NCBI GenBank assembly: GCA_025751475.1
Contig: JAOWLD010000001.1
Span: 186,001 to 250,000, forward strand
DNA from: Rhodobacteraceae bacterium XHP0102
GTDB lineage: Bacteria; Pseudomonadota; Alphaproteobacteria; Rhodobacterales; Rhodobacteraceae
Direction: 5' to 3'
Length of the DNA stretch: 64,000 bases
How positions within the stretch are numbered: position 1 is the stretch's first letter; the number at the start of each line of letters is the position of its first letter. The translations under genes and the position numbers were made by a program. Under the pieces are notes generated by a model. That model made no database searches and was not told the origin of the DNA. It saw only the letters and a program-made list of their open reading frames with translations. This document shows, one piece after another, positions 1 to 64,000 of this stretch.

Positions 1-465
1 GACGCGAAACTGGTGGGCCAAGCGCAGCACCACAACGTGCGCCGCGCGGATCTGGTTTGGCTAGACGAGGTCGAGGGATGCGAATGGGTAACGGAGCGCG
101 CGATTGATCTGGTGCGCGTGGCCAATCGTGAGATGTTTGATTTCGATATCACCGATTTTTCGGAAAGCCCGCAGGTTGCCCGCTATGACAGCAGCCGCGA
201 AGGTCATTTTGACTGGCATTCTGATATTGGGGATGGCCGATTGGCCGCGCGGCGCAAGCTGACAATTGTGATACAATTGGATTCAGGCGCGGGGTATGAG
301 GGGGGCGATCTACAGATCATGCCGAGCAATCACACTGTGACCGCCGCGCGCGGGCGGGGCGATGCAGTGATGTTCCCGTCCTTCATGCTGCATCGTGTCA
401 CGCCTGTGACCAAGGGCACGCGACATTCGTTGACCTTATGGTGTCACGGCCCTGGTTTCAGATAG
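1..465 (+). CDS. 2OG-Fe(II) oxygenase family protein (5' end cut by window)
   Basis: The reading frame is open from base 1, so the true start lies upstream. The visible 155 codons hold the double-stranded beta-helix core of a 2-oxoglutarate/Fe(II) dioxygenase: an HSD iron-binding pair (HxD) in HFDWHSD near base 225, and a distal histidine (FMLHRVTP) near base 390, followed by the arginine in TRHSL that normally holds 2-oxoglutarate. The spacing and the GGDLQIM and GDAVMFPSF stretches resemble PKHD-type prolyl hydroxylase-like proteins. The substrate cannot be told. It is followed by gltX after 90 bases, with no obvious link. Confidence 0.8.
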   Translation, partial: DAKLVGQAQHHNVRRADLVWLDEVEGCEWVTERAIDLVRVANREMFDFDITDFSESPQVARYDSSREGHFDWHSDIGDGRLAARRKLTIVIQLDSGAGYEGGDLQIMPSNHTVTAARGRGDAVMFPSFMLHRVTPVTKGTRHSLTLWCHGPGFR

Positions 466-555
466 CTCGATTTCGTCACAACCCCTGAGCGCCGATATGG
501 ACAAATCTGGCGCGCTGTGAAAGACGGGGCGCTTGAAACACAGGAGGTTTTGAGC

Positions 556-1881
556 ATGACAACCGTCACCCGTTTTGCGCCATCCCCAACGGGATATTTG
601 CACGTTGGCAATTTGCGCACGGCTTTGTTCAACCACCTGATTGCACGGCGCACGGGCGGAAAGTTCATCTTGCGCCTGGATGACACCGACCCTGAACGCT
701 CAAAGCAGGAATATGCGGACGCGATCCGCGAGGATTTGGAATGGTTGGGCCTGACATGGGATCAGGAGGAGCGCCAATCAGCGCGACTTGATCGTTACGA
801 GGCCGCCGCCCAAGAATTGCGCGACAAGGGTCGGTTCTATGAGGCGTTTGAGACACCCACGGAACTCGACCTCAAGCGCAAAAAACAACTCAATATGGGC
901 CAGCCGCCCGTTTATGACCGCGCTGCGCTGAAACTCAGCGCGGCAGAGCGTGATGCGCTACGCGCAGAGCGCGGCATGGGCGTGTGGCGGTTTTTGCTCA
1001 ATCAGACACGTATTGAATGGACGGATGGCATTTTGGGCGATTTGTCGATTGATGCGGCCAGCCTGTCTGATCCTGTGTTGATCCGCCAAGATGGGCAGTT
1101 TTTGTATACATTGGCCTCGGTGGTTGATGACACGGATATGGGCATCACCCATGTTGTGCGTGGCTCGGACCATGTGACCAACACGGCCACGCAGATACAG
1201 ATTATGGAAGCGTTGGGCTTTGGCGCGCCTGCATTCGCGCATCATTCGCTTTTGACAGGCCCGCAGGGCGAGGCGCTGTCCAAACGGCTTGGCACTTTGG
1301 CCTTGCGCGATTTGCGTGCGGCGGGCGTGCATCCGATGGCGCTTTTGTCTTTGATGGCGCGGCTTGGCTCTTCTCAGCCTGTCGAGATTGCAAGCGATTT
1401 GGACGAACTGGCCGCAGGGTTCGATCTGGCGCATTTTGGGGCTGCCCCAACGAAATTTGATGTTGATGATTTATATCCGCTGACGGCGCGCATATTGGCT
1501 GCACAGGATTTGAGCGTGGTCGCCGATGCGGTGCGCGCGGCGGGGGTTCCTGATCATCTTGCCCCCCTATTTTGGCAGGTGACGCGTGAAAACATCACAA
1601 CGCTGCATGATTTGGCGGAGTGGTGGGATTTGTGCCGCGATGGTGCAACGCCTTTGGTGGATGAGGAAGACCGCGTCTTTGTCGCGGAGGCCTTTGCAAT
1701 CTTGCCTGAGCCGCCTTACGGGCCAGAGGCTTGGTCAACATGGACAAATGCGGTAAAAGAAGCGACTGGGCGCAAGGGCAAAACCCTGTTCATGCCGCTG
1801 CGCAAAGCTGTAACGGGGCGCGCGCGCGGGCCTGAAATGGCCGATCTTATGCAGCTTTTGCAAAAGAAACCCACGCTGTAA
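556..1881 (+). CDS. gltX: Glutamyl-tRNA synthetase
   Basis: Class I aminoacyl-tRNA synthetase of 441 residues that charges tRNA with glutamate in the cytoplasm. The HIGH motif is HVGN (residues 16-19) after RFAPSPTGYL, and the KMSKS loop is LSKR (241-244). The anticodon-binding C-terminal half is present, so this is a full GluRS and not the short glutamyl-Q enzyme. The start is ATG 556, set by AGGAGG at 542-547; an upstream in-frame start at 517 is not supported by family length. Rhodobacterales often have two gltX copies with different tRNA specificity, and which one this is cannot be told here. Confidence 0.93.
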   Translation: MTTVTRFAPSPTGYLHVGNLRTALFNHLIARRTGGKFILRLDDTDPERSKQEYADAIREDLEWLGLTWDQEERQSARLDRYEAAAQELRDKGRFYEAFETPTELDLKRKKQLNMGQPPVYDRAALKLSAAERDALRAERGMGVWRFLLNQTRIEWTDGILGDLSIDAASLSDPVLIRQDGQFLYTLASVVDDTDMGITHVVRGSDHVTNTATQIQIMEALGFGAPAFAHHSLLTGPQGEALSKRLGTLALRDLRAAGVHPMALLSLMARLGSSQPVEIASDLDELAAGFDLAHFGAAPTKFDVDDLYPLTARILAAQDLSVVADAVRAAGVPDHLAPLFWQVTRENITTLHDLAEWWDLCRDGATPLVDEEDRVFVAEAFAILPEPPYGPEAWSTWTNAVKEATGRKGKTLFMPLRKAVTGRARGPEMADLMQLLQKKPTL

Positions 1882-1958
1882 CAGCCTGTTGAAAGCACCG
1901 TGTTTTTCATGTCACCCTCGCTGGTAGTGGGGTGGCACATAAAAAGGTGACGGGTCTG

Positions 1959-2711
1959 GTGAGCGCGCAATCCGCAAAGCAGGGAAATTTCCCTCAGATA
2001 TGCCAAACTGGTTTTGCGGGTATGGTCGTGCGGTTTGGCGACCATTTGAACGCGGCGGGCAATCGTGCCTGCCTTGCTTTTGCAGCTGCGGTGAAGCGGT
2101 CTGAAATAAACGGCGTTTTGGAGGTTTCCAGCGCATTGCAATCGGTGCTGCTGCACTATGATCCTTTGCGACTGACACCGCAAAAATTGCACGGGGTTTT
2201 GGCCGCACTTTTGAATGAACAGGACTGGTATGCGGCGGCCCTTCCGAATGGCCGCACGCTGTGGGAGGTTCCCGCGGCATTTGGCGGGGTATATGGCCCG
2301 CAATTCGCGCAAGCCTGTGCCTTGGCAGGTGTCGATGAGGCCACGGCTGTTGCTGAAATATGTGGCGCAGCTTTGCGGGTGCAGGCGATCGGTTTTGCGC
2401 CCTCGCAGCCCTATTTGGGTGAATTGCCACCCCATTGGAATATCCCGCGTAAGGCTGAACTGACACCACAGGTGCCCAAGGGGGCTTTGGTGGTGGCAAT
2501 CCGTCAGATCGTTTTGTTCTCCGTGCCATCGCCCACAGGGTGGTTGCATATCGGGCAAACGGGGGTTGGGCTTTTTGAGCCTGACCGCGACCCAGCGTTC
2601 ATGCTGCGTGCTGGGGATGAGATCGTGCTGCGCCCTGTGGCAGCGGCGGATTTTGAAGCCGTTCGTTCCCGCGACCCATTGGGTGGCGCGCGCGCGCGGG
2701 TCATACCATGA
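1959..2711 (+). CDS. pxpB: 5-oxoprolinase subunit PxpB (KipI family)
   Basis: First gene of a three-gene operon for ATP-dependent hydrolysis of 5-oxoproline to glutamate in the cytoplasm. The protein of about 250 residues has the KipI/PxpB fold: an N-terminal VVRFGD motif and the C-terminal signature VFSVPSPTGWLHIGQT (here LFSVPSPTGWLHIG). The start is probably GTG 1959, eight bases after the purine-rich AAAAAGGTGA; an in-frame GTG at 1932 would add nine residues. The 3' end overlaps pxpC by four bases (ATGA), which implies translational coupling. Confidence 0.88.
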   Translation: MSAQSAKQGNFPQICQTGFAGMVVRFGDHLNAAGNRACLAFAAAVKRSEINGVLEVSSALQSVLLHYDPLRLTPQKLHGVLAALLNEQDWYAAALPNGRTLWEVPAAFGGVYGPQFAQACALAGVDEATAVAEICGAALRVQAIGFAPSQPYLGELPPHWNIPRKAELTPQVPKGALVVAIRQIVLFSVPSPTGWLHIGQTGVGLFEPDRDPAFMLRAGDEIVLRPVAAADFEAVRSRDPLGGARARVIP

Positions 2712-3724
2712 CGGGTCAACTGCTGGTCCATCAAGCGGGTCCATGCGTCACCGTGCAGGATTTGGGTTGGCACGGCTATGTCGCGCAAGGCATTTCGCGC
2801 GGTGGTGCCATGGATGTTTTGGCGATGGCGGAGGGCGCGGCACTGCTTGGCCAATCGTCATCTTGCGCGGCGCTAGAGATGGCGGGGTTTGGCGGCCAGT
2901 TCAGCCTGACCCGAGATTGCGTGATTGCCCTGACGGGGGCCGAGATGCGCGCGGACATAGACGGGCGGGCCTTGGCATGGAACGCAAGCCATATTCTGCC
3001 CGCAGGCGCGCGCTTGACGCTTGGGGCGGTGATGCGCGGTGTCTATGGCTATCTGCATATCGCGGGTGGATTTTCCCCGCCGCCGATTCTGGGCGGGTGC
3101 GGCACGCATTTGGCCGCGGGCCTCCGCGCGCCCATCGCGGCAGGGGCAGAACTGCCCTTTGGCGCAGCGCCCACGTCCCGCGCAGGTCTGACCTTGGCTG
3201 TTGCAGATCGCAGCGCAGGCGGGGTCATTCGCATTTTGCCAACGCTGCAAAGCGATATGTTCGGGTCTGATCTCTTGGCGGCGTTTCAGAACACAGGCTT
3301 CACGCGCGACCCGCGCAGCAATCGGATGGGGGTGCGGTTATCCGCGCCCGATGCGCCCAATTTTGCCCCTGAGGCCGCGCGCAATATCCTGTCTGATATC
3401 GTGATGGAGGGGGATATCCAGATCACAGGCGATGGCACGCCCTATGTCTTGATGGCCGAAAGCCAAACCACAGGAGGCTATCCACGGATCGCGCAGGTTC
3501 TCCCTTGTGATTTGCCGCGCGTGGCGCAACTCTCAACTGGGGCAGAGATCAGATTTCAGATGATCAGCCACAATGAGGCGATCGAGATTGAGCGCGCCGC
3601 ACAGGCCGCGCGCGCGCAATTGGGGGCAATGTGTCAGCCCGTGTTGCGGGATCCGCGCGAAGCGGGTGATCTTCTGGCGATGCAATTGATCAGCGGTGTG
3701 ACCGCTGGGGAGGACGAAGGATGA
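2708..3724 (+). CDS. pxpC: 5-oxoprolinase subunit PxpC (KipA family)
   Basis: Subunit C of prokaryotic 5-oxoprolinase, 338 residues, of the biotin-dependent carboxyltransferase-like (KipA/AHS2) family. Diagnostic stretches are TVQDLGWHGY near the N-terminus, SRGGAMD, and the late TPYVLMAESQTTGGYPRIA. With PxpA and PxpB it opens the 5-oxoproline ring at the cost of ATP. It overlaps pxpB by four bases at its start and pxpA by four bases at its end, so the three are one transcriptional and translational unit. Confidence 0.9.
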   Translation: MTGQLLVHQAGPCVTVQDLGWHGYVAQGISRGGAMDVLAMAEGAALLGQSSSCAALEMAGFGGQFSLTRDCVIALTGAEMRADIDGRALAWNASHILPAGARLTLGAVMRGVYGYLHIAGGFSPPPILGGCGTHLAAGLRAPIAAGAELPFGAAPTSRAGLTLAVADRSAGGVIRILPTLQSDMFGSDLLAAFQNTGFTRDPRSNRMGVRLSAPDAPNFAPEAARNILSDIVMEGDIQITGDGTPYVLMAESQTTGGYPRIAQVLPCDLPRVAQLSTGAEIRFQMISHNEAIEIERAAQAARAQLGAMCQPVLRDPREAGDLLAMQLISGVTAGEDEG

Positions 3725-4473
3725 AGGTCGATCTTAATGCCGATTTGGGCGAAGGTTTTGGCCCGTGGCCGATGGGCGCTGATGCGGCGATGATGGATGT
3801 GATTTCATCGGCCAATATCGCCTGTGGCTTTCACGCGGGTGATCCCGATCAGATGTTAAAATCCATGTCCGCCGCCGTGGCGCGTGGTGTGGGCCTTGGG
3901 GCGCACCCTGGTTTTCCAGATTTGCAAGGATTTGGGCGACGCCAGATGCAGATGAGCCATGAGGAGGTGACCAATATGGTCACCTATCAAACAGGCGCTG
4001 CCATGGCGATGGCCCGCGCGGCAGGGGGGCGCTTGCGCCATATCAAACTACACGGGGCTTTGGCCAATATGGCAGCCGATGATGCGGCCCTTGCGCGCGC
4101 CGCCTATGAAGGGGCGTTGCGCGCTGATCCTGAGCTGATTGTCATGGTCATTGCCAGCACCGCGCAGGAAGACGCCGCTCTGTCGCTTGATGTGCCAATT
4201 GCGCGCGAGATATTTGCCGATCGCGCTTATCTGCCCAATGCGCGCTTGCAAGATCGCCGCGTGGCGGGGGCTGTGATCCATGATCCGCAGATTGTTGCCG
4301 CGCGCATTCTGACAATGCTGCGCGAGGGTGCGATTGTCGCCGAAGATGGCACGCGAAGCCCGACCCCCATTGATACGATCTGTCTGCATGGGGATACGCC
4401 ACAAGCGGTGGAAATCGCCCGTAATTTACGCAAAACCCTCGAAGCCGAGGGGATCAACATCGCCGCGTTTTAG
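3721..4473 (+). CDS. pxpA: 5-oxoprolinase subunit PxpA (LamB/YcsF family)
   Basis: Subunit A of 5-oxoprolinase, 250 residues, LamB/YcsF family. The N-terminal MKVDLNADLGEGFGPW and the NIACGFHAGDP motif are characteristic, as are the GAHPGFPD and the late CLHGDTPQAV segments. It completes the pxpBCA set that recycles 5-oxoproline formed by spontaneous glutamine cyclisation. It starts within the last codons of pxpC (ATGA overlap). It is followed by about 320 bases without a gene that hold the glycine riboswitch of the next operon. Confidence 0.93.
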   Translation: MKVDLNADLGEGFGPWPMGADAAMMDVISSANIACGFHAGDPDQMLKSMSAAVARGVGLGAHPGFPDLQGFGRRQMQMSHEEVTNMVTYQTGAAMAMARAAGGRLRHIKLHGALANMAADDAALARAAYEGALRADPELIVMVIASTAQEDAALSLDVPIAREIFADRAYLPNARLQDRRVAGAVIHDPQIVAARILTMLREGAIVAEDGTRSPTPIDTICLHGDTPQAVEIARNLRKTLEAEGINIAAF

Positions 4474-4569
4474 GAAGAGACGGTTGGTTTCGCCGTTTTT
4501 TGCACGCGAACAGTCGCAATTGATGTGATTGTTCTTGAAGCGGGCCGCGTGTTTTCATATTCTAGCACC

Positions 4570-4735
4570 ACATATAGGGAGACATTGCGTCACGTGCGCA
4601 AGGCCGAAGGAGCAACCGCCCCGGTAAACTCTCAGGCGAAAGAACCTATATGTGCATGAACTCTGGAGAGTGATGCGGTGTTGCGCATCCGCCGAAGGGA
4701 TAACGATCTCAGGCGCAAGGACAGAGGGGGCATCG
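4570..4735 (+). promoter_or_regulatory. Tandem glycine riboswitch upstream of gcvT
   Basis: Two consecutive glycine aptamers lie in the 318-base gap between pxpA and gcvT. The first runs from about 4575 to 4655 and contains GCCGAAGGAGCAA and CTCTCAGGCGAAAGAAC. The second runs from about 4660 to 4730 and contains CTCTGGAGAGT, CGCCGAAGGGATAA, ATCTCAGGCGCAAGGAC and AGAGGGGG. These are the conserved cores of the gcvT element, and the short linker between them is typical. Known function: glycine binding turns on expression of the glycine cleavage genes downstream. A long reading frame through this element is a read-through artefact. Confidence 0.95.
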
Positions 4736-4791
4736 ACAGCCGATTTTTCGGCGTAACAGATTCCGAGCCTGTCTCGGGTTTTGGAGGGTTG

Positions 4792-5895
4792 ATGACCACG
4801 GGGCTATTGGACTTACCACTGAGCGGACTTCATACGGAACTGGGCGGGAAATTTGTGCCATTCGCGGGCTATTCAATGCCTGTGCAATATGCGGCGGGTG
4901 TAATGGCCGAACATCTTTGGACGCGCGAAAAAGCGGGTCTGTTCGATGTCTCGCATATGGGGCAGGTGCGCTTGCCGTTAGATCAAGCTGCGGCGCTTGA
5001 GCGGATTGCGCCCATTGAGGTTGAAGGCCTCGCAGAAGGCCGCCAGCGCTACGGTTTTCTCACTAATGAGGCGGGCGGTCTGGTCGATGATTTCATGATC
5101 GCGCGCTATGAGGATTGTTTCGTTGTCGTGATCAATGCGGCCCGCCGCGCCGAAGATTTGGCGCTGTTTGAGAAACATTTGACAGGGTTTGAGGTCATAT
5201 CGGACCGTGCCCTTTTGGCCTTGCAGGGGCCATTGGCCGAAAGTGCCCTTGCCAAACTCCTGCCTGATGTGGCGCAGATGCGTTTTATGGATGTGCGTAA
5301 ATTGGCGTGGCAGGGTGTGGAGCTTTGGCTGTCACGCTCGGGCTATACAGGCGAGGATGGGTTTGAGATTTCAGTGCCCGTGACCTTGGCCGATGACTTC
5401 GCCCGCGCATTATTGGCAATGGATGCGGTCGCGCCCATTGGTTTGGGCGCGCGTGACAGTCTGCGGATGGAGGCGGGTCTGCCGCTTTATGGCAATGACC
5501 TTTCCGAAACCATTTCGCCCGTTGAAGCAGGGCTGTCTTGGGGCATTTCCAAATCCCGCCGCCCAGATGGGGCCAAGGCGGGCGAATATTTGGGCGCGGC
5601 GGTGATTGCCTCCCATCTTGGGGGCAAAGCTGCACGCAAGCGCATTGGCCTTGTGCCAGAAGGGCGCGCGCCGATGCGCGGCGGCGTGCCGCTGTTCTTA
5701 TCCGAGACAAGCGCGACACAAATAGGTGAGATCACGTCAGGCGGGTTTGGCCCAAGCTTAGGCCACCCGATTGCGATGGCGCTTGTGCAATCTGACACCG
5801 CGGCAGATGTGCCAATCTGGGGCGAGCTGCGCGGCAAGCGGCATCCTATGCGGCAGGTTGATCTGCCATTCTTCAAAACATCCTACAAACGATAA
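4792..5895 (+). CDS. gcvT: Aminomethyltransferase, glycine cleavage T protein
   Basis: T protein of the glycine cleavage system, 367 residues. It transfers the aminomethyl carbon from lipoylated GcvH to tetrahydrofolate and releases ammonia. Typical segments are [32 protein letters not shown] and [20 protein letters not shown]. The start ATG 4792 follows GGAGGG at 4783-4788; upstream codons in the same frame belong to the riboswitch. It heads gcvT-gcvH-gcvP and is expected to be induced by glycine through the riboswitch. Confidence 0.95.
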
Positions 5896-5911
5896 GACAG
5901 GGAGTAACCCA

Positions 5912-6274
5912 ATGCGTTTCACAGAAGAACATGAATGGTTGTTGATCGAAGGTGATCTGGTTGTGGTGGGGATTACCGAACACGCGGCGACCCAGTTGGG
6001 TGATGTCGTGTTTGTGGAATTGCCTGAGTTGGAAACAGCCGCCGCGAAAGGTGACGAGGTGGTGGTGATCGAATCCGTCAAAGCCGCCTCTGATATCCTT
6101 GCCCCACTTGACGGTGAGATTGTCGAGGTCAATGACGCTTTGGTCGATAATCCCTCTTTGGTCAACGAAGACCCCACAGGCGAGGCATGGTTCTTCAAGA
6201 TGAAAGTGGACGATCTTGCGGCGGTCGATGCCTACATGACCGAAGATGAATACAAAGATTTTATTGGCGAATAA
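5912..6274 (+). CDS. gcvH: Glycine cleavage system H protein
   Basis: Lipoyl carrier protein of 120 residues that shuttles the methylamine intermediate between GcvP, GcvT and lipoamide dehydrogenase. The lipoylated lysine is K57 in ESVKAASD. The rest matches the family ([40 protein letters not shown]). ATG 5912 is preceded by GGGAG at 5900-5904, 16 bases after the gcvT stop. Confidence 0.96.
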
Positions 6275-6295
6275 GCCCCCGAGCAGGTGTGTGAC

Positions 6296-9136
6296 ATGAC
6301 AAAATGGATGCGTGAGACCTATGACCCGACCGATTTTGGCAATCGCCGCCATATCGGGCCTTCTCCTGCAGAAATGGCAGAGATGTTGAAGGTGATTGGG
6401 GCGCCAGATTTGGATGCGCTGATCAATGAAACATTGCCGAAGGATATCCGTCAGACCAAACCGCTTGATTGGGCAGCGATGTCCGAGGCGGAATTGCTGA
6501 CGCATATGCGCGAAATTGCAGCCAAGAATAAGGTCATGGTGTCGATGATCGGGCAGGGGTATTATAACACCCACACGCCGCCTGCGATCCAACGCAATGT
6601 CTTGGAAAACCCTGCTTGGTATACGGCCTATACCCCCTATCAGCCCGAGATCAGCCAAGGCCGCCTTGAGGCCTTGCTCAATTTCCAGACGATGGTTGCC
6701 GATTTAACAGGGCTTGAGATTGCCAATGCCTCGCTGCTCGATGAGGCCACCGCTTGTGCTGAGGCCATGGTCATGGCCGAGCGGGTTGCGAAATCAAAGG
6801 CGCGCGGGTTCTTTATCGATCAAAACTGCCACCCGCAAAATATCGCTGTGATGCAGCGCCGCGCCGAACCTTTGGGGATTGAGGTGATTGTGGGTGATCC
6901 CAAGGATTTGGACGCAGGCACGGTCTTTGGTGCAATCTTCCAATATCCTGGCACGTTTGGTGATTTGAATGACCCATCTGCGCAGGTTGCGGCCTTACAC
7001 GCGGCAAATGCGGTGGCGATCATGTGCACAGATTTGCTCGCGCTGACCGTGTTGCGGGAGCCAGGCTCTTTTGGTGCGGATATTGCGGTCGGCTCCGCAC
7101 AGCGCTTTGGCGTGCCTTTGGGTTACGGCGGCCCGCACGCGGCATTTCTGTCGTGCCGCGAGGCCTATAAACGCGCCATCCCAGGTCGGCTTGTTGGCGT
7201 CTCGGTGGATGCGCAGGGACGCCGCGCCTATCGCCTGTCCTTACAGACGCGCGAACAGCATATTCGCCGTGAGAAAGCCACATCGAATGTTTGCACGGCA
7301 CAAGCACTGTTGGCCGTTATGGCTTCGCTTTATGCGGTGTTCCATGGCCCGCGCGGATTGCGCGCGATTGCGCAGCGGGTGCATCTGCACGCGGTGCGCC
7401 TTGCCGCAAGCCTAGAGGCGGGTGGGTTTGCGCCGCTGACGCATAGTTATTTTGACACAATCACAGTCAAGGTCGGGGCCAAACAGTCGCGCATTATGGC
7501 GGCGGCTGTGGCGCGGGGGATCAACCTGCGTGACGTAGGCCAAGATCGGATTGGTATTTCCGTGGATGAGGTGACGACCGAGGCGCATTTGGCCGCGGTA
7601 TGCGAGGCGTTTGGCACAGCGCTTTTGGAGGCGGTTGATGCACCAGCGATCCCTGATGCGCTTTTGCGGGAAACGGATTATCTGACGCATCCGATTTTCC
7701 ACATGAACCGCGCGGAATCTGAGATGATGCGCTATATGCGCCGCCTGTCGGATCGCGATTTGGCGCTCGATCGTGCCATGATCCCGCTTGGCTCCTGCAC
7801 GATGAAGTTGAACGCAGCGGTCGAGATGATGCCAATCACATGGCCTGAATTTGGTGGGCTTCACCCGTTTGCCCCGCAAGATCAGGCCGAGGGCTATGCG
7901 CAGATGCTCGCGGCGCTTTCGGATTATCTTTGCGAGATCACGGGCTATGACGCGATGTCGATGCAGCCCAATTCAGGCGCGCAAGGGGAATATGCGGGCC
8001 TTCTGACCATCGCCGCCTATCATGAGGCGCGCGGGGATCACCACCGCAAGATCTGTCTGATCCCTGTGTCTGCGCATGGCACCAACCCTGCCTCTGCACA
8101 GATGGCGGGGATGGAGGTGGTTGTGGTGAAATCTGCGGAAAACGGCGATGTCGATCTCGTGGATTTCCGCGCCAAGGCCGATGCCGCAGGGGACCGTTTG
8201 GCCGCTTGCATGATCACCTATCCGTCCACCCATGGCGTGTTTGAAGGCACGGTGCGCGAGATTTGTGAGATCACCCATGCCCACGGGGGGCAGGTCTATC
8301 TGGATGGCGCGAACCTCAACGCCATGGTGGGCCTGTCCAAACCGGGTGAGATCGGGGCAGATGTCAGCCACCTGAACCTGCACAAAACCTTCTGCATCCC
8401 ACATGGGGGGGGTGGGCCAGGCATGGGGCCGATTGGCGTGAAGGCGCATCTGGCGCCCTATCTGCCAGGACATCCAGAATTGGACAGCGATCAAGGGCCA
8501 GTGTCGGGCGCGCCTTATGGCTCGGCTTCGATTCTGCCGATTTCTTATGCCTATATCAAATTGATGGGCGGGGCAGGGCTAACGCAAGCCACCAAAATCG
8601 CGATCCTCAACGCCAATTACATCGCCAAGCGCCTGTCTGAGGCCTATCCGATCCTGTTCACGGGGCAGGGCGGGCGTATCGCGCATGAATGCATTCTTGA
8701 TTGCCGCCCCTTTGCCGAGGCGGGTGTGACGGTCGATGATATCGCCAAGCGTCTGATGGATAATGGCTTTCACGCGCCCACGATGAGTTGGCCCGTGGCA
8801 GGCACGCTGATGGTTGAACCAACTGAGAGCGAAACCAAGGCAGAGATTGACCGTTTCTGCGATGCAATGCTGGCCATTCGGGCAGAGATTGCCGATGTCG
8901 AGGCGGGCAAAATCGCCGCCGAAGACAGCCCCTTGCGCCATGCGCCCCATACGGTCGAAGATTTGGTTGGCCCATGGGATCGCGCCTATAGCCGCGAGGT
9001 GGGCTGCTTCCCTGCGGGGGCGTTCCGCGTGGATAAATATTGGCCGCCCGTGAACCGCGTGGACAATGTCTATGGCGACAGGCACCTGATCTGCACCTGC
9101 CCGCCTGTCACAGATTATCTGGATGCGGCGGAATAG
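6296..9136 (+). CDS. gcvP: Glycine dehydrogenase (decarboxylating), P protein
   Basis: PLP-dependent P protein of the glycine cleavage system, about 946 residues, in the fused (N plus C half) form. It decarboxylates glycine and loads the aminomethyl group on GcvH. The PLP lysine is K697 in [28 protein letters not shown] at the N-terminus and [20 protein letters not shown] are characteristic. ATG 6296 lies eight bases after GAGCAGG; an in-frame GTG at 6287 would add three residues. An 8-G run at 8405-8412 encodes the conserved glycines and is not unusual. Confidence 0.96.
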
Positions 9137-9140
9137 GCCT

Positions 9141-9674
9141 TCAGCCCCCGAAGCGGCGATAAAGCTGATCGAGCGTGTAGGTTTTGGCCGCTTCGGGATG
9201 CGGGTCTGACACGATATTTGGGTCTGCGGGGAGACAATTTTCACCGCAGACCTGACGCATCACGCCCGTTTGGCCATCAATGAACCACAGCCGCCCCGCG
9301 GGCGTGGCGACCCAACCATTCGTGCCACGGCTCATATCGCCCTCAACATCAATGGTGGAGGGCACTTCATTGTCATAGCGTGGATCAAAGGCCGCATGGG
9401 TGTGCCACGAGGAAATGATCTGCATCCCCGCGCGCGGCTCCATCATCGCGCAACTGTCATGCCCGCCCCAACTGGATTTCGAACTGGACAGGCGCCCCGC
9501 TTGATCGCGCAAGACATAGCCGCACACCTCGCGGTTATAGGTGATGGAATGCTGGTTCATCGAGCGCATCAAGGCTTTGACGAATTGCAATTCATCCGCA
9601 TCTTGGGCATGGGCGGAGAGGCCGAGGCATAGGCCAAGGAACAGACTTGCAAGGGCCAACTTCATCTTGGGCAT
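9141..9674 (-). CDS. Secreted DUF4329-like protein with a JAMM-type metal site
   Basis: A 177-residue protein with a signal peptide (LALASLFLGLCLGLSAHA, cut near residue 23), so exported. The mature part looks like DUF4329, a JAB/MPN-related domain. The residues of a JAMM metallopeptidase site can be placed: E49, H91-T-H93 and S106-T-I-D109, with a 12-residue gap between HxH and SxxD. Further cysteines (51, 75, 119-126 region) may form disulfides. It is convergent with gcvP, four bases from its stop. Substrate unknown; isopeptidase or amidase activity is inference only. Confidence 0.65.
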   Translation of the reverse strand: MPKMKLALASLFLGLCLGLSAHAQDADELQFVKALMRSMNQHSITYNREVCGYVLRDQAGRLSSSKSSWGGHDSCAMMEPRAGMQIISSWHTHAAFDPRYDNEVPSTIDVEGDMSRGTNGWVATPAGRLWFIDGQTGVMRQVCGENCLPADPNIVSDPHPEAAKTYTLDQLYRRFGG

Positions 9675-10041
9675 GGGTGATGCTCCCTGAACCAGTTTCC
9701 TGTAAGATAAAGGAATTGGGGCCGTAAACCAGAGCTTGGATTGGGAAATTAGGTTTTAGGGGGCGTATGGGGAGCTTTGCGGATATGCGTAAGATGGATA
9801 CTTCGTATCGTGTTAGGTGGGACTAGTACTCTTTTAGACGTTGTGCTGGAAGCAGACCTTCGTGCATCTTGCAACTAAGATCTGTTCCGCAGACAAAGCG
9901 CCATTTCAATTTAGTCGGACAAATACCATCGTCTCGGCATAAGCTGTTCTTGTATCTTTAATGGTTTTAGACTATGTGTAAGTTAGTAATGGGATGGTCT
10001 AACCGTCCGTTCATTGGCGAGCCTCGGCTCGCCTTTGAATT
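9675..10041. other. 367-bp AT-rich gap with one perfect inverted repeat
   Basis: No credible gene is seen. The base composition is clearly more AT-rich than the flanking chromosome. A perfect 8-bp inverted repeat with a 2-base spacer, GGCGAGCCTCGGCTCGCC, lies at 10016-10033 just beyond the end of the DUF3800 gene. Reading in that gene's direction it is not followed by a T-run, so a standard terminator is not shown. The gap may be part of the same transferred segment as the DUF3800 gene. Confidence 0.5.
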
Positions 10042-10842
10042 TTACAGCCCTTCGTGAAACACGTCATATTTTCCGATTTCACAGGTTGTTCCGGAGCAAA
10101 AGTGAAGCTTTTTCAGCAGTACCTCAATGGCACGTTGATCGGTTTGTGGCCTTTGACCTGTTGCATGAAGGTAGTGATTCCCAATTGGCCGGGCCGTGAG
10201 ATCGGCGATCTGAAGGCCAGTCGAGTTGCTTTTCTTGTCCATCAGTTCAAGCCGAAAATTCGAATAATTACGGGTTGCCACAGCAGCTAAGAGTGATCCT
10301 TGCACCGACACCTGCTTATAGGCCCTGCTCAGAGCGGCATCATCGTCGTGGCCACGGGCTTCAAACACGATGTGCAGCTGCTTTGCCAATTCGTCTGGGT
10401 CGTGGACTTTGAGATAGGTCTCAATCTGACGGAACCCCCTTGAAAGAGAGATGTGATATGGATCGTAAGACTTGTGCCATTCAGGCACCCTCGGCTTGTC
10501 GATCACGACGCAGAAGCAGCGAAACTGCGCATCGCGCATTAGCTGCGTCAATTCATCCATAAAAGCGCGTCTACGATCACCTTGGAGCCGTTCGTACTTT
10601 GAACGAACCGCAGGATCTTTTATCTTGTCAGGTTTCCTTAGATCGCGTTCATGCAGTACGATGTTGTCGCATCCCCAGTATTTAAATTTTAAACGACTGA
10701 AACGTGGGATCAACTCTTCAACGTAGTGGTCTTTTTCAAACATACAGTAGTTGACACAGAGCAATGGATATTCTGGCGCTGCCTTCCAATTGGAGTCCCC
10801 GCTCTCATCGACATAGATGACATATTTGCTGAACTCTGACAT
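10042..10842 (-). CDS. DUF3800 domain protein
   Basis: A 266-residue protein starting with SKYVIYVDESGD, the acidic N-terminal motif of DUF3800. That family is thought to have an RNase H-like fold, with the DE pair as possible metal ligands and a later acidic cluster (here LQIADLTARPIGNH near residue 220). DUF3800 genes are often near phage or defence genes. This one is alone, between a DUF4329 gene and ettA, and is more AT-rich than both neighbours, which suggests horizontal arrival. No integrase or partner gene is next to it. Function unknown. Confidence 0.82.
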   Translation of the reverse strand: MSEFSKYVIYVDESGDSNWKAAPEYPLLCVNYCMFEKDHYVEELIPRFSRLKFKYWGCDNIVLHERDLRKPDKIKDPAVRSKYERLQGDRRRAFMDELTQLMRDAQFRCFCVVIDKPRVPEWHKSYDPYHISLSRGFRQIETYLKVHDPDELAKQLHIVFEARGHDDDAALSRAYKQVSVQGSLLAAVATRNYSNFRLELMDKKSNSTGLQIADLTARPIGNHYLHATGQRPQTDQRAIEVLLKKLHFCSGTTCEIGKYDVFHEGL

Positions 10843-10868
10843 CGCTCACAATATATCGCTTTTTCCTC

Positions 10869-12524
10869 TCACCGTGCGAATTTCTTGTATTTTACCCGTT
10901 TCGGCTCAAGTGCATCTGGGCCGAGGCGGCGTTTTTTGTCTTCTTCGTAATCGGAGAAGGCGCCTTCGAACCATTCCACATGGGCCTCGCCCTCGAAGGC
11001 GAGGATATGGGTGCAGATGCGGTCAAGGAAGAAGCGGTCGTGGCTGATCACCACCGCGCAGCCTGCGAAATCGGTCAGCGCATCTTCGAGCGCGCGGAGG
11101 GTTTCCACGTCCAAATCGTTGGTCGGTTCGTCCAACAGAAGAACATTTCCGCCTGATTTCAAAAGCTTGGCCATATGCACGCGGTTGCGTTCGCCCCCTG
11201 ACAACAGGCCCACTTTCTTTTGCTGGTCCCCGCCTTTGAAGTTGAAGGCCGAGCAATAAGCGCGGCTGTTCATCGTGGCATCGCCCAGTTCAATGATCTC
11301 GGCCCCGCCCGAAACCTCCTCCCAAACTGTTTTTTCTGGGTCAAGCGCATCGCGGGATTGGTCGACATAAGACAGTTTGACCGTATCGCCATATTCAAGC
11401 GTGCCCGCGTCAGGCCCTTCTTGGCCCGTCAGCATCCGAAACAGCGTGGATTTACCCGCGCCGTTCGGCCCGATCACGCCCACGATCCCGCCTGGGGGCA
11501 AGCTAAAGCTGAGATCTTCGATCAACAGCTTGTCGCCATAGGCCTTGGTCAGGTTTTCGATCTCGATCACCTTCTGACCCAAGCGGGGGCCATTGGGGAT
11601 GACGATCTGCGCGCGGCTGATTTTATCGCGCTCGGATTGGCCCGCCAATTCCTCATAGGCGTTGATACGCGCCTTTTGCTTGGCCTGACGCGCCTTTGCG
11701 CCCTGTCTGATCCATTCCAATTCGCGCTCAAGGGTTTTCTGGCGCGATTTATCCTCGCGGGCCTCTTGCTCAAGGCGTTTGGCTTTCTGCTCCAGCCAGC
11801 TTGAGTAATTCCCCTCATAGGGAATGCCGCGGCCGCGGTCGAGTTCGAGGATCCAGCCCGTGATGTCGTCAAGGAAGTAACGGTCATGGGTGACGATCAA
11901 AATCGTGCCTTTGTAGTCGATCAAATGCTGTTGCAACCAAGCGATGGTTTCTGCGTCCAAATGGTTGGTCGGTTCGTCCAACAGCAGCATATCTGGCGCT
12001 TCAAGCAACAATTTGCACAGCGCCACGCGGCGGCGTTCCCCGCCTGAAAGATGCTCTGGCATCGCCTCATCGGGTGGGCAGCGCAACGCCTCCATTGCCA
12101 CATCAATCTGGCTGTCGAGATCCCACAGGTTGTTGCTGTCGATCTCATCTTGCAGCGCGGCCATTTCATCGGCGGTTTCATCCGAATAGTTCATCGCCAA
12201 TTCGTTGAAGCGATCAAGCTTGGCTTTTTTCTCGGCCACACCCAGCATGACGTTTTCGCGCACGCTGAGGGTTTCGTCCAGTTGGGGCTCTTGCGGCAGA
12301 TAGCCCACCTTTGCGCCCTGCGCGGCCCATGCCTCGCCAGAGAAATCCTTGTCCCAGCCTGCCATGATCCGCAACAATGTGGATTTACCCGCGCCGTTGA
12401 CACCGACCACACCGATTTTCACACCCGGCAAGAAGCTGAGGCGGATATTCTCGAAGCATTTCTTGCCACCAGGATAGGTCTTGGAGACACCGTCCATGTG
12501 ATAGACATATTGATAGGAGGCCAT
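10869..12524 (-). CDS. ettA: Energy-dependent translational throttle protein EttA (ABC-F)
   Basis: Soluble ABC-F ATPase of 551 residues with two ABC domains and no membrane segments. It binds the ribosomal E site and regulates entry into elongation according to ATP/ADP. Walker A motifs are GVNGAGKSTLL and GPNGAGKSTLF, signatures LSGGERRRVA and LSGGERNRVH, and Walker B segments MLLLDEPTNHLD and VLLLDEPTNDLD. The linker between domains has the arm typical of EttA (ELEWIRQGAKARQAKQKARI). It begins MASYQYVYHMDGVSKTYPGG, the usual EttA start. It is divergent from nadD. Confidence 0.95.
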   Translation of the reverse strand: MASYQYVYHMDGVSKTYPGGKKCFENIRLSFLPGVKIGVVGVNGAGKSTLLRIMAGWDKDFSGEAWAAQGAKVGYLPQEPQLDETLSVRENVMLGVAEKKAKLDRFNELAMNYSDETADEMAALQDEIDSNNLWDLDSQIDVAMEALRCPPDEAMPEHLSGGERRRVALCKLLLEAPDMLLLDEPTNHLDAETIAWLQQHLIDYKGTILIVTHDRYFLDDITGWILELDRGRGIPYEGNYSSWLEQKAKRLEQEAREDKSRQKTLERELEWIRQGAKARQAKQKARINAYEELAGQSERDKISRAQIVIPNGPRLGQKVIEIENLTKAYGDKLLIEDLSFSLPPGGIVGVIGPNGAGKSTLFRMLTGQEGPDAGTLEYGDTVKLSYVDQSRDALDPEKTVWEEVSGGAEIIELGDATMNSRAYCSAFNFKGGDQQKKVGLLSGGERNRVHMAKLLKSGGNVLLLDEPTNDLDVETLRALEDALTDFAGCAVVISHDRFFLDRICTHILAFEGEAHVEWFEGAFSDYEEDKKRRLGPDALEPKRVKYKKFAR

Positions 12525-12665
12525 GCGTGCTTATCCTTTGCAGATGGAATTTTCCCTCTTCTAATGGGGATGGCCGTGCTCGGCAATCGCTTCGCCTGCT
12601 TTCCTTATGGTTTGGCTTCGTGATAGAGGCCAATCATTAGGTTTTTTGCTGCGAGTTGCCGCCCC

Positions 12666-13271
12666 TTGTTCCGCCACACCATCCCCTTTGCGCCTGAGGG
12701 CGCGCGCATCGGCCTTTTTGGAGGGTCTTTTGACCCGCCGCATCAGGGGCATTTGCATATCAGCTGCGAGGCGTTGAAGCGTTTAAGGCTCGATCAGGTC
12801 TGGTGGTTGGTCAGCCCAGGCAATCCACTGAAAACACATGGCCCCGCACCTTTAGAGGCCCGGATTGCCGCAGCGACACGCTTGCAAGGGGGGCATCCGC
12901 GATTGCGCGTCACAGATATTGAAGTGCAGTTGGGCACAAGATTCACGGCGCAAACCCTGCGTCAGCTGCGCAGGCTGTATCCCAAGCAGCGCTTTGTTTG
13001 GATGATGGGCGCAGATAATTTGGCGCAGTTTCATCGCTGGCAAGATTGGGAAGATATCATTGCCACTGTGCCGCTGGCCATCTTTGCGCGCCCAAATGCG
13101 GGTCTGCCTGCGCGGTTTTCCAAAACGGCTCGCGCCTACGGCGCGGCGCGTATCGTGCCTGAATTGGCTTTTGGGTTGGCTGATTATGATGCGCCTGCAT
13201 GGGCCTATCTTAATCTCCCTTTGCGCCATGATAGTTCCTCACAATTGCGCGCGGCGGGTGTTTGGGCTTGA
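12666..13271 (+). CDS. nadD: Nicotinate-nucleotide adenylyltransferase
   Basis: NaMN adenylyltransferase of NAD synthesis, about 201 residues. The nucleotidyltransferase motif GLFGGSFDPPHQGH (HxGH at H26-H29) and the C-terminal SSSQLRAAG (SSTxxR-type) motif are present, as is WMMGADNLAQFHRW. The first start in frame is TTG 12666; no good ribosome site is visible, so the exact start is uncertain. It lies upstream of dacB, a common pair in Rhodobacterales. Confidence 0.92.
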   Translation: MFRHTIPFAPEGARIGLFGGSFDPPHQGHLHISCEALKRLRLDQVWWLVSPGNPLKTHGPAPLEARIAAATRLQGGHPRLRVTDIEVQLGTRFTAQTLRQLRRLYPKQRFVWMMGADNLAQFHRWQDWEDIIATVPLAIFARPNAGLPARFSKTARAYGAARIVPELAFGLADYDAPAWAYLNLPLRHDSSSQLRAAGVWA

Positions 13272-13333
13272 GAACTAAGCCAGTTTTGGGCTTACTGAAG
13301 ATCAAGATGGCCAAGCAAGATGGGGATTTTGCG

Positions 13334-14812
13334 ATGATCACACGGCGTGGGCTGTTGGCAGGTGGCCTTGCGGCCTTTGCAAGCGCCGCGCGGGCCGAAG
13401 CGCCGCTGTCCTCTCTTGTGCCTGTGCCGCGCCCTTTAGAATTTGCCACTGAAGCGGAAAGCCTAGCGCGTTTGGTTGCGCAAAGCCCTTATCAAGGCGC
13501 GGTTGGGGCCATCGTGGCCGATGCGCGCACAGGTACGATTTTACAAGATTACAATGGCCGTGTGGCGATGCCGCCTGCCTCTACGATGAAAGCCCTCACC
13601 ACGCTTTATGCCCTCGAACATTTAGGGGCAGGATATCGGTTTTCGACCCGTATCCTTGCAACGGGCAGCTTGCGCAACGGTCGGCTTGATGGGGATTTGT
13701 GGCTGGTTGGATCAGGTGATCCGCATCTCGATACAACAACCTTGGCGGATCTTGTTTCGGGGCTGCGCGAAATTGGACTGCACGAGGTCAGAGGGCAGCT
13801 TTATCTGGTTGATGGTGCGCTGCCCACAATCCCTTGGATCGATCCAAGCCAAGCGGATCACGCAGGTTATAACCCAACGATTTCTGGCCTTAATCTGAAT
13901 TTTAACCGCGTTTATCTGGCTTGGGCACAGGGGGTGAATGGCCTGCAAGTGGGATTTGATGCCCGCGCGGATGATCTGCGCCCCGCCATTTCGGGCATTG
14001 GTCTGGAGCTTGTTGATGGCGCGGGTCCTGTCCTCAGCTATCGGCCTGAAAGCGCCACTGCGCGGGAAGGGTGGCGGGTGGCCCGAGCGGCGCTGACTGG
14101 CGAGGGCGGGCGTTGGTTGCCTGTCCGCAATCCAAGCGCCTATATGGCCGAGGTGTTTCTGTCCTTAGCCCGTTCTTCTGGGATTGTGATAGATCGGTTC
14201 AGCGTCACGCACAGCGCGCCCGCAGATGCGGTGGTGCTCTCCGAAGTGCAAAGTGCCCCGTTGGATGCCTTGCTGCGTTCAATGTTGCGCTATTCGACCA
14301 ATTTGACAGCAGAGGTGGTTGGGTTGCGCGCCACCCAAGTTGCGGTTAGCCGCAATCGCTTGGATTTGCGTGGCTCGGCGGATCAGATGGGCGGTTGGTT
14401 GGCGGGGCAATTCATGGCGGGAAAGCCCGACTTGCACGATCACTCTGGCCTTTTGGAGGCCAGTCGCATCACGCCTGCGCAGATGACGGAAGCTTTGGTT
14501 GCAGCAGGGCCGCGCAGTCGGTTGCGCAGCCTCTTGCGGCCGCATCGCGCCGATGAGGAGACGGCCACGCGGCTTTCTGGGGTCGATGTTGTGACAAAGA
14601 CTGGCACGTTGAATTTCGTGTCGACCCTGACGGGATATATCGAGGGGCCAAATCGACCTTTGGCATTTGCGATTTTCAATGCGGATTTGGCACGGCGTGC
14701 GGCTCTTGGCCCCGATGAACGCGACCGTCCTCCAGGGGGGCGCGCATGGATTGGCCGCGCGCGCAGGCTTCAAAACGAGATGATTGCGACTTGGGCCCGC
14801 CAATTTGGTTGA
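13334..14812 (+). CDS. dacB: D-alanyl-D-alanine carboxypeptidase/endopeptidase (PBP4 type)
   Basis: Periplasmic class C penicillin-binding protein of about 492 residues that trims or cuts peptidoglycan peptides. An RR-containing signal sequence (MITRRGLLAGGLAAFASAARA) suggests export, perhaps by Tat. Catalytic motifs are S83-T-M-K86 (SxxK), YSTN (SxN) and KTGT (KTG). The start is taken as ATG 13334 because it gives a clean signal peptide; in-frame starts at 13262 and 13307 exist. The stop lies three bases from the convergent SulP gene. Confidence 0.92.
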   Translation: MITRRGLLAGGLAAFASAARAEAPLSSLVPVPRPLEFATEAESLARLVAQSPYQGAVGAIVADARTGTILQDYNGRVAMPPASTMKALTTLYALEHLGAGYRFSTRILATGSLRNGRLDGDLWLVGSGDPHLDTTTLADLVSGLREIGLHEVRGQLYLVDGALPTIPWIDPSQADHAGYNPTISGLNLNFNRVYLAWAQGVNGLQVGFDARADDLRPAISGIGLELVDGAGPVLSYRPESATAREGWRVARAALTGEGGRWLPVRNPSAYMAEVFLSLARSSGIVIDRFSVTHSAPADAVVLSEVQSAPLDALLRSMLRYSTNLTAEVVGLRATQVAVSRNRLDLRGSADQMGGWLAGQFMAGKPDLHDHSGLLEASRITPAQMTEALVAAGPRSRLRSLLRPHRADEETATRLSGVDVVTKTGTLNFVSTLTGYIEGPNRPLAFAIFNADLARRAALGPDERDRPPGGRAWIGRARRLQNEMIATWARQFG

Positions 14813-14815
14813 TAG

Positions 14816-16081
14816 TTATCGGTCTGGTGGGGTCCAATCTTGAGGGGGAATATTACGCCGCTTGAGGCGCAAGGCCAAACCAATTGCCACCCCTGATGCA
14901 ATCGCAACGGTCAGGTCTGTAAATACGGTCAGACCCAATGTCAGCAGAAACAACACCCGATCCGAGACGCGCCCCGCTGTAACATAGCCGCGCCAATGAT
15001 GGGGTTCGGACATATTCCACGCGGTCAACAGCAGCAGCCCCCCAAGTGCGGGCAGTGCCAGATAACTGGCCAAGGGTGATGCAAAAAGAAATACACCTAA
15101 AATCACCACTGCGTGCACCATTCCCGCAACGGGGGTTGTGGCCCCCGCGCGAATATTGGTGGCGGTGCGGGCAATGGCGCCTGTAGCGGGCAGTGAAGCA
15201 AAGAGCGCACAGGCGAGGTTCGCCACACCTTGCGACATCAGTTCGGCATTGGGGCGGTGCACTTGGCGGGTCATGCGATCCGCAACCATGGCTGACAGGA
15301 GCGACTCAACCCCCGCCAAAAAAGCAATGATGAGCGCCGATGGCAGCAATTCCAACACCCGCTCATAGGTGATATGAGGCAGGCTTGGCCACGGGAATTC
15401 ACTTGGCAAAGCGCCAAAGCGACTGCCGATTGTGGCCACATCAGGCAGAAGGAAAAAGCTGGCCAAAGAGGCGCAGGCGACAGCAACAATCAGCCCTGGG
15501 AATTTGGGAAATAGACGGCGCAAAGCGATGATGGTGACCATCGTGCCAAGACCAATGGCCAGACTGCCAAAGGCAATGTCATTGCGGTTTTCCCATATAG
15601 CGCGCAATTTACCCGTGAAATGTGCAGGTGCATCGATCAACGCCAACCCCAAAAAATCGGGCAATTGGCTTGCGGCGATAATCACGGCAATGCCCACGGT
15701 AAAGCCATTGATGACAGGTTCTGGCACATGGGCAATGAGGCTACCTGCACGAAACAGCGCTGCGATTGACAGGATCACACCCGCCATCATTGTGGCCAAG
15801 ACCAACCCATCCATCCCAAATTGGGAAATGACATCGTAAACCACAACGATGAAGGCGCCCGTTGGCCCGCCAATTTGGACATGGCTGCCCCCAAGTGCGG
15901 AGATTAAGAAGCCGCCCACAATCGCTGTGATCAGCCCGTGGATTGGTTCCGCCCCCGATGCAATGGCAATTGCCAAACAAAGGGGGATGGCCACCATGGC
16001 CACTGTGATCCCTGCGAAGATGTCACGAAATGCAGCCGCGGCCGTGTAGCTCGGCCACGTGCTTAGAATTTGTGGTTTCAT
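14816..16081 (-). CDS. SulP-family anion transporter without STAS domain
   Basis: Inner-membrane protein of 421 residues with many hydrophobic helices. The SulP/SLC26 core is clear: DIFAGITVAMVAIPLCLAIAIASG at the N-terminus, GGSHVQIGGPTGAF and the conserved FLAGVESLLSAMVAD segment. It ends soon after the last helix (LALRLKRRN), so the C-terminal STAS domain of full-length SulP proteins is missing. Short forms are known; the substrate (sulfate, bicarbonate or other) cannot be told. Confidence 0.88.
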   Translation of the reverse strand: MKPQILSTWPSYTAAAAFRDIFAGITVAMVAIPLCLAIAIASGAEPIHGLITAIVGGFLISALGGSHVQIGGPTGAFIVVVYDVISQFGMDGLVLATMMAGVILSIAALFRAGSLIAHVPEPVINGFTVGIAVIIAASQLPDFLGLALIDAPAHFTGKLRAIWENRNDIAFGSLAIGLGTMVTIIALRRLFPKFPGLIVAVACASLASFFLLPDVATIGSRFGALPSEFPWPSLPHITYERVLELLPSALIIAFLAGVESLLSAMVADRMTRQVHRPNAELMSQGVANLACALFASLPATGAIARTATNIRAGATTPVAGMVHAVVILGVFLFASPLASYLALPALGGLLLLTAWNMSEPHHWRGYVTAGRVSDRVLFLLTLGLTVFTDLTVAIASGVAIGLALRLKRRNIPPQDWTPPDR

Positions 16082-16116
16082 TTTGCCGCCATCGAATCGC
16101 GGCTTAGTCCACCGCG

Positions 16117-16536
16117 CTAAAGCGTAATATGCCTTGCGCGCGCGCCCCGTTCAATCGCCGCCGCCGCGAGGCGGTCAATGTCTAATTGATAGCGGATTTC
16201 CATCAGCATCCGCAGTTCGGTTTGCCCCAAGAGGCCATCTGCCGCCGCCACATCGCAGCACAATGCATAGGCTGTCTCAAATAGTTTTTCAGGAAGGGCA
16301 TCGCGCACAAGACCAAAGAGCGCGTCTAGCCCATCTTCCTCTTCGAACAGATCAAACACAGTTTTTGAGACATTCTGCATCCGATCCGCATCGTAATTTG
16401 CGAAGACGGGCAAATTATTCACCAAAGCCTCGATGGTCACCAGCTCTGCGGTGCCAACCGACTCATCAGAAAGCGAGACCGCCATCATCAGCGCGACCAG
16501 CGCATCTTGTGCAGAGAGGGAGGTTTCGGAGGTCAT
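16117..16536 (-). CDS. TerB-like helical protein
   Basis: A 139-residue, mostly helical acidic protein of the tellurite resistance TerB-like type: DALVALMMAVSLSDESVGTAELVTIEALVNN followed by a second repeat ALCCDVAAADGLLGQTELRML. The paired acidic helices suggest metal binding, by analogy with TerB. ATG at 16536 has AAAGGA nine bases upstream. A longer frame to 16686 lacks support. It is divergent from lysS. Function unknown; no other ter genes are in the window. Confidence 0.72.
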   Translation of the reverse strand: MTSETSLSAQDALVALMMAVSLSDESVGTAELVTIEALVNNLPVFANYDADRMQNVSKTVFDLFEEEDGLDALFGLVRDALPEKLFETAYALCCDVAAADGLLGQTELRMLMEIRYQLDIDRLAAAAIERGARARHITL

Positions 16537-16651
16537 GAGGCATCCTTTCAGGGTTCCGTTTAGGTTTAGATTATTGACCCCGCGCGGCTGCCGCAATAGG
16601 TGCAAGGGCAATGTGGCCACCCGATGCCGCGCTTGTGATGGATGAAGCCAA

Positions 16652-18232
16652 ATGTCTGATTTTCGTGATGCTGCCCTCAGTTCCAAAGCTTGGCCTTTTG
16701 AGGAAGCGCGCGCGATTTTGAAACGGTATGAAAAAGCCCCGCCTGAAAAGGGCTATGTGCTGTTTGAAACGGGCTATGGCCCCAGTGGTTTGCCGCATAT
16801 CGGCACATTTGGCGAGGTGCTGCGCACCACAATGATCCGCCGTGCTTTCGAGGCAATCAGCGATATTCCAACGCGGTTGATCTGTTTCTCAGATGATCTG
16901 GACGGGATGCGCAAGGTGCCAGGCAATGTGCCAAACCAAGATATGCTGCGCGAGCATCTGCAAAAGCCGCTGACATCGGTGCCTGACCCATTCGAAGAAT
17001 TCGACAGTTTTGGCGATCATAACAACGCCATGCTGCGGCGTTTTTTGGACACCTTCGGTTTTGAATATGAATTTTATTCCGCGACTGAGTTCTACAAGTC
17101 AGGCCAGTTCGACACGGTGCTCAAGCGCGCGGTTGAGCGTTATGATGATATCATGAAGGTGATGTTGAAATCCCTGCGCGAAGAACGCCAACAGACCTAT
17201 TCGATTTTTCTGCCGATCCACCCTGAAACAGGCCGCGTGCTCTATGTGCCGATGAAAGAGGTAAACGCGCAAAACCATACGATCACCTTTGATGATGAGG
17301 ATGGGCGTGAATGGACGCTGCCCGTGACGGGTGGCAATTGCAAATTGCAGTGGAAGCCCGATTTTGGCGCGCGCTGGGCCGCATTGGGCGTTGATTTCGA
17401 AATGTATGGCAAGGACCATTCGACCAACACACCAATCTATGATGCGATTTGCGAAATTTTGGGCACGCCTGCGCCGCATCATTTCACCTATGAATTGTTC
17501 TTGGATGAGACGGGGCAGAAAATCTCGAAATCCTCGGGCAATGGAATTTCGATTGATGAATGGCTGACCTATGCCTCGACCGAGTCTTTGAGCTATTTCA
17601 TGTTTGGCAAACCCAAAACCGCGAAGCGGCTTTATTTTGATGTGATCCCAAAAGCGGTGGATGAATATCATCAGCAATTGCGCGCCTATGTGGATCAAGA
17701 CTGGGCGCAGAAATTGGCCAACCCCGTGCATCACATCCACAATGGGAATGTGCCTGCCTCGGATATGGTGGTCAGTTTTGCGATGTTGTTGAATCTTGCT
17801 TCTGTGGCTGGGGCAGAAGACAAGGAAACCCTTTGGGGGTTTATCCGCCGTTATGCGCCCGATGCCTCGCCTGAAACCAATCCAGATATGGATCAGGCCG
17901 CAGGTTTTGCGGTCCGCTACTACAATGATTTCGTGAAGCCTGAAAAAACCTTCCGTCTTCCCAATGACACAGAGCGCGCAGCGCTTGAGGATTTGGTGGC
18001 GCGTCTCAAAACCTATGATGGTCCGATTGAGGATGAAGCGCTACAAACCCTTGTTTTCGCGGTGGGTAAGGATCACGGGTTCGAGCCATTGCGCGATTGG
18101 TTCCGTGCGCTTTACGAGGTGTTGATGGGGGCAAGCCAAGGCCCGCGCTTTGGCGGCTTCATCGCGCTTTACGGTGTGGCGGAAACCATCGCACTCATAG
18201 AGGCGGGTTTAAGCGGCGCCTTGGCGCGCTGA
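16652..18232 (+). CDS. lysS: Class I lysyl-tRNA synthetase
   Basis: A 526-residue lysyl-tRNA synthetase of class I, the archaeal-type form also found in many Alphaproteobacteria, unlike the class II enzyme of Escherichia coli. The HIGH motif is HIGT (49-52) in [11 protein letters not shown] and the KMSKS motif is KISKS (290-294). The helical C-terminal anticodon-binding domain is complete. ATG 16652 follows a GGATGAAG stretch. This is presumably the only lysine-charging enzyme of the organism, though that cannot be checked here. Confidence 0.95.
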
Positions 18233-18295
18233 AAAATTTGACCTTGGTGCCAAACCTTCTACTTCCCCTGCAGTTGGGTGCGTCAGGGGAAGGCG

Positions 18296-18730
18296 ATGAT
18301 CCGTTTTTTGCTCATTCGGTTGGGATTGATCTGGGTGATGGCCTTTGCTGTTCTGCCTACTGGCAGCTCTGCCCAAAGCATGGCCGATGTCGACAGCCGT
18401 GTTGAAGCGACCATCGCCGCGCAATTGGAGGCGTTTCGGGCGCAAGACATCCCCCGCGCATGGAGCTACGCCAGCCCCCTCATCCAGAGTTTATTTGGGG
18501 ATCAAGATCAGTTTGCGCGCATGGTCGAGCAGGGATATCCAATGGTCTGGTCCCCCATGACCTATCGTTTTGGCACGGCGCGTGTCAGCGGATCGACCGT
18601 TTTGCAAACGGTGGAAGTGATTGACCGAGATGGCCAAAGCCATGCCTTGGTCTATGAGATGATCCAAATATCAGGGGAATGGCGCATCAATGGCGTTCAG
18701 TTTTTGCCCCAAGCGCCTGCAACGGTATGA
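18296..18730 (+). CDS. DUF4864 exported protein
   Basis: A 144-residue protein with an N-terminal signal or anchor (RFLLIRLGLIWVMAFAVLPTG), followed by a compact DUF4864 domain: IAAQLEAFRAQDIPRAWSYASPLIQSLFG and a C-terminal WRINGVQFLP. The fold resembles NTF2/SnoaL-like domains. ATG 18296 is preceded by AGGGGAAGG. Role unknown; it lies downstream of lysS in the same direction with 63 bases between. Confidence 0.75.
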   Translation: MIRFLLIRLGLIWVMAFAVLPTGSSAQSMADVDSRVEATIAAQLEAFRAQDIPRAWSYASPLIQSLFGDQDQFARMVEQGYPMVWSPMTYRFGTARVSGSTVLQTVEVIDRDGQSHALVYEMIQISGEWRINGVQFLPQAPATV

Positions 18731-18812
18731 TGCGCTTTAGAGTTTCTTAACCAGTTTGGCATAGAAGCTGCGCGCAACGCACAGCTCTTCTTTTAACTTT
18801 ATATCTGCGAGG

Positions 18813-18862
18813 TTCCGTAAAGGGCCTCGTGGGATATGCGCGGTATCGGCTCTTTACGGAAC
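18813..18862. repeat. 15-bp near-perfect inverted repeat ahead of the beta-helix gene
   Basis: GTTCCGTAAAGGGCC (18813-18827) and GGCTCTTTACGGAAC (18848-18862) pair at 14 of 15 positions, or all 15 if a G-U pair is allowed, with a 20-base loop. It ends 20 bases before the ATG of the next gene. No T-run follows, so it is more likely an operator or a 5'-UTR hairpin controlling that gene than a terminator. Confidence 0.8.
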
Positions 18863-18882
18863 GTCCCAAGAATGGGGGTTCC

Positions 18883-21177
18883 ATGAACCAAGTGATCACC
18901 GATGGCCTGCAATTGATGCCGCCACCCTTTGCCGATGGTCTTGCGCTATGGTCGCGGGAGGATGGGCGACCCAATCAGGATGTCTATGCCAACGCAGCCA
19001 ATGCAGCCCTTGTGGCGGCAGATGCCGATTTTGGCACTTGCCTTGAAATCGTGAAAATCGAAAGCACGACCAAGCTTCGGTTTACGGGAGAAACACCGAT
19101 CCGTGCGGGACTGTATTTGCAAATCCGCGCGCGGATTAAGCTGATCTCTGGCACGGCGGCCACGGCGCGCATTGGCGCTTGGGCGGGCAGCGCTGCGAAT
19201 ACGAATATCGCGGGCGTAGCGCAATTTGGTCCAACCCGTGCGGTGGACACATTCGGTGAGGTGGTGGAGTTATCCGCCATTGTGGGTGTCGGCGCGCGCA
19301 CAGGCGTGGATATGGTCTGGGGCGGCTCTGCCGTTTTTGGCCATTTCGGGATTGATATCATCGGCGACAATGGCGGTGTTTTTCGTGTCGAGAGCATCGA
19401 GATCACAGACGCGACCGAGATTTATCACCGTGACTTGATGGATTGGGTGGATGTGACCGATTTTGGGGCCATCGGGGATGGGGTCACCGATTGTCGCGCG
19501 GCGTTTGCGGCGGCAGATCAGGCTGCGCAGGGACGTGAGATGCTGGTGCCCGCGGGCGTGTATTTCATTGCATCCTCGCTTGGGATTGATGCCAAGGTGC
19601 GATTTGAAGGGCGGGTGACCATGCCTTCAGATGCGCGCCTCGCTCTCAACCAGAACTTTGATTTGAACGGCTATGCAGAGGCCTTTGGCAATGCGGAGCT
19701 TGGCTTGCGCAAGGGCATCCAAACCCTCCTCAACCAATCTGATTTCGAGGGGTTTGATCTGAACGGTCGCCGCGTCATCTTGAGTGAACCTTTGGATGTC
19801 CAGGCCGCGGTCGGCAATCGCACCACTTATGCCAATCGCCGCGTGCTGCGAAATGGTCAGTTGACCCCAGATAATTCGACCGCATGGGAGGATGATTTTG
19901 TCACGGCCACGGCGCAATGGTCTGCCAGTGATCCCCTGAGGTTAACCAATATCGCAAATGTCGCGCAAATTCCGGTGGGATCCTTGGTCACGGGTGCTGT
20001 CGGTGTGGGGCGGGAGGTCTATGTGCGCGCGCGCAATATTGCGGCAGGCACAATCACCCTTTCCTTGCCATTGCGCGTTCCGCCGCAAACCCAGACCTAT
20101 GGCTTTCGGCGGTTCAAATATCTGCTTGATTTCTCGGGCTTTCAAAACATCCAACGCTTTATCATCACAGATATTGAATTTCTCTGCGCGGATCGTGCAA
20201 GCGCCGTGATGTTGCCCATTGATGGATTGGTTATCCAAGTCCATGATTGTTTCTTTACGGGGCCAAAAGATCGCGGGATCACCTCACCAGGGGAGGGGTG
20301 TCAGGGCCTCCAAGTCGAGCGCTGTCAATTCCTGTCCAAAGAACAGGCCGCGCGGGTGGAAGATCGCGTTAGCATCGCGATCAACCTCAATTCCAATGAT
20401 GCGAAAATTCGCGACAACCGCGTGGTGAAATTCCGCCATTTCATGGTTGCGGCTGGCACGGGCTATCTGATTTCGGGCAATCACTTTTTCCAAGGGGATG
20501 ATCTGCCAAATGGCGTGCGCAGTGCGGGGTTGATCCTGACGGCGACCAATGTGCGCTCAACCGTCAATGGAAATTATATTGATAACTGTTCGATTGAGTG
20601 GATCAACGAACATGATCCTGCACCCGAATTTTCTGGCGAGCTGTCCTTTGGTGCCTTGATCATAAATGACAATATTTTCATGTCGATCCGTTCGGCTCCG
20701 TGGTTCAGTTTCTTGGTCATCCGGCCACAGGGGCCTGGCCATTTTATCAATGCGCTTTCGATTTGTGACAACTCATTCAAACATATCCAAGGCGCGGCCT
20801 TGGAACGGGTGGATGCGGTGGACAGCAGCATTGCACCGCTGGACGGAAGCCGCACCAAGAATTTCCTGATGCAAGGCAATACCTATCACGGGATCATAAA
20901 AGACACGCAAAATCCCATTACTTTGGCTGTGACCGAGAACAGTCCGCAGCAGGTGTGGGAGGTGGATTTGCGGGATTGGTTGCCCTTCGAAGGGCAGGCG
21001 CGGGTTGCATCTTCGGTGTTGCCAGAGGGACCATTGCGAAACAGCGCCAATGTGGTGCAATACGCCACGCCCTATGCCACGACCCGTCATGGGGTCGGGC
21101 GCGGGTCTATTCGCCTAAACTGGCCTCAGCCCTTGCGAGGGACAGTGCAACTGACCGCGCGATGCGACACGCCCTAG
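18883..21177 (+). CDS. Right-handed beta-helix protein, pectate lyase-3/GH28-like
   Basis: A 764-residue protein without an evident signal peptide. Residues 1-185 form a beta-rich N-terminal region of carbohydrate-binding look. From about residue 190, VDVTDFGAIGDGVTDCRAAFAAADQAA is the classic opening of a pectate-lyase-3/GH28-like beta-helix, followed by coils such as FDLNGYAEAFG and VNGNYIDNCSIEW. Such proteins act on surface or exopolysaccharides, or form tail-spike-like trimers; which applies here is not shown. Start ATG 18883 is chosen over an in-frame GTG at 18829 that falls inside the upstream hairpin loop. Its stop shares CTAG with the convergent next gene. Confidence 0.75.
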   Translation: MNQVITDGLQLMPPPFADGLALWSREDGRPNQDVYANAANAALVAADADFGTCLEIVKIESTTKLRFTGETPIRAGLYLQIRARIKLISGTAATARIGAWAGSAANTNIAGVAQFGPTRAVDTFGEVVELSAIVGVGARTGVDMVWGGSAVFGHFGIDIIGDNGGVFRVESIEITDATEIYHRDLMDWVDVTDFGAIGDGVTDCRAAFAAADQAAQGREMLVPAGVYFIASSLGIDAKVRFEGRVTMPSDARLALNQNFDLNGYAEAFGNAELGLRKGIQTLLNQSDFEGFDLNGRRVILSEPLDVQAAVGNRTTYANRRVLRNGQLTPDNSTAWEDDFVTATAQWSASDPLRLTNIANVAQIPVGSLVTGAVGVGREVYVRARNIAAGTITLSLPLRVPPQTQTYGFRRFKYLLDFSGFQNIQRFIITDIEFLCADRASAVMLPIDGLVIQVHDCFFTGPKDRGITSPGEGCQGLQVERCQFLSKEQAARVEDRVSIAINLNSNDAKIRDNRVVKFRHFMVAAGTGYLISGNHFFQGDDLPNGVRSAGLILTATNVRSTVNGNYIDNCSIEWINEHDPAPEFSGELSFGALIINDNIFMSIRSAPWFSFLVIRPQGPGHFINALSICDNSFKHIQGAALERVDAVDSSIAPLDGSRTKNFLMQGNTYHGIIKDTQNPITLAVTENSPQQVWEVDLRDWLPFEGQARVASSVLPEGPLRNSANVVQYATPYATTRHGVGRGSIRLNWPQPLRGTVQLTARCDTP

Positions 21178-21653
21178 GGTAGAAAGTCATTTCGCGTCAG
21201 GCGGAAAGCCTGACCAAACCCGCCATTGAGAAAGGCGGTTTGAATTTCAAACTCAATCATGTGAAAGTCACCAAAATCAAAATAGAGCTTTGCTTTGGGG
21301 TAGGCGGCCAGATAGGCCGTCTTTTTTGTGGCTTTGTCACAGGGCTTTGCACGGGCTGTCAGGCTCAGACGGGGGTGGGTCAGCGGATCGCCGCGATCTG
21401 GAACTGAGCCAACCAACAACCCGCAAACGGGGTTGGTGGCCAGTGCTGTGCTGTGGCTTGACAATGTGGAGATCAGGCTAAGGATCTGCCCTGTGTCCTG
21501 CTGCCAGATATAGGCCACGCGGCTCAGAGAGGGCAGGTGGCTTTCGGGATCAATCACACCGAGGGCCGCATATGTATGACCCGCTAGAATATCGCGGGCA
21601 AGGGTGCGGGCCGCGTCATCTGCTGGCCTGACAGGATCAGTTTCGTTTTTCAT
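21174..21653 (-). CDS. Pyridoxamine 5'-phosphate oxidase-like (HugZ-like) protein
   Basis: A 159-residue split-barrel flavin- or heme-binding protein of the PNPOx-like family. ARTLARDILAGHTYAALGVID and SRVAYIWQQDTGQILSLISTLSSHSTAL are typical of the heme-utilisation HugZ/HutZ branch. The C-terminal heme-binding extension of full HugZ is absent, so heme degradation is not certain. Its stop codon is formed from the same CTAG as the stop of the convergent beta-helix gene. Confidence 0.75.
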   Translation of the reverse strand: MKNETDPVRPADDAARTLARDILAGHTYAALGVIDPESHLPSLSRVAYIWQQDTGQILSLISTLSSHSTALATNPVCGLLVGSVPDRGDPLTHPRLSLTARAKPCDKATKKTAYLAAYPKAKLYFDFGDFHMIEFEIQTAFLNGGFGQAFRLTRNDFLP

Positions 21654-21799
21654 AGTCCTGCGCCTTTCGCTTGCAACTTCCCCATCTGCGCGCCAGTTTT
21701 GGGGCCAAACAGGTCAGAAAAGGACACGTCACATCATGGCATCAATCTGCCCCTGTGCCTATGCGCAAAATACCCAGATTTTGAAGGCGCTTTCCGCAC

Positions 21800-22288
21800 A
21801 TGGTTGACCGTCTCAAAGCGCCGCATCAGATGAAAATTGTGCTTTTCCAACCTGAAATTCCAGGGAATACGGGCACAATAGGGCGCACCTGTGTCGGTTT
21901 GGACATGGAGTTAATTTTGATCCGCCCATATGGGTTTGAGCTTTCCGAAAAATCGGTGCGCCGCGCAGGGCTGGATTATTGGAAATATGTCCGCCTCTCC
22001 GAATATGATGATTGGGATGCGTTCATAGAAGCGCGCGCGCCGCGTGCGGATCAGATGTTTCTTTTTGAGAATGATCGCGCGCAATCCGCATATGAGGTCG
22101 CGTTTCCCAAAGATGCCTATCTGGTCTTTGGTCGTGAGACCACGGGCCTTTCGCCCGAGATCATCGCGGCGCATGAGGATCGTTTGGTCTCCTTGCCGAT
22201 GTATTCGGCCCATATTCGCTCGTTGAACCTGGCCAATATTGCTTGCGCAGCAGCCTATCAGGCCCTGCGCAGTCATGCCTTAGCGTAA
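21800..22288 (+). CDS. trmL: tRNA (cytidine(34)-2'-O)-methyltransferase
   Basis: SPOUT-family methyltransferase of about 152-162 residues that 2'-O-methylates the wobble base of certain leucine tRNAs. Motifs are FQPEIPGNTGTIGRTC at the N-terminus, VFGRETTGLSPE and SLNLANIACAAAYQ, which form the SAM-binding knot. ATG 21800 has GAAGG upstream; ATG 21830 would give the MKIVLFQPE start that is usual for the family, so the start is open between the two. It overlaps the end of the convergent transglycosylase gene by nine bases. Confidence 0.9.
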   Translation: MVDRLKAPHQMKIVLFQPEIPGNTGTIGRTCVGLDMELILIRPYGFELSEKSVRRAGLDYWKYVRLSEYDDWDAFIEARAPRADQMFLFENDRAQSAYEVAFPKDAYLVFGRETTGLSPEIIAAHEDRLVSLPMYSAHIRSLNLANIACAAAYQALRSHALA

Positions 22289-23536
22289 AGCGGCAAGCAG
22301 AGTTTGTGAGGGCTGACCCGTGACGGGCCATCCCATTTCCGTCTCAAAGGCGCGAATGGCAGCCTCGGTTTGTCGGCCAAAAACGCCATCGACTGTGCCC
22401 ACATCGTAGCCGCGCCGCTTTAGCCCTTCTTGGATTGCGCGGCGGTCCTCGATCATCAGCCCGTATTGATCTGGCGGGAAGGGGGTGGCAATTGGCCCTT
22501 CACCGCGCAGGCGGCCTGCGAGATAAATCACACCAAGCGCATAGTTTTCAGATGCATTGTAGCGCAGCAAGGCCCCGAAATTGGGAGAGATCAAAAAGCC
22601 TGGTCCGTTGCGCCCCGCAGGCAGCATGAGCGCGGCATTGCCCAAATCGCGGGATTGTTCTGTGACGGGGATGACCCCACGCGCGGCCCATGTGGCCAAG
22701 CTTGCGGGCGCGCCCCGTCCCGAAGGTCCATCATAGCCGATGGGCAAGCGCACCTCGCAGCCAATGCCAAATTGCCGTTGCCAATTGCCGCCTTCGGCCA
22801 GATAGGCGGCGGTCGAGGCGAGTGCATCGGTGGGATCAACGCCCCAAATGTCCTTTTTGCCATCACCGTTGAAATCCACCGCATGGGCCGCGAAAGTGGT
22901 GGGGATGAATTGCGTGTGCCCCATCGCACCCGCCCATGAGCCTTTCAATTGATCGGCCGTGGTGTGGCCATCTTGCAAAATTCGCAAAGCCGCAAAAAGC
23001 TGCGCCTCGAAGAATGCGCCCCGCCGCCCGTCATAGGCCAAGGTAGAGGCGGCAGAAACAACGGGAATGTCGCCGCGTTTTGCGCCAAACTCGCTTTCAA
23101 CACCCCAAATTGCGGCAACAACATCGCTGGGCACGCCGTATCGCGCTTCGATCCGTTGCAGGAGGCGCGACTGGTTGGTGTAAGCGGCGCGCCCTGCGGT
23201 CACTTTTGGCTCTGAGGCGACAAGGTTCAAGTAGTCTTCAAAGCTGCGCGAAAATTCTGCTTGGTTGCGGTCGCGCGTGATGACACCTGGCAGATAGCCC
23301 GTGCCGCGAAATGCCTGCGAAAGGGTCACAGGATGGATGCCCCGCGCCTCGGCGCGGTTTTTGAATGCGGCAACCCATTGCGCATAAGCCGCATTGGGGG
23401 TGGGTTGCAGATCGCTTGGTGTCGGGCCGATGAAATTACGGCCCGCTTGGGTGAGACCGTCAAGCGGGTTGCTCACACAGCCGCCAAGCAGCGATGCGCC
23501 CGTTGTCAGCATCATCATACGTCTGGTGAGGGTCAT
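22280..23536 (-). CDS. Lytic murein transglycosylase lipoprotein (MltB family)
   Basis: A 418-residue outer-membrane lipoprotein. The signal ends in the lipobox LLGGC, with the modified cysteine near residue 21. A soluble lytic transglycosylase domain of the MltB type follows, with catalytic glutamate in IWGVESEFG and the GAMGHTQFIPTTF motif. A C-terminal peptidoglycan-binding domain (AIQEGLKRRGYDVGTVDGVFGRQTEAAIRAFE) is present. ATG 23536 is chosen for the signal peptide; an in-frame start at 23617 would place extra charged residues ahead of it. Confidence 0.9.
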   Translation of the reverse strand: MTLTRRMMMLTTGASLLGGCVSNPLDGLTQAGRNFIGPTPSDLQPTPNAAYAQWVAAFKNRAEARGIHPVTLSQAFRGTGYLPGVITRDRNQAEFSRSFEDYLNLVASEPKVTAGRAAYTNQSRLLQRIEARYGVPSDVVAAIWGVESEFGAKRGDIPVVSAASTLAYDGRRGAFFEAQLFAALRILQDGHTTADQLKGSWAGAMGHTQFIPTTFAAHAVDFNGDGKKDIWGVDPTDALASTAAYLAEGGNWQRQFGIGCEVRLPIGYDGPSGRGAPASLATWAARGVIPVTEQSRDLGNAALMLPAGRNGPGFLISPNFGALLRYNASENYALGVIYLAGRLRGEGPIATPFPPDQYGLMIEDRRAIQEGLKRRGYDVGTVDGVFGRQTEAAIRAFETEMGWPVTGQPSQTLLAALR

Positions 23537-23677
23537 GCTCGTGGCCTCTTCTTGTTGCACGAAGATTAACAAATCCTCGCGGGAAGGGCGACAAAAATGC
23601 GGCGTGCAGTGCCGCAAAAATTGACCGTGCTGCGGTTTTGTTGCAACTATAGCGTGAATGTGTCATGGGAGGAACCA

Positions 23678-24274
23678 ATGCGCCGCGTCATCTTGTCTTT
23701 TTGTTTTGCAACCGCTGTTGCGGGCACCGCTGCCACCGCAGAGCCTGTTGGGATCACCCCAGATATGATGTCCGCCACAATCCAAACGGAGCAAGGACCC
23801 GTGGAGATTGCGCGCATCCAAGATACGGAGAACCGCTTGACGGGTGATTTCGCGCTGACATCGCGCCCCTGTCCCAATTTCTGCATCCAACCGATGACCC
23901 CTGCAGAGGGCGTGACCACAATCGGTGAATTGGAACTGATCGAGATGCTGCAAGCCGAGGATGCAGTGGTGATGGATGGACGGATTCGTTCGGAATTTGA
24001 GGCGGCCACAATCCCTGGCGCAATTTCCGTGCCCTATACAGAGGCCGCGGATCGTTTGGGTGAGTTTGGCTGTGAAGTGGATTTTGATGGCTATATTTGC
24101 GAGGGTGATTTGCCCCGTGTGGTGCTGTTTTGCAATGGTCCATGGTGTGGCCAATCCCCCACTGCGGCGCGGCGCATGATCGAGGCGGGCTTTCCTGCCG
24201 AGCGGATTTACTATTACCGCGGCGGGATGCAGGTTTGGCAAAGCTTGGGGCTGACGACTGTCGCTGGGCGGTGA
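23678..24274 (+). CDS. Exported rhodanese-domain protein
   Basis: A 198-residue protein with a cleavable signal (MRRVILSFCFATAVAGTAATA). A rhodanese domain covers about residues 80-195: VVMDGRIRSEFEAATIPGAISVPY and the active loop FCNGPWCGQSP, with predicted catalytic C152 and a second cysteine at C157. A further pair, C65-PNF-C69, lies before the domain. In the periplasm this suggests sulfane-sulfur or redox chemistry. ATG 23678 has GGGAGGA just upstream. Neighbours give no further clue. Confidence 0.82.
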   Translation: MRRVILSFCFATAVAGTAATAEPVGITPDMMSATIQTEQGPVEIARIQDTENRLTGDFALTSRPCPNFCIQPMTPAEGVTTIGELELIEMLQAEDAVVMDGRIRSEFEAATIPGAISVPYTEAADRLGEFGCEVDFDGYICEGDLPRVVLFCNGPWCGQSPTAARRMIEAGFPAERIYYYRGGMQVWQSLGLTTVAGR

Positions 24275-24293
24275 AAATCCCGACAGCGCGCGC

Positions 24294-26510
24294 CTATCTG
24301 CGCCGCTTAACCCCACCCCGTTGCCCAGGCCGCCCTGCGGTGCTGCGCCCTTTGGCAGCGCTTGCCGCCTCGACCGCTTCATCCACGGCGGATTGACGCG
24401 CAAGCGGGTCATCCGCCACCGCCAGTTCCACGGCCTCTAGGCGCTTGACCTCATCGCGCAAGCGCGCGGCCTCTTCGAATTCTAAGTTCTCTGCCGCTTT
24501 GCGCATCTGCGCGCGCAACCCATCGAGATGGGCGGCCAGATTTGCGCCGACCATGGGTTTGTCGATCTTGGCGGTGACGCGGCTCATATCGACATCGCCT
24601 TGGTAGAGACCCGCGAGGATATCCTCGACATTTTTCTTCACGGTTGCGGGTGTGATGCCGTGTTCCTCGTTATAGGCGATTTGCTTGGCGCGGCGGCGGT
24701 CCGTTTCGGCCATAGCGCGCTCCATGCTGCCCGTAATCCGATCCGCATACATGATCACACGGCCATCGGCATTGCGCGCGGCCCGTCCGATGGTCTGAAT
24801 GAGCGAGGTTTCGGACCGCAAGAAGCCTTCCTTATCGGCATCCAAAATCGCCACAAGCCCACATTCAGGAATATCCAAACCCTCACGCAAAAGGTTGATC
24901 CCAATGAGAACGTCAAACGCGCCAAGGCGCAGGTCGCGCAGAATCTCGATCCGTTCGATTGTATCAATGTCGCTGTGCATATAGCGCACGCGCACCCCTT
25001 GCTCGTGGAGATATTCGGTCAAATCTTCGGCCATACGTTTGGTCAAAGTGGTGACAAGCACACGCATTCCCTTGGCGGCGACTTGGCGGATTTCATCCAA
25101 TAGATCATCCACTTGTGTCTCAATTGGTCTGATCTCGATCTGCGGATCCAACAGGCCTGTGGGACGGATCACCTGTTCGGTAAAGACGCCTCCCGCCTGC
25201 TCCATCTCCCATGCGGCAGGGGTGGCCGAGACAAAGATGGATTGCGGGCGCATCGCATCCCACTCCTCGAATTTCAGCGGGCGGTTATCCATGCAAGAGG
25301 GCAGGCGGAACCCGTGTTCGGCCAAGGTGAATTTGCGCCGATAGTCGCCGCGATACATTCCACCGATTTGCGGCACGGTGACGTGCGATTCATCTGCAAA
25401 AACGATGGCATTGTCGGGGATATATTCAAAAAGCGTGGGCGGCGGCTCGCCCGGGGCGCGGCCTGTCAGATAGCGGGAGTAATTCTCGATTCCGTTGCAG
25501 ACGCCCGTGGCCTCAAGCATTTCGATGTCGAAATTCGTGCGCTGCTCAAGGCGCTGTGCTTCGAGTAATTTCCCTTCTCCCACCAATTGGTCAAGGCGTT
25601 GGCGCAATTCCTCTTTGATGGCCTTTACCGCCTGTTGCATGGTTGGCCGTGGGGTCACGTAATGCGAATTGGCGTAGATACGAATTTTGTCGAATTTATC
25701 GGTGCTCTGCCCCGTGAGCGGATCAAATTCGGTGATCCCCTCCAATTCCTCCCCAAAGAAGGACAGACGCCACGCACGATCCTCAAGGTGGGCTGGCCAA
25801 ATTTCCAGACTGTCGCCGCGCACACGGAAAGAGCCGCGCTGAAACGCCTGATCATTGCGGCGATATTGCTGCGCGACCAAATCCGCCATGACTTGGCGTT
25901 GGTCATACTCTTGCCCTGCAAACAGATCGACCGCCATGGCGGTATAGGTCTCGACTGACCCGATCCCGTAAATGCAGGAGACCGAGGCCACGATGATCAC
26001 ATCATCCCGCTCCAACAGCGCGCGGGTAGCGGAATGGCGCATTCGGTCGATCTGTTCGTTGATTTGGCTTTCTTTTTCGATGAACGTATCGGTGCGCGGC
26101 ACATAGGCTTCGGGCTGATAGTAATCGTAATAGCTGACGAAATATTCCACTGCATTCTCGGGGAAGAAGCTTTTGAACTCGCCATAAAGCTGCGCAGCCA
26201 AGGTCTTGTTGTGGGCCAGAATGATGGCGGGGCGCTGTGTTTCCTCGATCACTTTGGCCATGGTGAAGGTTTTGCCCGTCCCTGTTGCCCCCAACAGCAC
26301 CTGATTGTGATCCCCCGCTGTCAGGGCCGCTGCCAATTCCGCAATCGCGTTGGGTTGGTCGCCCGCGGGTGAGAATTCGGTTTGCATTACAAATTTTTTG
26401 CCGCCCTCTAATTTCGCGCGGGCCATCCGCGCGCTGTTGCTCCGACCTTCGCGTGGCGAGGTTTGCGAGCCTGACAAATTGGGCATGGCTTGGGGTGAGT
26501 TGTTATGCAT
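24294..26510 (-). CDS. uvrB: Excinuclease ABC subunit B
   Basis: UvrB, the damage-verifying helicase-like subunit of nucleotide excision repair, 738 residues. Walker A is GATGTGKT, the beta-hairpin region [12 protein letters not shown] is intact, and the C-terminal UVR motif ([24 protein letters not shown]) that contacts UvrA and UvrC is present. Family homology begins near [14 protein letters not shown]. The first 40 residues are poorly conserved, so the true start may be one of the inner methionines. Confidence 0.96.
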
Positions 26511-26916
26511 CTTCGGCCTTTTTGACGCGGCGCGGGCTGCGCAGGGTTGGCCTATATCCTATCGCGCATCCTGCCAAGGGCAAGCAACCGCGCCCCGTGA
26601 TGGGCGCTGTGCGCGATCGTTTCTCATGTCTTAAGCAAGCCATAACAATTTTCTGCAAATTTATACAACTTTAAGGCGAAATTTTGTTTGCATCCAAAAG
26701 AAAATTTTTTTACCTTGATTGTGCAAGCAGCAAATTGGTTGTCGGTCGGGATCGCACCACCCACCCCTCGCTCCCTAGATCTCGGCCGGCAATCCAATTT
26801 CAACGGCGATGCATATACCGCATTCCTCATCTACATCTTGCAAACCCCCTGTATTTTGCCGATATGTATGTGGAATTTGAGCTATCCTTCGGGGTGCGAT
26901 CGAGACGGAGACAGGC
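26511..26916. other. 406-bp divergent intergenic region
   Basis: Gap between the divergent uvrB and NDUFS4-like genes. No credible gene is visible. The middle (about 26640-26720) is strongly AT-rich, with runs such as AAAATTTTTTT, and probably carries the promoters of both genes. No clear SOS box was recognised, so LexA control of uvrB is not claimed. Confidence 0.4.
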
Positions 26917-27228
26917 ATGGTTGCGCGCATTTACAAACCCGCCAAAACGGCAATGTCATCTGGTGTTGCGAAAACCAAGGAATGGGTCTTGGAATTTGCG
27001 CCCGCCTCCGCGCGTGAAATCGATCCTTTGATGGGTTGGACCTCAAGCGGGGATACCAAGGCGCAGGTGCGGCTTTATTTTGAGAGCCAAGAGGCGGCAG
27101 AGGATTATGCCCGCACACATGGCATCGAGGCCGTGGTGCTGCGCCCCAAGACGCGCAAACCCAATTTGCGCGCAGGGGGCTACGGCGAAAATTTCGCCAC
27201 CAACCGCCGCACCGTTTGGACACATTGA
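26917..27228 (+). CDS. NDUFS4-like complex I accessory protein (ETC_C1 family)
   Basis: A 103-residue protein of the NDUFS4/AQDQ (18 kDa subunit) family of respiratory complex I, found in Alphaproteobacteria and mitochondria. The sequence [25 protein letters not shown], then [20 protein letters not shown] and the C-terminal [15 protein letters not shown], are characteristic. It is likely bound to the matrix-side (cytoplasmic) arm of complex I. ATG 26917 follows GGAGACAGG. It lies 62 bases upstream of the tRNA-Arg gene. Confidence 0.9.
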
Positions 27229-27290
27229 GCCGCTGACCCCCGTCTGCACCGTTTACGCGCGCCACAAGAACGGGTAATCAGCCCCCATGC

Positions 27291-27367
27291 GGTCCCTTAG
27301 CTCAACTGGATAGAGCAGCTGACTTCTAATCAGCAGGTTCGGGGTTCGAGTCCTCGAGGGATCGCCA
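27291..27367 (+). tRNA. tRNA-Arg (UCU), intact left copy
   Basis: A 77-base tRNA with encoded CCA. The acceptor stem GGTCCCT pairs with AGGGATC, the D arm is GCTCAACTGGATAGAGC, the anticodon stem GCTGA/TCAGC encloses loop CTTCTAA with anticodon TCT, and the T arm is CGGGG-TTCGAGT-CCTCG. All stems are intact. A 76-base exact copy starts 9,121 bases downstream, which marks this gene as the attachment site of an integrated element. Confidence 0.97.
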
Positions 27368-27371
27368 GAAA
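27292..27371 (+). repeat. Left attachment repeat (attL), 80 bp
   Basis: Identical over 80 bases to 36413-36492. It begins at base 2 of the tRNA and runs four bases past the CCA (GAAA). The great length of the identity means that the element carries nearly a whole tRNA gene and not only its 3' end. Confidence 0.93.
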
Positions 27372-27711
27372 AATAAGAAAAAAATTCACTTTTATATCTT
27401 CGCGCGGAATATCAGCGAGACATTCAGCGAGACGAAATGGCGTGGAATCGCGTAATTTGACGTAGACGGCAAACCACCGTCCTACGCGCGCGTGGCTGCG
27501 TGTTTGCTCCCGCCCGCGCGCGCGTTGCTCCCGTTCCGGTGTGCTATTTCTCTCTGCAATGCGCGGCACATGCCTGACTTGACCGACCCGCTGTTGCCCG
27601 TTGCCCTGATAACCCTGCGGGGATGCTTGAGTATGTCGGCCTGATAGGATAAGCGACCAATGCTATGTATGCGTTTGATTGCAAGTCAGAATTTCTCAAT
27701 AAGATACAAAA
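27368..27711. other. 344-bp left end of the element without a gene
   Basis: After the A-rich AAAAATAAGAAAAAAATTC stretch comes a copy of the end repeat at 27411-27433. The remainder up to the barrel gene contains no convincing coding frame; a 79-codon frame on the other strand overlaps the tRNA and is dismissed. It probably holds the promoter of the barrel gene. Confidence 0.5.
27411..27465 (+). repeat. Left copy of the internal end repeat
   Basis: The first 23 bases, ATCAGCGAGACATTCAGCGAGAC, contain the unit CAGCGAGAC twice and match 36301-36323 at 22 of 23 positions. Similarity continues more weakly, with no gaps, to CGTAG at 27465 (40 of 55 overall). It lies 44 bases inside the left tRNA copy. 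Paired short repeats at both ends of an element are what integrase arm-binding sites look like. Confidence 0.75.
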
Positions 27712-28746
27712 ATGAATGACATAAAGTTGTGTGTAATGGTGGCGCTTTTGCTGCCTGTGTTGCCGACGTCTGCGCTTGCAGAAAATCGCCTGGGTTTCTT
27801 CGGGTATGAGCGTGATAAGCAGGACGCATTACTGACGCTGTCGAGCCAGTGGAATGCAATCGATACCTATAACACCACGATTTCGAATTTCCGCCTTGCG
27901 GACCAGCAAAGCTCAGAAGAGCAAGCGGCCTATGGCTTTGGATACTCTAGTGCGAGCGATACGGGTCCACAGCTCACTTTTAACCTGTCAAAACTTTTTG
28001 CGGAGGCATCCACCACGGCGACCAGTAGCTTTACCATCGCTTACGAGACGCCCGATGAAAAATGGTTGTCAGGCATAAGACTGTCTTCGACCAATCCCTC
28101 AAATGATCAAACTGTGACATCATCTACCGTTTTGTTGAGCCGCCTTTTCGAGTGGTCGGCACACGAGCTGCGTATTTCAGGCGAGGCGACGTATTTACAT
28201 GACCACAATCATCTCAGTGATGAGGTTGGCTCCTCGCATGTAAGTGTGTCTTACGAATATGATGATACGCAACATGACCTAAAAATTATCGCATCGCGCT
28301 TAGACAACCAGAGCTTCATCGATACAACAACTGGCTCTAGTGATTGGAGCCACAGTTATCAGGTATCGACACAGTATCTAACACGCATCAATCAGTGGCG
28401 ACTGGGCTTCACAAGAATTGATACCAATCAGACAGATCCTCGTGCAGGTGATAGCTCAAGCACCCATTTGAACGCCATCTATGATCAAGACCGTTGGCAG
28501 GTCATGGCAACTGTCGGGGAAGACAAAATTGAAGGCGTAGAAACCAGTCTATATACTTCCAACGCCTGGCGGCAGGATCGTTATGCACTCTCCTACGTCT
28601 ATCAGCTCTCGCAAAGCGCGTCATTGATCGCAAACGCGACGCATCTGGCGGGAAACCAAAGCAGACATGTTCCAGCCTTGAATTTGCCAAACCACGTGAG
28701 TGTTGATCAGACATCACTCTCTGTGCAGCTGATGTATAAGTTTTGA
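27712..28746 (+). CDS. Outer-membrane beta-barrel protein, function unknown
   Basis: A 344-residue protein with a signal peptide (residues about 1-22, ending SALA). The rest is made of alternating polar/hydrophobic strands (for example HLNAIYDQDRWQVMATVGED, YALSYVYQLSQSASLIANATH) and ends in aromatic QLMYKF. This fits a barrel of perhaps 14-16 strands inserted by BAM. No named family was recognised. The ribosome site before ATG 27712 is weak (AAGATACAAAA). It is cargo of the element, convergent with the TetR-type gene 16 bases away. Confidence 0.65.
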   Translation: MNDIKLCVMVALLLPVLPTSALAENRLGFFGYERDKQDALLTLSSQWNAIDTYNTTISNFRLADQQSSEEQAAYGFGYSSASDTGPQLTFNLSKLFAEASTTATSSFTIAYETPDEKWLSGIRLSSTNPSNDQTVTSSTVLLSRLFEWSAHELRISGEATYLHDHNHLSDEVGSSHVSVSYEYDDTQHDLKIIASRLDNQSFIDTTTGSSDWSHSYQVSTQYLTRINQWRLGFTRIDTNQTDPRAGDSSSTHLNAIYDQDRWQVMATVGEDKIEGVETSLYTSNAWRQDRYALSYVYQLSQSASLIANATHLAGNQSRHVPALNLPNHVSVDQTSLSVQLMYKF

Positions 28747-28762
28747 GCGGCAGCGGAGCCAC

Positions 28763-29443
28763 TCATTCAGTGAGTGTCAGCAAGTATCCGTGTAAAAGGC
28801 GTCGGAGCTTTTTATAATATAATGGCGTCCCCCAATCGGGATTATCTTCTAGCCGAGCCGTTAGAATGTCCAAGTCCAAGCTTTGGATGACGCCACTCAG
28901 CTCCGCACGATCAATTGACAGATCTTTGGTCTGTGCATTTTTTGCGAGGAAATCGGCAATAATAGACGTCAACCCATCGAGATGCGGATGAAACTCTTGA
29001 TGTGTTAAGTTATGCTCTTTCCACAGCATTTGCAGGATTTCGTGGGGTATTGTGCAATTTGCGCCATAAAACACATCTGCGGTGAACGTGCAGAACTCGT
29101 TGAGTGAGCGAGGCTGATCAGCAAGGTGTTTGGCATAGACCTGTGTGGAGAGCTGGCAGGTTAACTGGTAGCCTTTTAGCAAGAAGCTTGTATGGCCCTC
29201 AAACAGGCGGAAGAAGGTTGAACGTGAGTAGCCTGCCTTCTCAATCAGGCGCATGACGTTTAGGCCTTCAAGGGATTTGGATCTGGCGCCGAGGCGAAGG
29301 GCTGCGACAAGAAATGCTATGAACTTGTCATCAGGGACGTATTGATGTGCGGCCTCTTCGATTTCTGGCACCCATGCAGAAATCAGCGCATCTGGATCTG
29401 CGGAGTGCTTGTCAAAGTCGAAATCGGTGATGGCGAGCGGCAC
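28763..29443 (-). CDS. TetR/AcrR-like transcriptional regulator
   Basis: A 226-residue protein. The helix-turn-helix is recognisable near residues 55-90: LNVMRLIEKAGYSRSTFFRLFEGHTSFLLKGY matches the TetR pattern (IAxxAGxSxxTFYxxFxxKxxLL). An unusual N-terminal extension of about 35 residues comes before it, and the C-terminal ligand domain is divergent. GTG 29443 is the likely start, with GCGAGG upstream. It may control the neighbouring outer-membrane genes; its operator was not identified. Confidence 0.68.
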   Translation of the reverse strand: MPLAITDFDFDKHSADPDALISAWVPEIEEAAHQYVPDDKFIAFLVAALRLGARSKSLEGLNVMRLIEKAGYSRSTFFRLFEGHTSFLLKGYQLTCQLSTQVYAKHLADQPRSLNEFCTFTADVFYGANCTIPHEILQMLWKEHNLTHQEFHPHLDGLTSIIADFLAKNAQTKDLSIDRAELSGVIQSLDLDILTARLEDNPDWGTPLYYKKLRRLLHGYLLTLTE

Positions 29444-29784
29444 GTAAAAAGCCTCGCAAATGGGGGAGCCAATACATCCGCAAATGGGGTGCGGTCGTCA
29501 CGTTCAACGGCCAGAGCAACGATTAAAACCCAAGTATCCCAGCCTTGGATGCATGGGTCAATAGGGTTGCAGTTCCATGGTTTTACCAAGAAAAAACATA
29601 TACTTACGCGAAATATGCAAAACACAGTTCCAAATCTGGGCCGAGCTATTGATTAAGTGAATAAACATAAGGCAAAGCAACGACGTGTAGCATTAGAGGG
29701 CTTCAGTTTTGCTGATCGCAACGGCACATACCAATTGTAATCTAGTCAGGGGATTTACTTTGGCTGCTTTGTCGTATGGCGGTA
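29444..29784. other. 341-bp cargo region without a clear gene
   Basis: Lies between the regulator and the first reverse-transcriptase remnant. Frames are short and disrupted, and the base composition is AT-rich. It probably carries the regulator's promoter and decayed sequence upstream of the retroelement fragments. Nothing specific was recognised. Confidence 0.4.
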
Positions 29785-29867
29785 GAACGTGTCGCGCTCA
29801 AGCATTATTCAGTAATTTGGGGTTGCCGAAAGCGGTTCGCCACTTGGGCTTCCGGAAGGCTGAAAAC
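29785..29867 (+). pseudogene. Remnant 1: 3' tail of a reverse transcriptase
   Basis: In the frame with codons at 29827, 29830 and so on, the sequence reads RKRFATWASGRLKTCGK. This matches the tail KKRFAAWASGGLKRCE of the second remnant 432 bases downstream. The frame is closed by TAG at 29782, so only about 27 codons of the end survive. It is followed at once by an ATG (29868) opening a hydrophobic leader, as in the second copy. Confidence 0.55.
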
Positions 29868-29875
29868 ATGCGGAA
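29827..29875 (+). repeat. Imperfect direct repeat, copy 1 (RT tail plus next start codon)
   Basis: From AAAGCGGTTCGCC to GGCTGAAAACATGCGG. It resembles 30263-30309 (AAAGCGGTTCGCC to GGCTGAAAAGATGCGA) with about 40 of 47 positions matching. In both copies the repeat covers the end of a reverse-transcriptase frame, a ribosome site and the ATG of a gene with a hydrophobic leader. Confidence 0.75.
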
Positions 29876-29964
29876 AACGCTTACGATAGCTTTTGCGCCT
29901 TTTACGCTGGGTGGCGATCCGGCTTACTCGCTTGCTGCAAATGTCGGGCTGAAGAGCGGGGCGG

Positions 29965-30347
29965 GGCTTGGACTACACCTCGACAAGACTTCCATCGGGC
30001 CAATCGCCCGTGGCTTCGATTTTCTGGGCTATCGGCATGATCGCACGGGCTTGCGCCTGTCCGAGGTTACGCTGAAACGCCATCAGGAAAAACTGACCCG
30101 GCTTTATGAGCGATACCAGCGCCGTCTGCGGGCCCACCGCGGGCAGCTGGTAGGGCAGTCAACCATACCGCGTCCGGATCGCGATCCAGCGCGGGCTTAT
30201 CTCAATCCACAGCCTCAGATCACATCGCAAAACGACATAGTTCAGCGACTTGAGGCTTACAAAAAGCGGTTCGCCGCTTGGGCCTCAGGAGGGCTGAAAA
30301 GATGCGAAACTGGTTCACAATCCCCGCGGTCGTTTGTCTTGGCTTAG
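29965..30347 (+). pseudogene. Remnant 2: C-terminal (thumb) part of a reverse transcriptase
   Basis: About 125 codons, from LHLDKTSIGPIARGFDFLGYR, match the end of group II intron-like reverse transcriptases: a DKT-x-I-x-GFDFLGY segment just after the palm, a basic helix (RLYERYQRRLRAHRG) and the final YKKRFAAWASGGLKR. The catalytic YADD palm and everything upstream are missing. The frame runs back to an ATG at 29868, but there it encodes an unrelated leader, so a fusion or deletion has occurred. It ends after overlapping the start of the autotransporter by 46 bases in another frame. Confidence 0.68.
30263..30309 (+). repeat. Imperfect direct repeat, copy 2
   Basis: Second copy of the repeat at 29827-29875. 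It includes the strong ribosome site GGAGGGC (30288-30294) and the autotransporter ATG (30302). The spacing between copies is about 435 bases, so the reverse-transcriptase fragment is bracketed by the two. Confidence 0.75.
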
Positions 30348-31714
30348 GAATCGGTTCCGGGGCCAACGCCCAAACCGAGCTGACCGCGCTGAATGACGGG
30401 TACTCGCTTGGAGGTTGTAAGGTCGACGTGGTGGACGACCGAGCCGGGGGGGGGGGATTGGTGGTGCTATTGAGAGCCGTTGGGCGAGACCCGGTATTAA
30501 CTGGTGCCTATGAAGCGGGGACGCTGCCGTGGGCGGTCCCGGCGCACGCTGTCGAGGGCGTGTGTGGGGTTGCTGAGGGCAGCGTAACTTTGACGTCGGC
30601 GTCAGGTACGTTCACGACCACCGCACCATTTGGATTAACGCACGTTGATAACGGCGCCGAAACGTTCATTGGGTGGGGTTATGCCCCTGAGGGTGTGGGC
30701 GCCGGGCCAGAGGGTGCCGTCATAACCGCAGCGACACAACAGCTCACCTCTCAAATCAGCGGCAACCAGCGTCTGGTCCGTGAAAGCCGCGACCGTTTCA
30801 TCGCAAGCCGCCGCCAAATGGACGGTGTTGGTGCAGGCATCGCCAGCCGCAACAACGTTGCCTTTGACGTGGATCCTACATTTGCACTCAATGGCACAAC
30901 AGTCAGCACACGCGGTAATTTCTTCGGTCAAACCGGCGACTATGCCGGCACGCAGCGCCGGCTTGTTTTCGGCGACTTTGATGTGCAGCATGATAGCGAC
31001 ACAGGCAGCAGCACGGCTACACTCACCGGCCGTATCGCTTGGGAGCAGATGGTGTCTAACGACACGATGCTTGGTTACTTCATCGGTGGTGAGCTGGCGC
31101 GGTCAGACATTGAGGGTGCATATAACGGCGACCAGGACCGCATTGGCGTAACCATTGGCGGATACGCTGTGCATCAGCTGCAAGACGATGTGTTCTTGGA
31201 TGGCTTTCTCACTTTGGGTGCTGGCCGTAACGACATAGAAATCAAAAACGATGCGCAGACACTTGAAAGCGATTACAACACACGCACAGCAACTATCGGT
31301 GCCGCCCTGTCCGGTGTGTATGAGTATGAGCAATACGAGTTCCGTCCTGAACTCGCTGTAAGCTACGGCAAGACCTGGATTGGCAACGTTAGCTTTGCAA
31401 GCGTAGATAACACCATCAGCGTGGATGCAGGCAATGTCTCCATTGCCAATCTCACCCTGCGGCCAGAAGTGGTCTGGGCGTTAGACGCAGACACAGTAGC
31501 GGACAGCAACAGCCAGTTCAGCTTTGCGCCGCGTGCCATTTGCGAACGCCGAAGCGCCACTACTAGAACGGACGACTGCGGTGGTGGTGCTGAGCTTGGA
31601 CTGAGTAGTGCCTCCAGCGATGGACTGAGCAGTGCTGAAATCCGCTTAGCCCGCGATCGCGTTGGCAGCAGCTATCGATCGAGCTTTGCAGTTAATGTTC
31701 AACACCGTTTCTGA
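30302..31714 (+). CDS. Short autotransporter-type outer-membrane protein with poly-G tract
   Basis: A 470-residue protein with signal peptide (MRNWFTIPAVVCLGLGIGSGANA). Residues 24-145 are a small passenger-like region. A helical linker QLTSQISGNQRLVRESRDRF near 150 precedes a C-terminal autotransporter barrel of about 270 residues, ending in VQHRF. Families with this linker usually carry long passengers, so this one looks cut down. GGAGGGC lies eight bases before ATG 30302. Codons 49-52 are an uninterrupted 11-G run, so slippage would switch the frame off. Confidence 0.78.
   Translation: MRNWFTIPAVVCLGLGIGSGANAQTELTALNDGYSLGGCKVDVVDDRAGGGGLVVLLRAVGRDPVLTGAYEAGTLPWAVPAHAVEGVCGVAEGSVTLTSASGTFTTTAPFGLTHVDNGAETFIGWGYAPEGVGAGPEGAVITAATQQLTSQISGNQRLVRESRDRFIASRRQMDGVGAGIASRNNVAFDVDPTFALNGTTVSTRGNFFGQTGDYAGTQRRLVFGDFDVQHDSDTGSSTATLTGRIAWEQMVSNDTMLGYFIGGELARSDIEGAYNGDQDRIGVTIGGYAVHQLQDDVFLDGFLTLGAGRNDIEIKNDAQTLESDYNTRTATIGAALSGVYEYEQYEFRPELAVSYGKTWIGNVSFASVDNTISVDAGNVSIANLTLRPEVVWALDADTVADSNSQFSFAPRAICERRSATTRTDDCGGGAELGLSSASSDGLSSAEIRLARDRVGSSYRSSFAVNVQHRF
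30446..30456 (+). repeat. 11-G homopolymer inside the autotransporter reading frame
   Basis: Eleven consecutive G bases encode Gly49-Gly52 (GGG GGG GGG GGA) shortly after the signal peptide. It is the longest homopolymer noticed in the window. Such tracts in surface-protein genes change length by slipped-strand mispairing and give on/off phase variation. With 11 G the frame is on. Confidence 0.85.
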
Positions 31715-31738
31715 TTTTGAAGCATAGAAACAATGTGA

Positions 31739-31762
31739 GGGCGGCCTGCGGGTCGCCCTTTT
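31739..31762 (+). terminator. Probable rho-independent terminator after the autotransporter
   Basis: Stem GGGCG (31739-31743) with CGCCC (31754-31758), followed by TTTT, 25 bases after the stop codon. The loop GCCTGCGGGT can extend the stem by alternative pairing. Fits the end of the autotransporter transcript. Confidence 0.7.
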
Positions 31763-32010
31763 CATTGGCAGGAAGGCAGGGCTGTTTTTGAGAGAAGCCT
31801 TTCAATGATCGGCCGGGGTGCAGCCTCCGGCTCGCCAATAGCCAGTCGCAAGCAGCTTTTGCGCCGCGCTTGATCGGTGAAGGAGTTCTGACGGTGGGCT
31901 GGAACGGGATGACTTTGGGTTCCACTGTTTGCGTCGCAGTTCCACGGTCCTAGGGATATAGATGCGGTTTTGATAATAGGCCGCAGTATGGGGTGGATGC
32001 ATTCTGCAGG
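31763..32010. other. Gap between autotransporter terminator and iteron-like site
   Basis: About 250 bases with no convincing gene; together with the terminator and the stem-loop they fill the 353-base gap between the autotransporter and the primase gene, which end toward each other. Frames here are short and rich in proline and cysteine, as expected of non-coding sequence. Confidence 0.4.
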
Positions 32011-32067
32011 CTGTCAACCCCATCAACCCTGTCCACTCCAGTTGATAGGGTTGATAGAGTTGATAAC
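32011..32067. repeat. Iteron-like tandem 9-mers with inverted arm
   Basis: Three adjacent 9-base units, GTTGATAGG, GTTGATAGA and GTTGATAAC (32041-32067), stand directly beside the stop codon of the primase gene. The opposite arm CTGTCAACCCCATCAAC (32011-32027) is nearly complementary to the first 17 bases (15 of 17), with a 13-base loop. This could be a replication origin read by the element's own primase/helicase, or a protein-binding hairpin in the mRNA tail. Confidence 0.7.
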
Positions 32068-33741
32068 CTAATTGCTAGGCGCCAGTGTCCCATCATCCAA
32101 TCGCTGAACCAAACCACATTCAATTAGCCGCCCGACCGCCTTGGACACTTGCGATTTATCACGGCTGATTTCCTCTGCGATGAAGTGTTGCGTGCAGCGA
32201 GGCCGCTCACGTATGACGTTTAATACGGCGCGCTGCGTATCGCCGAGTGCGGCCTCGACTGATACACCTGCCGCTTGATAGCCCTGCGCGGTCCATTTGA
32301 ACGTCAACTCCTGCTCCTCAATATCTTTTCCCGTGAGCAGCATGTTGATGTCCTGGGTGCCTTTCTGGCGCTGCAGAACCATAATCGTTTCTACGGTGGC
32401 CGAAATGCCCGTTGAACCCAAAATCATTTCAATCGGTGATGCCTCCATACCTGTGGACTTCCGATTGTGATGCACCACGACAATCGCAATCCCAAGTTTG
32501 TGGGCAAGTTGGCGAAGGTTGCCAAATTCTGTGCTGGTGACTTCGTAGTTCTTCTCACGCTCAGATGGATTGCGTATCGACGCAACAGTGTCGATTATGA
32601 CGCAGCGGAGATTGGGGTTTTCGGCGACGAAGTTTGTGATGAGTTCCAGCGCAGCTACGCCCTGCGGCAATGCTTTCTCACTGGATAACATTGGCAGCAC
32701 CTTGAACTCTGGTGATGCTGCAAATGGCCGCAAACGCCGCAGTCGAGACTGAAACCTTTGCTCGTTATCCTCACTGGCAATGTAGAGCGTCCCGTAGCCT
32801 GCCTCGGCAACCTGAAGTCCAAACTCCATCGCAATCCATGATTTTCCAACCTTCGGCGCGCCTGCAATCAACGCGAGTGTAGGAGTGGGCAAATAGGGCT
32901 TTAACAACCATTCGGTCGGTGGGAAGTCTGCCTTGAGCAGTTCATTTCCGCTCCAGATTTTGTAACCGCTCGTGATTGATACCGTGACAGGGTCTACGAC
33001 ATTCTCGAGGGCGGCACGAACTGCTGCATCACCTTCGCTGTCCCATAAGTCCCACCAGTCTTTCACAACAGGGGGGGTGACATGGGGCAAGCCTGCAGCT
33101 TTTACAGCTTTGCGTCCTGCCTCATCATTGTCAGCTGCAACAATGACATTGTAGCCCTGTGCCTTGAGCTGCTTAGCTGAAGCAGGAAGGGCATTTGCAT
33201 CTAGTGCAAAAAACACCTGCTGACCTGTCACGAGATACAACACAACGGCATCCGCCCAACCCTCGGTGACGTAAAGGACATCTGACTTCTCGCCAATAAA
33301 CGTGCCAGCTCCTTCTTTTTTCATGCCTGGGCTGAAGCGCTTTGAGCCATCAGAGTTGATGAATTGTTTGCCGCGAAATTCATCCGTTTCGATGTCACGA
33401 ATTTCGACAACAACCGTGTTGCCGTCACAGACAGCGCCTGTGCCTGCAAGCTCAATGCGTTTCTGAATGTGATACGGCACATCGCACTTTGGTGGCCGTG
33501 GTACATCTGGCACCTGTGGCTCGAACTTTGGCAGCAATCCATCTTGCTCCATATGGCGTGTTCGGTCGGATAAGGCACAATCTTTGCGACAGTGATGTTT
33601 CAGCTTGCCATTATGGTCGGCAATCCAGAATCGGTCGTCGCCTCCACAATTGGGACACGGACCATGCCATTCATGGCCAACTCTTTTCAGCCCATATTTT
33701 TCAATGATTGGCTGCGAATACTGATCAAATGGAATATCCAT
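32068..33741 (-). CDS. P4-like primase/helicase replication protein
   Basis: A 557-residue multidomain protein. A zinc-binding primase domain has C29-P-N-C32-GGDDRFWI and C51/C55. A TOPRIM domain follows, with E160 (VTEG) and D204-x-D206-E-A-G (AADNDEAGR). Next is a RepA/AAA_25-type helicase with Walker A G294-APKVGKS-301 and Walker B CVIIDTVA, and finally a winged-helix segment (HFIAEEISRDKSQVSKAVGRLIECGLV). GAGG lies eight bases before ATG 33741. This set is typical of phage- and satellite-encoded replication initiators and implies autonomous replication after excision. Confidence 0.88.
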   Translation of the reverse strand: MDIPFDQYSQPIIEKYGLKRVGHEWHGPCPNCGGDDRFWIADHNGKLKHHCRKDCALSDRTRHMEQDGLLPKFEPQVPDVPRPPKCDVPYHIQKRIELAGTGAVCDGNTVVVEIRDIETDEFRGKQFINSDGSKRFSPGMKKEGAGTFIGEKSDVLYVTEGWADAVVLYLVTGQQVFFALDANALPASAKQLKAQGYNVIVAADNDEAGRKAVKAAGLPHVTPPVVKDWWDLWDSEGDAAVRAALENVVDPVTVSITSGYKIWSGNELLKADFPPTEWLLKPYLPTPTLALIAGAPKVGKSWIAMEFGLQVAEAGYGTLYIASEDNEQRFQSRLRRLRPFAASPEFKVLPMLSSEKALPQGVAALELITNFVAENPNLRCVIIDTVASIRNPSEREKNYEVTSTEFGNLRQLAHKLGIAIVVVHHNRKSTGMEASPIEMILGSTGISATVETIMVLQRQKGTQDINMLLTGKDIEEQELTFKWTAQGYQAAGVSVEAALGDTQRAVLNVIRERPRCTQHFIAEEISRDKSQVSKAVGRLIECGLVQRLDDGTLAPSN

Positions 33742-33848
33742 TGCTTAACCTCAATATTTGATTGGCGGCCAAGCACGTGGTATTCTGAATGTGGTTAAAG
33801 CGTTCAAACTAACCCACCCAGAAGCCGCGTGCCTCAGGCGCGCGGTTT

Positions 33849-34136
33849 TCATTTTGGCGAGTAGGCTTTTTCTGGAGCCTGAGGCCGAGACGGCAGCACA
33901 TCCACCACATCCGTCGCATCACGCTCTGAGAGGCCCTCGAAGCGGCGGAGTGCCTTGATTAGGCCTGGTTTGGTAGCGGCGAAGGAAACGGACTTCCAGC
34001 GCTTTGCACCGTCTGTTGTCTGCACAAGCCACTGAATGCCTTCGCGGCAGACAGCGATGCGCAGGTTGTGCAGCGGCCGCGCTACAACATTCATGTAGAG
34101 GTCGCTGGTTTCGGATGCGCGAGCATTGATGATCAT
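33849..34136 (-). CDS. Small phage-type hypothetical protein
   Basis: A 95-residue protein containing LRIAVCREGIQWLVQTTDGAKRWKSVSFAATKPGLIKALRRF. This Cys-Arg-x-G-x-x-Trp pattern is familiar from small proteins of alphaproteobacterial prophages and satellites; its function is unknown to me. ATG 34136 is favoured because AAGGAG lies eight bases upstream; a GTG start nine bases earlier is possible. It lies between the HTH gene and the primase gene in the same direction. Confidence 0.6.
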   Translation of the reverse strand: MIINARASETSDLYMNVVARPLHNLRIAVCREGIQWLVQTTDGAKRWKSVSFAATKPGLIKALRRFEGLSERDATDVVDVLPSRPQAPEKAYSPK

Positions 34137-34156
34137 TGGCCACACTCCTTTACGGA

Positions 34157-34228
34157 GCAGGATGGCGACCGACCCGTGCAGGGTCCTGCCTCAAAGCCAC
34201 CCCCGTGTAATTTGATGAACGGGGGGGT
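34157..34228 (-). other. Two consecutive hairpins in the replication-module leader
   Basis: The gap between the HTH gene and the small hypothetical gene contains GACCCGTGCAGGGTC (34171-34185, perfect 5-bp stem), nested in GCAGGA/TCCTGC (34157-34162/34184-34189), and a second hairpin ACCCCCG/CGGGGG-type (34199-34205 with 34220-34228). No T-run follows on the transcribed strand. They may be RNA structures or operators controlling the replication genes. Confidence 0.45.
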
Positions 34229-34248
34229 ATCGGTGTGCTGGCTCATTA

Positions 34249-34485
34249 TCACACCTCCGCTTGCTTATAAGCGGGGGCGGCTTCAAACTTTTGCTCCGCG
34301 TGTTGAAGCAGTTCTTCCACCTCGAATATGGCCGCTTTGTTTGGACGGCGAACAACCAGAGGCCATTTTTCTAGCGTTCGCGGGCTGATTGGAAAAAAGA
34401 GATGGGTGACTATCGCTGCAGCTGTCACTTTGTCAGCGTATTTCGGCAGAGGTTGATCTGGATGCCATTTAGGGTTGCGTAGCAT
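34249..34485 (-). CDS. AlpA-like helix-turn-helix protein (excisionase/regulator)
   Basis: A 78-residue protein with the form KVTAAAIVTHLFFPISPRTLEKWPLVVRRPNKAAIFEVEELL, a winged MerR/AlpA-type DNA-binding domain. In related elements such proteins act as excisionase (directionality factor) or activate excision and replication genes. It lies between the integrase side and the replication genes, as expected for that role. TTGGAG precedes ATG 34485. Confidence 0.72.
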   Translation of the reverse strand: MLRNPKWHPDQPLPKYADKVTAAAIVTHLFFPISPRTLEKWPLVVRRPNKAAIFEVEELLQHAEQKFEAAPAYKQAEV

Positions 34486-34571
34486 TAGGTAGCTCCAAGT
34501 TGTTGGTTGCCACCCTTAGATACCTTGTCGAATCATCCCACCTCGCAATCTGCCTAAAATTCAAGTTATCC

Positions 34572-35069
34572 TTATTTTTCACGCTCAAAGCGTCGATACG
34601 CTTGCCAAATGTTGTCTACTTGCTTCGGTGAGAGTGCGAATTTTTTCGCAACTTTTGCAATGATCTGGCTGCGAGTGCCTTTGGGAGGAGTGTTCTTCAG
34701 GCTAACAAGTCGCGAAGTTGTAACTTTGCCCCTGCATTTTTTGTTAATTGCCTTGATTTCCTCATTGATATCAGCCTGATGCTGCTCATAGCCCTCCTCG
34801 AGTTCGTCATCGCCTTTGCTTTGAAGCCATTGGCGTCGTTGCGGGACTGATATCGAGTTCACCTTGCTCCATGTGGCCTCCAATTCCGTGGCCCCGATTA
34901 GCTTGTCTCGTCTCATGCGTAGGGCGGCGTCTTGGGCCTGCCTGTGTAGGGTTTCACAATCTTGGCCAACTTCCATTACGAACCAAAAATCCCATTTACG
35001 AGGCCGCCCCGCTCCGCGTCGTTTGCCACCGTGGCTGTTCAACGGGCGTTGCTGTTGTTTGGAACCCAT
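34572..35069 (-). CDS. Basic DNA-binding-like hypothetical protein
   Basis: About 165 residues. It opens with a lysine/arginine-rich stretch HGGKRRGAGRPRKWDF, which looks like an AT-hook, and ends with a likely helix-turn-helix (RSQIIAKVAKKFALSPKQVDNIWQAYRRF). Between them is a charged helical region. The start (ATG 35069, or 35075) lies inside the 3' end of the integrase gene, so the two are coupled. GGKRRGAGRP openings also occur in phage small terminase proteins, but no other packaging gene is present, so a regulatory role is as likely. Confidence 0.6.
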   Translation of the reverse strand: MGSKQQQRPLNSHGGKRRGAGRPRKWDFWFVMEVGQDCETLHRQAQDAALRMRRDKLIGATELEATWSKVNSISVPQRRQWLQSKGDDELEEGYEQHQADINEEIKAINKKCRGKVTTSRLVSLKNTPPKGTRSQIIAKVAKKFALSPKQVDNIWQAYRRFEREK

Positions 35070-36298
35070 AACCAACCCTCCAGCAGCGTAGCCCAGGTCC
35101 GCATCGCATCGCGTCTTTTATCGAGGAGCTTTGCATGCTGATAATGCTTGATGACGCCTCCGCGTGTCTCGCTTTGTTTGTGGTTCAATAATCCATCTAT
35201 TACGTCCAGTGACACCTCTGAATGTTCTGCCATTAATGTCGAAAATGTTCGCCTCAAGTCATGCAGTGTAAATTCCTCTACCCCCGAAGCCTTTCGCACC
35301 TTTTTATTAAAATGGCTCCAAGATTGCATTCTTGCGTCGGGAATTCTTGATAGTTGGAATACTCTAAATTCCTGCGGCGCCTTGGAATGACCAAGAATGT
35401 CAAATGCTAGGGGTGTTACTGGCATCACGAAATGAGCAGAATTTTTTGTGTCTGTGTGCGATAACCGAATTTCACTTTGCGAATGTATTACTTGTGACCA
35501 GGTTAGGGTAGCGCCTTCATCTGCCCGCAGTGGCGTCGTTATCATGAACCTAAGGTATCGCAGGTATTCAGGCTTTAAACTTTCACATTGCCACAGCCGC
35601 TTGAGTTGTTCGGGCGTGTAGTAGGACATCCGTGGCGGCGGTGGTTTAGGGCGTCGCTTTTTCGCAATTAAAGAAGTGGGGTTTGTGTGGATGACCTCCT
35701 CATCGATCAGATATTCCAGAAAACGCGAAAGCGCGCCGAAGCGGTGACGATTGGTTGCTGGTGCAAGGTGGTGTCGCTCCAAAAGCGACCTGATGTGTTT
35801 AGTATCAATACAATCAGGACGGAGGTGGCATGCTCCCATTTCCTCCAAGCTGAGGCGGACATGCCGAGTTTCATCTCGCTCGTGTTTGCTTCCTCCACCA
35901 TTCAGCTCGCTGTGAGTGTAAATTTCAAGCCATTCGCTGCAGGTTTTTTGCCGTGCTTCTGCAGCGCGCTTCAACGCAGTTTGTTCGCGTTGCTCCAGCG
36001 CGGGGTCGAGGCCATCACGGACCTGAGCTTTAATTAGCTCAGCTTTGGCGCGGGCTTCACTCGGCGTCATTAGAATCGGATCGCCTAGCTTCATGGCTCT
36101 TTGGGGATGGCGCTTGCCACCATCTAAATAGCCTCGTTTGCGATATGTATACACCCAGCTGGAACTAGAATTGTTAATTACCAGTTTAAGGCCAGGGCAG
36201 CCTTCATCCCTGAGCGTTAGCCTTTGATTTATGGCTCTTTGCTGTTTGATGAATTTGTCGATTTTTGATCGATCGATATAGCAAGATATGGTCGGCAT
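35039..36298 (-). CDS. int: Tyrosine recombinase integrase
   Basis: A 419-residue site-specific recombinase of the P4-integrase type: an N-terminal arm-binding region, a core-binding domain (about residues 115-205) and a catalytic domain. The catalytic residues can be placed: R258 (TTPLRADE), K285 (DTKNSAHF), H346 and R349 (HDLRR), H373 (LLNHK) and nucleophile Y386 (KHYQHAK). All are present, so the enzyme should be active. It ends nearest the right tRNA copy with its start codon two bases from a copy of the end repeat, which suggests self-regulation. Confidence 0.94.
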   Translation of the reverse strand: MPTISCYIDRSKIDKFIKQQRAINQRLTLRDEGCPGLKLVINNSSSSWVYTYRKRGYLDGGKRHPQRAMKLGDPILMTPSEARAKAELIKAQVRDGLDPALEQREQTALKRAAEARQKTCSEWLEIYTHSELNGGGSKHERDETRHVRLSLEEMGACHLRPDCIDTKHIRSLLERHHLAPATNRHRFGALSRFLEYLIDEEVIHTNPTSLIAKKRRPKPPPPRMSYYTPEQLKRLWQCESLKPEYLRYLRFMITTPLRADEGATLTWSQVIHSQSEIRLSHTDTKNSAHFVMPVTPLAFDILGHSKAPQEFRVFQLSRIPDARMQSWSHFNKKVRKASGVEEFTLHDLRRTFSTLMAEHSEVSLDVIDGLLNHKQSETRGGVIKHYQHAKLLDKRRDAMRTWATLLEGWLWVPNNSNAR

Positions 36299-36300
36299 TT

Positions 36301-36355
36301 ATCAGCGAGACTTTCAGCGAGACAAATTGGGGTAAGTTTGCGAAGCATAGCGTAG
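36301..36355 (+). repeat. Right copy of the internal end repeat
   Basis: ATCAGCGAGACTTTCAGCGAGAC at 36301-36323, 22 of 23 identical with 27411-27433 and in the same direction. It sits directly before the integrase start codon (36296-36298), so it covers the integrase ribosome site or promoter. It is 89 bases from the right tRNA copy. Confidence 0.75.
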
Positions 36356-36411
36356 TTCAATACTTCTTGAAAATGTAATTTATTCAAAATAATTGGATTA
36401 AAATGCTTACT

Positions 36412-36488
36412 TGTCCCTTAGCTCAACTGGATAGAGCAGCTGACTTCTAATCAGCAGGTTCGGGGTTCGAGTCCTCGAGGGATCGCCA
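36412..36488 (+). tRNA. tRNA-Arg (UCU), right copy with altered first base
   Basis: Identical to 27291-27367 from base 2 to the CCA. Base 1 is T instead of G, so the first acceptor pair becomes T-C. Otherwise it folds the same, with anticodon TCT. It lies at the right end of the element and may be a silent att remnant or a second tRNA gene; the upstream sequence is AT-rich and element-derived. Confidence 0.8.
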
Positions 36489-36492
36489 GAAA
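36413..36492 (+). repeat. Right attachment repeat (attR), 80 bp
   Basis: Exact partner of 27292-27371, at an offset of 9,121 bases. Chromosomal sequence resumes at 36493 and leads into the iron-type alcohol dehydrogenase gene 80 bases later. Confidence 0.93.
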
Positions 36493-36572
36493 CCTTGACT
36501 TGAATGGGCAGTTCAGTCTGCGTGGTTTCTGCTCAAACAGTTGACGGATCACCCTTTGGAGATGCGGATTTA

Positions 36573-37736
36573 ATGACCCATTCGCTTGGCTTTCAGTTCA
36601 TGTCAGCGGCCCAGATTCGTTTTGGTCGCGGCATTGTGGATGAGGATCTCGCAAGTTCTATCGTAGGTTTTGGCACAAAGGTGCTTCTTGTCACTGGTCG
36701 GAGCGGTGTCCGCCATGCGGGCGCACAAGCCATGGTCACCCGCCTCGCGCCGATCGAGACTGTGACGATTGCCAGCGAGCCTGATCTTAAGACCATCGAA
36801 GCGGCCGTGATGCAGGCGCGTGGCTTAGGTGTGGATATTGTCCTTTCGATTGGTGGCGGCGCGGTCATTGATGCAGGAAAAGCGATCGCTGCGCTGATCC
36901 CCGCGCCACACCCCGCACTGCGGTATTTGGAGGTCGTGGGAGAGGGGCGTGCGCTTGATTATGCGCCCGTGCCGTTTGTTGCGATCCCGACCACCGCGGG
37001 GACAGGTGCGGAGGTCACCAAAAATGCGGTGATCTTTGTGCCTGAGCATAACCGCAAGGTCTCATTGCGGGATGATCGGATGCTGCCGGTTTTGGCCGTT
37101 ATTGACCCGTGCCTATGCGATGGGATGGGGCGTGCGCAAACCATGATGAGCGGGCTTGATGCTTTGACCCAAGTGGTTGAACCTTATCTGTGCACCCGCG
37201 CTAACCCGTTCACAGATGCGCTGTGCCGTGATGCCATTCCGCGCGCCGTGTCGGGGCTGCGCCGCCTGTCTGATGCCTTTGATCGCGATGGCGATGACCC
37301 GCTAGCGCGCGATGATGTGGCATTGGCATCGGTGATTGGCGGCCTTGCCTTGGCCAATGCGGGGCTTGGGGCGGTGCATGGTTTGGCGGGGCCTGCGGGC
37401 GGCTATCTGGCGCAACATGGCCTGATCTGTGCCCGCTTATTGGTGCCTGTTCTTTTGGCCAACGAGGCCCGCGCCGAAAGCCCCGCATTGCGCGGACGCT
37501 TTGCTGATCTGCGCGCATGGATGGGGGATGCCTTTGGCGTCAGCCCCGAGATGGCCTTTGAGGCCTTGGCGCGATTTATCGAGGGGCAAAATCTGCCGCG
37601 ATTGGGGCAAGCGGGTCTGCCCGCAGATAAGATCGCACAGATTGCACAAGCGGCGGCAAGTTCGTCTTCGATGAAGGCGAATCCAGTGGATTTGACCGCG
37701 TCTGATTTGACCGAAATTCTGCGCGAAGCCTTGTAA
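36573..37736 (+). CDS. Iron-containing alcohol dehydrogenase family protein
   Basis: A 387-residue group III (iron-type) alcohol dehydrogenase: nucleotide site SIGGGAVIDAGKAIA, then IPTTAGTGAEVTKNAV. Metal ligands by position are D196, H269 and H282, but the usual second ligand histidine (GxDALTH) is glutamine Q200 here (GLDALTQVVEPY). This substitution occurs in a branch near maleylacetate reductases, so metal use or substrate may differ. ATG 36573 is favoured for its GGAG about 12 bases upstream. Being first before the polyol genes, it may oxidise a polyol or reduce an aldehyde product. Confidence 0.85.
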   Translation: MTHSLGFQFMSAAQIRFGRGIVDEDLASSIVGFGTKVLLVTGRSGVRHAGAQAMVTRLAPIETVTIASEPDLKTIEAAVMQARGLGVDIVLSIGGGAVIDAGKAIAALIPAPHPALRYLEVVGEGRALDYAPVPFVAIPTTAGTGAEVTKNAVIFVPEHNRKVSLRDDRMLPVLAVIDPCLCDGMGRAQTMMSGLDALTQVVEPYLCTRANPFTDALCRDAIPRAVSGLRRLSDAFDRDGDDPLARDDVALASVIGGLALANAGLGAVHGLAGPAGGYLAQHGLICARLLVPVLLANEARAESPALRGRFADLRAWMGDAFGVSPEMAFEALARFIEGQNLPRLGQAGLPADKIAQIAQAAASSSSMKANPVDLTASDLTEILREAL

Positions 37737-38004
37737 CCCAAGCCCCAAAATACCTGTTGCAATCGCAACAATCGCGTGGGTTTCAGCTAAAATTCCAAAG
37801 ATTTTTTCAAGAATTTATCCCATGAAATCAACGTAAAGTTGAGGTCGTTCGCATCTTTTCTGCATTGCGGCGTGTAATCCCTGTTGACGTAATTTTGCCT
37901 GGGTGCAAGAAATTACACAAAGTGTAATATTTTTCATTGTGGCGACGTATTGCCGCGCGAGGGGGGATCACGGGTTATGCCGAAGCCAAGGATGATCTTT
38001 GGGG
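37737..38004. promoter_or_regulatory. Regulatory region with palindrome TTACAC-AAA-GTGTAA
   Basis: The 268-base gap ahead of the SorC-type gene contains a perfect palindrome, TTACACAAAGTGTAA, at 37913-37927 and a half-site GTGTAA at 37872-37877. It is AT-rich around the palindrome. The position, about 80 bases before the regulator start, fits an operator for autoregulation and for control of the polyol operon. Confidence 0.6.
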
Positions 38005-38952
38005 ATGCTCATGGATTATGAGGCTAGTCTCGCCATTCGGGCTGCGTGGTTGCACTACGCGGGCGGTTTGACGCAGGCGGCTGTGGCCAAGCAGCTTGGC
38101 GTGCCCTCCGTAAAGGCGCACCGCCTGATCTCACGTGCAGTCCAAGAGGGCGCGGTGAAAGTGTCGATTGATGGCGATATCTCGGAATGCGTGCGCCTAG
38201 AGAGCGAGTTAAAAGCGCGCTTCAATTTGGATTTTTGCGAAATTGCCCCCGATATCGGCGAAGAAGGCTTTCCCATTCGGGCCTTGTCGATCGCGGGGGC
38301 AAGCTTTCTGCGCCGTGAAATTGAGCATGGCGGGCACAACTGCATCGGGGTCGGCCATGGGCGCACTTTGGCGGCTTCGGTGGCAGAGATGCCGCGTCTT
38401 GATGCCAAGGGCGTGCAATTTGTGTCCCTTTTGGGGGGGCTTACGCGCAATTATTCGGCCACGCCCCATGACGTTATGACCCGCTTGGCCGAAAAAACAG
38501 GCGCAACCGCCTATGTGATGCCTGTGCCGTTTTTCGCCAACACTGTCGAGGATCGCGAAGTGCTGCTCAGCCAGCGCGGTGTTTCGAACGTGTTTGAGCT
38601 GGCCGCAGGGGCAGAATTAAAACTTGTCGGGGTCGGCACGACCGAGCCTGACGCCTCCCTGGTTTCATCGGGCATGATCCAGCTCGATGAAATCCAGGAA
38701 GTCATTTCTCAAGGCGGGGTGGCCGAAATTTTGGGCCACTTCTTTGACGAGAAAGGGCAGCCGTTGGAAACAACCCTGTCCTCACGAACGCTCTCGGTCG
38801 GGCTGGAGGAGCCTCGCCGAACGCGGATTGTCGCCATTGCTGGTGGCAAGGAAAAGATCGGTGCAATCCGATCTGTTTTGATGAGTGGCTGCCTCAGCGG
38901 CCTCATCACTGATGAGCGCACAGCAATGGCGCTTGTGGTCCAAAAATCCTGA
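38005..38952 (+). CDS. eryD: SorC/DeoR-family sugar-responsive regulator (EryD-like)
   Basis: A 315-residue regulator. The N-terminal HTH is AAWLHYAGGLTQAAVAKQLGVPSVKAHRLISRA. The C-terminal part is the SorC sugar-phosphate-binding domain (GVGHGRTLAASVAEMP, VQFVSLLGGLTRN, GVGTTEPDASLVSSG). EryD of Brucella is of this type and length, and represses the ery genes until erythritol arrives. The start is ATG 38005 or 38011. Stands 31 bases before the binding-protein gene. The symbol is by analogy. Confidence 0.82.
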   Translation: MLMDYEASLAIRAAWLHYAGGLTQAAVAKQLGVPSVKAHRLISRAVQEGAVKVSIDGDISECVRLESELKARFNLDFCEIAPDIGEEGFPIRALSIAGASFLRREIEHGGHNCIGVGHGRTLAASVAEMPRLDAKGVQFVSLLGGLTRNYSATPHDVMTRLAEKTGATAYVMPVPFFANTVEDREVLLSQRGVSNVFELAAGAELKLVGVGTTEPDASLVSSGMIQLDEIQEVISQGGVAEILGHFFDEKGQPLETTLSSRTLSVGLEEPRRTRIVAIAGGKEKIGAIRSVLMSGCLSGLITDERTAMALVVQKS

Positions 38953-38983
38953 TTGGTATCGGGATATAACGGGAGGATACCCT

Positions 38984-40429
38984 ATGTACGATAAGGAAAA
39001 GCAGCTTGCCGAGGACTTTGTTGCAAAGAAAATTGGCCGCCGCGATCTGATCAAGGGCATGTCGGCTTTGGGCGTGACCACTGCACTCGCATCCACTTTG
39101 GTGAATGCTGCTGCAACCCGCGCTTTGGCGCAAAACGGATTTAATTGGCGGGCGCATGAGGGGACAACTATCAAACTGCTGCTCAACCAGCACCCCTATA
39201 CCGATGCGATGATCGCAAATCTTGAAAACTTCAAAGCCCTGACAGGTATGGATGTGCAATATGACGTATTCCCAGAAGACGTCTATTTCGACAAGGTGAC
39301 AGCGGCGCTGTCCTCGCGCTCTAGCGAATATGACGCTTTCATGAGCGGCGCATATATGACTTGGACATATGGTCCTGCGGGCTGGATTGACGATCTGAAC
39401 GAATACATCATGGATCCCTCCAAAACCAACCCAGATTACAACTGGGAAGACGTTTTGGAAGGTGTGCGCAAATCTTGTGCGTGGAACGGCCGTCCGGGTG
39501 GTGCCTTGGGCTCTGACGATGCGATGCAGTGGTGTATTCCACTGGCCTATGAGCAAAACAACCTGACCTATAACAAGCGCGTTTTTGACGCCAATGGCCT
39601 CAGCGTTCCAACCGATCTTGACAGCCTTGTTGACACGGCCGCTGCTGCAAAAACAGCGATGGGCGATGGCTATGGTATCGGTGTGCGCGGTTCGCGGTCT
39701 TGGGCAACGATCCACCCAGGCTTCTTGTCTGGTTATTCCAACTTTGGCCAATCAGATCTGACCGTTGCGGGTGATGGCACGTTGTCTGCCGCGATGAACA
39801 CGGATGTGTCGCGCAACTTCCACAGCAAGTGGGTGGAAATGATCCAGAATTCTGGCGCGCCTGACTGGTCGACCCATACATGGTATCAGGTCGGTACAGA
39901 TGTTGGCGCAGGTAAATCTGCGATGATGTTTGATGCCGATATCTTGGGCTATTTCATGAATGGTGCAGGCAATGCAGAAGCGGGCAATCTTGCCTTCTCC
40001 GCATTCAAAGCCAACCCTGATGCTGCAGCGCCCACACCAAATATCTGGATCTGGGCAATGGCGATGTCGTCCTTCTCCACCAAAAAAGATGCGACATGGT
40101 ATTTCCTCCAGTGGGTGACTGGCCCTGAGCATCAGCTGTTTGGTGCACAGGATATGGACCTCGTGAACCCAGCCCGCAGCAGCGTTTGGGCGGATGAAAT
40201 GTTCCGCAACAAGCTGTCTGCGTCCTACTCTGGCTATGTGGATATGCATGATGTTTCCGCCCCTGGCGCTTCCATCAAATTCACCGCACAGCCTCTGTTC
40301 TTCGACTTGACAACGGAATGGGCGGCAATGTTGCAGCGCATGGTTGCGGGCGAAGTGCCTGTAGATGAAGGCCTAGATATGTTGGCTGAATCGGTAAACA
40401 GCCAGCTTGCTGAGGCAGGACTGCGCTAA
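38984..40429 (+). CDS. ABC transporter substrate-binding protein, polyol/sugar type
   Basis: A 481-residue periplasmic binding protein of the family 1 (sugar) type. An N-terminal twin-arginine-like signal (GRRDLIKGMSALG, then a hydrophobic stretch ending TRALA) suggests Tat export. Recognisable family segments are TGMDVQYDVFPEDVYFDKVTAALSS, DAFMSGAYMTWTYGPAGW and NNLTYNKRVFD. ATG 38984 is set by GGGAGG at 38971-38976. A hairpin lies after the gene and ahead of the permease genes, as often seen where the binding protein is made in excess. Confidence 0.9.
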   Translation: MYDKEKQLAEDFVAKKIGRRDLIKGMSALGVTTALASTLVNAAATRALAQNGFNWRAHEGTTIKLLLNQHPYTDAMIANLENFKALTGMDVQYDVFPEDVYFDKVTAALSSRSSEYDAFMSGAYMTWTYGPAGWIDDLNEYIMDPSKTNPDYNWEDVLEGVRKSCAWNGRPGGALGSDDAMQWCIPLAYEQNNLTYNKRVFDANGLSVPTDLDSLVDTAAAAKTAMGDGYGIGVRGSRSWATIHPGFLSGYSNFGQSDLTVAGDGTLSAAMNTDVSRNFHSKWVEMIQNSGAPDWSTHTWYQVGTDVGAGKSAMMFDADILGYFMNGAGNAEAGNLAFSAFKANPDAAAPTPNIWIWAMAMSSFSTKKDATWYFLQWVTGPEHQLFGAQDMDLVNPARSSVWADEMFRNKLSASYSGYVDMHDVSAPGASIKFTAQPLFFDLTTEWAAMLQRMVAGEVPVDEGLDMLAESVNSQLAEAGLR

Positions 40430-40442
40430 GCGATCAAGGTAA

Positions 40443-40482
40443 GGTTCGGGGGTGTCATAGCATCCCCGACCCGACCATTTTT
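40443..40482 (+). terminator. Hairpin and T-run between binding protein and permease
   Basis: TCGGGG (40446-40451) pairs with CCCCGA (40464-40469), the outer GGT/ACC extends it, and TTTTT stands at 40478-40482. It is a moderate terminator or mRNA-stabilising hairpin within the operon. It would give more binding protein than membrane components. Confidence 0.6.
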
Positions 40483-40553
40483 CACAATTTATTTTCTAAT
40501 TTGGTGACGCCCTGTAAGGTTCTTACCTTGCGGACGCCATAAGAGGGACTGAA

Positions 40554-41477
40554 ATGTCTGACACCTCATTTAACGCGCCACCGCGGCGCAGGTTCAAAGT
40601 CAGTCGTAAGTTTTTGCCATATGTGCTGAGCTTGCCTGCGCTTTTAACCTGTATCGGCATTTTGATCCCTTTCTTCACGGCCGTTTGGTATTCGCTCCAG
40701 CGGTATCGTCTGTCTCAGCCTTGGAACCGTGGGTTCAATTGGGGCGAGAATTACCTGAATTTCATGACCGATGACGCGTTTTGGAACACGTTACAGGTGT
40801 CCTTGACCTATGCGTTTTTCGCGGTCACGGCGCAGCTTTTGTTGGGGCTTGGAATTGCGCTGCTTTTGCAAAAGCGCACCATGTTTAACAATTTCGTCTC
40901 GATTATGCTGCTGATGCCGCTGATGACGGCCCCTGCATTGGCCGCGTTGATGTGGAAGCTGATGACCAATCCTGGCTTCGGGATTTTAAGCTATCTGGCC
41001 AGTTTAATCGGGCTTGAGGATTTCAGATGGGCCTCTGATCCGCAGACCGCCATGCTGACCGTAGTGATTGTGGACGTTTGGGTTTATACGCCATTTATCA
41101 TGATCCTGCTGCTTGCAGGCCTACGGTCATTGCCAAAGCAGCCGTTCGAGGCAGCTGCACTTGACGGTGTGCCGCGCCTATTCGTTTTTTGGCGTATCAC
41201 GCTGCCGATGCTGACGCCGTTCCTTTTGACCGCGACCTTGTTCCGCGTGATCGAAAGCATTCAGCAATTCGACATTATCTACGCCATGACCCAAGGCGGG
41301 CCTGGCAATACGCTGACCGTGTTTCAGGTCGAGGCCTATTTGAATTTCTTCCAATCCACCAATGTGGGGCGGTCTGCAGCGCTTTTGATGATCCTTTGGG
41401 CGATCACCTATGTGCTGTCGAATATCTTCATTAAAAACTGGTTGCGCCTGCGTGAAAAGCAGCGCGGCGAAGCCTGA
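40554..41477 (+). CDS. ABC transporter permease 1 (sugar/polyol)
   Basis: Inner-membrane permease of 307 residues with about six helices, MalF-type. The ATPase-contact (EAA) loop is QPFEAAALDGVPRLFVFWRITLPML, followed by QGGPGNTLTVFQVEAYLNFF. It pairs with the second permease 18 bases downstream to form the channel of the importer. Confidence 0.92.
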   Translation: MSDTSFNAPPRRRFKVSRKFLPYVLSLPALLTCIGILIPFFTAVWYSLQRYRLSQPWNRGFNWGENYLNFMTDDAFWNTLQVSLTYAFFAVTAQLLLGLGIALLLQKRTMFNNFVSIMLLMPLMTAPALAALMWKLMTNPGFGILSYLASLIGLEDFRWASDPQTAMLTVVIVDVWVYTPFIMILLLAGLRSLPKQPFEAAALDGVPRLFVFWRITLPMLTPFLLTATLFRVIESIQQFDIIYAMTQGGPGNTLTVFQVEAYLNFFQSTNVGRSAALLMILWAITYVLSNIFIKNWLRLREKQRGEA

Positions 41478-41495
41478 AGCGCGGAGGGGGCATCC

Positions 41496-42353
41496 ATGGA
41501 AAGCACTAGTTTGATTGAACGCATCCTGCGCGGCATTGCCATCACGGTGGTAATCTTATTCTTCATGTTTCCGATTTTCTGGATTTTCTTGATGAGCCTC
41601 CAGACGAACGAAACGATTTTGCGCGTCCCGCCTTCGATGGTGTTTGAGCCGAGTTTGCAGAATTATCGCGCGTTGATCACAGGGCAGTTGGAGACACAAA
41701 CAGGCACTTTGGAAATTCGGTTCATGGGGAATCTGTTTAATTCCTTTTTCCTGTCCACCACCTCCGTGGCGATTGGTTTGCTGCTTGGCGTGCCTGCGGC
41801 TTATGCCTTTGCACGGCTGAAATTTCGTGGCTCTGAGGATATCGCCTTCACGCTTCTCTCCTTCCGTTTCGCACCGCCCTTGTTGGTGCTTCTGCCTTTG
41901 ACGATTTACTTCCAGCAGATCGGACTGGCCAACACCTATGGCGGGTTGATCTGGGTGTATCAGCTGATTGTGCTGCCCCTGATCCTCTGGATCGTGCGTG
42001 GCTATTTCGAGGATATTCCCGCAGATGTAGAATATGCCTATCGTATCGCTGGCCATGATTTCTGGGCGACCTTCCGCAAAATTGCGCTGCCGCTTGCTGG
42101 GCCAGGTATCGCCGCGGCTGGGCTTTTGGCTTTCATCTTCGCGTGGAACAATTTCATCTTCGCGCTGGTTTTGGCCTCGGCTGATAAGCAGCCAGTCACG
42201 GTTGGTGCTTTGGCGTTTATCACGGCATCTGGTATTCAATACGGTCAAATAGCGGCGGGCATAATATTGTCGATTGCGCCGACATTCGCCCTCGCGCTTT
42301 ACGCGCAGCGTTACCTCGTTGAGGGTCTCAGCCTTGGTGCGGTGAAAGGATAA
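41496..42353 (+). CDS. ABC transporter permease 2 (sugar/polyol)
   Basis: Inner-membrane permease of 285 residues, MalG-type, with about six helices. The EAA loop is VEYAYRIAGHDFWATFRKIALPLAGPG. It forms a heterodimer with permease 1. GGAGGGGG lies just before ATG 41496, and the ATPase gene begins four bases after its stop. Confidence 0.92.
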   Translation: MESTSLIERILRGIAITVVILFFMFPIFWIFLMSLQTNETILRVPPSMVFEPSLQNYRALITGQLETQTGTLEIRFMGNLFNSFFLSTTSVAIGLLLGVPAAYAFARLKFRGSEDIAFTLLSFRFAPPLLVLLPLTIYFQQIGLANTYGGLIWVYQLIVLPLILWIVRGYFEDIPADVEYAYRIAGHDFWATFRKIALPLAGPGIAAAGLLAFIFAWNNFIFALVLASADKQPVTVGALAFITASGIQYGQIAAGIILSIAPTFALALYAQRYLVEGLSLGAVKG

Positions 42354-42357
42354 GAAC

Positions 42358-43470
42358 ATGAGCTTGGCTCTCAATAATATCGTAAAACGCTTCAAGACAG
42401 AGACCGTTCTCAATGATGTCAGTCTCACTGTGGAGACGGGTGAAACGCTTGTGTTGTTTGGTCCATCGGGCGCAGGAAAAACTGTTTTGTTGCGCCTGAT
42501 TGCAGGGGTTATTGAACCTGATGCGGGGCAGATTTTGATTCATGGTAAGGATATGGATGGGGTCGAACCCGAAGATCGCGGGATCGGGATGGCGTTTCAA
42601 AACTTTGCGCTGTTTCCCCATATGGATGCCAGTGCTAATATCGCGGCCCCTTTGACCGCGCGGCGCATGGGGCAGGGCGCAATTTCTGACACAGTCGGAA
42701 AAGTCGCCAAAATGCTGAAGATCGACCATGTGTTGCATCACAAGCCCAAGGAATTGTCGAACGGGCAAAAGCAGCGCACGGCTTTGGCGCGTGCACTTGC
42801 GGGCGCGCCATCAATCTTGTTGCTTGATGATCCGCTGCGCAATGTGGATGCCAAGCTGCGTTTTGAGATGCGTCTGGAATTGCCACGTTTGCTGAAAGAT
42901 CAGCAGGCCACAGTGATCTACGTGACCCAAGATTACAAAGAGGCGATGGCCCTCGGCGACCGCATCGCGGTGATGAGTGGTCACGGCATTCAACAAATTG
43001 GCACGCCACAGGATATTTACCTGAACCCCGCAAATATTGATATCGCGCGTCTGTTTGGGGATCCCGTTATCAATCTACTGGATGTGACTCCTGAGGCGGA
43101 CGGCGCAGGTGTTGTTGTCTCGGTTTCAGGTCAGCCGCTCAGACTTGATGCGGGCTATGCCGATGCTGTCGGGCAGGATTGTGTGATTGGCATTCGCCCT
43201 GAAAGCCTGCGCTTTGTCAGCAAAGGCACCAAGGGTGCAATTCCTGTCACGATTGAAACAGAGGCGCCGTTAAACGAGAAAACCGTCACCTTGGCGCTTA
43301 CAAAAAATGGCCGCGAGATTATGATCTCTCGCCCTGCTGGGGAAATCGCGCCAAGCAGTGGTGACGCCTATGTGGCCGCAGATACATCTCAGGTTTACCT
43401 TTTTGACCGCAAGACTGGTGCCCGCGTTGAACATTCTTCGGCAGAGAACAAGAAAAAGGGAGCAGCCTGA
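42358..43470 (+). CDS. ABC transporter ATPase 1 (degenerate catalytic site)
   Basis: A 370-residue ATPase of the MalK/UgpC type with a C-terminal regulatory domain. Walker A is GPSGAGKT (35-42) and the Q-loop Q81 is normal. The signature reads LSNGQ (133-137). In Walker B the catalytic Glu is replaced by Asp (LLLDD, D158), and the switch histidine is Gln191 (VTQDYKEA). These changes suggest weak hydrolysis at its own site, to be paired with ATPase 2. Its stop overlaps the next ATG by one base. Confidence 0.9.
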   Translation: MSLALNNIVKRFKTETVLNDVSLTVETGETLVLFGPSGAGKTVLLRLIAGVIEPDAGQILIHGKDMDGVEPEDRGIGMAFQNFALFPHMDASANIAAPLTARRMGQGAISDTVGKVAKMLKIDHVLHHKPKELSNGQKQRTALARALAGAPSILLLDDPLRNVDAKLRFEMRLELPRLLKDQQATVIYVTQDYKEAMALGDRIAVMSGHGIQQIGTPQDIYLNPANIDIARLFGDPVINLLDVTPEADGAGVVVSVSGQPLRLDAGYADAVGQDCVIGIRPESLRFVSKGTKGAIPVTIETEAPLNEKTVTLALTKNGREIMISRPAGEIAPSSGDAYVAADTSQVYLFDRKTGARVEHSSAENKKKGAA

Positions 43471-44597
43471 TGACAGCGCAACTGACGCTTCAGGGCGTTG
43501 ATAAATTTTATGGCCCGATTGGCAAAGGCGTTCATGCCGTGCGCGATATCAATATGGATATCGAAAAAGGCGAGATTATCGCCCTTCTTGGCTCGTCTGG
43601 CTGTGGCAAAACCTCGACCTTGCGGATGGTTGCAGGGTTTGAAGAAACCAGCCGTGGCAAAATCCTCATTGCGGGGCGCGAGGTACAAAACCTGCCCCCT
43701 GTGCGGCGCAATGTGGCGATGGCCTTTGAGGGGTATTCGCTTTATCCCACTGTAACTGTGCGCGAAAATATTGCCTTTGCCTTAAAGGCGCAGCGTGAAA
43801 GCGATGCGCAGGTGGATGCCAAGGTCAATGAAGTGGCCGAGATGTTGGAAATCACAGCCATCCTCGACAAATTTCCTGCATCTATTTCTGGCGGGCAGCA
43901 ACAACGCGCGTCTTTGGCGCGGGCTTTGGTGCGCGATGCTGATCTTTATCTCTTGGATGAACCAATGGGTCAGCTTGAGCCGCAATTGCGCACGCTGTTG
44001 CGGGGTCGGATCAAATATTACATCAAGGAACGTGGCCTGACCGCGATCCTTGTGACCCATGACCAGACGGAGGCCAATGCCATGGCAGACCGTATCGCGG
44101 TGATGGAAGGGGGCGTTTTGCAGCAATTCGCAAGCCCCGATGAAATCAAACTGGCCCCAGCCAATCTGTTTACAGGCACATTTGTGGGCGAGCCACCGAT
44201 GAATGTGTTTTCCGCCCGTGCGGCCGAAGTGTCAGGCGATATTCAGTTCCGCCTCGATGCAGGGGTCGAGCTGACCTATAGCGCGGATCAATTCGCACCT
44301 GATCTGCGCGCGGCGCTGCTGTCGCGGGGCGAGGTTGTGATGGGGGTTCGCCCCTATGCCGTGCGCCGTGCCAAAGACAAGGGCGGGGCGGCTGCGCAAG
44401 TGGTGGCCAATCAATGGTTGGGGGATCAAACCCATATCGCCGCGGCCTTTGCAGGCAGCACGGTGGTCTTGGTCGAACATGATCGCGCCGATATTGCGAT
44501 GGGCGACACCATCAGCGTTGAACTAAAACCCGAAGACTTACATTTCTTTGACCCTGCAAGCGGGGCCGCAATCAGCCATGGGACGCAAATGGCATGA
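43470..44597 (+). CDS. ABC transporter ATPase 2
   Basis: A 375-residue MalK/UgpC-type ATPase. Walker A is GSSGCGKT (41-48), signature SGGQ (140-143), Walker B LLDEP with D163 and E164, and H-loop H197 (VTHDQTEA), all consensus. The Q-loop has Glu instead of Gln (AMAFEGYSLYP, E87), and the D-loop is changed (GQLEPQ). With ATPase 1 it should form an asymmetric heterodimer. Four-base ATGA overlap with the kinase gene. Confidence 0.9.
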   Translation: MTAQLTLQGVDKFYGPIGKGVHAVRDINMDIEKGEIIALLGSSGCGKTSTLRMVAGFEETSRGKILIAGREVQNLPPVRRNVAMAFEGYSLYPTVTVRENIAFALKAQRESDAQVDAKVNEVAEMLEITAILDKFPASISGGQQQRASLARALVRDADLYLLDEPMGQLEPQLRTLLRGRIKYYIKERGLTAILVTHDQTEANAMADRIAVMEGGVLQQFASPDEIKLAPANLFTGTFVGEPPMNVFSARAAEVSGDIQFRLDAGVELTYSADQFAPDLRAALLSRGEVVMGVRPYAVRRAKDKGGAAAQVVANQWLGDQTHIAAAFAGSTVVLVEHDRADIAMGDTISVELKPEDLHFFDPASGAAISHGTQMA

Positions 44598-46165
44598 GCG
44601 CATCAGGTGCAGACATTCTGATTGGAATTGATGCAGGCACATCGGTGATTAAATCGGTGGCCTTCAGCCTTGGCGGGCAGCAGCTTGCCATGGCATCGGT
44701 TCCGAATGTCTACCACTCTGACGCAAGCGGGGCGGCGAGCCAGTCCTTGGCAGACACATGGGCGGGCTGTGCGCAAACGCTGCGGGATTTGGGCGAAAAA
44801 ATCGAAAACCTAGGGGCGCGGGTTGCTGCGATTGCCGTCACGGGACAGGGGGACGGCACATGGTTGGTGGGGGCAGGGGACAAGCCTGTTACCGATGCTT
44901 GGCTGTGGCTTGATGCGCGGGCCGCGAAAACTGTGGATCGCCTGCGCGCCAGCGCCGCGGATAGATCGCGCTTTGCCAAAACGGGGACAGGCCTCAACAC
45001 CTGCCAGATGGGCACGCAAATGGCCCATATGGATCAGCACCATCCCGATTGGTTGGAGGCGGCCGAAGTGTCGCTGCATTGCAAAGACTGGCTTTATCTT
45101 AAGCTGACAGGCACACGCGCGAGCGATCCCTCTGAGACAAGTTTTACCTTCGGCAGCTACAAATCGCGTATCTATGAGGCGGATGTGATTGCGGCTTTGG
45201 GGTTGTCCCATCGCGCGCATCTTTTGCCCCCTGTGGTGGATGGGGTGCGCGAGACGCATCCCTTAAGTGCCGATGCCGCAAGCCAAACGGGCCTGCGGGT
45301 AGGAACGCCTGTTTCCCTTGGCTATGTCGATGTGGTGTGCACCGCCTTGGGGGCAGGGATTTATACCCCAAACGCCCCATCGGGGTGCACCATCCTTGGC
45401 TCAACTGGCATGCATATGCGCGCCACTGCCGAGGCGGATGTCGTCCTAAACGAGGGGCGCACGGGCTATGTCATGGTTCTGCCTGTGCCAGGGATCGTGG
45501 CGCAAATCCAATCGAACATGGCGGCCACATTGAATATTGATTGGGCGCTGAAATTGGGCGCGAAACTGATGGCCGAATTTGGCCATGAGGTCAGCCACAA
45601 AGAGATGGTGGCCCGCATTGATGATTGGCTATCCGCCACCCGCGCGGGCCAGATTCTGTATCACCCTTATATTTCCGAAGCAGGTGAGCGCGGCCCCTTT
45701 GTGGATGCGCGCGCGCGCGCAGCCTTTACGGGGTTGGCCAGCAATCATGGCTTTGCCGATCTCATTCGCGCGGTGATCGAGGGCTTGGGGTATTCCGCGC
45801 GCGATTGCTACAGCACAATGGGGGCCGTGCCTGATGAGGTGCGCCTCACGGGTGGTGCGGCGCGTTCGGCCGCGTTGCGCAAGATTATGGCTGCCGCGAT
45901 TGGCACCAATCTGCGCAGTTCGACCCGCGAAGAGGCGGGCGCCGCAGGGGCGGCGATGATGGCGGCCTGCGCTATTGGGGTCTATCCCGATATGGATGCC
46001 TGTTTGCGCGATTGGGTCGAACCCGCGCTTGGTCCGATTGAGGCCCCAGATGCCGCACTTGCCGCGCGCTATTCGGCGCTGTTCCCGTCTTATCGAGCGC
46101 TGCGTGAAGCCGCGCCTGTGGCGTGGACTGCCCTCGCGCAAACCCAATCGCAACAAGGAGAATAA
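44594..46165 (+). CDS. eryA: FGGY carbohydrate kinase, erythritol kinase-like
   Basis: A 523-residue FGGY-family kinase. The N-terminal phosphate loop is ILIGIDAGTSVIKSVAF, the substrate region DAWLWLDARAAKTVDRLR, and the C-terminal ATP site VRLTGGAARSAALRKIMAAAIG. Length and context (binding protein, EryB-, EryC-like genes) fit EryA, which makes L-erythritol 4-phosphate from erythritol. A closely related polyol substrate cannot be excluded. Translated by ATGA overlap with ATPase 2. Confidence 0.8.
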   Translation: MSASGADILIGIDAGTSVIKSVAFSLGGQQLAMASVPNVYHSDASGAASQSLADTWAGCAQTLRDLGEKIENLGARVAAIAVTGQGDGTWLVGAGDKPVTDAWLWLDARAAKTVDRLRASAADRSRFAKTGTGLNTCQMGTQMAHMDQHHPDWLEAAEVSLHCKDWLYLKLTGTRASDPSETSFTFGSYKSRIYEADVIAALGLSHRAHLLPPVVDGVRETHPLSADAASQTGLRVGTPVSLGYVDVVCTALGAGIYTPNAPSGCTILGSTGMHMRATAEADVVLNEGRTGYVMVLPVPGIVAQIQSNMAATLNIDWALKLGAKLMAEFGHEVSHKEMVARIDDWLSATRAGQILYHPYISEAGERGPFVDARARAAFTGLASNHGFADLIRAVIEGLGYSARDCYSTMGAVPDEVRLTGGAARSAALRKIMAAAIGTNLRSSTREEAGAAGAAMMAACAIGVYPDMDACLRDWVEPALGPIEAPDAALAARYSALFPSYRALREAAPVAWTALAQTQSQQGE

Positions 46166-46170
46166 TAAAA

Positions 46171-47220
46171 GTGACAACCAAAATTGCGATTATCGGCGAT
46201 TTGTTCATGTTGCCTTCGGCCTTTGAGGAGGCGGTGACATTGGCCTGTTCAGGCAAGGATTTAGATATCCGCACTCGCCAAGATGCATGGCCCGATGAGC
46301 CGATGGAACACGGCTATGCGGTGGCGGGCATGGATGGCCTGAAAGAATATTTTGGCACAGCCGATGATGTGGTCGACTTTGTCGGGGATGCAGAGATTTT
46401 GATCACGCAATTGGCGCCGATGTCGCGCGGTATGCTCGAGCGTCTTCCTCATCTCAAGATGATTGCCGTCTCGCGCGGTGGCCCAGTGAATATTGATATG
46501 AAAGCGGCCAAGGATCACGGGGTTTTGGTCGTGAATACACCCGGCCGCAATTCTTCGGCGGTGGCGGAGTTCACGCTTGGGGCGATCCTGTCGGAAACCC
46601 GCCGCATTCGTGCAGGGCATGAGGCACTGCGCGCAGGCACTTGGCGCGGGGATCTTTACCGCGCCGATGTGACGGGGCGCGAATTGTCAGAGATGACGGT
46701 GGGTGTCATTGGCTATGGGGCGATTGGCACTAAGGTCGTGCGCCTGTTGCGCGCCTTTGGAACCCGCGTTTTGGTCTGCGACCCCTATGTGCAACTCAGC
46801 CCTGAGGATGCGCGCGATGAGGGGGTCAGCCATGTCGATCTCGACACGCTTTTGGCGCAGTCGGATGTGGTCACCCTACACAGCCGTGTCACGGATGAAA
46901 CGCGGGGGATGATGAACAAGAATGCGTTTGCCAAGATGAAGCCAGACGCGATTTTCGTGAACACGGCCCGCGGGCCGATGTGTGATTATGACGATCTCTA
47001 CGCGGCCCTCACGACAGGTGAAATTGCAGGCGCGATGCTGGAAACCTTCGCGGTTGAACCTGTGCCCGTGGATTGGCCGCTGCTGCAATTGCCCAATGTC
47101 ACAATCACCCCTCATATTGCGGGTGCGTCTGTGCGCACCGTCACCTATGCCGCCGAGCAAGCCGCAGAAGAAGTGCGCCGCTATTTGGCGGGTGAGCCAG
47201 CACGGAACCCTTGCGCATGA
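46171..47220 (+). CDS. D-2-hydroxyacid dehydrogenase (SerA-like)
   Basis: An NAD-dependent 2-hydroxyacid dehydrogenase of 349 residues. The Rossmann motif is VGVIGYGAIGTKVVRLLRAFG, the substrate region AVSRGGPVNIDMKAAK, and the catalytic Arg, Glu and His lie in NTARGPM, LETFAVEP and ITPHIAGAS. No ACT domain is present. GTG 46171 follows AAGGAG. Its place in the polyol operon suggests handling of a C2-C4 hydroxy acid made from the polyol; the substrate is unknown. Confidence 0.85.
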   Translation: MTTKIAIIGDLFMLPSAFEEAVTLACSGKDLDIRTRQDAWPDEPMEHGYAVAGMDGLKEYFGTADDVVDFVGDAEILITQLAPMSRGMLERLPHLKMIAVSRGGPVNIDMKAAKDHGVLVVNTPGRNSSAVAEFTLGAILSETRRIRAGHEALRAGTWRGDLYRADVTGRELSEMTVGVIGYGAIGTKVVRLLRAFGTRVLVCDPYVQLSPEDARDEGVSHVDLDTLLAQSDVVTLHSRVTDETRGMMNKNAFAKMKPDAIFVNTARGPMCDYDDLYAALTTGEIAGAMLETFAVEPVPVDWPLLQLPNVTITPHIAGASVRTVTYAAEQAAEEVRRYLAGEPARNPCA

Positions 47221-47906
47221 GTGGCCCTGCATCAGAAAAGCAGCTGCGCGATGATATTGTCGCCGCCTGTCACAAGCTGGAGGCGATGGGACTGAACCGT
47301 GGGGCTTCGGGAAATATCTCTGTGCGCTATGGCGATGCGATGCTGATTACACCTTCGGCCATTCCCTATGATGCGCTGACACCTGATATGATTGCGGTGA
47401 TGGATTTGGGTGATGAAACAGGCACATGGCAGGGGCCAAAAGCCCCTTCATCTGAATGGCGGTTTCACCGTGATATTTTGCGCGCGCGCCCCGATATGGG
47501 GGCGGTTGTGCATACCCATGCGCCCTATTGCACGATTTTGGCAGATGCCCGCCGCCCGATCCCTGCCATTCACTATATGATCGCGGCGTTTGGCACAGTG
47601 GAGATCCCCGTGGCGGGCTATGCGCGCTATGGCACGCAAGAGTTGTCTCAACAGATCATCGCGGCGCTTGGCCCTGTGCAGGGTGGCACCAGGGGCTGCC
47701 TCATGGCCAATCATGGCATGATCGTTGGGGGTGCTGATCTGACGCGGGCTTTGTGGCTTGCGGGCGAATTGGAAAGCCTTGCGCATCAATATTATCACCT
47801 CCTTGCCATTGGCGGGGGGCACGTTCTGAGTGCGATTGAGATTGAAGACACTGCACGCGGCTTTGAAAGCTATGGTGTGCAGTCGAAAGGGGACGGTGCA
47901 TCATGA
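47217..47906 (+). CDS. Class II aldolase (L-fuculose phosphate aldolase-like)
   Basis: A 229-residue zinc-dependent class II aldolase/epimerase of the FucA/AraD family. GASGNISVRYGD binds phosphate, the catalytic acid lies in SSEWRFH, and zinc ligands are in VVHTHAPYC and further His in MANHGMIVGG. It would cleave a ketose 1-phosphate to DHAP and an aldehyde. It begins in the last codon of the dehydrogenase gene (ATGA) and overlaps eryB in the same way. Confidence 0.86.
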   Translation: MSGPASEKQLRDDIVAACHKLEAMGLNRGASGNISVRYGDAMLITPSAIPYDALTPDMIAVMDLGDETGTWQGPKAPSSEWRFHRDILRARPDMGAVVHTHAPYCTILADARRPIPAIHYMIAAFGTVEIPVAGYARYGTQELSQQIIAALGPVQGGTRGCLMANHGMIVGGADLTRALWLAGELESLAHQYYHLLAIGGGHVLSAIEIEDTARGFESYGVQSKGDGAS

Positions 47907-49408
47907 CGCAAACGGTTGATCTGTTTGTCATTGGCGGCGGCATCAACGGCGCGGGGATCGCGCGTGATGCAGCAGGGCGTGGCCTTTCGGTGGTTTTGGC
48001 GGAAAAGGATGATCTGGCACAAGGCACCTCCTCGCGCTCGGGCAAGCTTGTTCATGGCGGTTTGCGCTATTTGGAATATTACGAATTTCGCCTTGTGCGT
48101 GAGGCATTGATCGAACGCGAGGTTTTGCTGAATTCGGCGGCCCATATCATTTGGCCGATGCGGTTTGTTTTGCCACATTCGCGCGATGATCGGCCTGCAT
48201 GGTTGGTACGTTTGGGGCTGTTTCTCTATGACCATTTGGGTGGACGCAAGAAATTGCCGCCGACACGGGTCTTGAACCTTCGCACGGCCCCAGAAGGGCG
48301 GGCGTTAAAAGACAGCTATAAAAAGGGGTTTGAATACTCAGATTGCTGGGTCGATGACGCGCGTCTTGTGGTGTTGAATGCCCTTGATGCGGCCGAACAT
48401 GGGGCCAAGGTTTTAACTCGCAGCGCCTGCACCTCGGCGCGGCGCGTGGATGGGATGTGGCAGATTGAGGTGCAAGATGGGCGCACAGGCGAAAAACGCC
48501 AGTTTCGCGCGCGCGCCTTGGTGAATGCGGGCGGACCATGGGTGAATGATATCATCGGCCGTGTCGCGGGCAGCAACAGCCGCCGCGCGGTGCGCTTGGT
48601 TAAAGGCAGCCATATTATCACCCCCAAATTTTGGGAGGGGTCACAGGCCTATCTGGTGCAAAACCACGACAAACGCGTGATTTTCATCAACCCCTATGAA
48701 GGGGATAAGGCCCTGATTGGCACCACTGATATTCCCTATGAGGGCGCGCCTGAACGGGTCGAAGCAGATGAAGATGAAATCACCTATTTGCTCAACGCGG
48801 TAAACCGCTATTTCAAGCGCGCGCTGACGCGTGAGGATGTGATTGAACATTTTTCGGGGGTGCGGCCGCTTTATGATGATGGCAATGGCAACCCGTCTGC
48901 TGTGACGCGGGATTACGTTTTTGACCTTGATAAAACGGCGCAGGTTCCAATGTTGAATGTGTTCGGCGGCAAGATCACCACTTTTCGCAAATTATCTGAA
49001 CACGCGATGCATAATCTGCGCGAGATTTTTCCGCAGATGGGCGGCGATTGGACGGCGACCGCGCCGCTTCCTGGGGGGGATATGGCGCGCGCCGATTTTG
49101 AAGGCTTTTTGCAAGAGGTCAGCGCGGCCTATCCATTTTTGCCGTTTGACTTGTGTCACCATTGGGCGCGGCTTTACGGCACGCGGATGCATCGCTTTTT
49201 ACGCGGCACTGAGGGCCTCGCCGATCTCGGGCGCCAATTTGGCCCACGCCTCTATGAGGTTGAGGTGAAATATTTGCGCGATCATGAATGGGCGCTCAGT
49301 GCCGAGGATGTGCTGAAACGGCGCACCAAGGAGCATCTCAATATGACCGATGCCCAGATGGCCGATTTGCAGGCATGGTTTGACGATATGTTGGAGAAAT
49401 CCGCATGA
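47903..49408 (+). CDS. eryB: GlpD-family dehydrogenase, erythritol 4-phosphate dehydrogenase-like
   Basis: A 501-residue FAD-dependent dehydrogenase of the GlpD family. The FAD motif is DLFVIGGGINGAGIARDAAGRG, then SRSGKLVHGGLRYLEYYEF, and the C-terminal helical domain is complete. EryB of Brucella is a GlpD paralogue of this length that oxidises L-erythritol 4-phosphate at the membrane. Its place between ery-like genes makes that role more likely than glycerol 3-phosphate oxidation, although both are possible. Confidence 0.82.
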   Translation: MTQTVDLFVIGGGINGAGIARDAAGRGLSVVLAEKDDLAQGTSSRSGKLVHGGLRYLEYYEFRLVREALIEREVLLNSAAHIIWPMRFVLPHSRDDRPAWLVRLGLFLYDHLGGRKKLPPTRVLNLRTAPEGRALKDSYKKGFEYSDCWVDDARLVVLNALDAAEHGAKVLTRSACTSARRVDGMWQIEVQDGRTGEKRQFRARALVNAGGPWVNDIIGRVAGSNSRRAVRLVKGSHIITPKFWEGSQAYLVQNHDKRVIFINPYEGDKALIGTTDIPYEGAPERVEADEDEITYLLNAVNRYFKRALTREDVIEHFSGVRPLYDDGNGNPSAVTRDYVFDLDKTAQVPMLNVFGGKITTFRKLSEHAMHNLREIFPQMGGDWTATAPLPGGDMARADFEGFLQEVSAAYPFLPFDLCHHWARLYGTRMHRFLRGTEGLADLGRQFGPRLYEVEVKYLRDHEWALSAEDVLKRRTKEHLNMTDAQMADLQAWFDDMLEKSA

Positions 49409-50412
49409 GCGCGCCTGCGCGTCCCGCTGACTTGGATGATTTGGCCGAATATTCTGCCAAAATCGGGGCCGATCCTTTGTTGATACAGGCCGCGGGCGGA
49501 AATAGTTCCGTGAAATCGGGCGATGTCATGTGGATTAAGGCCTCGGGCACGGTTTTGGCGGATGCGCTGCGGCGCGATATTTTCGTGCCCTGTGATCTGC
49601 CAAAGATGCGGGCCGCCCTTGCCGCGCAAAGCGCCAATGCCGATCAACCGCAAGAGTTTTTGTTGCAAGAGGGGGGGCTGCGGCCTTCGATTGAAACCTC
49701 GCTTCATGCCGTTTTCCCGCAGCGTGTGGTGGTGCATGTGCATTGCGTTCATACGCTTTGCATGGCGATCCAAGCCGACCCTTTGGCCGCCATTGGCGCA
49801 GCGCTTGACAGTTTTTCTTGGGGCTATGTGCCCTATGCGAAACCAGGCGCGAATTTGGCTGCGCAGGTTGCGGGTCTTGTGAGCGGCGGTGAGGTTGACG
49901 TGATTATCTTGGGCAATCACGGCTTGATCGTGGCGGCAGATAGCGTGCGCGCGGCCGCATCTCTGCTCTCAGCCGTGCATGAGGCGTTGCGCCCGACACA
50001 GGCCCCCTTGACGGGGCCCACGGATATGCCTGATCTGCCCAAAGGGTGGCAGCCCGCACCAGACAGTTTGATCCGCCTTGGCAAATCTGCGGATCTGACG
50101 GCGATGGCCACCGCGGGCAGCCTCTATCCAGATCATGTGATTTTTTGCGGTGTTGCAATCCGTGCGGTGGCCTCTGTTGCGGATTTGCCAAACCCAAGTG
50201 ACCCGAACACGCCCCCCGCGATCTTGGTACAAGGGCAAGGGGCGGTTATTCGGGCTGATGCAAGCGCAGGTGCGCGCGCCTTGGCGCAATGTTTGGGCGA
50301 TGTTCTGGGGCGCAGCGCGCCTGATGCACAACTGCATTATCTGAGCGCTGAACAAAATATGGAACTTTTGGATTGGGATGCCGAGAAATATCGGCAGGCC
50401 TTGAATGCCTGA
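49405..50412 (+). CDS. Stand-alone class II aldolase/adducin domain protein (RhaD-N-like)
   Basis: A 335-residue class II aldolase-like protein: LIQAAGGNSSVKSGDVMWIKASG, HVHCVHTLCMAI and ILGNHGLIVAADS. It resembles the aldolase half of the fused rhamnulose-1-phosphate aldolase/alcohol dehydrogenase, but without the dehydrogenase half. HxHxxHT gives probable zinc ligands. It overlaps the next kinase by eight bases. It may cleave the product of that kinase or another ketose phosphate. Confidence 0.75.
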   Translation: MSAPARPADLDDLAEYSAKIGADPLLIQAAGGNSSVKSGDVMWIKASGTVLADALRRDIFVPCDLPKMRAALAAQSANADQPQEFLLQEGGLRPSIETSLHAVFPQRVVVHVHCVHTLCMAIQADPLAAIGAALDSFSWGYVPYAKPGANLAAQVAGLVSGGEVDVIILGNHGLIVAADSVRAAASLLSAVHEALRPTQAPLTGPTDMPDLPKGWQPAPDSLIRLGKSADLTAMATAGSLYPDHVIFCGVAIRAVASVADLPNPSDPNTPPAILVQGQGAVIRADASAGARALAQCLGDVLGRSAPDAQLHYLSAEQNMELLDWDAEKYRQALNA

Positions 50413-51661
50413 TCTTTATCTCGGCCTTGATATCGGCACATCGGGCGCACGGGCGCTTGTGATGTCGGAGGCAGGCGTGGTTGTGGCCAGTGCGAAATCC
50501 GCCATGTCGGATCACGGGGCCAATCATCGCGATCCGATGGTGTGGTGGGCTGCGGCGCAAACGGCCGTGCGGGGGGCTTTGGCGGACTGTCCTGCAAAAG
50601 ATATCCGCGCCGTGGCGGTGGATGGCACATCTGGCACGATGCTGGCCTGTGATCGTGGGCTTGTGCCCTTGGGCGATGGGGTCATGTATAATGATCCGAG
50701 TGACGATCATGGCTTGATCGCGCGTATTGCGGCGGCTTCGCCCCCGCAAACGGCGGCGCGGGGCGCGACCAGCGCCTTGGCCCGCGCGGTCGCCCTGCAT
50801 CAAGCGCATCACGGCGTGAAGGGTTTGCAAATCTTGCATCAGGCCGATTGGATTGCTGCAAAACTGACGGGCATTGTCGCCAGTGACGCGAATAATGCCC
50901 TAAAAACGGGCTATGATCCCGTGGCGGGGGCATGGCCTGATTGGGTATCTGGGTTTCTGCCGCTTGATCTATTGCCCGTTATTCATGATGCAGGCACAGA
51001 TTTGGGGGCCATTGGGGCGAATGATTTTGGCCTTTCGCCTGACACCCGACTGGTTGCGGGCACGACAGATGGCTGCGCCTCTTATTTGGCAACGGGGGCC
51101 GATCAAGCGGGAGATGGGGTCAGTGTTCTCGGCACGACCCTGACCCTGAAAATCCTGTCGGATCAGCCCATTTTTGCGCCTGAATTCGGGATATATAGCC
51201 ACAAGGTTTTGGGTCTTTGGTTGGCAGGCGGCGCATCCAATACGGGCGGGGCTGTGATTTTGCAAGAATTCCCCAACCAAGATATTGCGCAGCTCTCGCA
51301 GCAGATCGACCCTGATGCGCCAACGGGTCTGGACTATTACCCCCTGACCCAAAAGGGCGAGCGGTTCCCCATCAATGATCCAGAGCTGCCCCCGCGCCTT
51401 GGCCCGCGCCCTGCGCAAGATTGGCGGCATCTTCAGGCGATATTCGAAGGGATTGCGGCGGTCGAAAACCGCGCCTATCGCCGCCTGGCCGAATTGGGCG
51501 CGCCGCCCTTGACGACCATACGATCTTTGGGGGGCGGGGCGCAGGATCGGGCGTTTACGGCCATTCGCCTGAATACTTTGGGGGTTCAGCCCCGCCACTC
51601 CCTCTCAGGTGAGGCCGCAATGGGGGCCGCGATATTGGCCCAAAAGGGGATGCGCAGATGA
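50405..51661 (+). CDS. FGGY kinase, D-ribulokinase/xylulokinase-like (short form)
   Basis: A 418-residue sugar kinase. YLGLDIGTSGARALVM is the phosphate loop, DPMVWWAAAQ and VDGTSGTMLACD are family features, and TIRSLGGGAQDRAFTAIR is the ATP site. It is shorter than bacterial XylB (about 480) and resembles the compact ribulokinase/xylulokinase-like proteins of cyanobacteria and plants. Second FGGY kinase of the locus, so a second substrate is likely, perhaps a ketose from a pentitol or tetritol. Confidence 0.78.
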   Translation: MPDLYLGLDIGTSGARALVMSEAGVVVASAKSAMSDHGANHRDPMVWWAAAQTAVRGALADCPAKDIRAVAVDGTSGTMLACDRGLVPLGDGVMYNDPSDDHGLIARIAAASPPQTAARGATSALARAVALHQAHHGVKGLQILHQADWIAAKLTGIVASDANNALKTGYDPVAGAWPDWVSGFLPLDLLPVIHDAGTDLGAIGANDFGLSPDTRLVAGTTDGCASYLATGADQAGDGVSVLGTTLTLKILSDQPIFAPEFGIYSHKVLGLWLAGGASNTGGAVILQEFPNQDIAQLSQQIDPDAPTGLDYYPLTQKGERFPINDPELPPRLGPRPAQDWRHLQAIFEGIAAVENRAYRRLAELGAPPLTTIRSLGGGAQDRAFTAIRLNTLGVQPRHSLSGEAAMGAAILAQKGMRR

Positions 51662-52506
51662 GTGCCACCTTAACCACATTGCGCGATCTGGCCGATCAAT
51701 ATGATGCCTTTTTAATTGATCAATTTGGCGTTCTTTTGGATGGCGCTGGGGCCTATGATAATGCCCCTCTCGCCCTGTCGGAATTGGCCAAAACGGGCAA
51801 GCCTATTGTGATTTTGTCCAATTCTGGAAAGCGCGCAGCACCCAATGAGGCGCGGCTGACGCGTTTGGGCTTTGCGCGAGGGGATTATCAGATTGTGCTC
51901 TCCTCTGGCGAGGCGGCCTATCGCCTGCTGTCAGAAACGGGGGCGGATAGGCGGGGTGCGGCCACACCCGTCTGGTTGCATGCCCGTGACGGCGATCAAA
52001 GCGCGATTGAGGGGCTAAACCTGCGCCCTGTTACCTCGGCGGCTCAGGCCGACCTCTTGATCCTTGCGGGCAGTCAAGGGGATGAGCGGAGCCTTGAGTG
52101 GTATCGTGCCGAACTTGGGCCTGCGGCACAGCGCGCTGTGCCCTGCTATTGCACCAATCCCGACCTCGAAATGTTGACCCCGAAAGGCAAGGCCTTTGGG
52201 GCAGGGCGGATTGCGGCGCTCTATGAAGAGTTGGGGGGCAGTGTCACCTATATCGGCAAACCCTATCCGCAGATTTACCAAATTGCGGGACAGATTTTGG
52301 GCCAGATTGCGCCGCGGGGGGTCTTGTGTATCGGCGACAGCCCCGCCCATGATGTTTTGGGTGGGGCAAGTGCGGGGTTTTCAACCGCGCTTGTGCGCGA
52401 TACGGGGCTTCATGCGGGGGCCGATTTTGCCCATCTTCAAGAGATTTGCGAGGGTCTGGGCGCACGGCTTGACCATGTGATACCTGCCTTCGACTGGGAG
52501 CGTTAA
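51658..52506 (+). CDS. HAD-family hydrolase (NagD-like, TIGR01459 type)
   Basis: A 282-residue class IIA HAD phosphatase. Motif I is FLIDQFGVLLDG, motif II VILSNSGKR, and motifs III/IV are IGKPYPQIY and CIGDSPAHDVLGG. It probably dephosphorylates a sugar or polyol phosphate, possibly to relieve build-up of toxic phosphate esters. ATGA overlap with the kinase gene; one base separates its stop from the eryC-like start. Confidence 0.82.
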   Translation: MSATLTTLRDLADQYDAFLIDQFGVLLDGAGAYDNAPLALSELAKTGKPIVILSNSGKRAAPNEARLTRLGFARGDYQIVLSSGEAAYRLLSETGADRRGAATPVWLHARDGDQSAIEGLNLRPVTSAAQADLLILAGSQGDERSLEWYRAELGPAAQRAVPCYCTNPDLEMLTPKGKAFGAGRIAALYEELGGSVTYIGKPYPQIYQIAGQILGQIAPRGVLCIGDSPAHDVLGGASAGFSTALVRDTGLHAGADFAHLQEICEGLGARLDHVIPAFDWER

Positions 52507-52507
52507 G

Positions 52508-53440
52508 ATGCCACTGACCTTGTCATTGAACACCAATCCTTTGGTCAATCGCTTTGCCGAAATGGATGATCTGATCTTCACAGTTGCGCGGGATATCAAA
52601 ATCCGCGACCTGCAATTGACGCATGAATTCATCAACCCCGCATGGCCCGCCCATGTAACCGCGCGGCTCACGCGTGAGATGGGGCGGGCCTTGCAGAAAA
52701 CGGGTGTTCGAGTGACCTCGGGCATGACAGGGCCATATGGGCGGCTGAACCATTTCGGCCATCCCGATGCCGAGGTGCGGCGGTATTATCTGGATTGGTT
52801 CAAGCATTTTGCCGCCATCACGGCCGATTTGGGCGGGCGGGCTTTGGGCACGCAGTTTGCCATTTTCACCTATCGTGATTTTGATGACCCTGCGCGCCGT
52901 GCCGCCTTGATTGAGATCGCCCTCGATCATTGGGCAGAATTAGCGGAATATGCCAAGCCGCTTGGGATTGAGCATATTTTTTGGGAGCCGATGAGCGTTG
53001 GCCGCGAATTTGGCGACACGATCGAAAACGCCATGGCGCTGCAGGATCAGATTGCCGCGCGCAATATGGCGGTGCCCATGTTCATGATGGCCGATATTGA
53101 TCACGGCGATGTTACATCACGCAACCCAGATGATTTTGACCCATATGCCTGGGCGCGCACGGTGCCGCCCGTCTCACCCATCATCCACATCAAACAATCG
53201 CTGATGGATAAGGGCGGGCATCGTCCCTTTACCGCCAAACATAATGCGGTCGGGCGGATCCAGCCCGCGCCACTTTTGGCGGCTTTTGCAGAAGGCGGGG
53301 CGGTGGATAACGAGATTTGCCTTGAGTTGAGTTTCAAGGAACGGGAGCCAGATGATCGCGCCGTGGTGGCCGATATCGCCGAAAGCGTGGCCTTTTGGGC
53401 ACCCCATATCGACACAGGCGCATCTGACTTACGGATATAA
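52508..53440 (+). CDS. eryC: EryC-like sugar phosphate isomerase/epimerase
   Basis: A 310-residue TIM-barrel protein of the xylose isomerase-like (AP endonuclease 2) superfamily. LSLNTNPLVNRFAE, LTHEFINPAW, IFWEPMSVGREFGDT, MFMMADIDHGDV and CLELSFKERE carry the acidic and histidine metal ligands. Sequence form and length match EryC, which turns L-3-tetrulose 4-phosphate into L-erythrulose 1-phosphate in Brucella. Last gene of the long operon, followed by a terminator. Confidence 0.82.
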   Translation: MPLTLSLNTNPLVNRFAEMDDLIFTVARDIKIRDLQLTHEFINPAWPAHVTARLTREMGRALQKTGVRVTSGMTGPYGRLNHFGHPDAEVRRYYLDWFKHFAAITADLGGRALGTQFAIFTYRDFDDPARRAALIEIALDHWAELAEYAKPLGIEHIFWEPMSVGREFGDTIENAMALQDQIAARNMAVPMFMMADIDHGDVTSRNPDDFDPYAWARTVPPVSPIIHIKQSLMDKGGHRPFTAKHNAVGRIQPAPLLAAFAEGGAVDNEICLELSFKEREPDDRAVVADIAESVAFWAPHIDTGASDLRI

Positions 53441-53474
53441 AAAAGCGGCAGGCCGCGTGGCGCCGCCGCTTTTT
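53439..53474. terminator. Bidirectional terminator between eryC-like and fsa genes
   Basis: AAAAAGCGGC (53440-53449) pairs with GCCGCTTTTT (53465-53474) around a GC-rich loop. A-run and T-run on both sides let it end transcripts from both convergent genes. Confidence 0.85.
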
Positions 53475-53494
53475 GAAATCGTTTTGAACGCGCC

Positions 53495-54148
53495 TTAGAG
53501 AATGGTCTGGCCCGTTGCAGCCCAATCTTTGGTGAATTGTTCAAGACCCTTGTCGGTCAAGACGTGCTTGGCCAGCCCCTTGATCACTGCGGGTGGAATG
53601 GTCGCCACATCTGCACCAACCATAGCCGCATCTTTCACGTGATTTGCAGTGCGAATAGACGCCGCCAGAATTTCAGTTTCAAAGCCGTAATTGTCGTAAA
53701 TTTCGCGGATTTCTGCGATCAATTCCATGCCATCAAGATTAAGGTCATCCAAGCGCCCGATGAAGGGGCTGATATAGGTTGCGCCTGCCTTAGCGGCCAA
53801 AAGCGCCTGATTGGCCGAGAAGCACAAGGTCACATTGGTCTTAATGCCCTTGTTGGTGAAGTGGCGGCACGCCTTGAGGCCATCCAATGTCAGAGGCAAT
53901 TTGATGACGACATTGTCGGCGATCTTCGCCAGATGCTCGCCCTCGGCCACCATGCCTGCGAATTCGGTGGCGGCCACTTCGGCAGAAACAGGGCCATCGA
54001 CCAACGCGCAAATTTCGGCGATGACTTCTTTGAAATCACGGCCCGACTTCGCGATCAGCGAGGGGTTCGTGGTGACACCATCGAGCAGACCGTAGTCGTT
54101 CAGCTCGCGGATTTCATCGACCACGGCGGTATCGACAAAGAATTTCAT
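53495..54148 (-). CDS. fsa: Transaldolase-family fructose-6-phosphate aldolase-like protein
   Basis: A 217-residue short transaldolase (FSA/TalC type): [28 protein letters not shown], the Schiff-base lysine in [37 protein letters not shown] 54148 has AAGGAGAG upstream; longer frames are not supported. Members are either transaldolases or fructose-6-phosphate aldolases and this cannot be settled by sight. It could use erythrose 4-phosphate made by the ery enzymes, but the gene is also common as housekeeping. Confidence 0.85.
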
Positions 54149-54281
54149 GAGGGGCTCTCCTTGGGGCATTAGGCGCAAAGGGGATGCCTTAGCGCGGGTT
54201 TCTTGGCGCTTCGATAACGTTCTAGGACGCAATCTGCAAATCGCAATTCATTACGTTGTTCCTTATCCGACCGCTTAAAAT

Positions 54282-54308
54282 ATCACAACAAAGAATCACA
54301 AAATCACA
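54282..54308. promoter_or_regulatory. Three ATCACA repeats in the fsa-deoR divergent region
   Basis: ATCACA occurs at 54282-54287, 54295-54300 and 54303-54308 within an AT-rich stretch of the 219-base gap between the divergent fsa-like and DeoR genes. Directly repeated short sites are usual for DeoR-family regulators, so this may be the operator for the DeoR gene and the tpiA/rpiB-type genes after it. Confidence 0.5.
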
Positions 54309-54367
54309 TTTATATATTGATTTAATGATCGCCTCTGATAGCGTGCGGCTGATAAAAAGGGGATCAG

Positions 54368-55135
54368 ATGAAACTGGAGGCGCGCCGCGAGCAGATATTG
54401 GGATGGTTGGCCGAGGCGGGATTCGTTGGGCTGGATGATCTTGCCGCGCGATTTGCTGTGTCTAAAATGACGATCCACCGCGATTTGGATGATCTTGAGG
54501 CAGCAGGTCTGTTGCGTAAGTTGCGCGGTGGGGCCTCGATTGAGGCCAGCGCGCAATTTGAGGCCGATTATCGCTATCGCGCCTTGCGCCATGTTGAGGC
54601 CAAGCGCCAAATCGCCCGCGTTGCGGCAGATCAAGTTGAGACGGGAATGCGCGTGATGCTGAATGATGGCAGCACCGCTGCGCTTTTGGCCGAAGAGATT
54701 GCCCTACGTGGGCTTGGCGTGACGATTATCACCAATAACCATGCCGCCATTCACGCCTTGCAAGAGGCCGCACGCGTAACGCTGATCACCCTTGGCGGCC
54801 GCTATAGTCGCAAGTTTCACTGCGCGACAGGGCCCATGGTGCAAGCCGAAATTGCCGCGATGCGGGCTGATCTTGCCTTCATCTCAAGCCCCGCAATTGA
54901 CGGGCGGGCGTGCTATCACATGGATGAGGGTGTGCGCGCCATAAAGGCCGCGATGATCACGGCCGCTGCGCGCCCCATTTTGATGGCGGAAGGCGCGAAA
55001 TTCGGGCGCAATGCCCTGTATCACCTTGCCGATTTAGACGCGTTTTCAGCCGTTATGACCTATGACTTGCCGCAGGCCCAGAGGGCAGCTTTGGCAGACG
55101 GAAACCTGCCCTTCACCGATGCAAAGGAAATTTAA
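54368..55135 (+). CDS. DeoR-family transcriptional regulator
   Basis: A 255-residue repressor: the DeoR HTH (REQILGWLAEAGFVGLDDLAARFAVSKMTIHRDLDDLE, GLLRKLRGGA) followed by a sugar-phosphate-binding domain (NDGSTAALLAEEI, TIITNNHAAIHAL, DLAFISSPAI). In Brucella and rhizobia a DeoR gene (eryR) comes just before the eryH-eryI pair, the order found here. It starts at ATG 54368 downstream of the triple ATCACA sites and ends one base before the tpi gene. Confidence 0.87.
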   Translation: MKLEARREQILGWLAEAGFVGLDDLAARFAVSKMTIHRDLDDLEAAGLLRKLRGGASIEASAQFEADYRYRALRHVEAKRQIARVAADQVETGMRVMLNDGSTAALLAEEIALRGLGVTIITNNHAAIHALQEAARVTLITLGGRYSRKFHCATGPMVQAEIAAMRADLAFISSPAIDGRACYHMDEGVRAIKAAMITAAARPILMAEGAKFGRNALYHLADLDAFSAVMTYDLPQAQRAALADGNLPFTDAKEI

Positions 55136-55136
55136 G

Positions 55137-55907
55137 ATGTCCGAATTTTGGGTTGGCACCAGTTGGAAAATGAACAAAACTCGTGCCGAGGCACGGGAAT
55201 TTGTTGCAGGCCTCAAGGCGGCGCAGACCCCCGCCGACCCGCGCATCCAGCCTTTTGTGATCCCGCCTTTCACGGCCTTGGCTGAGGTCGCGACAGAATT
55301 AGCGGATAGCTCCGTGATGGTGGGAGCGCAGAATATGCACTGGGCCGATCACGGCGCATGGACGGGCGAAATTTCCCCCCTGATGCTGCGCGAGTGCGGG
55401 GCGCAGATTGTTGAATTGGGCCATTCTGAGCGGCGCGCCAATTTTGGCGAGACCGATGAGACAGTTGGGCTAAAGGTTGCGGCTGCGCTGCGCCATGGCC
55501 TTGTGCCCCTTATTTGCATTGGCGAGAGTTGGGCCGAGCGTGAAGCAGGGCGCGCCACCGAAGTTTTGCGCGCGCAAACCGAAGCAGCCTTGGCGCAAAT
55601 TGCTGCGCCTGACCGCGCCCGTGCTATTTTATTTGCCTACGAGCCCGTTTGGGCAATTGGCGAGGGGGGCGTGCCTGCCACCGCTTACTATGCCGATGCG
55701 CGCCATGCTGAAATCATCGCAGTCACGCAGGCAGTGATGGGCCGCGCTTTGCCCTGTCTTTATGGCGGGTCGGTCAATCCAGAGAATTGCGCAGAATTGA
55801 TCGTCTGCCCGCATATTGATGGGCTGTTCATTGGCCGCTCTGCGTGGAATGTGGCGGGCTATCTCGATATCTTGGCGCGGGTGTCGCGCGCCATTCAATC
55901 CCTATGA
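55137..55907 (+). CDS. eryH: Triosephosphate isomerase-like, EryH type
   Basis: A 256-residue TIM barrel. Catalytic elements are present: K in SWKMNKT, His in [14 protein letters not shown], Glu in AYEPVWAIG, and the phosphate loop [10 protein letters not shown]. In the ery pathway this paralogue (TpiA2/EryH) converts L-erythrulose 1-phosphate to D-erythrulose 4-phosphate. Position directly after a DeoR gene and before an rpiB-type gene supports EryH over glycolytic TpiA. ATG 55137 follows AAAGGA. Confidence 0.82.
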
Positions 55908-55924
55908 TCGCAGGAGGAATGATC

Positions 55925-56368
55925 ATGAAATTGGCAATCGCAGGTGACAGTGCAGGTGACGGTTTGGCGCGGGTTTTGGCGGATCATCTTAAGGAAAGCC
56001 ATGAGGTGACGCTGATTGATATGGATGCAGCAGGCGCGGAATTTTACGCCAACCTGTCTGAATTTGTGGCCAATCGCGTTTTGAAAGGTGAATTTGAACG
56101 GGCGATTTTGGTCTGCGGCACGGGAATTGGCGTAGCGATGTCCGCAAATAAGGTCAGGGGTATTCGTGCGGCACAAGTGCATGATACCTATTCAGCCGAG
56201 CGTGCCGCCCTGTCGAATAATGCGCAGATCATCACGATGGGTGCCCGCGTGATTGGATCGGAATTGGCAAAATCTATCGCGGAAGCCTTTCTTGCGCAGC
56301 ATTTTGATCCTGAAGGACGCAGTGCCAGTAATGTGGCCGCGATTGATGCATTGGACCAATCGGGGTGA
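55925..56368 (+). CDS. eryI: RpiB/LacAB-family isomerase, EryI type
   Basis: A 147-residue sugar phosphate isomerase: [69 protein letters not shown], with the catalytic Cys in the CGTGIG loop. EryI (RpiB2) converts D-erythrulose 4-phosphate to D-erythrose 4-phosphate, which enters the pentose phosphate pathway. ATG 55925 is set by AGGAGG at 55912-55917. Confidence 0.84.
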
Positions 56369-56583
56369 CCCGCGTGCAGCACTATTGGAACGAATCATAC
56401 GGTCAGATACCCGTGGGAACGCCGCCTGTTGTAAGCGAAAAGGAGCCTAAACCCATGCGAATAGGCTGAAATTTACCCACCATCTGGTGGCTTCGCGCCA
56501 AAAACCCTGCTTTTCGGTTTCGAGATGGATTGGAAAGGCTTATACAGTTTTGAAACACAGATGCGCTTGCGGGGAGGCATGAC
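56369..56583. other. Intergenic region before ihfB with small hairpins
   Basis: Holds two short inverted repeats, AGCCTA/TAGGCT around 56445-56467 and CCACCA-TC-TGGTGG at 56477-56490. Neither is followed by a clean T-run, so the end of the isomerase transcript is not certain. The AT-rich stretch afterwards likely carries the ihfB promoter. Confidence 0.4.
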
Positions 56584-56862
56584 ATGATCAGATCGGAACT
56601 GGTGCAAAAGCTTGCAGAAGAAAATCCGCATCTCTACCAACGCGATGTTGAGCGCATTGTGGCGGCGATTTTTGATGAGATCATTGAGGCGATGGCGCGC
56701 GGTGATCGGGTCGAACTCCGTGGCTTCGGCGCGTTTTCGGTGAAAAAGCGTGAGGCACGTGTTGGTCGAAATCCACGCACGGGCGAAACTGTTTCCGTGG
56801 ATGAAAAGCACGTTCCGTTTTTCAAAGCGGGTAAATTGCTGCGTGAACGTCTGAATTCCTGA
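56584..56862 (+). CDS. ihfB: Integration host factor subunit beta
   Basis: A 92-residue nucleoid protein: [26 protein letters not shown], then the DNA-binding arm [20 protein letters not shown], and the C-terminal [14 protein letters not shown]. With IhfA (not in the window) it bends DNA at specific sites and assists recombination, which is of note given the integrated element 20 kb away. GGGGAGG precedes ATG 56584. Confidence 0.95.
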
Positions 56863-56879
56863 GCAAGCGAGGGCAACCC

Positions 56880-57254
56880 GTGATCCGATATGTGAAATTG
56901 CTGTTTATGCTTTGCGTTGGATCGGTTTTGATATTTGTGGCCATTGCCAATCGCGGCTTGGTCACCGTTCATCTTTTGCCCACGGAACTGGCGCTTTGGC
57001 TGGATGTTGATACATCGATATCCTTGCCGCTTTTCTTGATCATTTTTGCGGCAATGACCATTGGCTTGATCTTGGGTTTTGTGTGGGAATGGTTGCGCGA
57101 GCATCGTTATCGCGCTGACGCAAGCCGCGCCAAACGGGATGCCACGAAACTGTCGCGCGAGTTGGAAAGTCTCAAGGGCGCGGCCCGCGCGAAAGAAGGG
57201 CAGGACGACATTCTGGCCCTGTTGGACGATGACAAGCCGTTGCGGCTTGGCTGA
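56880..57254 (+). CDS. lapA: LapA/DUF1049-domain membrane protein
   Basis: A 124-residue inner-membrane protein with two hydrophobic helices (residues about 5-23 and 47-70), followed by a charged cytoplasmic coiled coil ([28 protein letters not shown]). The segment [14 protein letters not shown] is the DUF1049/LapA signature. LapA takes part in control of lipopolysaccharide assembly in E. coli; the role here is by analogy. Start GTG 56880. Confidence 0.82.
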
Positions 57255-57261
57255 TGCAGCG

Positions 57262-57903
57262 ATGAGCATTGCGATAAAATTCTGCGGTCTTTCGCGACCT
57301 GAGGATATTGACGCGGCGGCGGCGGCAGATGCGCGCTATGTCGGATTTGTTTTCTATCCAAAATCTCCGCGCGCGGTCTCGATGGTGCAAGCGCGCGCCT
57401 TGGCGCAAGTGACCCCTGTCGGTTTGGCAAAAGTGGGCTTGGTGGTCGATCCTGATGATGCGTTTTTGGATCAGCTTATGGCACAAGTGCCGTTGGATAT
57501 TTTGCAATTGCATGGACATGAGATGCCCGCGCGCGTCCTTGAAATTCGCAAACGCACGCGCCTGCCTGTGATGAAGGCGATTGGGATAGCGGATCAAGCA
57601 GACCTCGCGCAGATTGCCGATCATGCAGCAGTGGCCGATCAGTTGCTGATTGATGCCAAACCCCCAAAGACGGCTGATCTTCCAGGCGGCAATGGGTTGT
57701 CCTTTGACTGGCGGCTTTTGGCGGGGCGCAGATGGCCTGTGCCTTGGATGCTGGCGGGCGGATTGTCCCCTGAAAATGTGCGTCTTGCGGTTCAGATGAC
57801 GGGGGCCAAACAGGTCGATGTGTCTTCTGGTGTCGAGCGTGCAGCGGGCGTGAAAGACCCTGCGATGATGGCCGCCTTTGCGCAAGCCGCGAACCCCGCC
57901 TGA
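57262..57903 (+). CDS. trpF: Phosphoribosylanthranilate isomerase
   Basis: TrpF, 213 residues, third step of tryptophan synthesis from anthranilate. The start [14 protein letters not shown] with the catalytic Cys, [12 protein letters not shown], and late [12 protein letters not shown] and VDVSSGVE with the catalytic Asp are intact. ATG 57262 lies seven bases after the lapA stop. Followed by trpB after 73 bases. Confidence 0.94.
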
Positions 57904-57976
57904 CGCCTTTGCCTGCCTCTTGCTCAATCTTGCCGCCCGCGCTAGGCAGGGTGCTGAATATAAAAAGGTAAGCCCG

Positions 57977-59203
57977 ATGCCCGATGATATCTTGAACAGC
58001 TTCATGACTGGCCCTGATGAGAATGGCCGCTTTGGCCAATTTGGCGGGCGGTTTGTCTCGGAAACGCTGATGCCGCTGATCTTGGAGTTGGAAGCGCAAT
58101 ATGAGCGAGCCAAAACAGACGCTCGTTTTTGGGCAGAGATGCACGACCTATGGACGCATTATGTGGGCCGCCCCAGCCCGCTTTACTTTGCCGAGCGCCT
58201 GACTGCGCATTTTGGTGGCGCCAAAATCTACCTGAAACGTGATGAGCTGAACCATACGGGTGCGCATAAGATCAACAATGTGTTGGGTCAGATCATTTTG
58301 GCCCGCCGCATGGGTAAAACGCGGATCATTGCGGAAACAGGGGCGGGGCAGCATGGGGTGGCGACCGCCACCGTATGTGCGAAATTCGGTTTGAAATGTG
58401 TGGTCTATATGGGCGCGCATGATGTGGAGCGCCAAGCGCCCAATGTGTTCCGTATGAAGCTCTTGGGGGCCGAGGTTGTGCCTGTGACTTCGGGTCGTGG
58501 CACTTTGAAAGACGCAATGAACGATGCGTTGCGCGATTGGGTGACCAATGTGCGCGATACCTTTTATTGCATTGGCACGGTCGCAGGCCCGCACCCTTAC
58601 CCTGCGATGGTGCGTGATTTTCAAGCGATCATCGGCAAAGAGGCCCGCGAACAGATGTTGGCTGCTGAAGGCCGTTTGCCTGATACGATCATCGCGGCCA
58701 TCGGCGGTGGCTCAAACGCGATGGGGCTGTTCTACCCGTTCTTGGATGACAAGGAGGTCCATATCATCGGTGTCGAGGCGGGCGGTAAAGGCGTGAATGA
58801 CAAAATGGAGCATTGCGCCAGCCTCACAGGGGGGCGCCCTGGCGTGCTGCATGGCAACCGCACGTATTTGCTGCAAGATGAGGATGGCCAAATCCTTGAG
58901 GGCCATTCGATCTCGGCGGGTTTGGATTATCCTGGCATCGGCCCTGAACATTCATGGCTGCATGATATTGGCCGCGCGGAATATGTTTCGATCACGGATA
59001 TCGAGGCCTTGGAGGCGTTCCAACTCTGCTGTCACCAAGAAGGGATCATCCCCGCGCTAGAGCCGAGTCACGCCTTGGCCCATGTGGCAAAAATCGCGCC
59101 GAACCTGCCCAAGGATCACCTGATCTGCATGAATATGTGCGGCCGTGGCGACAAGGATATCTTTACCGTGGCGCGGGCCTTGGGATGGGAGATGCAGGGC
59201 TAA
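57977..59203 (+). CDS. trpB: Tryptophan synthase beta chain
   Basis: TrpB, 408 residues, PLP enzyme joining indole and serine. The PLP lysine is in [13 protein letters not shown], the glycine-rich phosphate loop is IGGGSNAMG, and the entry [14 protein letters not shown] is conserved. ATG 57977 gives the usual N-terminus ([20 protein letters not shown]). The partner trpA is not adjacent but 4.4 kb away on the other strand. Confidence 0.96.
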
Positions 59204-59213
59204 GTCAGCCCTG
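59195..59213. terminator. Short hairpin spanning two convergent stop codons
   Basis: CAGGGC (59195-59200) pairs with GCCCTG (59208-59213) around a 7-base loop that contains the trpB TAA and the stop of the convergent DUF2237 gene. No T-run; may act as a weak terminator or barrier for both. Confidence 0.4.
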
Positions 59214-59582
59214 TGTCTGGGACCGATCATATTGTGTGAGCACGTCAAGCGGCACGATATTCAACGTGCGAATGTGGGTGGCGCTGAGATTGAGCTGCGG
59301 TGCCACGCCTTCTTCATGCGCCTGCAAAAACCGAGTGGCGCATAGGCACCATCGATCCCCCTCTTTGAGCCCCGCAAACCCATATTCAGGTCGAGGGGTG
59401 CTGAGGTCATTGCCGACATATTTGGAAAATGCCAGAAATTCGCGCGTCATCACCGCACAGACGGTATGTGCGCCTGTATCCTCATCGCTGGTGTCGCAAC
59501 ACCCATTGCGGAAGAAACCCGTCATTGGTGTCCGCGAACAGGTTTCAAGCGGCTTGCCGAAAACATTAATACTCTCATCCAT
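59205..59582 (-). CDS. DUF2237 protein
   Basis: A 125-residue protein of DUF2237: NVFGKPLETCSRTPMTGFFRNGCCDTSDEDTGAHTVCAVMT and EGDRWCLCATRFLQAHEEGVAPQLNL. Cysteines and aspartates are conserved in the family, and a metal-binding role is plausible but unproven. Convergent with trpB, with stops almost touching. Confidence 0.85.
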   Translation of the reverse strand: MDESINVFGKPLETCSRTPMTGFFRNGCCDTSDEDTGAHTVCAVMTREFLAFSKYVGNDLSTPRPEYGFAGLKEGDRWCLCATRFLQAHEEGVAPQLNLSATHIRTLNIVPLDVLTQYDRSQTQG

Positions 59583-59633
59583 TTGGAAAACCCTTTTTAG
59601 CGCGCGCTTTACCCTATAAAGCGATCTAGCGCT

Positions 59634-60317
59634 TTAGCGGAAACGATCCACCAGTTTTTGCAAAGCGCTGCGTGGGTCTTGGGCTATGGAAGGGTCTGCT
59701 TTGGCAGATGCGGGTTTCGCCACTGGGGTAGGGGGCGCTTTGGGGGGTATTGGATTGACCCGCAGCGCAACCGAATTTTGAAACTGTGCCCCGTTGCCCT
59801 TGGCCAATGCGGGGGCCCCATCCGCGATCCCGCGCAAGAGATCCTCCAACCAAGGCTGATCCGCTTTGGCGAAGTCCGACAACACATAGCCTGCCACCCG
59901 ATCCTTATGGCCAGGGTGGCCGATGCCCAAGCGCACGCGGTGATAAGCCTCGCCAATATGCTCATGCAGGGAGCGCAGGCCGTTATGCCCTGCATGGCCG
60001 CCGCCCTGTTTTAGCCTGAGCTTGGCGGGTGCAAGATCCAATTCGTCATGGAACACGGTCACATCCTCGGGGGTGAGTTTGAAAAACCGCATTGCTTCGC
60101 CCACAGATTGGCCTGAGCGGTTCATGTAGGTTTCAGGCTTGAGCATGATCACCCTCTGCCCATCCAGCACCCCTTCGCATATCTGACCTTGAAACTTGGC
60201 CCGCCATGGTGAAAACGCGTGATCTGAGGCAATGCGATCAAGGGCCATGAAACCGATATTGTGACGGTTTTGGCTATATTTTGCGCCCGGATTTCCAAGA
60301 CCAACCCAAAGTTTCAT
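59634..60317 (-). CDS. pth: Peptidyl-tRNA hydrolase
   Basis: Pth releases peptidyl-tRNAs dropped by ribosomes. [23 protein letters not shown] contains the catalytic His, and the [11 protein letters not shown] and [12 protein letters not shown] segments are intact. The start is ATG 60317 by family comparison; ATG 60329 (four more residues) stands too near GGAGG. A 40-residue proline/alanine-rich tail beyond the core is common in Rhodobacteraceae. Confidence 0.94.
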
Positions 60318-60371
60318 ATCCGCTGTCATACCTCCAAAGCCTGCGCCATGAAAGGCTTATGCGCGACAAAA

Positions 60372-60403
60372 ATAAAGGCGCGAAGGATGCTTCGCGCCTT
60401 TAT
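60372..60403 (-). terminator. Strong rho-independent terminator of rplY
   Basis: A perfect 14-bp inverted repeat, ATAAAGGCGCGAAG and CTTCGCGCCTTTAT, with a 4-base loop. On the minus strand it is followed by TTTTTG. It lies 25 bases after the rplY stop, between rplY and pth. Confidence 0.92.
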
Positions 60404-60427
60404 CAATTCGTAAAGCGTCAGGCCTGA

Positions 60428-61054
60428 TTATTCGGCCGCCGCTTCCTCACCTTCGGCTGCTGCTTCATTATCGGCGCTGACCAAGCCCGATGGGGCGGTG
60501 ATATTTGCAATCACGAAATCGCGGTCGATGGTCGGCTTAACGCCTTCTGGCAGGGTCACATCCGAGATGTGGATCACCTCGCCGATGCCGCGACCCGTCA
60601 GGTCAACCGTGATGCCCTCTGGGATATCGCCCGCGATCACAGACAATTCCACTTCGGCGCGCACAACGGTCAAAACGCCGCCGCGCTTGATGCCAGGCGC
60701 GGCTTCGTGGTTGATGAAGTTGACTGGGATATACAGCTTCACCCGCGAGGTGCGGCGCAAGCGCATCAAGTCAACATGGGTTGGCAAATCCTTTACCACA
60801 TCGCGCTGCACGCCACGGCAAATGACGCGCACATCTTCCTGACCTTCAACCTTGAGGTTGAACAGGGTCGACAAGAAGCGGCCTTCTTTCAGGCGCTTGA
60901 GCAATTGGTTAAAGGGGATTTGAATGGCGAGCGGATCCGCCCCACCACCATAAACAATACCGGGCACTTTGCCTTCACGGCGTGCTTGACGAGCGGCCCC
61001 CTTGCCTGTCCCCGTCCGTGCCTCGGCGATAAGATCAGGAATCTCACCAGCCAT
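60428..61054 (-). CDS. rplY: 50S ribosomal protein L25 (Ctc/TL5 type)
   Basis: A 208-residue L25 of the long form: the 5S-rRNA-binding N-terminal domain ([22 protein letters not shown]) plus the TL5 C-terminal beta domain ([31 protein letters not shown]), ending in an acidic alanine/glutamate tail. Usually placed next to pth, as here, and ends at a strong terminator. Confidence 0.95.
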
Positions 61055-61208
61055 AGCTATCTCTCCATATGTTATGGGCCGCCTCCAAGGGTGTCGGGCC
61101 CGTGAAGCCGCCGCTTTAACCGCAATTTTGCACTTTGACCAGAGTAAATTCGCTCACTTGATAGATATATCGCTTGAGCCGCCGCAGCGTGCGAGGTAGC
61201 GCTTTGTC

Positions 61209-62405
61209 ATGCGTGCCCTCACTCGGATCAAGGTTGATTTGTCGCTGACCATAAGGCCTGTTTTTGGTTTTATGGTTCTGGGCGTTTTTTGGGGGTCTTA
61301 CGCGGCGCTTGCCCCCTTGATAAAGGCGCGTATCGGCGCAGGCGATGGGCTGTTTGGCACATTGCTGCTGATGTCGGCTTTGGGTCTGGTGACCGCGATG
61401 TGGTTGGCCCCACGGGTGGATCGGCATTTGGGGAAATGGGGTCTGCCTGTCGGCGCAGCTTCGCTGGCTTTCTCCTTTCTTGTTCTTGGATTTGCCCGCA
61501 CGCCACTTGAATTTGGCTTGGCTATGATCTTGGCAGGTGCAGCATCTGGCTTGACCGATGTCATCGTCAATTCCCGCGTGTCCGAGGCCGAAACCACGCA
61601 TCGCCGCCCGTTGATGTCTCTCAATCATGCAATGTTTTCATTCACCTATGCCATTGCGGCTTTGGGCGCGGGGATTGCGCGAGAATTCGGCGCAAGTGCA
61701 TTTGTTGTTTTCCTGTCGCTTGCGGTGGTCGTGTGTCTGGCGCTGCCCGTCATGCGCAGCCCTTCGATGCTATTGGGTTGGAAGCCACAGGAGGGGGAGG
61801 CTGCCCCGATTGATCTGTTGCCGCTTTGGTCGGGTCTGATCATCTGGCCGGGCTTGGTCGTGATGTTTGGTTTCATGTCAGAAGCCGCTATGGAGAGCTG
61901 GTCTGCGCTCCATATCGAACGCTCGCTTGGGGGGCGCGCTGTTGAGGGGGCCATTGGCCCGTTCATGTTGGGTTTGACGATGGGGCTTGGTCGCCTTGCG
62001 GGGCATTTTCTGACTCAAGAACAGGATCCGTTGCGGATGATTTCAGCCGCCGCATTGGTCTCGGCGGCAGGGGCGGTGATGGCGGCCCTCGCACCCTATC
62101 CTGAGATCGCATATTTGGGATTTGCCATTCAGGGTTTTGGTGTCTCTATCATTGCGCCCCTCGCGCTTGGCCTTGCGGGCCAAATGGCGGGCGCGGGGGA
62201 ACGCACAAGGATGATCGCCCGCGTCTCCGTGGTGGGATTTGCCGGGTTCTTACTGGCGCCTGCCATGATGGGATGGATGGCGGAATTGTCCAGCTTGCGC
62301 GTGGCCTTCCTCTTTATCGCGGTGATCCTGCTGGTGATCCCGTTGATTTGTGCGCGTGCCTTGCGCCCAATCGCGCCAAAACCCCAATCAGGGCATGGGG
62401 ATTAA
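61209..62405 (+). CDS. MFS transporter
   Basis: A 398-residue major facilitator with about 12 hydrophobic helices. The helix 2-3 loop motif is LAPRVDRHLGKWG. The sequence VLGVFWGSYAALAPLIKARIGAGDGLFGTLLLM places it near the FucP/YbjJ-like group of MFS proteins; the substrate is unknown. It ends within TTAA, shared with the stop of the convergent lactate dehydrogenase gene. Confidence 0.85.
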   Translation: MRALTRIKVDLSLTIRPVFGFMVLGVFWGSYAALAPLIKARIGAGDGLFGTLLLMSALGLVTAMWLAPRVDRHLGKWGLPVGAASLAFSFLVLGFARTPLEFGLAMILAGAASGLTDVIVNSRVSEAETTHRRPLMSLNHAMFSFTYAIAALGAGIAREFGASAFVVFLSLAVVVCLALPVMRSPSMLLGWKPQEGEAAPIDLLPLWSGLIIWPGLVVMFGFMSEAAMESWSALHIERSLGGRAVEGAIGPFMLGLTMGLGRLAGHFLTQEQDPLRMISAAALVSAAGAVMAALAPYPEIAYLGFAIQGFGVSIIAPLALGLAGQMAGAGERTRMIARVSVVGFAGFLLAPAMMGWMAELSSLRVAFLFIAVILLVIPLICARALRPIAPKPQSGHGD

Positions 62406-63565
62406 TCCCACTCCCCGCTGAAGTTTTTGGGAACAAGCAGGTTGTGTCGACCAAGCGCCTTGACATCCCGCTCGCCGCAGAGCGCCATTGTGCTGTCCAG
62501 TTCTTTGTGGATCACTTCCAAAGCGCGGGTCACGCCAGCCTGCCCCATCGCGCCAAGTCCGTTGACGAAGGCGCGCCCGATATAGGTGCCTTTCGCCCCC
62601 ATGGCCAATGCCTTGAGCACATCTTGGCCTGAGCGAATACCACTGTCGAGATGCACTTCGATCTTGTCGCCAACCGCGTCCAAAATCGGCTCTAACATAC
62701 GGATTGAGGACAAGGCCCCATCCAACTGCCGCCCGCCATGGTTGGAGACGACAATCGCATCCGCCCCCACATTGGCCGCCATTTTTGCATCTTCAGCATC
62801 CAAGATGCCTTTGATGATCACAGGCCCGTCCCACATCTTGCGGAATTGTTTGATCCGCTCCCAATCAAGGCTTTGGTCAAAGGCCTGCGCCGTCCATGCG
62901 CTGAGTGATGAGGGGTCATCAATCCCATCCACATGGCCCACAATATTGCCAAAGAAGCGCCGCTTGGTGCCCAGCATCTCAAGGCCCCATTGCACTTTGG
63001 TCATCATATCCGCCACGGATTTCACCGTGAATTTGGGCGGGGCCGACAGCCCGTTTTTGAGGTCTTTGTGGCGTTGACCCAAAAGCTGTAAATCCACTGT
63101 AATTACGATGGCCGAGCATTTCGCGTCTTTTGCGCGTTGAAACAGCCGCGTCATGAAATCATCGTCTTTGAGCGTGTAAACCTGAAACCAGAATGGCTTT
63201 GTCGTGTGCTCCGCCACATCTTCAATCGAGCAGATCGACATGGTCGAAAGCGTGAAGGGCACACCGAATTTTTCGGCGGCGCGCGCGGCTTTGATCTCGC
63301 CATCAGCGCGCTGCATTCCTGTGAGGCCCACGGGGGCCAAGGCCACGGGCATGGTGACATCATGGCCGATCATGGTCGCGGCGGTGCTGCGGTTTGACAT
63401 ATCGACCGCCACCCGTTGGCGCAGGCGGATTAGGTCAAAATCTGATGAATTTTCGCGAAAGGTCTGCTCTGTCCAGCTGCCCGATTCTGCGTAATCGTAA
63501 AACATCTTTGGCGTGCGCTTTTGATGCAAACGGCGCAGGTCTTCGATCTCGGTAATCACAGGCAT
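62402..63565 (-). CDS. lldD: FMN-dependent L-lactate dehydrogenase/alpha-hydroxy acid oxidase
   Basis: A 387-residue TIM-barrel flavoenzyme: MFYDYAESGSWTEQTFREN, ALAPVGLTGMQ, STMSICSIEDVAEH, and the catalytic SNHGGRQLDGA with DSGIRSGQDVLKALAMGA binding FMN phosphate. Likely oxidises L-lactate at the membrane and feeds the respiratory chain. ATG 63565 follows GGGAGGAGAG; the frame extends to 63625 but without support. Confidence 0.9.
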   Translation of the reverse strand: MPVITEIEDLRRLHQKRTPKMFYDYAESGSWTEQTFRENSSDFDLIRLRQRVAVDMSNRSTAATMIGHDVTMPVALAPVGLTGMQRADGEIKAARAAEKFGVPFTLSTMSICSIEDVAEHTTKPFWFQVYTLKDDDFMTRLFQRAKDAKCSAIVITVDLQLLGQRHKDLKNGLSAPPKFTVKSVADMMTKVQWGLEMLGTKRRFFGNIVGHVDGIDDPSSLSAWTAQAFDQSLDWERIKQFRKMWDGPVIIKGILDAEDAKMAANVGADAIVVSNHGGRQLDGALSSIRMLEPILDAVGDKIEVHLDSGIRSGQDVLKALAMGAKGTYIGRAFVNGLGAMGQAGVTRALEVIHKELDSTMALCGERDVKALGRHNLLVPKNFSGEWD

Positions 63566-63625
63566 GATCGCTCTCCTCCCAATGGCTGGTAAGGAAGTCT
63601 TACCAATTCTCGGGGCGTCCCGCAA

Positions 63626-64000
63626 TCATTTGGCGCGATGCGCTCCATCGGCCAAGGATTTCACAAAGGCCGCAATCTCGGGCACGGGTTTGCCCTGCTC
63701 AATCAGGCTCACGATGGCGGAGCCGACAACCGCCCCATCGGCCACGCCTGCAATCGCCTCGGCGGCCTCGGATGTTTTGATGCCAAAGCCCACAATAACG
63801 GGCAGATCGGTTTGTGATTTGATCCGTGCCACCTCTGGCCCGACATCAGCGGCTTGGGCATTGGCGGCGCCTGTGATGCCCGTGATCGAAACATAGTAGA
63901 TGAAGCCAGACGTGTTTTCCAACAGCTTGGGCAGGCGTTTGTCATCACTGGTTGGTGTCGCCAGACGGATGAAATTCAGCCCTGCATTTTGCGCAGGAAT
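63626..64000 (-). CDS. trpA: Tryptophan synthase alpha chain (5' end beyond window)
   Basis: The C-terminal 124 residues of TrpA are visible; the frame is open to base 64000, so the start lies beyond it. [36 protein letters not shown], then [17 protein letters not shown] and [10 protein letters not shown] are characteristic. It makes indole for TrpB. It lies 60 bases upstream of lldD in the same direction, apart from trpF-trpB. Confidence 0.94.

Follow-up and report, generated by a model that had tools for sequence, protein, structure and literature searches.

A run of 11 consecutive G residues near the start of an autotransporter gene in a Rhodobacteraceae genome is probably (at a rough probability of 0.6) an accidental frameshift hot spot, in a passenger domain that diverges fast, rather than a maintained contingency locus. 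The gene is carried by an integrative mobile element and lies within a 64,000-nucleotide stretch of DNA (the window), to which all positions refer unless a locus or contig is named. On this reading, the tract would be a chance product of a G-rich loop that codes for glycine, in the passenger of a horizontally acquired autotransporter. A one-base replication slip would truncate the product at codon 56–70, before the barrel, leaving the cell without this surface protein, and a second slip would restore both frame and protein. We infer that such slips are appreciably frequent and that the tract is not maintained by selection. The sequence-only reading had called the site a probable phase-variation switch; given the lack of a genome-wide excess of long runs, the absence of the tract from every homologue found and the presence of shorter runs in housekeeping-type genes, that is too strong, and phase variation here is plausible but unproven.

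The gene begins with an ATG preceded by GGAGGGCTGAAAAG, has a good ribosome-binding site and encodes a protein with a signal peptide at residues ~1–23 (ending near ANA-QT at residue 23, by inspection), a short passenger (~24–135), a helical linker, a barrel and a C-terminal phenylalanine. A Pfam search identified the autotransporter beta-domain (PF03797, E=5.8e-9), and an AlphaFold2 (AF2) model built from a 19-sequence alignment (mean pLDDT 73, pTM 0.64) contains a helix at 136–174 and a 12-strand barrel at 185–468, the barrel mostly with high confidence and the passenger with low confidence. Among the best solved Foldseek matches to the predicted barrel are those of BrkA, NalP, Hbp and EspP. 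As modelled, the protein is a type Va autotransporter, with a C-terminal 12-strand barrel and with signal peptide, passenger and helical linker in one chain, which bears out its earlier identification as a surface protein of this kind.

Table 1. Coordinates of the tract, the gene that contains it and the surrounding mobile element
Feature	Position in window	Strand	Basis
tRNA-Arg(tct), left element boundary	27291..27367	+	tRNA gene and direct repeat
Cargo stretch with autotransporter and G11	27536..33010		replaced by other cargo in sister species G002
Chimeric remnant: autotransporter-like start fused to reverse transcriptase 3′ end	29709..30347	+	phrog_1423 E=1.1e-7; weak TIGR04416 match
Classical (type Va) autotransporter gene, 470 aa	30302..31714	+	Pfam, AF2, Foldseek
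G11 tract	30446..30456	+	sequence; AF2 places a predicted passenger hairpin turn there
Primase/helicase-like replication protein, C-terminal winged helix	32068..33741	-	Pfam (Toprim, AAA_25), PHROGs
Tyrosine integrase	35039..36298	-	PF00589 E=3.9e-13, PF13356; 97.6% identical in sister species G002
tRNA-Arg(tct) copy, right element boundary	36412..36488	+	tRNA gene and direct repeat

The uninterrupted G11 (30436–30466 reads CGACCGAGCC-GGGGGGGGGGG-ATTGGTGGTG) fills codons 49–52 (GGG GGG GGG GGA, encoding Gly49–Gly52), some 25 codons past the signal peptide. In the AF2 model, residues 47–51 are placed between the strands E39–46 and E52–59, with confidence below 50 at this point. When tract lengths were simulated, G11 gave the full 470 amino acids, and stops were met at codon 69 with G9, 56 with G10, 70 with G12 and 57 with G13; the frame of the signal peptide and Cys39 upstream matches the barrel frame only at 11 (mod 3) Gs. 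At its present length the gene is ON. The coordinates and frame first assigned to the tract are correct, as is, in silico, the claim that gain or loss of one G would truncate the protein. The gene thus has two features of a contingency locus, a long in-frame tract and truncation by a change of one base in either direction, and it belongs with the known autotransporters that bear an in-frame poly-G tract.

Long G/C runs show no genome-wide excess over chance. In the whole 2.68-Mb genome there are two of at least 11 bases, this one and a 13-mer, against 0.4–2.5 expected under Markov models of order 1–6, a value that was derived from a 300-kb sample of the same genome and varies with model order. 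Scaled from the genome estimate, the chance of a run of at least 11 in any one 64-kb window is roughly 1–6%, and when codons were resampled for this protein a G run of at least 11 appeared in 2.5% of draws. The odds for a single chosen gene or window are low, but with the number expected per genome the G11 is unremarkable genome-wide. Six runs of exactly 9 are found elsewhere in the genome, several within housekeeping-type genes; those bearing a G9 read as shikimate kinase, glutamate racemase and MurJ/MviN, judged from the translations rather than from a family search. The 13-mer, the longest G/C run found in the genome, is a C13 followed by an A7 (L020:4600-4612; G000:C3:453599-453611) and is intergenic, flanked by a minus-strand gene and an RNase E-like gene.

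The tract had also been described as uncommon in this group, which does not hold: a G/C run of at least 11 is present in 158 of 249 family genomes, sampled at one genome per genus. Inspection of 30 family loci with such runs placed several at contig ends and most outside recognised genes. In a Pfam check that covered ten candidate frames, just two runs touched recognised frames, those of an FTR1 permease, where the run is upstream of the start, and of an RTX calcium-binding repeat protein. Runs within recognisable surface-protein genes are rarer in the family than runs as such and, since most inspected runs are outside recognised genes, the position of the G11 in such a gene is what speaks most strongly for the sequence-only reading. 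The RTX case, a 12-base G/C run inside the gene (L070:1500-1511, genome G269), is a second in-gene candidate.

Homologous barrels are encoded in 21 of 397 family genomes and, in a GTDB-based scan, also in Salibaculum, Octadecabacter and Paradonghicola, named relatives from which membership of the Rhodobacteraceae can likewise be inferred for the genome. No G run longer than 7 was found in any of 32 homologous genes or gene parts, none of them a close orthologue and their passengers divergent; the longest was 7, and in the paralogue from the same genome (L019:3248-4744) it was 4. The barrel of this paralogue is 71% identical, with differences at the three codon positions of 0.20/0.16/0.50 that indicate purifying selection on the barrel, and it has five residues, around residue 366, that are missing from the G11 gene's barrel. 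The paralogue alignment runs through the tract point and the two passengers are nearly saturated with differences. Searches of the GTDB-based scan, IMG/VR, plasmids, phages and the drawn genomes (196 + 397, partly overlapping) did not find the same gene in another strain and gave homologues only, none with the tract. This absence is weak evidence, passenger sequences having diverged so quickly that even the paralogue allows only a poor comparison of the site. In the wider region of the paralogue (L019:489-4744; G000:C1) genes for a tyrosine integrase and an AraC-type regulator lie nearby, and there is no long G run. In Salibaculum griseiflavum two related autotransporter genes with different passengers adjoin one another (L039:3289-7050 and 8022-9032).

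C. jejuni is not known to have MutS1-type mismatch repair. MutS1 is present in the genome analysed here and should lower the slip rate relative to that species, in which one base is lost from G11 tracts at a rate of 0.0028 and added at 0.0002 (PMC8224891 Table 2). Judging by other bacteria (PMC8224891, PMC1891110), the tract is likely to be slippage-prone, and it may well vary in length, since 74% of long tracts in Bordetella are polymorphic between species (PMC1891110). It is a further step to an evolved contingency locus, in which slipped-strand mispairing would reversibly switch the autotransporter ON and OFF at a high rate and selection would keep the tract, with phage, grazers and biofilm or host contact proposed as the selective agents. 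We regard this, the main rival to a chance origin, as rather unlikely. The C. jejuni rates speak for it, as does the place of the G11, in frame near the 5′ end of a surface-protein gene, where one base more or less truncates the product; by analogy, the length, the pre-barrel position and the type of gene, which match those of the proven or candidate phase-variable surface genes CapD, NalP, MspA, tcfA and bapC (PMC7168839, PMC3723659, PMC1891110), would likewise count against a chance origin. The presence of MutS1, the homologues and paralogue without the tract, and a tract known from one genome point the other way, and our literature search found no paper on phase-variable autotransporters in Rhodobacteraceae. 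An excess over chance is one of the defining features of contingency loci, the decisive one being length polymorphism; because long G runs show no excess here, we do not class the gene as one.

CapD of Campylobacter is also an autotransporter with a conserved barrel, a divergent passenger and a poly-G within the reading frame, but its tract occupies the same position throughout the genus, whose genomes have many tracts of this kind (PMC7168839). In NalP and MspA of Neisseria meningitidis a homopolymer inside the autotransporter gene similarly sets ON or OFF through the frame; there, however, it is a poly-C whose length varies from 6 to 15 in hundreds of isolates (PMC3723659). The B. pertussis genes tcfA and bapC resemble the present case in that they encode surface proteins, contain G/C tracts and belong to a G+C-rich genome, but their tracts vary within single cultures, and in Bordetella long tracts (G/C runs above 8) exceed chance (PMC1891110).

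Upstream, the chimeric remnant overlaps the start of the autotransporter gene, and the junction between reverse transcriptase end and autotransporter start is present twice (29820–29875 and 30254–30309, 82% identical), which suggests a collapsed tandem array. The reverse transcriptase part has weak matches to enterobacterial plasmid reverse transcriptases and in two distant genomes, and there is one weak match near L041. A diversity-generating retroelement was considered and rejected, the reverse transcriptase being a C-terminal remnant only and a repeat search having given no template/variable repeat pair.

This remnant and its duplicated junction could be taken to mean that the cargo gene is itself decaying, the tract being one of several lesions tolerated in a protein no longer needed; the five paralogue residues absent from the barrel fit such a view, and Campylobacter autotransporters are known to decay without phase variation (PMC7168839). 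We think it improbable, as the 470-codon frame is intact, the ribosome-binding site, signal peptide and C-terminal phenylalanine are all in place and the barrel is modelled with confidence. It is at least as improbable that the run was miscounted in sequencing or assembly and that its true length is not 11. Homopolymers are known to cause sequencing artefacts (PMC8808543), but signal peptide and barrel share a frame only at the lengths given above, the barrel is under purifying selection, and the 9-contig genome has a completeness of 99.98%. A chance origin in the passenger thus remains our preferred reading. If the tract does not switch, the case is a useful caution: a surface gene with a long G run is weak evidence for phase variation when about one or two such runs are expected in a genome from its composition. 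If it does, simple-repeat phase variation would extend to a family of environmental bacteria and be tied to a cargo-swapping mobile element. That a poly-G contingency switch rides on such an element, switch and antigen travelling together, in a family for which we found none described, is on present evidence unlikely.

The location on a mobile element, already proposed from the sequence alone, is well founded. The integrative element, 9.1 kb long, is bounded by duplicated tRNA-Arg(tct) genes, with an exact 80-nt direct repeat (27292–27371 and 36413–36492) at the two copies, and encodes the tyrosine integrase at one end, the primase/helicase-like protein, two small proteins and the cargo; with the same core present elsewhere, it is a tRNA-integrated mobile element. 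In the sister species G002 this core occupies the same tRNA with a different cargo of surface or secreted proteins. DNA homology to the G002 element (L125) is confined to 26756–27535 and 33011–36488, with sharp breaks at 27535 and 33011, and identity is 95% between 33011 and the right tRNA copy and 82% at the left end. Among the G002 cargo are an inverse autotransporter beta-domain protein (PF11924, E=9.4e-31), an FG-GAP repeat protein and a protein whose polysaccharide-lyase match is weak and below cutoff. Since the stretch 27536–33010 is replaced there, the G11 sits in a swappable surface-protein module. In genome G003 the site has the left flank plus one tRNA copy, and a search with the element's 167-aa protein as marker gave one further element (G221), interrupted by other genes. 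With tyrosine-integrase elements in tRNA genes this one shares the tRNA duplication, the terminal integrase and the primase/helicase; what sets it apart is surface-protein cargo swapped between sister species. Just inside the element ends there is a 34-nt direct repeat (88% identical; 27410–27443 and 36300–36333), found also at L125:11756-11789, whose copies are possibly integrase arm sites, and beside the 3′ end of the primase-like gene lies an imperfect inverted repeat (32008–32069) with 30-nt arms that are 80% identical and consist of GTTGATA-like units.
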